From assembly GCA_026645875.1 (NCBI GenBank), contig JAPKMQ010000002.1, forward strand, positions 1 to 39,460: 39,460 nucleotides of DNA, given 5' to 3'. Position 1 is the first letter of the stretch; each line of letters opens with the position of its first letter. Shown piece after piece: positions 1 to 39,460 of the stretch. A model generated the notes under the pieces. The model had not been told where the DNA came from, did no database searches, and saw only the letters and a program-made list of their open reading frames with translations. The position numbers and the translations under genes are program-made. This DNA is from Longilinea sp. (GTDB lineage: Bacteria; Chloroflexota; Anaerolineae; Anaerolineales; Anaerolineaceae).

Positions 1-485
1 AGAATCTTCAACGATATAAAGGATGCGTCGATCGTCACCAACGATACAGGCTCAGGAAAGCCTGCGACGTAGCGCGCATTTTTGCGCTCCATCACCATCA
101 CGCGGGGATCGTTACGCAGCTTCCAATGCAGAATCCCGTAACCCACATCCACAGCGTACACCCGTGCAGCGCCGTGCTGCAGCAGGCAATCGGTGAAGCC
201 GCCCGTGGAGGCTCCCAGGTCGGCACAGATTCGACCCTGCAACTGCGTCAGGCCGAAGGCCTGCAGCGCACCTTCCAGCTTATCGCCGCCCCGTGAAACA
301 TAGCGCGGGCCGTGCTCCACCTGCAGATCTGCAGTTTCCAGCACCTGATCCGAGGGCTTGCTGGCCACCTGGCCATCCACGCGCACCTGGCCGGCCATCA
401 CCAGGCGCTGTGCCTGGCTGCGGCTTTCCGCCAGGCCTCGTTCGGTCAGCAGGAGATCCAATCGGGTTTTGTGAACATTCGACAT
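1..485 (-). CDS. tlyA: TlyA/hemolysin-A family rRNA methyltransferase (S4 domain + FtsJ-like), 3' end truncated by window edge
   Basis: Reverse-strand translation from ATG at 485: MSNVHKTRLDLLLTERGLAESRSQAQRLVMAGQVRVDGQ...YVSRGGDKLEGALQAFGL...GRICADLGASTGGFTDCLLQHGAARVYAVDVG; S4 domain, YVSRGGxKL and DxGASTGGFTD motifs are typical. Confidence 0.9.
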   Translation of the reverse strand, partial: MSNVHKTRLDLLLTERGLAESRSQAQRLVMAGQVRVDGQVASKPSDQVLETADLQVEHGPRYVSRGGDKLEGALQAFGLTQLQGRICADLGASTGGFTDCLLQHGAARVYAVDVGYGILHWKLRNDPRVMVMERKNARYVAGFPEPVSLVTIDASFISLKI

Positions 486-540
486 CGCGGAACCTGCTCG
501 CTCCCAACAGAAATATCAAACGGCGAGATGTGATATCATA

Positions 541-1422
541 ATGGCTATGCTGAAGGCCATATTAAAGACCATGCGTCCACGGCAGTGGACCAAAAATGTT
601 TTCGTCCTTGCCGCCCTGGTCTTCGACCGGCAGCTATTTACGCTCGACTCAGTCCTGCGCTCGGTGGGAGGCATGCTTCTGTTTTGCCTGCTCTCCAGCA
701 GCGTATATATTATAAACGACATCCGTGACGTCGAAGCCGACCGCCAACACCCCACCAAGCGCAACCGACCAATCGCATCGGGCAAATTGCCCGTGCCGGT
801 CGCCATCGGCACGGTTGTGGTGCTGCTCGCGGTCACTTTCACGTTGGCGTTTTTGCTCTCCCGGCAATTTTTCATCATTGCCGCGTTGTATTTTGCAATC
901 AACCTGGCCTATTCACTTGGCTTGAAGAACGTGCTGCTGGTGGACGTGCTGATCATCGCGGCCGGATTTGTGCTCAGGGTTGCAGCCGGCGTTTCGCTCA
1001 TCGAGGTGGAACGCTTTTCGCCCTGGTTGTACGTGGTCACCACGCTGGGCGCGTTGTACATTGGGTTTGGAAAGCGCCGCGCCGAGGTGATGCTGCTGGA
1101 GCAAAACGCCAACCAGCACCGAAAAGTGCTGGACGGCTACACCCTGCCCTTCCTGGATCAGATGATTACCATCGTCTCCAGCACCACCGTCATTGCCTAC
1201 AGCCTGTACACCTTCTCGGCGCCCAATTTACCTTCCAACCACGCCATGATGCTGACCATTCCGTTCGTGCTGTACGGGATCTTCCGCTACCTCTGGCTGC
1301 TGCAGGTGAAAAAAGAAGGCGGCGCACCGGAAGAAATCCTGCTTTCGGACCGGCCCATCCAGGTTGTCGTCCTGCTGTGGGTGATTTCAGTCCTGATCAT
1401 CTTCTATTTCCTCAATCCATAA
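541..1422 (+). CDS. UbiA-family prenyltransferase, similar to decaprenyl-phosphate phosphoribosyltransferase
   Basis: MRPRQWTKNVFVLAALVF... and NDIRDVEADRQHPTKRNRPIASG (NDxxDxxxD-type motif); polytopic membrane protein. Confidence 0.85.
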   Translation: MAMLKAILKTMRPRQWTKNVFVLAALVFDRQLFTLDSVLRSVGGMLLFCLLSSSVYIINDIRDVEADRQHPTKRNRPIASGKLPVPVAIGTVVVLLAVTFTLAFLLSRQFFIIAALYFAINLAYSLGLKNVLLVDVLIIAAGFVLRVAAGVSLIEVERFSPWLYVVTTLGALYIGFGKRRAEVMLLEQNANQHRKVLDGYTLPFLDQMITIVSSTTVIAYSLYTFSAPNLPSNHAMMLTIPFVLYGIFRYLWLLQVKKEGGAPEEILLSDRPIQVVVLLWVISVLIIFYFLNP

Positions 1423-1431
1423 ACCGCTGCC

Positions 1432-2388
1432 ATGACCGCTTTTTCTGCGACAGCTTCGGGCAAAATTATCCTGTTCGGTGAGCACTCCGTAGTGTACGGG
1501 CAGCCGGCCATTGCCGTTCCAGTCGACATCGTCCAGGCGCGCGCGGTGGTCGTGGCTGCGCCGCGCAGCCCAACCGGAGCCGTGCACCTGATCGCCGCGG
1601 ATATCGGCCTGGATGCGCTGCTCGCGGATTTGCCTGCCGACCATCCGCTCGCGCTGGCCATCACATTGACATCCTTGCAGCTCAACATCCCGCGCTTGCC
1701 CGCGATGGAAATTCGCATCACCTCCACCATCCCGGTAGCCGCCGGTTTTGGTTCCAGCGCAGCCACTTCGATCGCTTTGATCCGTGCGCTGGCGGCCTTC
1801 GCCGGCCAACGGCTTAGCCACGCAGTGGTGTCTGACCTGGCCTACCAGGTGGAACGCCGCCATCACGGCAACCCATCCGGCATCGACAACACCGTCATCA
1901 CCTACGGCCAGCCGGTGTACTTTGTGCGCGGGCAACCCTTCGAGCCGCTCGAACCGGCGCAACCGTTGATGCTTGTGATCGGTGACTCAGGTGTTCAAAG
2001 CTCCACGGCTGGCGTCGTCGCGGACGTGCGCCGTTTGTATGAAACCCAGCCTGAACGAACCCTGGCAGCTTTCCAGAGCATGGGAGAACTGGCCCGGCAG
2101 GCGCGCGCGCTCATCGAGGCCGGTCAGGTGAATGAACTCGGCACGTTGATGAAAAGCAACCATGCGCTTCTGCGCGGTCTGACCATTTCGTCGCCAGAAT
2201 TGGACCGGCTGGTGGATGCCGCCCTGGCAGCCGGCGCGTTGGGCGCGAAGCTCTCTGGCGGCGGCCGCGGCGGGAACATGATTGCCCTGGTGACCGAAAG
2301 CTCAGCCGGCGCCGTGGAAACGGCCATCCGCTCAGCCGGCACAGCACGCACCTGGGTGACCACTGTCACCGCCCACCCCCGGCGATAG
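1432..2388 (+). CDS. mvk: Mevalonate kinase (GHMP kinase)
   Basis: ASGKIILFGEHSVVYGQPAIAVPV, PVAAGFGSSAATSIALIRAL and KLSGGGRGGNMIALV GHMP motifs. Confidence 0.93.
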   Translation: MTAFSATASGKIILFGEHSVVYGQPAIAVPVDIVQARAVVVAAPRSPTGAVHLIAADIGLDALLADLPADHPLALAITLTSLQLNIPRLPAMEIRITSTIPVAAGFGSSAATSIALIRALAAFAGQRLSHAVVSDLAYQVERRHHGNPSGIDNTVITYGQPVYFVRGQPFEPLEPAQPLMLVIGDSGVQSSTAGVVADVRRLYETQPERTLAAFQSMGELARQARALIEAGQVNELGTLMKSNHALLRGLTISSPELDRLVDAALAAGALGAKLSGGGRGGNMIALVTESSAGAVETAIRSAGTARTWVTTVTAHPRR

Positions 2389-2394
2389 GATCGT

Positions 2395-3201
2395 ATGATG
2401 ATTGACCAGAATTTGCTTTTTCTAAAGCTGGGCGGTTCATTGATCACCGACAAGCTCACCGCGCGCACAGCCCGGCACGACGTTCTAACCCGCCTGGCGG
2501 TTGAAATAGCCGCCGCGCTAGCCAGCCAACCCGGGCTGCGCCTGGTGGTAGGACACGGGTCTGGGTCGTTCGGGCACTTCGCCGCCAAACAATTCGGCAC
2601 CTATGACGGCGTGCGCACGCCAGAAGAATGGCAGGGCTACGCACGCGTCTGGAAGGATGCCCGCGAATTAAACCAGTTGGTCCTGGAAGCGCTGGCGCTC
2701 GCCAGCCTGCCGGTCATGGCGTTCCCGGCCTCGGCAATTGTCACCACCGCCCGCCGTGGGGTGTTGCACTGGGAAACTGAACCCATCGAAAAGGCCCTCG
2801 CCCACCGGCTCATTCCGCTGATACAGGGAGACGTGGTCTTTGATTCGATCCTGGGTGGGACGATCCTTTCAACCGAAGATCAGTTCTTTCACCTGGCCGC
2901 GCGACTTAAACCGCGGCGTATCCTGCTGGCTGGCATCGAGCCTGGCGTCTGGGAGGATTTCCCGGCCTGCACCCGGCTATTGGATCACATCCAATTGGAT
3001 GACTATGCGAATATAACAGTCTCCCTGGGCGCATCTGCCGGAGTAGACGTCACCGGCGGGATGGTCCACAAAGTGACCCGCATGCTGGATGTCATTCGCG
3101 CCAACCCCGGAATGGATATACGCATTTTCTCCGGGGAAGAACCAGGCAACCTGGAACAGGCGCTGTCGGGAGCTGAACTCGGCACCCTGCTTTCTGCATA
3201 A
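2395..3201 (+). CDS. Isopentenyl phosphate kinase (amino acid kinase superfamily)
   Basis: LFLKLGGSLITDK N-terminus and GHGSGSFGHFAAK signature with the His characteristic of IPK; DVTGGMVHKV near the C-terminus; adjacent to mevalonate kinase. Confidence 0.9.
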   Translation: MMIDQNLLFLKLGGSLITDKLTARTARHDVLTRLAVEIAAALASQPGLRLVVGHGSGSFGHFAAKQFGTYDGVRTPEEWQGYARVWKDARELNQLVLEALALASLPVMAFPASAIVTTARRGVLHWETEPIEKALAHRLIPLIQGDVVFDSILGGTILSTEDQFFHLAARLKPRRILLAGIEPGVWEDFPACTRLLDHIQLDDYANITVSLGASAGVDVTGGMVHKVTRMLDVIRANPGMDIRIFSGEEPGNLEQALSGAELGTLLSA

Positions 3202-3221
3202 CCGATTGGGAGGTGGTATCC

Positions 3222-4373
3222 ATGTTGTACACACGCGATTTACTGGAAGCCAACGAGGATCGAAGCCTCGCTCCCTATGCCCTGCACAGCAAACAGAGCA
3301 AGGGGCGGCAGTTCCCGGACCATGAACCCGATTACCGCACCGCTTTTCAACGCGACCGCGACCGCATCCTTCACACCACGGCTTTCCGCCGCCTGGAATA
3401 TAAAACCCAGGTATTCATCAACCACGAGGGCGATTATTACCGCACCCGCCTCACCCACACCCTCGAAGTGACCCAGATCGGGCGCACCATTGCCCGCGCG
3501 CTGGGCGCAAACGAAGACCTGGTCGAAGCCATCTGCCTGGCGCACGATCTCGGCCACCCGCCCTTTGGCCACTCCGGTGAAACGATTCTGGCACGTTTGA
3601 TGAAAGACCACGGCGGTTTCGATCACAACAAACAATCCTTCCGCATCGTCACCTTCCTCGAAAACCGTTATCCCGATTTTCCCGGACTCAACCTGACATG
3701 GGAAGTGCTGGAAGGCATCGTCAAACATGAGACCGAGTATGACATCGCTGACGCCCGCGATTTCAACCCGGACCTGCGCGGCCACCTGGAAGCTCAGATT
3801 GCCAACGTGGCCGACGAACTGGCCTACACCGCCCACGATCTGGACGACGGCCTCCGCTCTGGCATGATCACCCCGGCTATGCTGAGCGGCATGGAACTGT
3901 GGGAGATCGTCACCGACCTGGTTCGTTGGCATGGAGGCGAGCTGGCCGATCTGCATCGACATCGCATCATCCGCGAGCTGATCGGAATCCAGGTCAGCGA
4001 TCAGGTCACCAGCACCGACCGCCGCCTGCGCGAATCCAGCGTGCGCTCAGCTGAAGATTTGCAGCGACTGTCCTATAACGTCGTCGGGTTCAGCGATGAA
4101 ATGCGCCAGCGCAACCGCCAGCTCAAAGATTTCCTGTATGCTAATCTGTACCGGCAATACCGTGTTGTGCGCATGGCGGTCAAGGCCGAGCGCATCCTTA
4201 GCGAAATTTTTGCCGCCTACCGCGCACAGCCCAACACGCTCCCGGCCCACGTCCAGGCTCAGATCACAGATCGCGGTCTGGAGCGCACTATTTGCGACTA
4301 CATTGCCGGCATGACCGACCGTTACGCGGTGGAAGAACATCAAAAACTGTTCGACCCGCTCATCCTTCCGTAA
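3222..4373 (+). CDS. dgt: dGTP triphosphohydrolase-like HD-domain protein
   Basis: FRRLEYKTQVF...RTRLTHTLEVTQIGRTIARALG...EAICLAHDLGHPPFGHSGE. Start placed at ATG 3222 because GGGAGG lies just upstream; the ORF track starts at GTG 3213. Confidence 0.9.
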   Translation: MLYTRDLLEANEDRSLAPYALHSKQSKGRQFPDHEPDYRTAFQRDRDRILHTTAFRRLEYKTQVFINHEGDYYRTRLTHTLEVTQIGRTIARALGANEDLVEAICLAHDLGHPPFGHSGETILARLMKDHGGFDHNKQSFRIVTFLENRYPDFPGLNLTWEVLEGIVKHETEYDIADARDFNPDLRGHLEAQIANVADELAYTAHDLDDGLRSGMITPAMLSGMELWEIVTDLVRWHGGELADLHRHRIIRELIGIQVSDQVTSTDRRLRESSVRSAEDLQRLSYNVVGFSDEMRQRNRQLKDFLYANLYRQYRVVRMAVKAERILSEIFAAYRAQPNTLPAHVQAQITDRGLERTICDYIAGMTDRYAVEEHQKLFDPLILP

Positions 4374-4462
4374 ACAAATCCCGGAATGATAATCGCAGGG
4401 CTGGCAGGATCACAGTCTTAATGTTATTATCCAGCCCTGATCGATTACAGGATGGTGGAAAA

Positions 4463-4930
4463 ATGGCTGACGTATCTTACTTAACCCAGGACGGCCTTGA
4501 TAACATCAAGGCTGAACTTGAAAACCTCAAAGGCCCGGCACGCGAGAACCTGTCGGTTCGCTTGCGCGCGGCTATTCAGATGGGAGACCTCTCGGAAAAC
4601 GCGGATTACATTCAGGCAAAGGAAGAGCAGGGCTTTTTGGAAGGCCGCATTCTGGAGCTAGAACAGATCCTACGCAACGTGGTCATCATCGACGAAAACG
4701 TGAAGAATCGCGAGATCGTCGATATCGGTGCGCACGTCACCATCCGCGAGGGCAGCTTTCCGGAAGAGACTTACCATGTTGTCGGCCCCAAGGAAGCAGA
4801 TCCGCTCAACGGACGTATCTCGCATGAATCGCCCATTGGCAAAGCGCTGCTGGGACACCGCGTTGGCGATGATGTGGTGGTCGATACGCCGGGCGGTTCG
4901 GTCCGTTTGAACATCGTCAAAATTGAGTAA
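4463..4930 (+). CDS. greA: Transcription elongation factor GreA
   Basis: MADVSYLTQDGLDNIKAELENLKGPARENLSVRLRAAIQMGDLSENADYIQAKEEQGFLEGRILELEQIL; 155 aa. The track ORF starting at 4292 is over-extended. Confidence 0.95.
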   Translation: MADVSYLTQDGLDNIKAELENLKGPARENLSVRLRAAIQMGDLSENADYIQAKEEQGFLEGRILELEQILRNVVIIDENVKNREIVDIGAHVTIREGSFPEETYHVVGPKEADPLNGRISHESPIGKALLGHRVGDDVVVDTPGGSVRLNIVKIE

Positions 4931-4951
4931 TCCCTACCGATTTTCCAAAAA

Positions 4952-4972
4952 AACGCGCCTTGAAGGCGCGTT
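4952..4972. terminator. Hairpin downstream of greA
   Basis: AACGCGCCT-TGA-AGGCGCGTT, 9-bp perfect stem, AT-rich tail. Confidence 0.6.
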
Positions 4973-4991
4973 ATTTATGGTCAATCACACA

Positions 4992-5025
4992 AAAAGACCT
5001 GCCCGTTCACCCGGGCAGGTCTTTT
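4992..5025. terminator. Bidirectional-looking intrinsic terminator between convergent greA and the 5044..6084 gene
   Basis: AAAAGACCTGCCCG-TTCACC-CGGGCAGGTCTTTT, 14-bp stem with A/T tracts on both sides. Confidence 0.88.
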
Positions 5026-5043
5026 ATCATTTACTCCAATTGA

Positions 5044-6084
5044 TCAGGCTTTTGCCCGCGGCCAGACGGCCAGTTCAAGCGTCAGCCGGTCAAAATTGCT
5101 CTCCGGCGGCAGCGCGCCACTGCCGTAACCCAGATCGACAGCGCGGGCTTCCAGCGTCAGCGTCGCGGTCTCGAGCAACACTTTCGTCCCGGGCTCCACC
5201 AGCACCGGCTCGCCTTTGGAGGCCAACCGCTGGTTGATGGCGGGGTCGTTGAACGCATGCGTGCTCATCAACACCTTGGTGATCGTCTGGATGTCGTTCT
5301 TATCGAACAGCCACACCTCAAACGCAGTCACCTTCTTGGGGTCGCCGACGCCAATGGTTTCGGAGATGCCCACGCCGCACTCGCCCAGGAATTCACCGCT
5401 GGGAGAGTCAATGCTGAATGAGTCGTCATACAGGTCGTCGCCAGCCATGTAGGTGGTCATGAATTGCGCCACCGGTTGATCCTGGCCTTCAGACTGGAAG
5501 TCCGTGCGTTCCGCGGCGCGATTCATTTCCTGCGCGCGTGAAACCGGCGTTCCGCCTGCGGGCTGCCGTTTATTTTTGAACACCAGGTTGTATGCCAATG
5601 CAGCGCCAATTCCCAGAACGGCCAGCGTGGCGACGATCAACAGGACGGGAGATGGGCCTTTGCCTTCTTCTTTATCCGGTGTTACCGGTTCCGCCGCACC
5701 GGGTGTGGTTACGGGCAAGCCGGCCGCGCTGGTCGGTTGCGCAGTAACCGGGGACTTGACCACGGTCTGGAAAGCCATCAGTTCAGCCTGTGAAGCAGGA
5801 CAATTGACCGAGTTGACTTCGATCAACACGTCGGCCGCTTTGGGGCCCAATTCCTGCCAGCGCTGCAAAGCCAGGTCAGCTCGTTGATCTTTGCCAAACG
5901 ATTGGATCGCCATGCACAGGTAATCCACTTTGGCATCATCACGCAAATGCGACGGGGCCGCGTCTGTCCATTCGACCGGCCACAACCCCCAGCCTAGAAC
6001 GAAGAGACCGATGATCAGGCCGACAACAAGTCCAACAGCGGCGGCGATTTTTGGATTGCGAAGTTGTTCAAGAATCTTGTCCAT
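5044..6084 (-). CDS. Hypothetical membrane-anchored protein (N-terminal TM, second TM near the middle)
   Basis: MDKILEQLRNPKIAAAVGLVVGLIIGLFVLGWGLWPVEWTDA... with second hydrophobic stretch VLLIVATLAVLGIGAALAYNLVF; no family recognised. Confidence 0.8.
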   Translation of the reverse strand: MDKILEQLRNPKIAAAVGLVVGLIIGLFVLGWGLWPVEWTDAAPSHLRDDAKVDYLCMAIQSFGKDQRADLALQRWQELGPKAADVLIEVNSVNCPASQAELMAFQTVVKSPVTAQPTSAAGLPVTTPGAAEPVTPDKEEGKGPSPVLLIVATLAVLGIGAALAYNLVFKNKRQPAGGTPVSRAQEMNRAAERTDFQSEGQDQPVAQFMTTYMAGDDLYDDSFSIDSPSGEFLGECGVGISETIGVGDPKKVTAFEVWLFDKNDIQTITKVLMSTHAFNDPAINQRLASKGEPVLVEPGTKVLLETATLTLEARAVDLGYGSGALPPESNFDRLTLELAVWPRAKA

Positions 6085-6217
6085 AATTCAACTCCTACAG
6101 GTCTGGTTCTCCTGCCTGGTGATCTGCTTTCCACGCTGCGTTCATTTTAGAACAAATTTCGCAAGAAAGCAACAGCCACCGGGTGGCAAAAGGTTACATG
6201 GAAGGATGTTGCAAGGT

Positions 6218-8533
6218 CTATGCCGTTTCGGTCGAGGTTTCTTCGATCTGTTCCATCAGGAAGGATTCCTGGCATTGGGTGCATTGGAACTCGCGTTTGT
6301 TGGCCACCACCAGCAAACCACCACATTTGGGACAAGGCGCAGCCACGGGGCGCTTCCACGAGGTGAAATCGCACCCCGGGTAGTTGGCACAGCCGAAGAA
6401 GACGCGGCCTTTGCGCGTCTTCCGCTGGACGAGATCGCCACCGTCCTTGGGGCAGGCAACGCCTATCTTTTCCAGCCAGGCCTCTGTGTACCGGCAGGTT
6501 GGAAAATTGCTGCAACTGATGAACTTGCCGTACCGCCCCCAGCGAATCACCAGGTCGTGGCCGCAGTCCGGGCAGGCGCGATCGACTTTTTCCAGTTCGG
6601 CCTTGGTAACCGGGATCTCCGCCTGGGCTTTGCGGAGCTGCGGCTCAAAGGAGCGGTAGAAATCGGTGATGACAAGCGGCCATTCGCGTTTACCTTCCGC
6701 CACCTGGTCGAAATTTGCCTCCATCGCGGCTGTAAAGCCAGGGTCGACCACTTCTGAGAAATGCTGTACGAGCAGATCGTTCACCAGGAAGCCCGTGTCG
6801 GTTGGGAAAAGGCGTTTATTTTCGCGGACCACATAGCCGCGCTCCTGAATGGTGGAAAGGATCGGCGCGTAAGTTGAAGGGCGACCGATACCGTGCTCCT
6901 CCAAAACCTGCACGAGGGAGGCTTCGGTAAACCGCGGAGGTGGCTGGGTGAAGTGTTGTTCCGGCAGCAAACGGATCAATCGCTGCGGCTGGCCTTCTTC
7001 CAGGTTCGGTGGAATGCGCACATCATCATCCCCCTCGCTCTTTTTATCCTCATCGCGGGATTCTTCATAAACGATCAGGTAGCCGGGAAAGCGCAGCGTA
7101 GAGCCCGTCGCCCGCCAAAGGTAATTGTGCTGCGCCGTTTGGGTGACAATATCCACCGCCACCGTGTTATATACGGCGGCTTCCATTTGGGAGGCGAGGA
7201 AACGCTGCCAGATCAACTGGTACAACTTGAATTGCTCGGCGGAGAGGAATGATTTGATGCGGTCCGGCGCGCGCATCACCGACGTCGGACGTATAGCTTC
7301 ATGCGCTTCCTGGGCGCCCACCGCACGGGTCTTATAATACGGCGGAGTCGGCGGCAGAAAATCGCCGCCGTATTGGGCCCGGATCATTTCGCGCGCCTCT
7401 TTTTGCGCCAACTCGGAGATGTTGGTCGAATCGGTGCGCATGTAGGTGATCAGGCCAGTCGCGCCGCCCTCGCCCACGTCCAGGCCTTCATATAACTGCT
7501 GCGCCAGCGCCATGGTCCGCCGCGCCGTGTACCCCAACCGGCGGGATGCTTCCTGCTGCAGCGTGCTGGTGATGAAAGGTGCCTGCGGTTTGCGCTTCCG
7601 CTCTGTGCGCTTGATCTTGTTGATGATATATTCCGCGTTCTCCAGGTCAGTTAATAACGCATCAACCGTTTCCTTGTTTTCAAGGGCCGGTTCAGCATCA
7701 TCCAGGCGCACCAGGCGGGCCTGATATTTGTTTTTCGGGGTGCCTTGCGGGTGCAGTTCTGCGCTTACCGACCAGTATTCGACTGGCGTGAAGGCTTCAA
7801 TCTCGCGCTCGCGTTCGACAATCAAGCGCAGGGCCACCGATTGCACCCGGCCGGCTGAAAGACGGCTGCGCACCTTCTCCCACAGCAGCGGGCTGAGGTT
7901 GTAGCCGACCAGCCTGTCCAGGATTCGGCGGGCTTGTTGGGCATCCACCAGCGCCATGTTGATTTGACGTGGGTGCGCAAAGGCATCCTCAATGGCGGGC
8001 TGGGTGATCTCGTGGAAAACCACGCGCTTGGTAAGCTGCGGATCGATCTCGGCGGCTTCCAGCAGGTGCCAGGCTATCGCCTCGCCCTCACGGTCAGGGT
8101 CGGTGGCCAGGTAAATTTCCTCGGCGGTTTTTGCCAGCGCTTTCAGTTCCTTGACCACCGGCCGCTTCTCGTTAGGCACGCGGTATTTCGGTTGAAAGCC
8201 GTGGTCGACGTCCACCGACAGCTCCGAACGCAGCAAATCGCGCACATGCCCCACAGATGCACGCACAGTGTAGCCTTTGCCTAAAAAACGGCTCACGGTG
8301 CGTGCCTTGGCCGGCGATTCAACGATCACCAGCTTACCCTTACGCGCAGGTTGGCGCGAAACCTTTTCGGGCGGCGTCAGAGCCGCATGCGCTTCGGTGC
8401 GGCCCATGCGGAAGATTTTCATGCCGCATTCCGGGCAGGTGCCGCGCGTAATCGGCGCGCCAACTTTGTTAAAATCCGCTTCCGGATTGACGATTTCTCG
8501 TTTTTGTTTGCATTTTACGCAATATGCTTCCAA
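6218..8533 (-). CDS. topA: DNA topoisomerase I with N-terminal DUF5679-like zinc-ribbon extension and C-terminal zinc fingers
   Basis: GKLVIVESPAKARTVSRFLG, YLATDPDREGEAIAWHL, GLITYMRTDSTNIS; several C-terminal CxxC ribbons. Start is TTG at 8533 with GGAG upstream. N-terminus MEAYCVKCKQKREIVNPE...GTCPECGMKIFRMG. Confidence 0.96.
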   Translation of the reverse strand: MEAYCVKCKQKREIVNPEADFNKVGAPITRGTCPECGMKIFRMGRTEAHAALTPPEKVSRQPARKGKLVIVESPAKARTVSRFLGKGYTVRASVGHVRDLLRSELSVDVDHGFQPKYRVPNEKRPVVKELKALAKTAEEIYLATDPDREGEAIAWHLLEAAEIDPQLTKRVVFHEITQPAIEDAFAHPRQINMALVDAQQARRILDRLVGYNLSPLLWEKVRSRLSAGRVQSVALRLIVEREREIEAFTPVEYWSVSAELHPQGTPKNKYQARLVRLDDAEPALENKETVDALLTDLENAEYIINKIKRTERKRKPQAPFITSTLQQEASRRLGYTARRTMALAQQLYEGLDVGEGGATGLITYMRTDSTNISELAQKEAREMIRAQYGGDFLPPTPPYYKTRAVGAQEAHEAIRPTSVMRAPDRIKSFLSAEQFKLYQLIWQRFLASQMEAAVYNTVAVDIVTQTAQHNYLWRATGSTLRFPGYLIVYEESRDEDKKSEGDDDVRIPPNLEEGQPQRLIRLLPEQHFTQPPPRFTEASLVQVLEEHGIGRPSTYAPILSTIQERGYVVRENKRLFPTDTGFLVNDLLVQHFSEVVDPGFTAAMEANFDQVAEGKREWPLVITDFYRSFEPQLRKAQAEIPVTKAELEKVDRACPDCGHDLVIRWGRYGKFISCSNFPTCRYTEAWLEKIGVACPKDGGDLVQRKTRKGRVFFGCANYPGCDFTSWKRPVAAPCPKCGGLLVVANKREFQCTQCQESFLMEQIEETSTETA

Positions 8534-8543
8534 GTTGAAACTC

Positions 8544-9635
8544 CTACAAATAAAGCTGGTATCCGTTTTGGTCGAGCAATTTCACCAGTTCACGGACCTT
8601 TTGCGCGTCGTCCCGCGGGCACACCAGCAATGCATCCACCGCATCGACGATGATCAAATTCTTAACCCCAATGGTGACGACCATCCGGTTGGGATCTTCT
8701 GAACAGACCAGGGTATGCTCCGTATCCACGCCGAGGTGCATGGCGCCAATGCGAATATTGCCGTTCTCATCGCCCGGCAGCACATCGAAGAGCGAATCCC
8801 AACTGCCCACGTCGCTCCAGCCCAAACCAGCACCCGGCAGAACGGCTACATGCTCAGCATGTTCCATGATGCCGTAGTCAATCGTCTGCGGCTTAATTTG
8901 CGGCCACAGTTTCTTCAGCGTTTCAGTCTGCCAGGCTGTGCTCCAGCTGGCAGCAATCTGGTCCAAAATGCGAGCAAGCTCAGGCATCTGACGCCTGAAT
9001 TCTTCTTGAATCCGGTCCACGCGCCAGATGAACATGCCCGAGTTCCACAGATGATCGCCGCGCCGGAGCATTTCACTGGCCAGTTCCTCGTTGGGCTTTT
9101 CCTTGAATTTGACCACGCGGAAGCCATCCTGCTGGCTGCTTTCATCCAGGGGTTCACCGCGTTGAATGTAGCCGTAACCGGTGGACGGGAAGCTGGGTTG
9201 AATGCCAAGCGTGACCAGGTACCCGCGCTGAGCCAGTTGATCGGCCGAAATCAGGATTTGCTGAAACCCGGCAACGTTTTCGATGAAATGATCGGCGGTC
9301 AAAACGGCCATCACCGCCTGCGGATCGCGCTTTTGAAGCACCACCGCCGCCAGCCCGACCACAGAAGCGGTCCCGCGTGGCATCGGCTCGAGGATGTAGT
9401 TTTCAGCCGGAATATTCGGACTTTGCTTCTGCAGCTCCGTGGCCTGGTCGGCCACCGTGACTACATAGATGTGATCCGCCGGAAACAGTCCTTCGAGGCG
9501 GTCGGTTGCCATTTGAAACAACGAGCGGTTGCTCACCAGTCGCAGCATCTGCTTCGGCCGGTTTTGTCTCGAGAGTGGCCAGAGTCGTGTACCCCCGCCG
9601 CCGGCCATGATGACAGCATAAAAATGTTCGTTCAT
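8544..9635 (-). CDS. manC: Mannose-1-phosphate guanylyltransferase
   Basis: YAVIMAGGGGTRLWPLSRQNRPKQML pyrophosphorylase signature; VVKFKEKPN; NSGMFIWR. Confidence 0.93.
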   Translation of the reverse strand: MNEHFYAVIMAGGGGTRLWPLSRQNRPKQMLRLVSNRSLFQMATDRLEGLFPADHIYVVTVADQATELQKQSPNIPAENYILEPMPRGTASVVGLAAVVLQKRDPQAVMAVLTADHFIENVAGFQQILISADQLAQRGYLVTLGIQPSFPSTGYGYIQRGEPLDESSQQDGFRVVKFKEKPNEELASEMLRRGDHLWNSGMFIWRVDRIQEEFRRQMPELARILDQIAASWSTAWQTETLKKLWPQIKPQTIDYGIMEHAEHVAVLPGAGLGWSDVGSWDSLFDVLPGDENGNIRIGAMHLGVDTEHTLVCSEDPNRMVVTIGVKNLIIVDAVDALLVCPRDDAQKVRELVKLLDQNGYQLYL

Positions 9636-10747
9636 TTTTTATCAGTTGTATACAGGGAATGAAATTCTCGAATGCAGACGTAATTCATCCCGCCAAGCTG
9701 GCGGATCATACCTTTAAGTTCCATGATAGCGAGTGTAGCCGAAACCTGTTCAATTGGCAAGCCGGTTTTAATTGAGATCTCGTCAATGTGCTGCGCTTCG
9801 CTGCCCAACGCGTCCAAAACGCGGGCTTCAATGCCGTCAGCGGGCAGGCTGCGCCGAGCGCTTACCTGTTCCTGAACCTGCTGTAGATGTAAAATTTCCA
9901 GCACGTCGTGCATTTCTAGCAACGGGTGCGCGCCCAGTTGGATCAAGCGGTTGGTGCCCTTGCTCTGCGGCGCCAGGATGCTGCCAGGAACCGCGAAGAC
10001 TTCACGGCCCTGTTCCACCGCAAAGGTGGCGGTGATCAACGCGCCGCTGGTTTCGCCGGCCTCGATCACCACGGTGGCCATCGAGAGCCCGGAGATGATG
10101 CGGTTGCGCGGCGGAAAATTGGTGCTGTCAGGCGGCGTGCCCGGGGCATAATCGCTGATGACCGCGCCGCGCCCAATGATTTGCCCGGCCAGGCGCTCAT
10201 GCTCTGGCGGGTAAATGCGGTCCACGCCGCTGCCCAGGACGGCGATCGTGCGGCCGCCGGATTTCATCACCGCTTCATGCGCAATTGCATCCACGCCGCG
10301 CGCCAACCCACTCACCACGGTGATGCCGTTCGCGCCCAGGTACGAGGCCAGTTCAGCAGCCACCTGACGCCCGTAAGGCGTGACCCGGCGCGTACCCACG
10401 ATGGCCACCGAAAAATCATCTTCAGGCAGCAATTCGCCGCGCACAAAAAGCACCGGCGGCGCCTGATCGATCTCCCGCAACCGTCGGGGATAGATTTCGT
10501 CCTCACGGATGACAACCTGGATGCCGCGCTCTTCGTAACCTGCCAGCAGGCCCTCCAGGTCAACGTCCTTCCGCAATTGCAGAAAGGATTCGATGATCTT
10601 CAGCGGGATACCAGCCGACATCAGAGCGTCGGCAGGCGCGTTCCAGGCAATTTCCAGGCTGCCGAAGTAATCCAGCAAAGCCTGCATGCGCACAGCGCCG
10701 ATACCTTTTACCAGGTTAAAGCCCACCCAATAGCAGCGGTGGTCCAT
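9632..10747 (-). CDS. dprA: DNA-processing protein DprA
   Basis: VAIVGTRRVTPYGRQVAAELASYLGANGITVVSGLARGVDAIAH..., FPPRNRIISGLS Rossmann-like DprA core. Overlaps manC start by 4 bp. Confidence 0.94.
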   Translation of the reverse strand: MDHRCYWVGFNLVKGIGAVRMQALLDYFGSLEIAWNAPADALMSAGIPLKIIESFLQLRKDVDLEGLLAGYEERGIQVVIREDEIYPRRLREIDQAPPVLFVRGELLPEDDFSVAIVGTRRVTPYGRQVAAELASYLGANGITVVSGLARGVDAIAHEAVMKSGGRTIAVLGSGVDRIYPPEHERLAGQIIGRGAVISDYAPGTPPDSTNFPPRNRIISGLSMATVVIEAGETSGALITATFAVEQGREVFAVPGSILAPQSKGTNRLIQLGAHPLLEMHDVLEILHLQQVQEQVSARRSLPADGIEARVLDALGSEAQHIDEISIKTGLPIEQVSATLAIMELKGMIRQLGGMNYVCIREFHSLYTTDKK

Positions 10748-10748
10748 A

Positions 10749-11315
10749 TCAATCCTGCCAGGTTTGCGGCCTGACGCGCATGGTTTTTGCCGCGAGATCG
10801 ACCCCCAGGATCACCTCGCGGATGGCCGGCAGCAGCACTTCTTTACCATTTTCGTCTGTGACGACATAAACATCATTCGCACCGGTTTCCAGCACTTCTG
10901 TGAGGACGCCCAACTCCTGTCCATCCTCAGAAACGACTCGCAAACCGACCAACTGGTGGTGATAATATTCACCTTCAGGCAACGGCGGCAGCGAATCGGC
11001 GCGGACGTAGACCAGGTTGTTGCGTAGCTCGGCAGCTGCTTCCGGCGTGTCATACCCTTGGAATTTCAGGATTAAGAATGGCGGGTGTGAATGGCTTTTC
11101 TCAAGGATTACAGGAACATGGGCTTCGCCAATGAAAAGCTGGCGGCCCCGCCGCATCCGTTCTGGAAAATCGGTGAGGATCTCCATCAGGAGATCGCCGG
11201 TCAATCCATGCGGCCGGCGCAGTTTGCCAACCACCAGAAAGACAGGCTCGCCCGTCAGGGGCGAGCCTGTTTCATCCGTTGGTGTTGCAGGGGGGATGAT
11301 CCGGCGTGATTTCAT
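10749..11315 (-). CDS. rimM: Ribosome maturation factor RimM
   Basis: FLVVGKLRRPHGLTGDLLMEILTDFPERM and ELGVLTEVLETGANDVYVV...LLPAIREVILGVDL. Confidence 0.93.
   Translation of the reverse strand: MKSRRIIPPATPTDETGSPLTGEPVFLVVGKLRRPHGLTGDLLMEILTDFPERMRRGRQLFIGEAHVPVILEKSHSHPPFLILKFQGYDTPEAAAELRNNLVYVRADSLPPLPEGEYYHHQLVGLRVVSEDGQELGVLTEVLETGANDVYVVTDENGKEVLLPAIREVILGVDLAAKTMRVRPQTWQD
11242..11270. repeat. Perfect 12-bp inverted repeat inside the 5' part of rimM
   Basis: ACAGGCTCGCCC-GTCAG-GGGCGAGCCTGT. Confidence 0.85.
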
Positions 11316-11551
11316 CTGGGCTCTACGACATCCAGGCTGGCTTGCTTGCCTTCACGGGCTGCCGCGACGCGCAATAAAACGCGCATGGCATTGGCCACCC
11401 GGCCGCCCTTGCCGATCACACGACCCATATCCTCTTTGGCCACCCGCAGTTCAATATGAACCCTGGATGCGCCCGCCCGGTCCTGTTTGATCTCGACCTG
11501 GGTGGGGTCATCCACCAGCGACCGAGCGATATAGTCAATCAGATCTTTCAC
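11312..11551 (-). CDS. khpA: KH-domain RNA-binding protein KhpA (YlqC-type)
   Basis: 79 aa; KDLIDYIARSLVDDPTQV...GRVIGKGGRVANAMRVLL with GKGG KH loop; sits between rpsP and rimM. Confidence 0.92.
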   Translation of the reverse strand: MKDLIDYIARSLVDDPTQVEIKQDRAGASRVHIELRVAKEDMGRVIGKGGRVANAMRVLLRVAAAREGKQASLDVVEPR

Positions 11552-11642
11552 GGCTTCTCCCTTTCCGGATCAATGGAGCGTACCCCGTTGCTCCAGCATA
11601 AATTCCCGTCGCAATCTCTTTCGACTTGGAGGGGGAGGTCGT

Positions 11643-11972
11643 TTACACGCTCTTCTTGCGGCTCTCGTAAACTGCCTTGGCTTCTTCAAGCAGCTTTTCA
11701 ACCGGTTCGCCAGCCTTGTAGCGGGCAAAGCGGTCCAACAGACCCACGCTCTTGAATAGTTTGAGCACCGAATCGCTGGGCTGTGCGCCCTTGCTCATCC
11801 AATCAAAAATGCGGTCTTCCTGAACTTCCAAAGTGAAGGGTTCAGTACGGGGATTGTAGGATCCCAAAATTTCAATGAAGCGGCCATCACGCGGGCTTTC
11901 CTTATCCGCGGCAATGATGCGGTAGGATGCCTGACCCTTCAAACCAGTGCGGCGTAAACGAATACGAACCAT
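11643..11972 (-). CDS. rpsP: 30S ribosomal protein S16
   Basis: MVRIRLRRTGLKGQASYRIIAADKESPRDGRFIEILGSYNP. Confidence 0.97.
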   Translation of the reverse strand: MVRIRLRRTGLKGQASYRIIAADKESPRDGRFIEILGSYNPRTEPFTLEVQEDRIFDWMSKGAQPSDSVLKLFKSVGLLDRFARYKAGEPVEKLLEEAKAVYESRKKSV

Positions 11973-12057
11973 CGAGTCGATCTCCCTTTTTACTTTCTAG
12001 TGTTTCTAAGGCCTAAGTATATCGCGAATTTCCAAACCGTCCAGACAGAAGGTTAAA

Positions 12058-12096
12058 GAGAGTTGAAGGGAACGCTGAAGGAAGCGTACAACTCTC
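12058..12096 (-). terminator. Likely intrinsic terminator downstream of ffh
   Basis: On the minus strand: GAGAGTTG...ACGC...GCGT...CAACTCTC followed by TTT; 3' of ffh and 5' of rpsP. Confidence 0.5.
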
Positions 12097-12113
12097 CGCT
12101 CAACTGTCCGAAC

Positions 12114-13436
12114 CTATCCAAACAGGCGGGGCATTCCGCGCCCTCCTGTTTTTTGCAGTGTTTTCGCCATGCGCTGCGCATCCCTGAATTGCTTGAGAAT
12201 GCGGTTGACATCCTGCACCTCGGTGCCCGAGCCGCGTGCGATGCGCCGCCGGCGGCTGGCATTGAGGATATCCGGGTTGCGGCGTTCAGCCTGCGTCATC
12301 GAGCTGATGATCGCCTCGGTCAATTTGAGCGATTTTTCAGCTTCCTTTGGGTCGATGTTGCGGGCCGCCTGGCCCAATCCGCCCGGCAGCATCTCAAGGA
12401 TTTGCTGGAATGGGCCCATCTTGCGAATCTGGCGAAGCTGCTGGGCAAAATCCTCCAGCGAAAAATCACCTTTCATCATCTTCTGGGCCTGGTCGCGCGC
12501 CGTCTGCTCGTCGTAAGCGGCTTCGGCTTTCTCGATCAAGCCGATCACATCGCCCATCCCAAGGATGCGCGACGCCAGCCGGCGCGGATCGTAGCTTTCC
12601 AGCGCGTCGACACCTTCGCCGGTTCCCAGGAACTTGATTGGCACGCCGGTCACCGAGCGGATCGAGATGGCCGCGCCGCCCCGGCTGTCGCCGTCCATTT
12701 TGGTCAGCACGAGGCCGGTGAGCGAGACCGTATCCCGGAAGCCTTCCGCCACGTGCAGCGCTTCCTGGCCGATCATCGAATCGATCACCAGCAGCGTGTC
12801 CACCGGGGTGACCTTGCGCGTGATCGAGCGCAGCTCTTCCATCAATTGTTCGTCCAATTGCGAACGTCCAGCGGTATCCAGCAATACGACCGTGTAACCG
12901 CCTTTTTTCGCCTGGTCAAACGCATGCGCCGCCAGTTCCGGTGGTTTGATGCCTGGCTCGCTGAACACCTGCACGCCGATGCGCTCGCCGAGCGTTTGCA
13001 GTTGCTTGACCGCGGCTGGCCGGTAAGGGTCCGCCGCCACCAGCATTACGCGCTCGCCCTGCGAGCGCAGTAACCGCGCAAGTTTGGCCGCGGCGGTCGT
13101 CTTACCCGAGCCCTGCAGGCCTACGATCATCACCAGCCATGGTTTGGCGCCGGTCAGGTTGAGCCGCTCCGGCTCGCCCAGCGTGGCGATCAATTCCTCA
13201 TGGACAATTTTGATGACCTGCTGGGCTGGATTGAGCGCCTTTGAAACTTCTACGCCCACAGAGCGGGCTCGCACCCGCGCCACAAAATCCTTGACCACGC
13301 TGTAGTGCACGTCGGCCTCAAGTAAAGCCAGGCGCACTTCGCGCATCACGGCATCCACATCGGCCTCGGACAATTTTCCACGCCGGCGTAGATTTTCAAA
13401 AATTTTGTTTAAGCGGTCGCTTAAGGTTTCAAACAC
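12114..13436 (-). CDS. ffh: Signal recognition particle protein Ffh (SRP54)
   Basis: MFETLSDRLNKIFENLRRRGKLSEADVDAVMREVRLALLEADVHY; VGLQGSGKTTAAAKLA; DTAGR; TKMDGDSRGGAA; M domain. GTG start. Confidence 0.97.
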   Translation of the reverse strand: MFETLSDRLNKIFENLRRRGKLSEADVDAVMREVRLALLEADVHYSVVKDFVARVRARSVGVEVSKALNPAQQVIKIVHEELIATLGEPERLNLTGAKPWLVMIVGLQGSGKTTAAAKLARLLRSQGERVMLVAADPYRPAAVKQLQTLGERIGVQVFSEPGIKPPELAAHAFDQAKKGGYTVVLLDTAGRSQLDEQLMEELRSITRKVTPVDTLLVIDSMIGQEALHVAEGFRDTVSLTGLVLTKMDGDSRGGAAISIRSVTGVPIKFLGTGEGVDALESYDPRRLASRILGMGDVIGLIEKAEAAYDEQTARDQAQKMMKGDFSLEDFAQQLRQIRKMGPFQQILEMLPGGLGQAARNIDPKEAEKSLKLTEAIISSMTQAERRNPDILNASRRRRIARGSGTEVQDVNRILKQFRDAQRMAKTLQKTGGRGMPRLFG

Positions 13437-13461
13437 GGTAGGTCACATCCATAGAAAAACA

Positions 13462-13480
13462 ACACCCCGATCCGGGGCGT
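13462..13480 (-). promoter_or_regulatory. Terminator-like hairpin in the ffh 5' leader
   Basis: On the minus strand ACGCCCCG-GAT-CGGGGTGT followed by TGTTTTTC, between the predicted promoter and the ffh GTG. Confidence 0.5.
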
Positions 13481-13491
13481 AAGCCGAGGTG

Positions 13492-13520
13492 ATTTTAGCC
13501 TAGAACGCAAGGCGGGTCAA
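13492..13520 (-). promoter_or_regulatory. Sigma70-like promoter for ffh
   Basis: Minus strand TTGACC-N17-TAAAAT. Confidence 0.7.
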
Positions 13521-13583
13521 GGGATTGCTTTTTGCCCAAACCAGAAATCTGGCCAGAACCTTTTTTTTCCGGTGTAACTTTTT

Positions 13584-13611
13584 TTGATATACAGGGTTTA
13601 ACTTGTAGAAT
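13584..13611 (+). promoter_or_regulatory. Candidate sigma70-like promoter for degV
   Basis: TTGATA-N16-TAGAAT. Confidence 0.5.
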
Positions 13612-13664
13612 CACCATCAGAAATCATTCTTTTACAAAATTACTGTTTTCAAACGAGGAGTCCC

Positions 13665-14528
13665 GTGTCAAAAGTTGCCATTGTCACCGATTCAACTGCC
13701 TGCTTCCCGGCCGATGTGGTCAAAGGGTATCCGATGCATATCGCCCCGTTGCAAGTGATCTGGGACGAGAAAAGCTACCAGGACGGCATTGACATTCACC
13801 CCGTGGAGTTTTACTCCCGGTTGGCCACCTCCAAAACGATGCCATCCACTTCGCAAACCACGCCGGGCTATTTTGCCGAGCTTTACAAGAAGCTGCTGGA
13901 TGAGGGTTACGATATCCTGAGCGTACACATCTCCTCGCGCCTGTCCGGCACGCTCGATTCGGCTATTCAGGCCCGCGAGATGATGAAGAACAGCAAAAAT
14001 CGCATCGCGCTGGTCGATACACTGGGCGCGGGCATGGCGATGGGCTTTCCGGCATTGGTGGCAGCCCGGGCTGCCATGCAGGGTGCCACGCTGGAGGAAT
14101 GCCGCATCCTGGCGGAAAAGTCGATTTCGCACAGTGGCGTCTTCGTCGTCGTTCCCACCCTCGAGTTCCTCCACCGCGGCGGACGCATCGGTGGCGCTGC
14201 GGCTTTTGTGGGCTCGGTCCTGAATCTCAAACCCATCATTAAACTGATCGATGGCAAATTGGAGTCGGTTGATAAGGTTCGCACGTTTGGTAAAGCCGTC
14301 GAACGCATGACAGAATTATTTATCAAGGATGTGGACGGCAGGCTTCCGGTCCGCATCGCCGTTCATCACGCCAACTGCCCGGATGATGCCAAAGCCCTGC
14401 TTGAACGCGTGCGCGCCCGGTTTGCCGTCAGTGAAGTGGCCGAAGCCTTCATCGCGGATGTGAGTCCGGTGATTGGCACGCATGTCGGCCCTGGCACGCT
14501 CGGCATCGCCTACCTGGCCGGCATGTGA
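13665..14528 (+). CDS. DegV family (fatty-acid-binding) protein
   Basis: KVAIVTDSTACFPADVV..., TSQTTPGYFAELY, DILSVHISSRLSGTLDSA, EFLHRGGRIG; GTG start. Confidence 0.93.
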   Translation: MSKVAIVTDSTACFPADVVKGYPMHIAPLQVIWDEKSYQDGIDIHPVEFYSRLATSKTMPSTSQTTPGYFAELYKKLLDEGYDILSVHISSRLSGTLDSAIQAREMMKNSKNRIALVDTLGAGMAMGFPALVAARAAMQGATLEECRILAEKSISHSGVFVVVPTLEFLHRGGRIGGAAAFVGSVLNLKPIIKLIDGKLESVDKVRTFGKAVERMTELFIKDVDGRLPVRIAVHHANCPDDAKALLERVRARFAVSEVAEAFIADVSPVIGTHVGPGTLGIAYLAGM

Positions 14529-14546
14529 TTGCCCCCAAAAACCACA

Positions 14547-14571
14547 AAACGCTCACAACCGTGGGCGTTTT
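14547..14571 (+). terminator. Intrinsic terminator after degV
   Basis: AAAACGCTCAC-AACC-GTGGGCGTTTTTTG (one G-T wobble). Confidence 0.75.
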
Positions 14572-14696
14572 TTGATTGGACAACCCTCCTGATTAGCCCT
14601 GACAGACATCACCAACCGCCCGCAGGGTATTTATTCCCGCGGGCACTCTCGTTACAATCTAGATTGACCGAATTTTCCTGAACGAAAGGGCTTTCC

Positions 14697-16013
14697 ATGA
14701 GACTTTACCCCGGCATTGGCGTGCAGGCAGCCGATATCCTGCTTCCCAAATCTGGCACCAATCTCACCCAATGGGCCTCCATTGCCTGCGACCAGTTCAC
14801 ATCCCAGCCTGAATACTGGCAAAAGGTGGCTGAAACTGTTGGCGATGCGCCATCCACGTTCAAGTTAACGCTGCCGGAGGTTTACCTCGGCACCGACGAA
14901 GAAGCCGCGCGCGTCCATAGCACGCAACAGGCAATGAAAAAATACCTGGCCGAAGGTTTGCTGGTGAACCATGAGGGCTTGATCCTGATCGAGCGCAGCG
15001 TGGACGGTAAAACCCGCCGCGGCCTGATGCTGGCCCTGGATTTGGAACAATACGATTACAACAAAGGTTCTCAAACCCTCATTCGCGCGACCGAAGGCAC
15101 CATTCTCGACAGGCTGCCCCCGCGCATGCGCATTCGTGAAGGCGCTACGCTCGAACTGCCGCACATTCTCGTACTCATCGACGACCCCGATTGCACCGTT
15201 ATCGAACCCGTGGCTGCCCAAAAGGACCGCCTTACCAGGTTGTACGACTTCGACCTGATGCTCGACAGCGGCCACCTGCGCGGCTATGGCATCAACGATC
15301 TCGCCCTGGAACAACAGGCCATGACCGCGCTGGAACGGCTGGCTGACCCGGCCGCCTTCGCGAAAAAATACGACGTCACCCCCGATCATGGCGTCCTGCT
15401 TTTCGCCATGGGCGACGGCAACCATTCACTGGCCACTGCCAAGGCGATCTGGGAGAAGATCAAGCCGCAGGTTGGAATGAACCATCCTGCCCGGTACGCG
15501 TTGGTGGAAATCGAGAACGTTCACGACGAGGGGCTTGAATTTGAGCCGATTCACCGCGTCCTGTTCCACGTTCAGCAAAACCTGGCCGACAGCCTGCGCC
15601 ATTATTTCGGCAATAAATACAGTCTGATCCCCTGCGAAACCGAAGAGGAAATGGTGGCCAAAGTTGAAGGACAGAGCGGCTCCGAACAATTGATCGGCTT
15701 ATGCTCGGTGGGCGGTTATCAGATTCTTGCCATCAAGGATCCTTCCTCCAACCTGCCCGTGGGCACGTTGCAGGGCTTTATCGACCAGTGGCTCAAAAAG
15801 GGCGGCGCTGAAAAGATCGATTACGTTCACGGCGAGGACGTGGTTTGCGGCCTCGGATCGCAGCCAGGCAACCTGGGCTTTTACCTTCCCCGCATGCCCA
15901 AGAGCGACCTGTTCAAAACCGTTATCCTCGACGGCGCCCTGCCGCGCAAAACCTTTTCGATGGGTGAAGCCAAAGAAAAACGTTTCTACATGGAAGCCCG
16001 CAAGATCGCATAG
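14697..16013 (+). CDS. DUF1015 family protein
   Basis: MRLYPGIGVQAADILLPKSG...WASIACDQFTSQPEYW..., LLFAMGDGNHSLATAKAIWE. Confidence 0.85.
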   Translation: MRLYPGIGVQAADILLPKSGTNLTQWASIACDQFTSQPEYWQKVAETVGDAPSTFKLTLPEVYLGTDEEAARVHSTQQAMKKYLAEGLLVNHEGLILIERSVDGKTRRGLMLALDLEQYDYNKGSQTLIRATEGTILDRLPPRMRIREGATLELPHILVLIDDPDCTVIEPVAAQKDRLTRLYDFDLMLDSGHLRGYGINDLALEQQAMTALERLADPAAFAKKYDVTPDHGVLLFAMGDGNHSLATAKAIWEKIKPQVGMNHPARYALVEIENVHDEGLEFEPIHRVLFHVQQNLADSLRHYFGNKYSLIPCETEEEMVAKVEGQSGSEQLIGLCSVGGYQILAIKDPSSNLPVGTLQGFIDQWLKKGGAEKIDYVHGEDVVCGLGSQPGNLGFYLPRMPKSDLFKTVILDGALPRKTFSMGEAKEKRFYMEARKIA

Positions 16014-16118
16014 CACGATCTGACGATGATCAATATCAACCAGCTTTGCCGCGCGCGGTGAGGCTGGTTTTTCTTGTAGCGCATGGATTGGTATAATCAG
16101 GCCAGCGAGGAACCCTGA

Positions 16119-16472
16119 ATGCAGCGATTTAATCCATTCCAACAAGACGAAGATGCCCTTCCGCCCGAGGAAGTGCGTTTCCTGGACGTTCACGTTGAAC
16201 CCTGGCCGGACGGCCGCCGGGTGCGCGTGCATGTCAGTCTCACGCCTTTCCAACAGCCGCCCAATCTGGAAATGGTGATCCTCGATCCGCAGGACCGCGA
16301 GGTAAGTCACATTTCCATTATTGAGAATATAGATTTTCAGTTCGTTCTTACCATGCACCTGCGCGACCCGGAACCACAGCCAGAATACCGCCTGGAGGTC
16401 GAGCTCAGTTACCCGGAAAAGGGTACGATCACGCAGAGCAGTTGTAAATTCACGTTAGCTCTAGACCAATAA
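16119..16472 (+). CDS. Conserved-looking hypothetical protein (117 aa, beta-rich)
   Basis: Uninterrupted ORF with a TATAAT element at 16092 upstream and terminator downstream; no family recognised. Confidence 0.7.
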   Translation: MQRFNPFQQDEDALPPEEVRFLDVHVEPWPDGRRVRVHVSLTPFQQPPNLEMVILDPQDREVSHISIIENIDFQFVLTMHLRDPEPQPEYRLEVELSYPEKGTITQSSCKFTLALDQ

Positions 16473-16479
16473 AAAAACA

Positions 16480-16505
16480 CCAGCCCGGTTTTTACGCCGG
16501 GCTGG
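16480..16505. terminator. Intrinsic terminator between convergent genes
   Basis: CCAGCCCGG-TTTTTACG-CCGGGCTGG with upstream A7 tract, suiting the minus-strand transcript as well. Confidence 0.7.
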
Positions 16506-16543
16506 CTGCAAAATCAATCGGTATTGATAACCGAAGGTGGAAA

Positions 16544-19500
16544 TTACTTGAGCAGGGTCGGCAGGAACAGGTAGCGATTCATCAGCAGGAAGACCAGGCG
16601 ACCCTCAACCTTCGGGTCGATCGGGTCGGCCGTGTCATCGCTCTGGATGTACTCAGCCACCGAGTCGCGCACATAGTATTGCGTGTCAGCAATGATCTGA
16701 TCCAACGGCCACAGCGTGACACCGGCGTTATTGTTGTTGCACGATCCGGCTGCCAGGTAGTTGACCGTGGAGACGTTGTAGTAGGTATCGGCATCGGTGA
16801 AGTCGACAAACTCGCCGTTTGCCTCCAGGCTGACCACATTGTTGCCGTTCGGCAGCATCGGGTAGGTGTCACCATAGGTGATTGTTCCAGCCGAGTCAAT
16901 GTCGATCATGCAGGTGGTGTAGTATGAGTAGCCGCCGTAACCCGGAACATACTTGTAGTAATAGTAGTTGCGGTAGGCGCGCTCGAGCAGCGTCTTGAGT
17001 TGCGGCCCGTTCAGTGTAAACACCACCAGTGAGTTCTCATACGGCATGGCTGAGAACATGTCCGAGATCTTCAACTGGTACGGCGTGGACGGAGTGGCGC
17101 TGGCGGCGATCAACCGGTTGGTCATGGCACCAGACAGATGGAAGTCGATGTTTATGCCCAATTCCTTTTCCAGCTTCCACACCGAGGCATCTGCTTGCAG
17201 GTTGGCGCCGTTGGTTTCCTGGGTGAAGGCTTCGGGGTCGGTGTCAATGGGGGTGATGGTGGAGCCAATCACCGTATTGTTGTAGGCAGCCAACAGGTCA
17301 GCATACGGTTGCAGCAGAGCCTTGGTGGCGGCATCTTCCGGATAAGCGGAAGTGGTGATCGCAATAGCCTTACCGGTCGACGAAACCAGTTCATACGCAT
17401 CGATGCCGGAGGTGGCTTTCTGGCGCATGCCCAGAACGATCTGCCCCAGGTATGTGTTGTAGCGATTGGCCTGCGAAACCAGCACGGCATCGCCGTCCGG
17501 GGCCACCAGTGTGGTGGGCAGGTACTGGTACGGCTTATCCAGGAACTGCCCGCTGGGGGCGGTGTGGCTGTGGCCGCCGACGATCACATCAATGTCGGAG
17601 ACTTGCTGGGCCAAGTAGGTATCAACGTTGTTATCCACTTCCAGGTTGCTCGGGTTTGTGGTGAAGCCGATGTGCGTCAGCGCGATCAGCACTTCGCTGG
17701 TATCAGCCAGTCCAGGTACCAGGGCTTGCGCCGTGGTGATCGGATTCTGGAAGGTCAGGCCGGGGATGTTGCTCGGCAGCTCATAGTTGGGAATGCGGTG
17801 ATTGCCGATACCCAGGATGGCCACCGTGATAGCTTCTGGCCCGACCGAGACGCGCTCAAAATCGCGCACAGGCACCAGGTCGAGGCCGTAAGCGCCCGTG
17901 TCGCTGACGTTGGCCTGCAACAGCGGGAAGTTCGCCTGGCTGAGCGTGCTGAAGATTTCGCTGCCAAAGTTGTACTCATGGTTGCCCAGGGTCATGGCAG
18001 CATAGCCCATCGTATTGAAGGCCTTGATCAACGGGTTGATCTGCAGTTCAGCCGGCAGCGGCGTGCCGTCAGCAGCATAGCCCAGGCCGGCGCTCTTGAA
18101 GTAGTACATCATCGAGTCGCCCTGGATATTATCGCCAGCGGTGAGCAGGATGGTGCGGTTGGGGTTATGGGCGCGTTCCTGCTTGATTGCGGTCACCAGG
18201 TTGGTGTAACCAGGCGTGCTGCCGGATTGCAGCAGGCGGCCGTGCGAGTCGTTGTGATGCAGGATGGTGATCGGAACGATCGGACCAGAGAGGTTGTCAC
18301 CTTCCTGTGTAATGCGGCCATCCAGCGTGCCGTCACCATCCGGGCCGGTGTATGGCGCAGTCTGGGTGTAATGGGCAGCGACGTACCGGTTCACGTTATC
18401 CAGCATGTCACCCCAGTAGGTGATGTTGGTCATGTACTTGAACGGGGTGAAGCCATCCTGCCCGGCGGGGGCCAGGAATTCGTTGGTGGCCACGCGGTAA
18501 ACTTTTTCCAGGTCCAGCGGCAGCCAGGTATCCGTGGCTTTATCCAACACCTCGATGTCATACGCGCCCCAGGCCCACGGAACAGCGCAGGGATTCTGAG
18601 AAGTGGTGGTTTCTGAGTAGCAGTAGAACTTGTGGCGGACGCCTGCAATCGAGAGCGTGCCCTTGAACAGGCTGGCGCTCTGGTTGAGCAGTTCGCGGAT
18701 CTGCCAGCCGGTCATGTCACCGACTGCCGTGGCGTTGCCGAACGGCAGAATGGTGAACATGTTGCCGTAGGTCAGCAGGAACGGTGCGGGCAGCAAGCCA
18801 GTAACACAAGGTGTGCCGGCGCACAGATCGGTGCGGATGCCGCCGGGGTTGTTGAAGACCATATCGACATCGTTGAGCGGTTCAGCGTCGGTATTCAGAT
18901 CGCCGTAGACAGCGTCCTGGATGAATGCGCCCATCATGCCGTCGCCATTGTAGTTGCGGGTCAGGTCAACCTGGGTCCAACCGATTTCCTGGTTGATGAG
19001 TTCCACGTAATCTTCATCGGTTGCATAGGCCGCGACGAGGTCAGCGACCGGCGCGTAGGCGGTGCCATTGGGGTCAACCCCATTGCGGGTCCAGGCAATT
19101 GTTGAAGTGTGCGAAGTGGAATTGTAGGTAACATCAAACTGTCCCACAACGCGGCCGTTATAGTAAGCCTGGGCAATATAGGTGTTGCCAACGATGGTCG
19201 GCGAAGTCATATTGGTATGGCTGTGTCCGCCGATGATGATATTGGCGGGGGTACCGGCAGTGTTCAGGCGGGCAGCCAGAGTCTGGTCGCCGTACACCGG
19301 GAAGCCGTAGCCATAGCCGCCGTCGGTGAAACCGTTGTGGCTGAGCACAACGATGAAATCAGCGCCGTCGGCAAGCATGTCGGCATAGTAGTGGCTGATG
19401 GACTGAGCCGGATCCTTGAAGCACAGGCCTTCGGTCGCGGTGACAACGGTGATGTAGGGCGTTTCAACCGAGCTGACGCCAATCACGCCGATCTGCACCA

Positions 19501-20086
19501 GGTTGTCGGCCGGACCAACCTCAAAGATGGTGTAGGGTTCAATCGTGTAATTGTCCGTGCCGTTGGTGATGACCGCCGGATCCCATCCATCGCAGGAAGT
19601 TCCCACTTTGGCGGTGATGTTGGCCGCCAGCAGCGGGAAAGCCTTTTTGGTGAGATCGGTATCATCCGCCGCTTGCACGGCGCGGTCGGTCAGCGTCGCC
19701 TGGCCCCAGTCGAATTCGTGGTTGCCAAAGGTGACCGCATCGTAACCAATCAATTTGTAGTAATCGATGACTGGTTCGCCCTTGTAAATGTTGGAGAGCA
19801 GGCTGCCCTGCATCATGTCGCCAGCATCAAAGAGCAGCACATCCTGCCCCAGCCCTTCTTTGGCGGTGCGGATGGTCTGGATCACGTTGGCTACGCGGGC
19901 CGCGCCGGGGTTCGAGCTTGAACCCACTTTGTTTTCCAGTTGGCCGTGGTAGTCGTTTGTGTGCAGAAGGGTGAAGGACACATCGCCCGGCGCTAAAAGC
20001 GCTGCCGCCTGGACCGAGAAACCAGCCGGAAGCGCCAATGTCAGGATCATCAAAATCGCGACGACCTTAAATAAGTTGCTTTTCAT
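16544..20086 (-). CDS. Secreted protein with two tandem 5'-nucleotidase/metallophosphoesterase modules
   Basis: Signal peptide MKSNLFKVVAILMILTLALPAGFSVQAAA. Module 1: LLHTNDYHG, DAGDMMQGS, GNHEFDWG, GGHSHTN, NNPGGIR. Module 2: ILHHNDSHG, TAGDNIQGD, GNHEYNFG, GGHSHTA. Start set at ATG 20086 with SD TCGGAGGAAA. Confidence 0.93.
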   Translation of the reverse strand: MKSNLFKVVAILMILTLALPAGFSVQAAALLAPGDVSFTLLHTNDYHGQLENKVGSSSNPGAARVANVIQTIRTAKEGLGQDVLLFDAGDMMQGSLLSNIYKGEPVIDYYKLIGYDAVTFGNHEFDWGQATLTDRAVQAADDTDLTKKAFPLLAANITAKVGTSCDGWDPAVITNGTDNYTIEPYTIFEVGPADNLVQIGVIGVSSVETPYITVVTATEGLCFKDPAQSISHYYADMLADGADFIVVLSHNGFTDGGYGYGFPVYGDQTLAARLNTAGTPANIIIGGHSHTNMTSPTIVGNTYIAQAYYNGRVVGQFDVTYNSTSHTSTIAWTRNGVDPNGTAYAPVADLVAAYATDEDYVELINQEIGWTQVDLTRNYNGDGMMGAFIQDAVYGDLNTDAEPLNDVDMVFNNPGGIRTDLCAGTPCVTGLLPAPFLLTYGNMFTILPFGNATAVGDMTGWQIRELLNQSASLFKGTLSIAGVRHKFYCYSETTTSQNPCAVPWAWGAYDIEVLDKATDTWLPLDLEKVYRVATNEFLAPAGQDGFTPFKYMTNITYWGDMLDNVNRYVAAHYTQTAPYTGPDGDGTLDGRITQEGDNLSGPIVPITILHHNDSHGRLLQSGSTPGYTNLVTAIKQERAHNPNRTILLTAGDNIQGDSMMYYFKSAGLGYAADGTPLPAELQINPLIKAFNTMGYAAMTLGNHEYNFGSEIFSTLSQANFPLLQANVSDTGAYGLDLVPVRDFERVSVGPEAITVAILGIGNHRIPNYELPSNIPGLTFQNPITTAQALVPGLADTSEVLIALTHIGFTTNPSNLEVDNNVDTYLAQQVSDIDVIVGGHSHTAPSGQFLDKPYQYLPTTLVAPDGDAVLVSQANRYNTYLGQIVLGMRQKATSGIDAYELVSSTGKAIAITTSAYPEDAATKALLQPYADLLAAYNNTVIGSTITPIDTDPEAFTQETNGANLQADASVWKLEKELGINIDFHLSGAMTNRLIAASATPSTPYQLKISDMFSAMPYENSLVVFTLNGPQLKTLLERAYRNYYYYKYVPGYGGYSYYTTCMIDIDSAGTITYGDTYPMLPNGNNVVSLEANGEFVDFTDADTYYNVSTVNYLAAGSCNNNNAGVTLWPLDQIIADTQYYVRDSVAEYIQSDDTADPIDPKVEGRLVFLLMNRYLFLPTLLK

Positions 20087-20170
20087 TCCATTTCCTCCGA
20101 TTTTTATCAAATGTAGTTCTCTGGGTACCTACTGGATCGGGGATTTTCGATTGGTAGCACCTCCTTTAAG

Positions 20171-20290
20171 TTAAGAGAAATCCAGGGGAAAGGACTGCCC
20201 GTGTTCGGGACACAGGCAACGAAATTGGTTGACATCCATCACGACAAAAGCAACGACCTGCAGATTGTCGGATTGTCCTATGGGGAACAC
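20171..20290 (-). CDS. Candidate 39-aa leader ORF in the 5' UTR of the nucleotidase gene
   Basis: GTG start 7 nt after GGAGG; MFPIGQSDNLQVVAFVVMDVNQFRCLCPEHGQSFPLDFS*. Unproven. Confidence 0.3.
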   Translation of the reverse strand: MFPIGQSDNLQVVAFVVMDVNQFRCLCPEHGQSFPLDFS

Positions 20291-20423
20291 AAACAGACCT
20301 CCAATTGCACTTCGGAAGCGAGACCACAAACCCGGGGGAATTAAAACAGGCTGAATAACGGTAATCTAAAGGTAAGGACCGGCGACTTTGGGATGTCCCC
20401 TTCTGCGTTGAGCCGGTATCTAT

Positions 20424-20429
20424 ATTATA
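20424..20429 (-). promoter_or_regulatory. Candidate -10 element for the nucleotidase gene
   Basis: TATAAT on the minus strand; weak -35 (GTGCAA at 17 nt). Would imply a leader of about 330 nt. Confidence 0.4.
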
Positions 20430-20549
20430 TTGAAGTTATCGGATTTTGCACCTTAAATCCATGCTGAAATCAGGCCAACTTATTCATTCAACAACGAAGT
20501 ATTACTACTCCCTCAAACAAAACTGTAAAGCAAGCGCAAACTGGCTGCA

Positions 20550-20579
20550 TTGACGCACAAGAATCATGAATGCTACAAT
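20550..20579 (+). promoter_or_regulatory. Sigma70-like promoter upstream of the beta-propeller gene
   Basis: TTGACG-N18-TACAAT with TG dinucleotide before the -10. Confidence 0.7.
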
Positions 20580-20644
20580 CGAAGGGTGAAAAGTCAGTCA
20601 AACCGCCGGCAAACCTCACCAGAGAATGTCTGCCAGGATCGATT

Positions 20645-22561
20645 ATGAATCAACGCCCCCCCGCCACGCAACGGATTCTACTGCTGCTGTTGACGGCGCT
20701 TATCATGGCGAACGTGGTTTATTTGTTCGTGGTCGGATGGCCAACCCTGCGCGCCGAAGGACCCAAGCCTGAGGCCCAGGCTGCCACCGGGCAGGCCCCC
20801 ACCGCATCGCCTTCCCCTACCGTCCAATCCACCCTTGAGGCGGCTTCAGCAGGTACCCCGGCCGCGTCTGCCGTTATTTCCGCCAGCAGCGATGTGTTTT
20901 TAATTTCTCTCGGCGATGGCGCCAGCGCGCATTTCTTCATTTTTCACCCGCTCACCCAGTCCCTCAAGCGGCTTACCAACCAGGCCGGCGAAGACTGCAA
21001 CCCCGCGTTGAGCCCGGACGGCCGCCAGGTGGCGTTCAGTTCGCGACGCAATGGGTACTGGGATTTGTACATTCTGACGCTGGACGGCGGCCAGGTGCAG
21101 CGCGTGACCGACACGCCGGAATATGAAGGCTCGCCGAGCTGGTCGCCGGACGGTCAATGGCTGGCCTACGAAGCCTACCGCAATAATAATCTGGATGTTT
21201 ACCTGCAATCGCTGGCCAATTTAAGCGACGCGCCCATCCAACTTACCGACGATCCCAGCCCGGATCATTCCCCCGCCTGGTCTCCTGAAGGCCGCACCAT
21301 CGCCTTTGTTTCCGCACGTTCCGGCGAAGATGAAATCTGGACCGCGGCGCTGGACCGCATCGACGACCGCTTTGCCAACCTGAGCCAGTCGGCCCAGACC
21401 ACCGAAAGCCAGCCCGCCTGGTCGCCGGACGGCCGATACCTGGCCTGGGATGTGGACCGTTCCGGCAGCCGCTCAATTGTCCTCTGGGACAGCATGGATT
21501 ATTACGGCGCCATCCGGCTGCTGGGTGTCGGGCAGGAGCCCGTCTGGAAATCGGATGGAAGCGCCCTGCTGGCGCGCATTCCCAGCCCCAATCAGGAAGC
21601 GATCACCGCGTACGCGGTTCCATCCGGCGCGCAGATCCTGGCCTATACGCCGCTGCCTGCCCAGATGCACGGCATGCTCTGGCTTAGCGGCCAGTCGGCC
21701 GATGTGTTGCGCGCATCGTTGGGGAACAGTACAACCGCCGACACGCTCCCCACGCTCTGGTCGCCTGCTTTGACCGTTTCACCGGTTTCGCCAGCCGGCC
21801 GGGCCGCGCTGGTTGAGCTGCCAGATGTGGCCGTCCAGTATCCCTATCTGATCGATTCGCTGGATGAATCCTTCAACGCGCTCAGGACTCAAATCGCTGA
21901 ACTGACCGGGTGGGATGTCCTATCCAGCCTGGAAAATGCCTACTACCCGCTGACCGAGCCGCCCTCCCCAGGCATGGTTGAGGATTGGTTGTACACCGGC
22001 AGAGGTTTCGCGCTCAACCCCCTGCCATTTTCCGCCGGGTGGCTGGTGGCGGTGCGCGAAGATTACAACGGACTGACTTATTGGCGGATCTATGCCCGCA
22101 CGCGGTACCAGGATGGGTCGCAGGGCATTCCGCTTTTGGTGCATCCCTGGGACCTGGATGCCCGCCATAGTGGCAACACCCAGGCCTATGAGCAAGGCGG
22201 CGCGTTTGCACCCATTCCACAGGGCTACTGGGTGGATATCACCGATCTGGCCTCCCGCTTCGGCTGGCAAAGGCTGCCCGCTTTGGTCAATTGGCGCACC
22301 TACTACGCGGCCGCCCGCGTCAACCAGTTCGTCGTCACCGGCGGATTGAACTGGCAGAACGCCATGGCGCAGCTATACCCGGTCGAAGCGATTGCCACGC
22401 CGACCTTCGTGCCCACGCCCACCACCACGCTCACCCCCACGCGCACGCCCTGGCCTGGCCGGCGGTATTATCAGACCAGCACGCCAACCGTCACCCCGGT
22501 GACGCCAACAGCCACCTTCCGCCCCACCTGGACGCCCGCGGCATCCACACCCACACCATGA
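20645..22561 (+). CDS. Membrane-anchored PD40/WD40-like (TolB-type) beta-propeller protein with Thr/Pro-rich C-terminal tail
   Basis: N-terminal TM RILLLLLTALIMANVVYLFVVGW; repeats PALSPDGRQVAFSSRR, SPSWSPDGQWLAYEAYR, SPAWSPEGRTIAFVSAR, QPAWSPDGRYLAWDVDR. Start set at ATG 20645, downstream of the predicted promoter. Confidence 0.88.
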   Translation: MNQRPPATQRILLLLLTALIMANVVYLFVVGWPTLRAEGPKPEAQAATGQAPTASPSPTVQSTLEAASAGTPAASAVISASSDVFLISLGDGASAHFFIFHPLTQSLKRLTNQAGEDCNPALSPDGRQVAFSSRRNGYWDLYILTLDGGQVQRVTDTPEYEGSPSWSPDGQWLAYEAYRNNNLDVYLQSLANLSDAPIQLTDDPSPDHSPAWSPEGRTIAFVSARSGEDEIWTAALDRIDDRFANLSQSAQTTESQPAWSPDGRYLAWDVDRSGSRSIVLWDSMDYYGAIRLLGVGQEPVWKSDGSALLARIPSPNQEAITAYAVPSGAQILAYTPLPAQMHGMLWLSGQSADVLRASLGNSTTADTLPTLWSPALTVSPVSPAGRAALVELPDVAVQYPYLIDSLDESFNALRTQIAELTGWDVLSSLENAYYPLTEPPSPGMVEDWLYTGRGFALNPLPFSAGWLVAVREDYNGLTYWRIYARTRYQDGSQGIPLLVHPWDLDARHSGNTQAYEQGGAFAPIPQGYWVDITDLASRFGWQRLPALVNWRTYYAAARVNQFVVTGGLNWQNAMAQLYPVEAIATPTFVPTPTTTLTPTRTPWPGRRYYQTSTPTVTPVTPTATFRPTWTPAASTPTP

Positions 22562-23643
22562 AAGCCCGCCCGATTGTTTTTCTGCTGGTGCTGGCAGGGC
22601 TGTTGAGCGGCTGCCAGGGCTCTGCCCCTCAGCCAGCGGCTCCAACCCCGGCAGAGCCAACCAGCACGCCCGACTCCGCCCCCGCGGTGGAACCCACGCC
22701 AGCCGAGGCCAGTTTACTCCATGCAGGCGAAGAGCCCCTCCGTTTCACCTTCCCCACCCCGGGCTCGCAACCGGTTTCGCTGTGGCGCCCGCCGCTCTAT
22801 GAAGTGCCCTGGGCGCTCAGCCAGAACGACCATTTTTACTTCAGCCGTCCCATTGCCGCCGACGAGATCAACTGGCCGCTGGCCGATTACCGCTACGGCG
22901 GCATTTTTGCCGACTCAGATATCGTTCACACCGGCATCGATATTGACGCCCCCACCGGGACCCCCATCCTGGCCGCCGCGGCCGGGAAGGTAACCTGGAC
23001 CGGGTACGGTTTATACAGCGGGGCGGGCAACGAAAGCGATCCCTACGGTCTGGCAGTGGTGATCCGCCATGATTTTGGGTACCAGGGACGCCAGCTTTAC
23101 ACGGTTTACGCGCACATGTCCGAGGTCAAGGCATACCTGGGGCAACGCGTCGAAGCTGGCGATACCATTGGCCTGGTGGGCGACACCGGGTTTACCACCG
23201 GCCCGCATTTGCACTTTGAAGTCCGCATTGAGACCAATTCATTTTATGCCTCCCGGAACCCTGAGCTGTGGCTGGCGCCCCCGCAGGGTTGGGGGGTGTT
23301 GACCGGGCGGGTGATGGATAGTCACGGGCTGCCAATCACCAAGCAGGAGATCAGTGTGTATTCCCCACGGAGCGGTCAGACCTGGTCGGTGCGCACCTAC
23401 GGCCCCACCTCGGTGGTACAGGATGATTACTACCGGGAGAACATGGTTCTGAGCGATTTACCGGCCGGTGATTATTACATTACCATCCAGATCGACAGCA
23501 CGCGCTATCGATCAAAGATCAGCATCAATCCCGGTGCGACCACTTTTTTCTCATTCTATGAGAAATACGGCTTTGACCTGGACCTGCCGGCCACACCTTC
23601 ACCCGATACATGGCTTGTCACACCGACCCCCGATTCTGATTAA
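22558..23643 (+). CDS. M23 family metallopeptidase, predicted lipoprotein
   Basis: MKARPIVFLLVLAGLLSGCQG lipobox; HTGIDIDAPTGTPILAAAAGKVTWTG...TVYAHMSEV...GLVGDTGFTTGPHLHFEVR. ATGA overlap with the upstream gene. The track ORF from 22291 is over-extended. Confidence 0.92.
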   Translation: MKARPIVFLLVLAGLLSGCQGSAPQPAAPTPAEPTSTPDSAPAVEPTPAEASLLHAGEEPLRFTFPTPGSQPVSLWRPPLYEVPWALSQNDHFYFSRPIAADEINWPLADYRYGGIFADSDIVHTGIDIDAPTGTPILAAAAGKVTWTGYGLYSGAGNESDPYGLAVVIRHDFGYQGRQLYTVYAHMSEVKAYLGQRVEAGDTIGLVGDTGFTTGPHLHFEVRIETNSFYASRNPELWLAPPQGWGVLTGRVMDSHGLPITKQEISVYSPRSGQTWSVRTYGPTSVVQDDYYRENMVLSDLPAGDYYITIQIDSTRYRSKISINPGATTFFSFYEKYGFDLDLPATPSPDTWLVTPTPDSD

Positions 23644-23678
23644 ACCCTTGACAATTCACCCATCCGAATTGAAAATAA

Positions 23679-23703
23679 ACATTCGGCCTGCGCGGCCGAA
23701 TGT
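23679..23703. terminator. Intrinsic terminator after the M23 gene
   Basis: ACATTCGGCC-TGCGC-GGCCGAATGT followed by ATTTTTG. Confidence 0.75.
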
Positions 23704-23733
23704 ATTTTTGTACTGCAATTGGAGGAAATTCGC

Positions 23734-24408
23734 ATGTTCGCACTAAAAAAATTGGCCGGTCCGTTAGTTCTCATCGCAGCTGCTGTGATTCTGGCGGCCT
23801 GCGCCCCGGCCGCAACTCCCACCGCCGACCCCGCAGAAATTCGCACGCAGGTCGCCGGTACGGTTCAGGCTGGCCTCACCCAAACCGCTGCTGCCAAACC
23901 CACCAGCACGCCAACCAATACCCCTGAACCGACTGCCACGCCAACGCTCACTACACCCACATCCAACGTCACCAACACGCCCGCTGTAACGACCACCGCC
24001 ACCAAGCAGGCCGCCCCTGACCTCGCTGAAGTGATCGGCGTTTCGGCATCAGCCACTTTCTCCGCGGGCCAGGACTTTTCAGTAACCTGGACGGTTAAAA
24101 ATACCGGTAACAATACATGGAAAGCCAATTATCTGGTGCGCTGCTACACCACCGCGTATTGCTTCAACGGCCAGACCATCAGTTTTGGCAAAGAGGTGAA
24201 GCCTGGCGAAACCATTGACTTGACCATTCAGCTCAAAGCACCGTCCACCGCCGGTGATCACAACACCCTGTGGGTGCTCACCAATGCCGACGGCACCAAC
24301 TTTGGCCGCGGGCTGTCCTACAATTTCAAAGTCTCTGGAGCCGCCGCACCCACTGCCACTACCGCCCCCACCGCCGAACCGACTGCCACCGGCACTACGG
24401 CGCCGTAA
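23734..24408 (+). CDS. Predicted lipoprotein with Thr/Pro-rich linker and NBR1-like Ig domain
   Basis: MFALKKLAGPLVLIAAAVILAACAPAA lipobox; ASATFSAGQDFSVTWTVKNTGNNTWKANYLVRC...VKPGETIDLTIQLKAPSTAGDHNTLWVLTNADGTNFG resembles NBR1-Ig; RBS GGAGGAAATT. Confidence 0.82.
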   Translation: MFALKKLAGPLVLIAAAVILAACAPAATPTADPAEIRTQVAGTVQAGLTQTAAAKPTSTPTNTPEPTATPTLTTPTSNVTNTPAVTTTATKQAAPDLAEVIGVSASATFSAGQDFSVTWTVKNTGNNTWKANYLVRCYTTAYCFNGQTISFGKEVKPGETIDLTIQLKAPSTAGDHNTLWVLTNADGTNFGRGLSYNFKVSGAAAPTATTAPTAEPTATGTTAP

Positions 24409-24430
24409 TCTGCTTTGCGGCAGCACGGAC

Positions 24431-25555
24431 ATGGACATCAAACAATGGATCAAAGCCGAGGCCAAGCGCCTCGGCTTTCCGTTTGCCGGCATAACCAGCC
24501 TCGATCCGCCACCGCACCTGGAGACTTTTGAAGCCTGGATTGCTTCCGGCATGCATGCCGGCATGGGCTATCTGGCGGCTCCGCTCAGCCAGCAAAAGCG
24601 CGCCGATCCACGTAGCATCTTTCCAGCAGCCAAATCTGTCCTCAGCCTGGCGATGCCTTACGCTGCATCTGGCCGTGTAGCGGTGGATCCCACCGCCGGA
24701 CGCGTGGCCTCCTACGCCTGGGGAACGGATTATCATGATGTCATCCCTGCGCGGCTCGCATTGCTGGCAGACCGGATTGAAGTACGGCTGGGTTGCCAGG
24801 TCACACGACGTGCCTACACCGACACTGGCCCCATCCTCGAGCGCGACCTGGCGCAGCGCGCCGGGCTTGGCTGGCAAGGTAAGAATACCTGTCTGATTAC
24901 CCCCCAATCTGGCTCCTACTTTTTTCTGGCCGAATTATTCCTGGACCTCAACCTGGAGCCGGATGTGTCGTTCCGGGCTGATCACTGCGGAACCTGCCGC
25001 CGTTGCATTGAAGCCTGCCCGACCGGCTGCATCCGCGAGGACCGCACGCTCGATTCATCGCGGTGTATTTCCTATCAGACCATTGAAAATAAAGGGCCCA
25101 TCCCGCATTTTCTCCGGCCGCAGTTGGGGAACTGGATCTTCGGCTGCGATATTTGCCAGCAGGTTTGCCCCTGGAACCGTTTCGCCCTCACCAACCCTAT
25201 TGAGGATGCCTTTCAGGCGCGCCCCGATGTGGCCGCGCCCGTGCTTTTGGACGAACTGCGCCTGGACGCACGCGGGTTTAATCTAAAATTCCACCTCAGC
25301 CCGGTCCGGCGAACCAAACGCCGCGGCTACCTGCGCAACGTATGCATCGCGCTGGGCAACGCAGGCGACGCTGCCGCCGCGCCAGCCCTGCTGGATCTCC
25401 TCAAAACAGAGCCGGAAGGCCTCATCCGCGGTGCGGCTGCCTGGGCTGCCAACCGGTTGGATCCGCAGACTGCCATTCCCATTTTGGAACAGGCCGCAGG
25501 CAGCGACTCCGACGCGCTCGTCCGCGAGGATATCCGGATCACGCTGGGCGGCTGA
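24431..25555 (+). CDS. queG: Epoxyqueuosine reductase QueG with C-terminal HEAT-like repeats
   Basis: CGTCRRCIEACPTGCI and GCDICQQVCPWN Fe-S motifs; DTGPILERDLAQRAGLGWQGKNTCLI. Start set at ATG 24431; the track ORF from 24254 is over-extended. Confidence 0.95.
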   Translation: MDIKQWIKAEAKRLGFPFAGITSLDPPPHLETFEAWIASGMHAGMGYLAAPLSQQKRADPRSIFPAAKSVLSLAMPYAASGRVAVDPTAGRVASYAWGTDYHDVIPARLALLADRIEVRLGCQVTRRAYTDTGPILERDLAQRAGLGWQGKNTCLITPQSGSYFFLAELFLDLNLEPDVSFRADHCGTCRRCIEACPTGCIREDRTLDSSRCISYQTIENKGPIPHFLRPQLGNWIFGCDICQQVCPWNRFALTNPIEDAFQARPDVAAPVLLDELRLDARGFNLKFHLSPVRRTKRRGYLRNVCIALGNAGDAAAAPALLDLLKTEPEGLIRGAAAWAANRLDPQTAIPILEQAAGSDSDALVREDIRITLGG

Positions 25556-25582
25556 TTCTCAAGGCAGCCATCATGGGTGCCA

Positions 25583-26929
25583 TCAAGGCAGCCATTGCGG
25601 CCAGGCGGCATCCTCCGCCACCGGCGAAATCGATCCATCGTCCTGGTTCCAGAGCATCACCTGCGGCCTGGATTGCGACGATTCAAGCTGCAACCGTTGA
25701 AAAACCAGCCATCCGCCGGCCGGGTCCCATGCGTAGGCGGCAAACGAAGCCCTGGGGTCGTCGGTGATCGGCAAAACGCCGCTGCCGTCCAACTGCACCA
25801 GCCAGAGCTGTTTGTTCTGCGCCCCCGCCAGCGGCCGCAGCGCCATTACCAGCGTTTGACCATCCGGCGAAAATATAGGCCGGCTGACATCCACATCTCC
25901 CAGGTCGGCTGCCTCCAACAACGTGATCTCACCTGAGCCCAAATCGGCTTGGTAGATGCGCACGAAGGGCAATCCGGCTTCGCTGCTTTCAGCTCGGGTG
26001 AATAACAATTTTTGCTCGTCCGGCGACCACGCCCCGACTGCCTGCTGGTTGGTGGGGATGAGTATCACACGGTCGTCCTGTAAATCCAATACGCGGATCT
26101 CGGCGAATTCGGGATCGTAGAATTGCAGATATTGCCCGTGCGGAGACCAATCCGGCTCGATGCCCGTGATCGTCCGATCGGCGTACAGCGGTTCGCTCTT
26201 TCCGCTGGTCAGGTCGAACATCCAGATTTCACCCAGCGGAGCACTCGGCGTGCGCCGCGAAAAAGTGATCACGGTTTCGTCCGGGGCCACCGCGGGTTGC
26301 AAACAGGCATCTGAGCCGCAATCCAGCAGGCGTTGGGCGCCGCTTCCATCGCGGTGAATCACCCACAAATCCGCCCCGCCCTGCTCGTTTTGCACGCTGT
26401 AAACAATGTGCTCGCCGCCCGGATACGCTGCAAAATCCTGGACCCTTCCGCCAGTATCAGTCACTGCAACCGGCTGGCTTTGCGTTCCATCGGCAAGCCA
26501 GATTTCCGGGCGGCTGGCCGCCTCTCCAAGATAAACGATGCTGGCTGCCCGCGGCGTGAAAGGCCAGCTCAAGTTGTCTCTCAAAATCCGCCCAAACGAG
26601 TCAGAAGCGCCCCGCTGCAAGCGCACGGAGTAAACCTGGCCGGGCTGTAACGCCCCGGCGGGCCAAAAAACGGCGCGGTTGTACTCCCACCGCCAGTTCC
26701 CCGGCACCTCCGGCTCCACCGACAGGTACGGTTCCACCTTTTCCTTTGCGACGGCCTGCTGAAAATCAAGGATCAGCGGGCCCAAAACGCCCGGCTGGTC
26801 GCCGGCGGGCAGCACGAAGTCCGGTGCGGGCATACCGGCGTACTTGCGCACGCCAAGCACGGTGCCCAGCACCACGGTGATGCCGGTGAGCAGCAGGATG
26901 ATCTTTCGGCGGACGTTCAAAGGGGACAT
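25583..26929 (-). CDS. Membrane-anchored PD40 beta-propeller protein
   Basis: N-terminal TM KIILLLTGITVVLGTVLGVRKYA; EPDWSPHGQYLQFY, VGAWSPDEQKLLFTR, RPIFSPDGQTLVMAL repeats. Confidence 0.85.
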   Translation of the reverse strand: MSPLNVRRKIILLLTGITVVLGTVLGVRKYAGMPAPDFVLPAGDQPGVLGPLILDFQQAVAKEKVEPYLSVEPEVPGNWRWEYNRAVFWPAGALQPGQVYSVRLQRGASDSFGRILRDNLSWPFTPRAASIVYLGEAASRPEIWLADGTQSQPVAVTDTGGRVQDFAAYPGGEHIVYSVQNEQGGADLWVIHRDGSGAQRLLDCGSDACLQPAVAPDETVITFSRRTPSAPLGEIWMFDLTSGKSEPLYADRTITGIEPDWSPHGQYLQFYDPEFAEIRVLDLQDDRVILIPTNQQAVGAWSPDEQKLLFTRAESSEAGLPFVRIYQADLGSGEITLLEAADLGDVDVSRPIFSPDGQTLVMALRPLAGAQNKQLWLVQLDGSGVLPITDDPRASFAAYAWDPAGGWLVFQRLQLESSQSRPQVMLWNQDDGSISPVAEDAAWPQWLP

Positions 26930-26974
26930 TGCCTGAGGTCAGGTAGTTCTCAGCCAGGAGGGCTCTTTTTAAAA

Positions 26975-27002
26975 CCCCCGCTTCCACTTACGGAAGCGGG
27001 GG
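26975..27002 (-). terminator. Intrinsic terminator after the LysM gene
   Basis: CCCCCGCTTCC...GGAAGCGGGGG; on the minus strand followed by TTTTAAAAAG. Confidence 0.75.
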
Positions 27003-27027
27003 CGGATGGAAACGCGAAATCCGTTGG

Positions 27028-27777
27028 TTAGGGAACGGTAGCTGTAAGCACAGGGACCGTCGGGGCCAGCGTTGCCGTGGATTGCGTGCCGCGGAAGGCC
27101 GGCGTGGACGTTGGCGCGCGTGTCGGCGTGGGCGTGACGATGTTCACGCGCACCTTCAGCACCGTACCGGCATAAATGGTGACACCGTCGGTAATAATCG
27201 TTTTGTTATCGAAGACGATGATCTCAACCGTCGAATTGAACTTGGAGGCGATGCTCTGCAGCGTGTCGCCGGTGATGACGGTGTAGTTGATCGTCCCACG
27301 GAAACCTTCGGGCAGCGGCGTGGCCGTCGGAAGCTCGGTATCCGGAGCCGGGATGATTAAAACCGTTTCATTGGGTTTAATCAGGGCGCAGTCGGTATCC
27401 GGATTCAGCGCGATCAGCACGTCCAGGAGCACATTGAATTTCTGCGCAATGCTCCAGCAAGTATCACCTTCCTGCACGGTGTATTCAAACGGCCCGCTGA
27501 CCGTCGGCGTCAACGTGATTGTTGGCGTTTCGGTGATGGTCGGCGTGAGGGTGAGGGTTGCGGTTGGCGTTTCGGGGGTGGGTGTCGCGGTCGATGTGGC
27601 GGTCGGGGTTGCCGTAGCAAACAGCGCTGGCTTGTTGGGACCGGTCAGCCACGCCACTACCAGAATGACACCGACAGCCACCAAAATGACGGCCAGCCCT
27701 CCAATGAGGAATGGCATCATTTGCTGCCTTTTTTTGTATGTATCAAAAACGCTTTGCGGTGTATTTTTTCCACTCAT
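27028..27777 (-). CDS. Single-pass membrane protein with Thr/Pro-rich linker and two LysM domains
   Basis: TM FLIGGLAVILVAVGVILVVAWL; YTVQEGDTCWSIAQKFNVLLDVLIALNPD and YTVITGDTLQSIASKFNSTVEIIVFDN. Confidence 0.88.
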   Translation of the reverse strand: MSGKNTPQSVFDTYKKRQQMMPFLIGGLAVILVAVGVILVVAWLTGPNKPALFATATPTATSTATPTPETPTATLTLTPTITETPTITLTPTVSGPFEYTVQEGDTCWSIAQKFNVLLDVLIALNPDTDCALIKPNETVLIIPAPDTELPTATPLPEGFRGTINYTVITGDTLQSIASKFNSTVEIIVFDNKTIITDGVTIYAGTVLKVRVNIVTPTPTRAPTSTPAFRGTQSTATLAPTVPVLTATVP

Positions 27778-27904
27778 GATTGGTGTTTCCTGTGTTGGTT
27801 AGGTTTGGTTCCTGGTCGACACAACGTCTGGATTCAAGAATACAAACTCTTGACCGTGAATTGCTGAAAATCAGCTTGTCTTTGAGTTTACCATGAATCA
27901 GGCA

Positions 27905-27913
27905 TGATATAAT
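27905..27913 (+). promoter_or_regulatory. Extended -10 promoter upstream of the STAS gene
   Basis: TGATATAAT; no convincing -35. Confidence 0.5.
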
Positions 27914-27961
27914 CACCTTATCTGTCAACCCTTATCAAACATCCTTCTTCGGAGGAATTCG

Positions 27962-28297
27962 ATGGAAATTACGCATACCCAGTTTAAACATTGCGATGTT
28001 GTCAAAGTCACCGGCCGCGTGGACAGTTCAACCGCGCCGTTGTTGTCTGAAGCATTGACGAAGATCACGGAAGCGGGACGTTACCGGGTAGTGGTTGACA
28101 TGGTCGGATTGGATTTCATCTCCAGCGCTGGCCTGCGCGCGCTCATCAGTACGCAAAAGACCTGCCGCCGATATAACCGGGGCGAAATTGTGCTTTCCGG
28201 CGTTCCGGCGAATATCGCCGCCACGTTGGATCTGGCCGGTTTCACGCCGCTGTTCAAGATATTCGCGGATGCAACCTCGGCCGTTGGAAATTTCTAG
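27962..28297 (+). CDS. STAS-domain anti-sigma factor antagonist
   Basis: VVKVTGRVDSSTAPLLSEAL...VVDMVGLDFISSAGLRALIS with conserved DFISSAGLR phospho-Ser motif; GGAGG RBS. Confidence 0.92.
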   Translation: MEITHTQFKHCDVVKVTGRVDSSTAPLLSEALTKITEAGRYRVVVDMVGLDFISSAGLRALISTQKTCRRYNRGEIVLSGVPANIAATLDLAGFTPLFKIFADATSAVGNF

Positions 28298-28317
28298 ACG
28301 GCGACGAGTTCACCTGG

Positions 28318-28734
28318 ATGACAACGCTCACCTTTTCTGGGCGGTTCGACAGTCTGCCGATGATCGCGGATTTTGTTCGGATGTCGGCCCAAGAAGCCGG
28401 GTTAAGTTCGTTTCAGATTTACGCCGTCGAAACGGCGGTGGATGAGGCCTGCGCCAACATCATCGAACATGCTTACGGCGGCGAAGGCAAAGGCGATATC
28501 GAGTGTAGCTGCACGATCACTAAAAAGGGGTTGACCATTATCCTGCGCGATACGGGCCGCCCCTTCAATCCAAAAAACATCAAAAATCCAGATTTAAATT
28601 CGTCCCTGGAAGAGCGGTCTGACCACGGCCTGGGGCTCTACTTTATTCGTCAGTGGATGGATGATGTGGATTTTGAATTTAAACCCGGTAGCAACACGTT
28701 GACGATGTCCAAGTTCAAGGAAAAACAATCCTGA
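28318..28734 (+). CDS. RsbW/SpoIIAB-like anti-sigma regulatory kinase (HATPase_c_2)
   Basis: AVETAVDEACANIIEHAYGGEGKGDIECS...ILRDTGRPFNPKNI...DHGLGLYFIRQWMDDVDF. Confidence 0.92.
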   Translation: MTTLTFSGRFDSLPMIADFVRMSAQEAGLSSFQIYAVETAVDEACANIIEHAYGGEGKGDIECSCTITKKGLTIILRDTGRPFNPKNIKNPDLNSSLEERSDHGLGLYFIRQWMDDVDFEFKPGSNTLTMSKFKEKQS

Positions 28735-31700
28735 TGGTTTCCCCCGGGTTGGCTGCTGTTCCGGAGTGGAAACAGTTTCTTCACCTGGGCGAATCGCTCC
28801 TGGCTCAGCCCAATACGGCTGCGCAATGCGCCCTGATCGCCGAAACTGTCGAACGATTGCTCGGCGCACAGGCGGTTGTGTGGCTGTCGGATGCGCATTA
28901 TCCCCTCCCCAACGAGCCCGATGTCTTGCTCATCCCGTCGCCAGACGCGCCTGAGATCGTCAGGCAGGTGTACGATGACCACTATGCGGGCAGCGGGACG
29001 GCCAACGGCGGCCACCGTGCCGGGGGTAATCCTCCCCGCGAACTGTCCCTGCCAATCATTTCCCAGGGCAGCCTGCTGGGTGTACTGGCCGCGCGCCGCG
29101 AAAAAGGCCCGGCATTCCGTAAGGAAGAGATCAGCTTCCTGGAAGGCCTGGTCGCTCATGCGGCCAGCTCTCTGCAAATCTTCCGCCAGGTATCACTAAA
29201 AAATTGGCGTTCCGATCAACTCACCCTGGTACGTTCGGTAGCTGCGCAAATTGCCAACGTGACCGATCTCAACGAGCTGTGCCTGCGCGTCACCGAACTG
29301 ATTCAAAAGACCTTTTCGTATTACTACGTCGCCATTTTCACGCTGGATGCCAGCGGCGATTTCCTGCAATTTCGCGCCAGCGCTACGCAAGCCCAGGAAA
29401 ACCGCCAGACCGTCCTCAATGCCCGGGTCGGCGAGGGTATCATCGGGTACACCGTGCAGGCCGGAGAGGAGTATTACGTTCCAAATGTCCATCAGGATCC
29501 TCACTATCGATTCATTGATTCGTTGCCCGAGACCCAATCGGAGGTTGCCTTCCCACTGAGGATCGATCAGCGGGTCCTGGGCGTCCTGGATATTCAGAGC
29601 GACCAGCCTGACGCGTTTCACGAACTCGATCGGACGGTGCTGCGCGCTCTGGCGGATAATATCGCCACCGCGGTGGATGGCGCGCGCCTGTACTCGGATG
29701 TGCAGCGCCGCGCCGAGCAAATCTCAGCCGTAATTGATATCACCCATGCCCTCACTTCCATTCTGGATCTGGATACACTGCTGGAAACGGTGGTCGAAAC
29801 CATTCAAAAGCGGTTTGGCTACCCCTTTGTCCATCTGTATTCGGTCCATCCGGGCCGGCGGTTGATCTTTTACTGGGCAGGCAGCGGCCCGCGAAGCAAC
29901 GTTTTGCGCGAACAGCAAAACCAGGTTTCGCTGGATGATCCGGTCGGGATCATTCCGTGGGTGGCACGCACCGGCAAGGTCTTGTTGGCCAACGACGTCC
30001 AAAAAGAACCGCTTTACCGTTCCTCCGAATTGCCGCCCTTTGACATCTGCTCGGAAGTCGCGCTTCCGCTTTCCTACGGCGGCGAAACGCAAGCCATCCT
30101 GGATATTCAAAGCACTGCGTGCAACGCCTTTGACGAAAAGGATGTGTCCATCCTCGAGGCGCTGTCCGCGTCCATCGCCATCGCGCTGCGAAATGCGTCC
30201 CTGTACCGCTCTGAACAATGGCGCCGCCAGGTTGCCGACAGCTTCCGCGATGTGGCCAATCTGCTTAACGCGGATGTCGGGCTGGATGAATTGCTCAACA
30301 GCATCCTGCTGGAGTTGGAGAAGAACCTGCCCTGCAACGCTTCGGCCATCTGGCTTTACGAGGAGGATCCACGCGATCAGGGGCCGGGCGACCGCCTGAG
30401 ACTTGCCTATGCGCATGGCTTCACGCTTGAAAACATGCAACACATTCGGCAGGAGAACCCTACCATCAACCAGTCGTTGGAGGCCGCGCTTGAAAGCCCC
30501 GAGCCGATCATCCGCCGCCCCAGCGATCCGTTGGGTCCACTGGGCGCGGTGATGAACTTTGCTCCGGAATATTCCTCGATTACCGCACCCCTCATGGCAG
30601 GCGACCAGCCTTTGGGGGTACTTACGCTTGCCCATTCCACCTACGGGCGGTATGGCTCGGAAGCCCGCGCCATGACGGCCACCTTCGCCAGCTATGCCTC
30701 GTCGGCCATTCAAAATGCGCGCCTGTTCGCCGACGCGCAAGAGCAAGCCTGGGTATCCACCGTTCTGCTGCAGGTGGCCGAAGCCTGCCAGGCGCTGAAC
30801 ACGGTGGACGACCTGCTCGAAACCATGACGCGTCTTACCCCCCTCCTGGTGGGTATTAAGAATTGTGCCATCTTCCTCTTTGACTCCAATCGGCAGGCTT
30901 TCATCCTGAAAAACCTGTTCGGGATTGAGGGCCTCGAAAAGAACGTTACACCATTTTATGAATCGGAAGCTCCCGGTTTTCAGCAATTGCGCCTGACCCA
31001 GGCCCCGGTTTTTATCACAGACGCGAACACCGAACTGCTGCTGCCCGAAGCCGCCACTGGCGAAGGCGGAACGCTCGTGCTGATTCCGCTGATGACCCGC
31101 CAGGAAATCACCGGCGCGATGCTGGTGGGGCACCAGAACGACGACCTTCCAGGGTTCCACCAGTTCTTCAACCAGCAGACCCTGGCCATCCTGCAGGGCA
31201 TTGCCCACCAGACGGCCGTTGCCGTCGAAAACATTCAGTTGCTGGAGGTCCGCCAGGAGGAAGCCTACGTCACGGCAGTTCTGCTGCAGGTGGCTCAGGC
31301 GGTCGTCAGCCAGAACAACCTGACCGACATCCTGGATACCATTGGCCACCTGATGCCTATCCTGGTCGGCATCGACGCATGCATCATCTACCTGTGGGAC
31401 CGGGAACGCAAGCGGCTCGTCGCGGCGCAGGCTTTCACCGGCCAACGCCCATTGGACCAGCAGGTGATGGGTCAATCTTACGCCGCTGGTGAATTCGCGC
31501 TGCTGGATCAGACGGTCCAGACGGACTCGCCCTCCGCTTGCCGGCTTCCCGATCCAGCTTTTCCACCTACCGAATGGAATAACCTGCCCTGCCTATCGCC
31601 GGGCGAAATGCCAACTCCGGTGCAATCCGCCAACGGCGCCTGGGCATTGGGCTTTCCGCTTTCGGTCAAGGGCGAAGTTTACGGCGTGATGCTCACCCAG

Positions 31701-32576
31701 GAAACACACAGCAGCATCTCTTTTCACGAAAAACGGTTGGAAATCATCACCGGCATCGCGCAACAGGTTTCCCTGGCGATCCAAAACGAACGCCTCAACC
31801 AGGAAATGGTTGAACGCGAACGGCTGGATAAGGAAATCCAGCTCGCGCGTCAGATCCAGCGCACCTTCCTGCCCAGCGAATTGCCCTCCCTGCCCGGATG
31901 GGATCTGGACATCCGCTGGCAGACGGCCCGCCAGGTGGGCGGTGATTTCTACGACGTGTTCCATTCGCGCAAAGGCACTCTTGGCCTGGTAATCGCGGAT
32001 GTTTCGGACAAAGGCCTGCCAGCCGCTCTGTACATGACCGTCACGCGGACCCTCATCCGGGCATTTATGCAAAACACAGCCTCGCCCGGGCGCGTGCTCG
32101 ACCGGGTGAACAACCTGCTGATGATGGATTCGCAGAGCGGCATGTTCGTGACAACCGTCTATGCCTTGCTTGATCCGGTGGAGGGCCAACTGCTGTGCGC
32201 CAATGCCGGCCACAACCGCGCCTTGTTGTGGCGTTCGGCCAGCGGCGAATTGGAGCAGCTCCCCAAGGGCGAGATTGCTCTGGGCGTGCTCGAGAATGTG
32301 CACTATTCCGATCACAACCTGGTGATCCTGCCAGGCGATTGCCTGATCTTCTTCACGGATGGGCTCACGGAATGTTTTTCCGTTTCAGGCGAAACCTATG
32401 GGGAGGAACGCCTGCGCAGGGTGATCCGCTCCACCGCCGCCAAAGGCGTGCACTTTCTACTTCAGGAGATTGAAAAATCCGTTGTTGAATTCCGCGGCAA
32501 TGAACCCATCTCCGACGACGTCACGTTGCTGGCCATTCAGCGCCAACCTGCGGTGGCCGCGACCCCGAATAAATAA
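28734..32576 (+). CDS. Multi-GAF (about six) PP2C-type SpoIIE/RsbU-like phosphatase
   Basis: 1280 aa; C-terminal EIQLARQIQRTFLPSELPSLPGWDLDIRWQTARQVGGDFYDVF...LGLVIADVSDKGLPAALYM...NAGHNRALL...FFTDGLTECF...DDVTLLAI; repeated GAF-like segments upstream. Confidence 0.93.
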   Translation: MVSPGLAAVPEWKQFLHLGESLLAQPNTAAQCALIAETVERLLGAQAVVWLSDAHYPLPNEPDVLLIPSPDAPEIVRQVYDDHYAGSGTANGGHRAGGNPPRELSLPIISQGSLLGVLAARREKGPAFRKEEISFLEGLVAHAASSLQIFRQVSLKNWRSDQLTLVRSVAAQIANVTDLNELCLRVTELIQKTFSYYYVAIFTLDASGDFLQFRASATQAQENRQTVLNARVGEGIIGYTVQAGEEYYVPNVHQDPHYRFIDSLPETQSEVAFPLRIDQRVLGVLDIQSDQPDAFHELDRTVLRALADNIATAVDGARLYSDVQRRAEQISAVIDITHALTSILDLDTLLETVVETIQKRFGYPFVHLYSVHPGRRLIFYWAGSGPRSNVLREQQNQVSLDDPVGIIPWVARTGKVLLANDVQKEPLYRSSELPPFDICSEVALPLSYGGETQAILDIQSTACNAFDEKDVSILEALSASIAIALRNASLYRSEQWRRQVADSFRDVANLLNADVGLDELLNSILLELEKNLPCNASAIWLYEEDPRDQGPGDRLRLAYAHGFTLENMQHIRQENPTINQSLEAALESPEPIIRRPSDPLGPLGAVMNFAPEYSSITAPLMAGDQPLGVLTLAHSTYGRYGSEARAMTATFASYASSAIQNARLFADAQEQAWVSTVLLQVAEACQALNTVDDLLETMTRLTPLLVGIKNCAIFLFDSNRQAFILKNLFGIEGLEKNVTPFYESEAPGFQQLRLTQAPVFITDANTELLLPEAATGEGGTLVLIPLMTRQEITGAMLVGHQNDDLPGFHQFFNQQTLAILQGIAHQTAVAVENIQLLEVRQEEAYVTAVLLQVAQAVVSQNNLTDILDTIGHLMPILVGIDACIIYLWDRERKRLVAAQAFTGQRPLDQQVMGQSYAAGEFALLDQTVQTDSPSACRLPDPAFPPTEWNNLPCLSPGEMPTPVQSANGAWALGFPLSVKGEVYGVMLTQETHSSISFHEKRLEIITGIAQQVSLAIQNERLNQEMVERERLDKEIQLARQIQRTFLPSELPSLPGWDLDIRWQTARQVGGDFYDVFHSRKGTLGLVIADVSDKGLPAALYMTVTRTLIRAFMQNTASPGRVLDRVNNLLMMDSQSGMFVTTVYALLDPVEGQLLCANAGHNRALLWRSASGELEQLPKGEIALGVLENVHYSDHNLVILPGDCLIFFTDGLTECFSVSGETYGEERLRRVIRSTAAKGVHFLLQEIEKSVVEFRGNEPISDDVTLLAIQRQPAVAATPNK

Positions 32577-32621
32577 AACGGCCGCTGTGGTAGCGGCCGA
32601 TCAAATCATTCACGTGGCTGG

Positions 32622-32999
32622 TCATTCACCGAAGAAGAGCGCCCACCAGACCTGCCAATTCTCCAGCTTCACCTGCTCGGTGGGAGCGGTGATAACTGGC
32701 ATGGGGGTTGCATCCGCAGGGGATATGGGCACGATCAACTGATCACCCGGCATCACCATCATGCCTTCCTCCCTGGCCCATTTCTCCACCGCCAGTTCCG
32801 ATGTCGCAAAAGCAATTTGCGTTTCAATGCTCGCCGCGGTGCTGGTCAACCCAGAAATTTCGGCGCGCATCGAATCTCGATCACGGGTCAGGCGGTACAG
32901 ATCATTCAAGCGCGAATTCAGGTCCACCATCAGAAAAAAAAGAAGGACCAGGCCAGCAATGATGAGGATGCGTTTCTTGTCGAACTGGATGCTCTTCAT
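32622..32999 (-). CDS. FtsB/DivIC-family septum formation initiator-like protein
   Basis: Short TM followed by coiled coil: KKRILIIAGLVLLFFLMVDLNSRLNDLYRLTRDRDSMRAEISGLTSTAASIETQIAFATSELAVEKWAREEGMMVMPGDQLIVPI. Confidence 0.8.
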   Translation of the reverse strand: MKSIQFDKKRILIIAGLVLLFFLMVDLNSRLNDLYRLTRDRDSMRAEISGLTSTAASIETQIAFATSELAVEKWAREEGMMVMPGDQLIVPISPADATPMPVITAPTEQVKLENWQVWWALFFGE

Positions 33000-33057
33000 A
33001 TGCGTATGTTACTCCAATACCCCGAGGGTTGCAAGTTGAAGACCAGTAGAAAAACAA

Positions 33058-33080
33058 TGACCCCGCTCATCACGGGGTCA
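33058..33080 (-). terminator. Intrinsic terminator after tRNA-Leu
   Basis: TGACCCCG...CGGGGTCA; on the minus strand followed by TTGTTTTTC. Confidence 0.7.
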
Positions 33081-33083
33081 AGG

Positions 33084-33168
<85 letters not shown>

Positions 33169-33254
33169 AATTCATTTTCAACGGGCAGAATTTTATCGCA
33201 AATCCAAGATTTGTCAACCTTTATCGAGAATTCTCCCGACAGGATTCCCGTCCG

Positions 33255-33263
33255 TGCTATAAT
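33255..33263 (+). promoter_or_regulatory. Extended -10 promoter for the kinase-like gene
   Basis: TGCTATAAT, 36-39 nt upstream of the start codon. Confidence 0.5.
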
Positions 33264-33296
33264 CCCCTCAGGGGTAATGAAATCAGGGTTAACTAG

Positions 33297-35696
33297 ATGA
33301 TGGTAACAACAATCACCCAACTGCTCAATGTGTTAACAGCGCCGCCAGGCAACCTGGTCTACCATACCGTGCTTGCTTTTTCAGTGGTCATGGCCCTGCA
33401 GGCGGCCATTTTCAACACAGCACGCATGTCCAGGCCCACCCACCGCCGAACAATGCTCGGTCTGGCTGTTGTGTTGGTCTTTCAGTTGGCCATGTTCCTG
33501 GCCAGCGGACTGGCCTGGCAGGGGCTGTTCAATGCCCATTTGCTTCTGCCGCCGCTTGACCGGGCCGTGCAATTTCTCTCGCTGGCATGGATCATCTGGA
33601 TGTGGGCCGCTCCCGCCCGCAACCGCGCGGCGGATGCCGGACTGGCGATTTTAACTTTGTTGGGAATCATCGCGCTGGTGTTTTCCTGGTCATCCTGGGG
33701 CGCAGCCGGCGCAGCGCTGCAGTTTAATGGCTCGTGGCTGGATTGGGTCTGGCAGATCGGTTCGCTGGCATTTGCCATCATCGGCATGATTGGCCTGGCA
33801 CTGAGCCGGCCTGCGCGTTGGGGCAGCGGGGTTGCATTCCTGTTGCTGGCCGGTTTCGGCATTGGCGCTCATCTGCTATTCACTCAAACGGATGCCGACC
33901 TGTCCGGTTTCATTCGCCTGGCATTGTTGTGCGCATTTCCGCTTCTCCCCGCATTGGCGCAACGAACCGCGCTGTCAACCGATAGCGAAACCAATCAGGC
34001 CGACCTGCCATCCACCAATGGCGTGGACGTGGAAGGTCGCAAACGGCTGGGCGGCGATCCAAGGACTATTTATGCCTGGCTGCAACTTGCCAATCAGGCC
34101 GAGCCGCAGGAGACAGGCATCGCGCTTACCCGCGCCGTAGCGCAAACCATGCTGGCCGACTTCACCTTCCTGGTCAAGATGGAGTCAAATCTGGGCAGTA
34201 TGGTGGTCGATTGTGGATATGATCTCATCCGGGAGGAGCCCATCACCGGCGCAAACCTTCCGCTCAGCCAGGTGCCGGCCCTGTTCAGCGCGCTTTCGCG
34301 CGGCAAACCCTTGCGCCTTGCCACCAACGGCACGCCCCCGCAGGACCTGGTAAGTCTGGCACGCGCGTTCGGGTTGAATGAATCCGGTCATCTGCTGGCT
34401 GTTCCTTTGATGTCCCAACCGGGCGCCTGGGGTGCGGGGTTGGTCCTGCTAACGCCGTATTCCACTCGTTTGTGGACTTCGGAAGATCAAAATTTTCTCA
34501 CCGGCATGACCGAATCGCTTAGCCAGGTCATCCAACGGGCTTCCGCAAAATCCGAAATTCATCTCAATGCCGAACAGGGTCAGTTTGAAATTCAGGACTT
34601 GCAGCGCCAAATGGAATCACTGCAAGCCGAACTTGCGCAAGCGCGGGAGCTCTCCTCAGCCCGAAGTTTGAAACTGGATGGTCAAATCTCCTCCGAAAAT
34701 GCCACCCCATCTGACCAGGCGACCTGGCTGGAGGTTCAGCAGGCGGCCCAGGAGGCCATTCTGCGCCTGGAAGCTGAAAACGAAGAACTGCGCCGGTTGC
34801 TGACGAAAAACCAGCCGGTTGCCCAGGCGGAAGAGGATAAAGAGTTCCTGGAAGCTGAAATGCGGTTGACCCTGGAAGAGGTGGCGCGGCTGCAAAACCA
34901 ACTGGCCGACGCCAATAAGCGCGCGGCACATCTGGAAAAGCTGGCTGCTGACGGCGAACGCCTGCCAGATGAAGAGCGCGAGATGATCGCATCGATTTAC
35001 CAGGAATTGCGCCAGCCGCTCTCCTCCATCGTCGGTTATACCGATCTGTTGCTGGGCGAATCGGTTGGCATCATTGGCGCACTGCAACGAAAGTTTCTCG
35101 AGCGAATCAAATCCTCCTCCGACCGCCTCCGTGCGCTCATCGACGACCTGTTGCGCATTTCCAACCTGCAACACGGCAGCAAAGATTTCAACCCGAAAGC
35201 CGTTGAACTCGAAGAAATTATTGACCAGGCCCTCACGGAGACCAGCGGCTACCTGCGGGATAAATCCATCACCCTGCAACTTGATCTTCCGGAGACACTG
35301 CCGTCCATCCACGCGGACCGGGATGCCCTGCAACAGGTCCTGGTTCAATTGATCCAGAACGCCGGCGCGGTCACGCCCGTCGAGGGAACGGTCAGCCTGC
35401 AGGTGGAAATCCAGGACAAGGCAGCCGATGGGCAGGCCGTCGCAATTCATGTGACCGATTGCGGCGGCGGAATTGCGCCTGAGGATCTGTCCCGGGTGTT
35501 TTCGCGCCGTTACCGCGCGGAAAACGCCCTGATTCAGGGCATCGGCGATACGGGCGTTGGCCTGTCCATCGTAAAAACCCTGGTGGAAATGCACGGTGGC
35601 CGCATCTGGGTGGACTCGACACCCGGCGAAGGCAGTATCTTCAGCATCCTGCTGCCGTTGCAGTCGGGCCAGGTATTGAAACAACCGCCCGCATGA
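33297..35696 (+). CDS. Membrane histidine-kinase-like protein (multi-TM, GAF-like, coiled coil, HisKA-like, HATPase_c) lacking the canonical phospho-acceptor His
   Basis: About seven hydrophobic segments; EMIASIYQELRQPLSSIVGYTDLLLGES in place of xxxHELRxPL; DCGGGIAPEDLSRVF (G1) and GDTGVGLSIVKTLVEMHGGRIWVDSTPGEGSIFSILLP (G2). Confidence 0.9.
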   Translation: MMVTTITQLLNVLTAPPGNLVYHTVLAFSVVMALQAAIFNTARMSRPTHRRTMLGLAVVLVFQLAMFLASGLAWQGLFNAHLLLPPLDRAVQFLSLAWIIWMWAAPARNRAADAGLAILTLLGIIALVFSWSSWGAAGAALQFNGSWLDWVWQIGSLAFAIIGMIGLALSRPARWGSGVAFLLLAGFGIGAHLLFTQTDADLSGFIRLALLCAFPLLPALAQRTALSTDSETNQADLPSTNGVDVEGRKRLGGDPRTIYAWLQLANQAEPQETGIALTRAVAQTMLADFTFLVKMESNLGSMVVDCGYDLIREEPITGANLPLSQVPALFSALSRGKPLRLATNGTPPQDLVSLARAFGLNESGHLLAVPLMSQPGAWGAGLVLLTPYSTRLWTSEDQNFLTGMTESLSQVIQRASAKSEIHLNAEQGQFEIQDLQRQMESLQAELAQARELSSARSLKLDGQISSENATPSDQATWLEVQQAAQEAILRLEAENEELRRLLTKNQPVAQAEEDKEFLEAEMRLTLEEVARLQNQLADANKRAAHLEKLAADGERLPDEEREMIASIYQELRQPLSSIVGYTDLLLGESVGIIGALQRKFLERIKSSSDRLRALIDDLLRISNLQHGSKDFNPKAVELEEIIDQALTETSGYLRDKSITLQLDLPETLPSIHADRDALQQVLVQLIQNAGAVTPVEGTVSLQVEIQDKAADGQAVAIHVTDCGGGIAPEDLSRVFSRRYRAENALIQGIGDTGVGLSIVKTLVEMHGGRIWVDSTPGEGSIFSILLPLQSGQVLKQPPA

Positions 35697-36433
35697 ACAT
35701 CGCCCGCGAATTCTTCAGAGGCATCCTTTCCGCCGGATTGATTCTGTTGGTGGTAGTTGGGGCGTTAATCATATCGCAGGTGGAACAAGCCGCAGCGCCT
35801 GCGGCAGAGCCGGATTCCGGCGAAATGCCCTTTGATTTTCCAACCGGCCTGGCCATTCTAAAAACGCCCACACCAGCGCAGGCCAGTCCGGCCGCCACCG
35901 CCACAATTGCGTGCGCCAAACCCACGGGCTGGCTGGAATATGCCGTCCAGGTTGGCGACACCTTGGTCGATCTGGCAGCCAGGGTCGCAGCGACGCCGGA
36001 CCAACTGCGCGAGGGCAACTGCCTGCTCAGCGACGAACTGGTGGCCGGAACGCTGCTCTATCTGCCGCCTGTCCAAGCCATGCGCACTTCAATGCCCACG
36101 CTGACACAGACGCCGGTTCCATGCGGTCCGCCTGTCGGATGGATATCTTACCGCGTCCAGTCGCAGGACACACTCTTTCGCATCAGCCTGGATTACGGCG
36201 TCAGCGTGCCGCAATTGCAATTTGCCAATTGCATGGGAAACTCTACTTTCCTGCGCACCGGTGAATTCATCTATGTGCCCAACGTGGCCACCCGCACCCC
36301 GGATTTTTCACCGACGCCGACTGGAACAAATATCCCCACGTTGACGTCTACACCTGAGACACAAACTGTGGAACCCTCCGCAACCGCCGACCTGACTGTG
36401 ACACCCACCGATTCGAGTTACCCTGCGCCATGA
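35693..36433 (+). CDS. Membrane-anchored double-LysM protein
   Basis: TM FRGILSAGLILLVVVGALIISQV; CAKPTGWLEYAVQVGDTLVDLAARV...NC and CGPPVGWISYRVQSQDTLFRISLDYGVSVPQLQFANC; ATGA overlap with the kinase-like gene. Confidence 0.85.
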   Translation: MNIAREFFRGILSAGLILLVVVGALIISQVEQAAAPAAEPDSGEMPFDFPTGLAILKTPTPAQASPAATATIACAKPTGWLEYAVQVGDTLVDLAARVAATPDQLREGNCLLSDELVAGTLLYLPPVQAMRTSMPTLTQTPVPCGPPVGWISYRVQSQDTLFRISLDYGVSVPQLQFANCMGNSTFLRTGEFIYVPNVATRTPDFSPTPTGTNIPTLTSTPETQTVEPSATADLTVTPTDSSYPAP

Positions 36434-36461
36434 GCGCGCGTGAACTGGAAAAGAGATCATC

Positions 36462-37505
36462 ATGCGCAGATTATTAATCGTTTTTTCAATCCTGGTCCTG
36501 GTTTCGATCGCCTGCAATTTGCCTGGCCTCGCCAGCACCAGTTCCGGCACAGTACCGGTTGTCAATACATGGCAACTGGTCACACCAGACCCGAATGCAA
36601 CCGTCACACCCACGCCCTTCCAGCCTGGTGCAGCCACAACCACCCCGCCCATCCCACCTACCCAGCCCGGCCCCACCGCGACGCCAACTGAACAGGCTGA
36701 CGGATCCGGCCCGATCATCCATAACCTGAAAAGGCCTGATGGCCAGGTCAACATCATGATCCTGGGATCCGATTTCCGTCCCGGCGGTGGATCGCGCACG
36801 GATGTGATCATGCTGGCATCCGTTAACACAAAGAATGGCACCGTGAGCGTGATCTCTTTTCCCCGGGATGTGTATGTGTTCGTGCCCGGCCGCGGGATGG
36901 ACCGCTTGAATACGCCGTATGCCTATGAAGGCTTCCCGCTGCTCGCCGATACCATGGAATACAACTTCGGCGTACGGCCTGACCACTACATGATCACCAA
37001 TTTTTCCGGCTTTAAAGCCATAGTGGATACGCTCGGCGGGATCAACGTCTACGTAGGCGCTTACCTGCGCGACAAATGTGACCTGCCGGTGCGTGACTGG
37101 GAAGGCTATTGCAGCATATCCTCCGGCGCGACCTGGATGGACGGCGAAACCGCCTTGTGGTACGTGCGCTCCCGCTACACCACATCCGATCTCGACCGCA
37201 CCCGCCGGGAGCAGGAAGTGATGGAAGCTTTCTTCCGCCGCCTGATGAGCCTGAACGCGGTTGCCCGCGCGCCTGAACTATACCGCCTGTTCATCAGTTC
37301 GGTGGAAACCGATCTCGGCATCGATGATCTCTTGCCCATGGTAGGGATTGCCCCGCAACTGCTCAGCGATGACAGCCGCATCAGCCGGCATTTGATTGGG
37401 ATCAATTACCTTACCCCATATGTCACCGAGTTGGGCGCGCAGGTGCTCATTCCAAACCGTCCGGCTATCTGGGAGTTGATCAGGCAGGAAGTCTACGGGC
37501 AGTAA
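36462..37505 (+). CDS. LytR-CpsA-Psr (LCP) family protein, predicted lipoprotein or membrane-anchored
   Basis: NIMILGSDFRPGGGSRTDVIMLASVNTKNGTVSVISFPRDVYVFVPGRGMDRLNTPYAYEG...GVRPDHYMITNFSGFKAIVDTLGGINVYV...YVRSRYTTSDLDRTRREQEVMEAFFRR. Confidence 0.95.
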   Translation: MRRLLIVFSILVLVSIACNLPGLASTSSGTVPVVNTWQLVTPDPNATVTPTPFQPGAATTTPPIPPTQPGPTATPTEQADGSGPIIHNLKRPDGQVNIMILGSDFRPGGGSRTDVIMLASVNTKNGTVSVISFPRDVYVFVPGRGMDRLNTPYAYEGFPLLADTMEYNFGVRPDHYMITNFSGFKAIVDTLGGINVYVGAYLRDKCDLPVRDWEGYCSISSGATWMDGETALWYVRSRYTTSDLDRTRREQEVMEAFFRRLMSLNAVARAPELYRLFISSVETDLGIDDLLPMVGIAPQLLSDDSRISRHLIGINYLTPYVTELGAQVLIPNRPAIWELIRQEVYGQ

Positions 37506-37532
37506 CTTAATCACTGGGTTTGCACTCGATCC

Positions 37533-37562
37533 ATCGCGCGGGCAGTCAATTACCCGCGCGAT
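37533..37562 (+). terminator. Intrinsic terminator after the LCP gene
   Basis: ATCGCGCGGG-CAGTCAATTA-CCCGCGCGAT followed by AGTTTTACC. Confidence 0.7.
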
Positions 37563-37594
37563 AGTTTTACCTTATGACCTACACGAACTGCCAT

Positions 37595-37623
37595 TTGACA
37601 ACCGGTAGTAAATCATGTACACT
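37595..37623 (+). promoter_or_regulatory. Strong sigma70-like promoter for the recombinase-like gene
   Basis: TTGACA-N17-TACACT. Confidence 0.8.
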
Positions 37624-37666
37624 GTAACAAAGAAAGCTATACGCAAAAACCAGCAAGGAACCAGCG

Positions 37667-38569
37667 ATGTCTGAACCTTCACCCGCTGCACATATCACTG
37701 CGAACACTCCGCTCCTCCCCGCCATTCGCGCCTGGGAAATGTACCTGCTCGATCAGAGCCGCTCTCCCTACACGGTCAAAGCTTTCGTTGGCGACCTGCA
37801 ACTTCTTGCAGCGCACATGCCCCCCGACCGTCCGGTCGGCACGATCACCACCAAGGACCTCAATCAATTCTTGCAGTGGCTTCAAAATGGGCGCGGCATC
37901 CCGTGCAGCCCCAAGAGTCTCGCCCGGCGCATCACCTCCATCAAAGCGTTCTTTCGTTGGCTGGCGCAAAGCGGGCGGATTTCCCCCGATCCAGCCGAGA
38001 AGGTGCTGCAGCAGTCGGTGATGAGCCCGCTGCCCATCATCCTGACCCCTGAAGAAGAACAGCGGGTGATTGAGGTGGCGCATAAATATCGCGTTGCCAA
38101 AAAGCCGGACGCGCGCCCATACACGCTACTTATGCTTCTGCTGACGACGGGCATCAAAAAAGGCGAATGCCTGGCCCTCAACGTCAACCACATCGACCTG
38201 GAAAGTCCCGGCGGCCCGATCCTTTTCATCCGCTACGCCACCCCGCGCTCGCGCTACAAGGAACGCAAAATCGACCTGACGCCAGAATGGGTGGATAGTT
38301 ACCGCGAATACCTGGCGCAATACACCCCGCGCGATACCATCTTTCCGTGGTCGCCGCGCCGGCTGGAATACCTGTTGGAAGACCTTGGCGAAGAAGCTGG
38401 TCTGGAAAAGCATTTATCCTTCGACATGTGCCGCTGGACAAGCGTGTTGAACGACTGGCGGGCCGGAATCGAGCACGACCAGATCCGCCAGAAAATGGGC
38501 ATCTCGAAAATTCAATGGCGCGAAATCAATTTTAAATTGCGCAGGCTATCCGGCGAAGTGGCTGCCTGA
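37667..38569 (+). CDS. Tyrosine-recombinase-fold (XerC/D-like) protein with degenerate catalytic residues
   Basis: N-terminal SAM-like core-binding region (AIRAWEMYLLDQSRSPYTVKAFVGDLQLLAAHM...SLARRITSIKAFFRWLAQSGRISPDPAEKV); catalytic-domain region LLMLLLTTGIKKGECLALNVNHIDLE. Confidence 0.88.
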   Translation: MSEPSPAAHITANTPLLPAIRAWEMYLLDQSRSPYTVKAFVGDLQLLAAHMPPDRPVGTITTKDLNQFLQWLQNGRGIPCSPKSLARRITSIKAFFRWLAQSGRISPDPAEKVLQQSVMSPLPIILTPEEEQRVIEVAHKYRVAKKPDARPYTLLMLLLTTGIKKGECLALNVNHIDLESPGGPILFIRYATPRSRYKERKIDLTPEWVDSYREYLAQYTPRDTIFPWSPRRLEYLLEDLGEEAGLEKHLSFDMCRWTSVLNDWRAGIEHDQIRQKMGISKIQWREINFKLRRLSGEVAA

Positions 38570-38576
38570 ATAGATC

Positions 38577-38598
38577 CCGGCGTCCAAGTGGACGCCGG
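38577..38598 (+). terminator. Intrinsic terminator after the recombinase-like gene
   Basis: CCGGCGTCC-AAGT-GGACGCCGG followed by TTATTTTTTCC; abuts the tilS stop codon on the opposite strand. Confidence 0.85.
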
Positions 38599-39460
38599 TT
38601 ATTTTTTCCGCTGCACAACCAGGTGAATACTGCGGGCGGTGGTTGGTCGAAGGCGCGCCTGGTGGCCTGGCGCAAAACCGGGTACCCAGACAATCTCATC
38701 TCCGCAGACCACCAGCGGCCAATGCTTGCGCGCATCGGCCGGTATCTTATGGTTAATCCAGAAGTCCGAAAGTTTCTGACTGCCTTGTGGCATTCCCAGC
38801 GGTTGAACGCGGTCCCCGCTGCGTGAACGCCGAAGGTGGAGGGGGCCTGGCAGCGCACCGGCATCCACCCAGACTTCCAATTGCAGGCCGTCGTGCGCCA
38901 GAGACCATTCACCTTGTTTGGGTGGGTCGCAATCCTCGGCCAGCAAAAACCAACCTTCCCCCAGGGCGATCGGCTTGTTGAGCGCAACCGGTAGCGGATC
39001 CGCCACCAACATGCATGGGAAACGGCCGGTATCCCGGGGCATCTTCTGATCCTCCATCAAAAGAATGTCAGCGGTTTTACGCAGGAGGAGTTGGTCGCCG
39101 AGTTCGATTTTTTGACCGGGAGCGCCGGATTGAAGGTGCTCGACCGCGCGCAACGACTGCTTGAGCGATAACCCATCCCCCACCGGGCGTAGTTTTGCCG
39201 CCCCGCGGCGCAGCAATCGCCGTTGCAGCGCTTCGGGTTGGTCTCGCAGCGCAGCCAGATCAAAACGGATCGAGCCAGGGGTATGTTCCACCACGCAGTT
39301 CTGCCAGGCCGCATCCTCTATCGCGTCCATCAATTGCAGATCGTCCGCGGCCAGATGCGAGAAGTTCAAAATCCGCTGGCGTGCGCCGGCCGCCAGGCCC
39401 TCCAGCACGGGGATTAAATCCAGGCGAACGCGGTTGCGAAGATACGTGCGCTCCAGGTTG
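38599..39460 (-). CDS. tilS: tRNA(Ile)-lysidine synthase, C-terminal part, 5' end truncated by window edge
   Basis: Reading from the edge: NLERTYLRNRVRLDLIPVLEGL...; C-terminal LHLRRSRSGDRVQPLGMPQGSQKLSDFWINHKIPADARKHWPLVVCGDEIVWVPGF. Confidence 0.9.
   Translation of the reverse strand, partial: NLERTYLRNRVRLDLIPVLEGLAAGARQRILNFSHLAADDLQLMDAIEDAAWQNCVVEHTPGSIRFDLAALRDQPEALQRRLLRRGAAKLRPVGDGLSLKQSLRAVEHLQSGAPGQKIELGDQLLLRKTADILLMEDQKMPRDTGRFPCMLVADPLPVALNKPIALGEGWFLLAEDCDPPKQGEWSLAHDGLQLEVWVDAGALPGPLHLRRSRSGDRVQPLGMPQGSQKLSDFWINHKIPADARKHWPLVVCGDEIVWVPGFAPGHQARLRPTTARSIHLVVQRKK

Follow-up and report, generated by a model that had tools for sequence, protein, structure and literature searches.

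The window analyzed here is a 39,460-nucleotide stretch of contig JAPKMQ010000002.1 (assembly GCA_026645875.1) from Longilinea sp., a member of the Anaerolineae (phylum Chloroflexota), read on the forward strand. It contains an intact ATG frame whose 300-residue product is a dead Xer-type tyrosine-recombinase paralogue, as judged from the open reading frame, Pfam and NCBIfam searches, AlphaFold2 and Foldseek, and comparison of orthologues. The features of the locus are as follows.

37595 to 37623, + strand: promoter, with a -35 box TTGACA (37595 to 37600), a 17-nt spacer, and a -10 box TACACT (37618 to 37623)
37637 to 37647, + strand: conserved oriented cis-element CTATACGCAAA, family consensus CTAYRCGMA, the proposed autoregulatory half-site
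37667 to 38569, + strand: gene of the dead Xer-type paralogue
37730 to 37969, + strand: core-binding domain (SAM-like, N-terminal, DNA-grasping), residues ~22 to 101, placed by PF02899 and conservation
38042 to 38566, + strand: former catalytic domain, residues ~126 to 300, placed by PF00589, the XerD alignment, and 121 plus 20 homologues
38577 to 38608, + strand: intrinsic terminator, with a 9-bp stem (38577 to 38598) and then a T-rich tail, between the dead gene and convergent tilS
38599 to 39459, - strand: convergent tilS (tRNA lysidine synthetase), truncated where the contig ends, a neighbor outside the proposed system

In 21 wide Anaerolineae loci, the neighbor seen most often beside the dead gene was a convergent downstream tilS-type gene (10 loci), followed by a LytR-CpsA-Psr gene on the upstream side (9 loci); LysM genes lay upstream in 6 of the 21, and no neighbor was linked universally. 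The neighbors differ in Chloroflexota cousins outside the Anaerolineae. The conserved neighbor genes showed neither a transposase nor a phage context, and PADLOC returned no match and, therefore, no tie to a known defense system. Elsewhere in the window, positions 28734 to 32576 encode a 1,280-residue protein in which six GAF-domain stretches are combined with a SpoIIE phosphatase at the C terminus; it is followed by a histidine kinase (33297 to 35696), a LysM protein (35693 to 36433), and a LytR-CpsA-Psr protein (36462 to 37505).

Domain composition and predicted fold

Both domains of the tyrosine-recombinase fold superfamily, core-binding and catalytic, were recognized above the Pfam gathering cut-offs, PF02899 (Phage_int_SAM_1) at residues 22 to 101 with 44.1 bits and PF00589 (Phage_integrase) at residues 126 to 282 with 36.2 bits, and the predicted fold matched this assignment. 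An AlphaFold2 model made with 60 orthologues as input had a mean pLDDT of 93.2, and its best PDB matches in Foldseek were XerA (E = 4.8e-13), XerH, lambda Int, Tn1549 Int, and Cre. The TM-scores were moderate (0.4 to 0.64), which could reflect differing domain angles between apo and DNA-bound forms. The protein is basic (pI 9.3), and core-binding residues T36, F40, D43, K83, R87, R88, K93, and F96 are 98 to 100% conserved among 134 homologues. The original prediction of an intact frame with its own promoter and terminator, encoding a recombinase-fold protein with a retained core-binding N terminus, thus held in all of these respects.

The nearest sequence profiles were those of XerC, XerD, and XerA (TIGR02224, TIGR02225, and NF040815), with which the protein shares its fold and length class, and XerA (5hxy) and XerH (5jk0) were among the nearest solved structures. 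However, the protein lies far below every curated cut-off. It scored 79.8 bits against the NCBIfam XerD profile (cut-off, 329.6; E = 2e-22) and 72.5 bits against that of XerC (cut-off, 335.15; E = 4e-20), or about one-quarter of the curated value in each case, and so does not score as an active XerC or XerD. It is further set apart by its catalytic residues and by its separate clade, as described below.

Loss of the catalytic residues

Catalytic positions were read against E. coli XerD, taken from MG1655. R148 of XerD corresponds to K164 of the window protein, K172 to S195, H244 to D253, H270 to I279, and the nucleophile Y279 to N288; R247 (ArgII) is kept as R256, directly followed by W257. 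Five of the six catalytic residues are therefore lost, with ArgII the sole one remaining, and the protein lacks the R-K-H-R-H-Y set that is required of active XerC/XerD-type tyrosine recombinases. In 10 active recombinases included in the same alignment, R/H/R/H/Y were kept at the five corresponding positions. The substitutions at ArgI, at the box III His, and at the nucleophile had all been read correctly in the original prediction. Its reading of box II, where FDMCRW was said to have lost both His and Arg, was right for the His only, since R256 is in register. Likewise, the KER-type Lys that it had noted is present (K198) but is not the catalytic Lys; it aligns with the Lys of the XerD KER, 3 residues after the catalytic K172, in a hairpin that is the least certain stretch of the XerD alignment.

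Whether homologues share these substitutions was a check proposed with the original prediction; replacements of like kind proved to be fixed throughout the family, in agreement with its claim of catalytic death. Among 121 Anaerolineae sequences, 116 have Lys at the ArgI position and 3 have Arg (L211 to L213); these three still lack both His residues and the Tyr. The HisII position is D, E, A, S, N, or L and the HisIII position L, I, or V in 121/121; the former Tyr position is variable, as is the catalytic-Lys position in the family (N, H, Y, M, S, and others). ArgII is invariant, both in the 121 Anaerolineae sequences and in 20/20 other Chloroflexota homologues. In 13 plus 7 cousins outside the Anaerolineae, ArgI is Lys, Thr, or Ser, HisII is Gln or Lys, HisIII is Leu or Ala, and ArgII is again kept. 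No Tyr lies in the nucleophile helix of the window protein, and none of the homologues found within the dead clade has a complete catalytic set; thus, nothing that had been named in advance as speaking against catalytic death was encountered.

The cousins (L097 to L116) carry a Tyr 3 residues past the usual nucleophile position, in 13/13 and 7/7 sequences (EKYRKLAF and RRYIRLA). This Tyr was not taken as a nucleophile because ArgI and both His residues are gone; the corresponding position is Leu, Ile, or Val in 121/121 Anaerolineae sequences.

Distribution, descent, and selection

Orthologues were found in ~57 of 61 relatives and in ~125 of 150 Anaerolineae genomes sampled, nearly always in single copy; the remaining four of the 61 relatives had nothing or a weak match to ordinary recombinases. 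Two genomes of the class (G077 and G119) have two or three copies of the family, against the single-copy rule. When 301 genomes of the phylum were searched with a profile, 81 had matches at E <= 1e-30, and these matches included full-length relatives from beyond the Anaerolineae. When the dead sequences of the Anaerolineae and of other Chloroflexota were placed in a tree with 21 active recombinases, a branch supported at 100/100 separated all dead sequences from the active ones (quick tree, 79 rows). No full-length homologue was found in plasmid and phage collections, where matches were partial (<80% cover) with <60% identity and, where annotated, were ordinary tyrosine recombinases.

The protein is 98% identical to that of a Longilinea metagenome-assembled genome (MAG) and 90% identical to the copy in a named close relative, Longilinea arvoryzae KOME-1, and dN/dS values of 0.016 and 0.049 were obtained against two Longilinea relatives. 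Since like replacements are fixed family-wide and dN/dS is this low, more than chance or local decay must be involved. These computations show that the dead sequences are monophyletic, that the catalytic set is lost and the loss fixed, and that the gene is under purifying selection; the protein would most likely be a domesticated Xer paralogue, inherited vertically in the Chloroflexota. Judging from the sequences, the cutting chemistry was lost long ago and the gene has been kept under strong selection across the Anaerolineae.

Other tyrosine recombinases in the genome

Three further tyrosine recombinases are encoded in the genome from which the window was taken. One of them, L063 (contig C332, positions 9642 to 10643), retains R-K-H-R-H-Y on reading of its sequence, so that an intact tyrosine recombinase is present elsewhere in the genome, and recombinases of the L063 type are present in 41 of the 61 relatives. 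There was no strong canonical XerD-type match in this genome (best, 2.4e-31; assembly ~91% complete), and other tested members of its order were likewise without one. L063, of a type conserved in much of the order, may be a candidate replacement dimer resolvase there, since canonical XerD-type recombinases of the order score weakly or are missing.

Co-occurrence was counted in 150 Anaerolineae genomes with boundaries set by hand (~E 1e-70 for canonical XerD and ~E 1e-19 for the dead gene). The dead gene was accompanied by canonical XerD in 87 genomes and present without it in 38; 21 genomes had canonical XerD only and 4 had neither. It thus occurs in 87/108 genomes having canonical XerD versus 38/42 lacking one (Fisher P value = 0.22). 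Because it is present in 38 of the 42 genomes without canonical XerD, its presence is independent of that enzyme, and the counts argue against an obligate XerD partner; the original suggestion of a Xer accessory protein was not borne out.

A conserved element at the promoter of the dead gene

The cis-element CTATACGCAAA lies 13 bp past the -10 box of the dead gene. Nearly all close orthologues for which upstream sequence exists have CTATACG(A/C)AA or a close variant directly past the -10 box, and CTA[TC][AG]CG[AC][AT] occurs on the coding strand upstream of 71 of 100 orthologues, compared to a mean of 1.8 and a maximum of 5 in shuffled sequences. The element is oriented (71 forward-strand versus 2 reverse-strand occurrences of CTAYRCGMA in the 100 upstream regions) and concentrated (14.8 per kb over the upstream 60 bp versus 0.07 per kb in the remainder of those loci). 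Of the 71 motif-bearing orthologues, 60 have a promoter-like pair ahead of the element, mostly 7 to 19 bp away. Its distances to the -10 box and to the start codon both vary among orthologues, the leader sequence flanking it is not conserved, and Rfam families gave only subthreshold matches in the leader. Several orthologues have two direct copies of the motif, 12 to 13 bp apart; the ~11-bp length together with this tandem spacing would fit one monomer per motif copy. The motif had no match in 29 of the 100 orthologues, some of which have good promoters, and no dif-like inverted repeat was seen by eye around it in the leader of the window, so that the motif is unlike dif in this respect. Because the two nearest Longilinea relatives lack it, a second copy (CTACACGAA) at 37579 to 37587, on the upstream side of the -35 box, was regarded as a chance occurrence.

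The exact sequence CTATACGMAAA occurs once in the 3.07-Mb genome from which the window derives, at the promoter of the dead gene. In 61 genomes, the composite pattern TTGACA-N26-44-CTAYRCGMA was found, by our count, 30 times at the dead gene and 22 times elsewhere, compared to 34 occurrences of the reversed control. Since occurrences elsewhere are at background, the element is specific to the dead gene. A search for a regulon by genome-wide motif occurrences gave no enrichment over the reversed-pattern control, either in the window genome or in the 61 genomes; therefore, no regulon is visible.

Comparison with known systems

Binding can outlast catalysis in this superfamily. In Cre and Flp, the active-site ArgI and ArgII are each nonessential for target-site binding (PMC4381057), and Tn1549 Int with an ArgI-to-Lys change (R225K) is inactive but still forms a DNA complex, which has been crystallized (PMC5871717). 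The closest functional parallel is MrpR, the master repressor of Bacillus phage SPbeta, in which a dead tyrosine-recombinase fold serves as a repressor and whose authors surmised that such recruitment is more widespread (PMC10516654). Like MrpR, the dead paralogue has a two-domain tyrosine-recombinase fold in which most catalytic residues are replaced, and it combines this loss with a fold kept under selection. MrpR has lost recombinase function and acts as a repressor at a conserved promoter element, of which the element at the promoter of the dead gene may be the counterpart. However, MrpR is prophage encoded, keeps Lys169 and Tyr304, has V257/R258 at the ArgII position, and targets SPBRE sites that are repeated in the prophage (PMC10516654), whereas the dead paralogue is chromosomal and class-wide, keeps ArgII but neither Lys nor Tyr, and has its visible element only at its own promoter. 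MrpR was not among the PDB sequence matches to the dead paralogue at E values up to 1. On the best reading, the Chloroflexota family is independent of MrpR and vertically inherited on the chromosome.

Two other systems show reuse of this fold after loss of catalysis. TnsF of Tn6022 is a target selector whose tyrosine-recombinase domain is inactivated, and it resembles the dead paralogue in having a dead fold for sequence-specific DNA targeting, but it is transposon encoded and has N-terminal zinc fingers and a TniQ partner (PMC10293859). A Pfam search of the dead paralogue gave no zinc finger, and no TniQ was present among the conserved neighbors annotated, which places it outside the TnsF type. 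The DUF3504/Crypton-derived animal genes are an ancient domestication in which catalysis was lost and many products became transcriptional regulators; these genes are eukaryotic, many have extra DNA-binding domains, and they have lost the Tyr and the second Arg (PMC3212892), the latter being invariant in the dead paralogue. Reuse of a dead tyrosine recombinase for DNA binding is thus already known from MrpR, TnsF, and the Crypton-derived genes. The bacterial examples so far are a phage repressor and a transposon target selector; our literature searches, which covered open-access papers, turned up no class-wide chromosomal family in bacteria that has a promoter element of this kind. The dead Xer paralogue provides a chromosomal example, conserved in most of the sampled Anaerolineae genomes, whose promoter offers a ready-made test site in the form of a short oriented element.

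Proposed function and alternatives

That the protein is catalytically dead and kept for putative DNA binding is well supported, indirectly, by the fixed substitutions, purifying selection, conserved core-binding domain, predicted fold, and high pI. Beyond this, we consider the chances about even that the domesticated paralogue binds DNA at half-sites and acts as a repressor of its own promoter. The protein would grip one 11- to 13-bp half-site with its core-binding and former catalytic domains as a C-shaped clamp, in which K164 and R256 could continue to hold the phosphate but the loss of His, Lys, and Tyr would prevent strand cutting. CTAYRCGMA past its own -10 box would represent one such half-site, and its occupancy would block transcription. 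We infer the DNA binding, the assignment of the element as the protein's own site, and the repression alike, the half-site clamp from the precedents of Cre, Flp, Tn1549 Int R225K, and MrpR and the autorepression from the position of the element. More tentatively, and with somewhat less than an even chance, the family may represent an ancient chromosomal line of transcription factors or architectural proteins that arose from a dead Xer early in the phylum, outside the usual bacterial regulator folds, and that is self-controlling, nearly class-universal, and active as a monomeric clamp on single 11- to 13-bp half-sites.

Another regulator acting at the 5' element, or an RNA-level role in the leader, would leave the same footprint as autoregulation, and the protein would then bind DNA in some unrelated way. 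The strand orientation of the element, its location at the start of the predicted transcript, and its variable distances to the -10 box and start codon are consistent with this, but the flanking leader is not conserved, no known RNA family scored above threshold, and the element recurs only at the dead gene, the pattern expected of simple autoregulation; we regard this explanation as rather unlikely. An architectural or nucleoid protein acting on many degenerate sites or on DNA junctions, for which any autoregulation would be a side effect, is likewise improbable. Class-wide conservation near core-gene level, a basic protein with conserved core-binding residues, and the absence of an operon partner favor such a role, but the exact motif is not abundant in genomes and tyrosine recombinases bind DNA site specifically.

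Less probable still is a Xer accessory factor, either a noncatalytic partner of an active Xer at dif (for XerC or XerD) or a modulator of chromosome dimer resolution. Independence from canonical XerD speaks against it, many relatives with the dead gene also lack an L063-type recombinase, and neither a dif-like inverted repeat at the locus nor linkage to another recombinase among the conserved neighbors examined was found; on the other side stand the nearest profiles (XerD and XerC), the active tyrosine recombinases that coexist in the genome, including L063, and the chromosomal, vertical, mostly single-copy nature of the dead gene. Finally, the intact fold and ArgII and the conserved downstream Tyr of the cousins might suggest that recombinase activity persists through an unorthodox active site, or else that the gene is a decaying pseudogene or integrase remnant. 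Both are highly implausible: the Tyr position of the cousins is Leu, Ile, or Val throughout the Anaerolineae, the whole family has replacements at both His positions and at the Tyr, and nearly all of it at ArgI, dN/dS (0.02 to 0.05) argues against decay, and the conserved genes include no mobile-element neighbors. Annotation pipelines would probably name the dead paralogue XerC/XerD or integrase; therefore, gene-based claims on Chloroflexota Xer systems or mobile elements may be affected.
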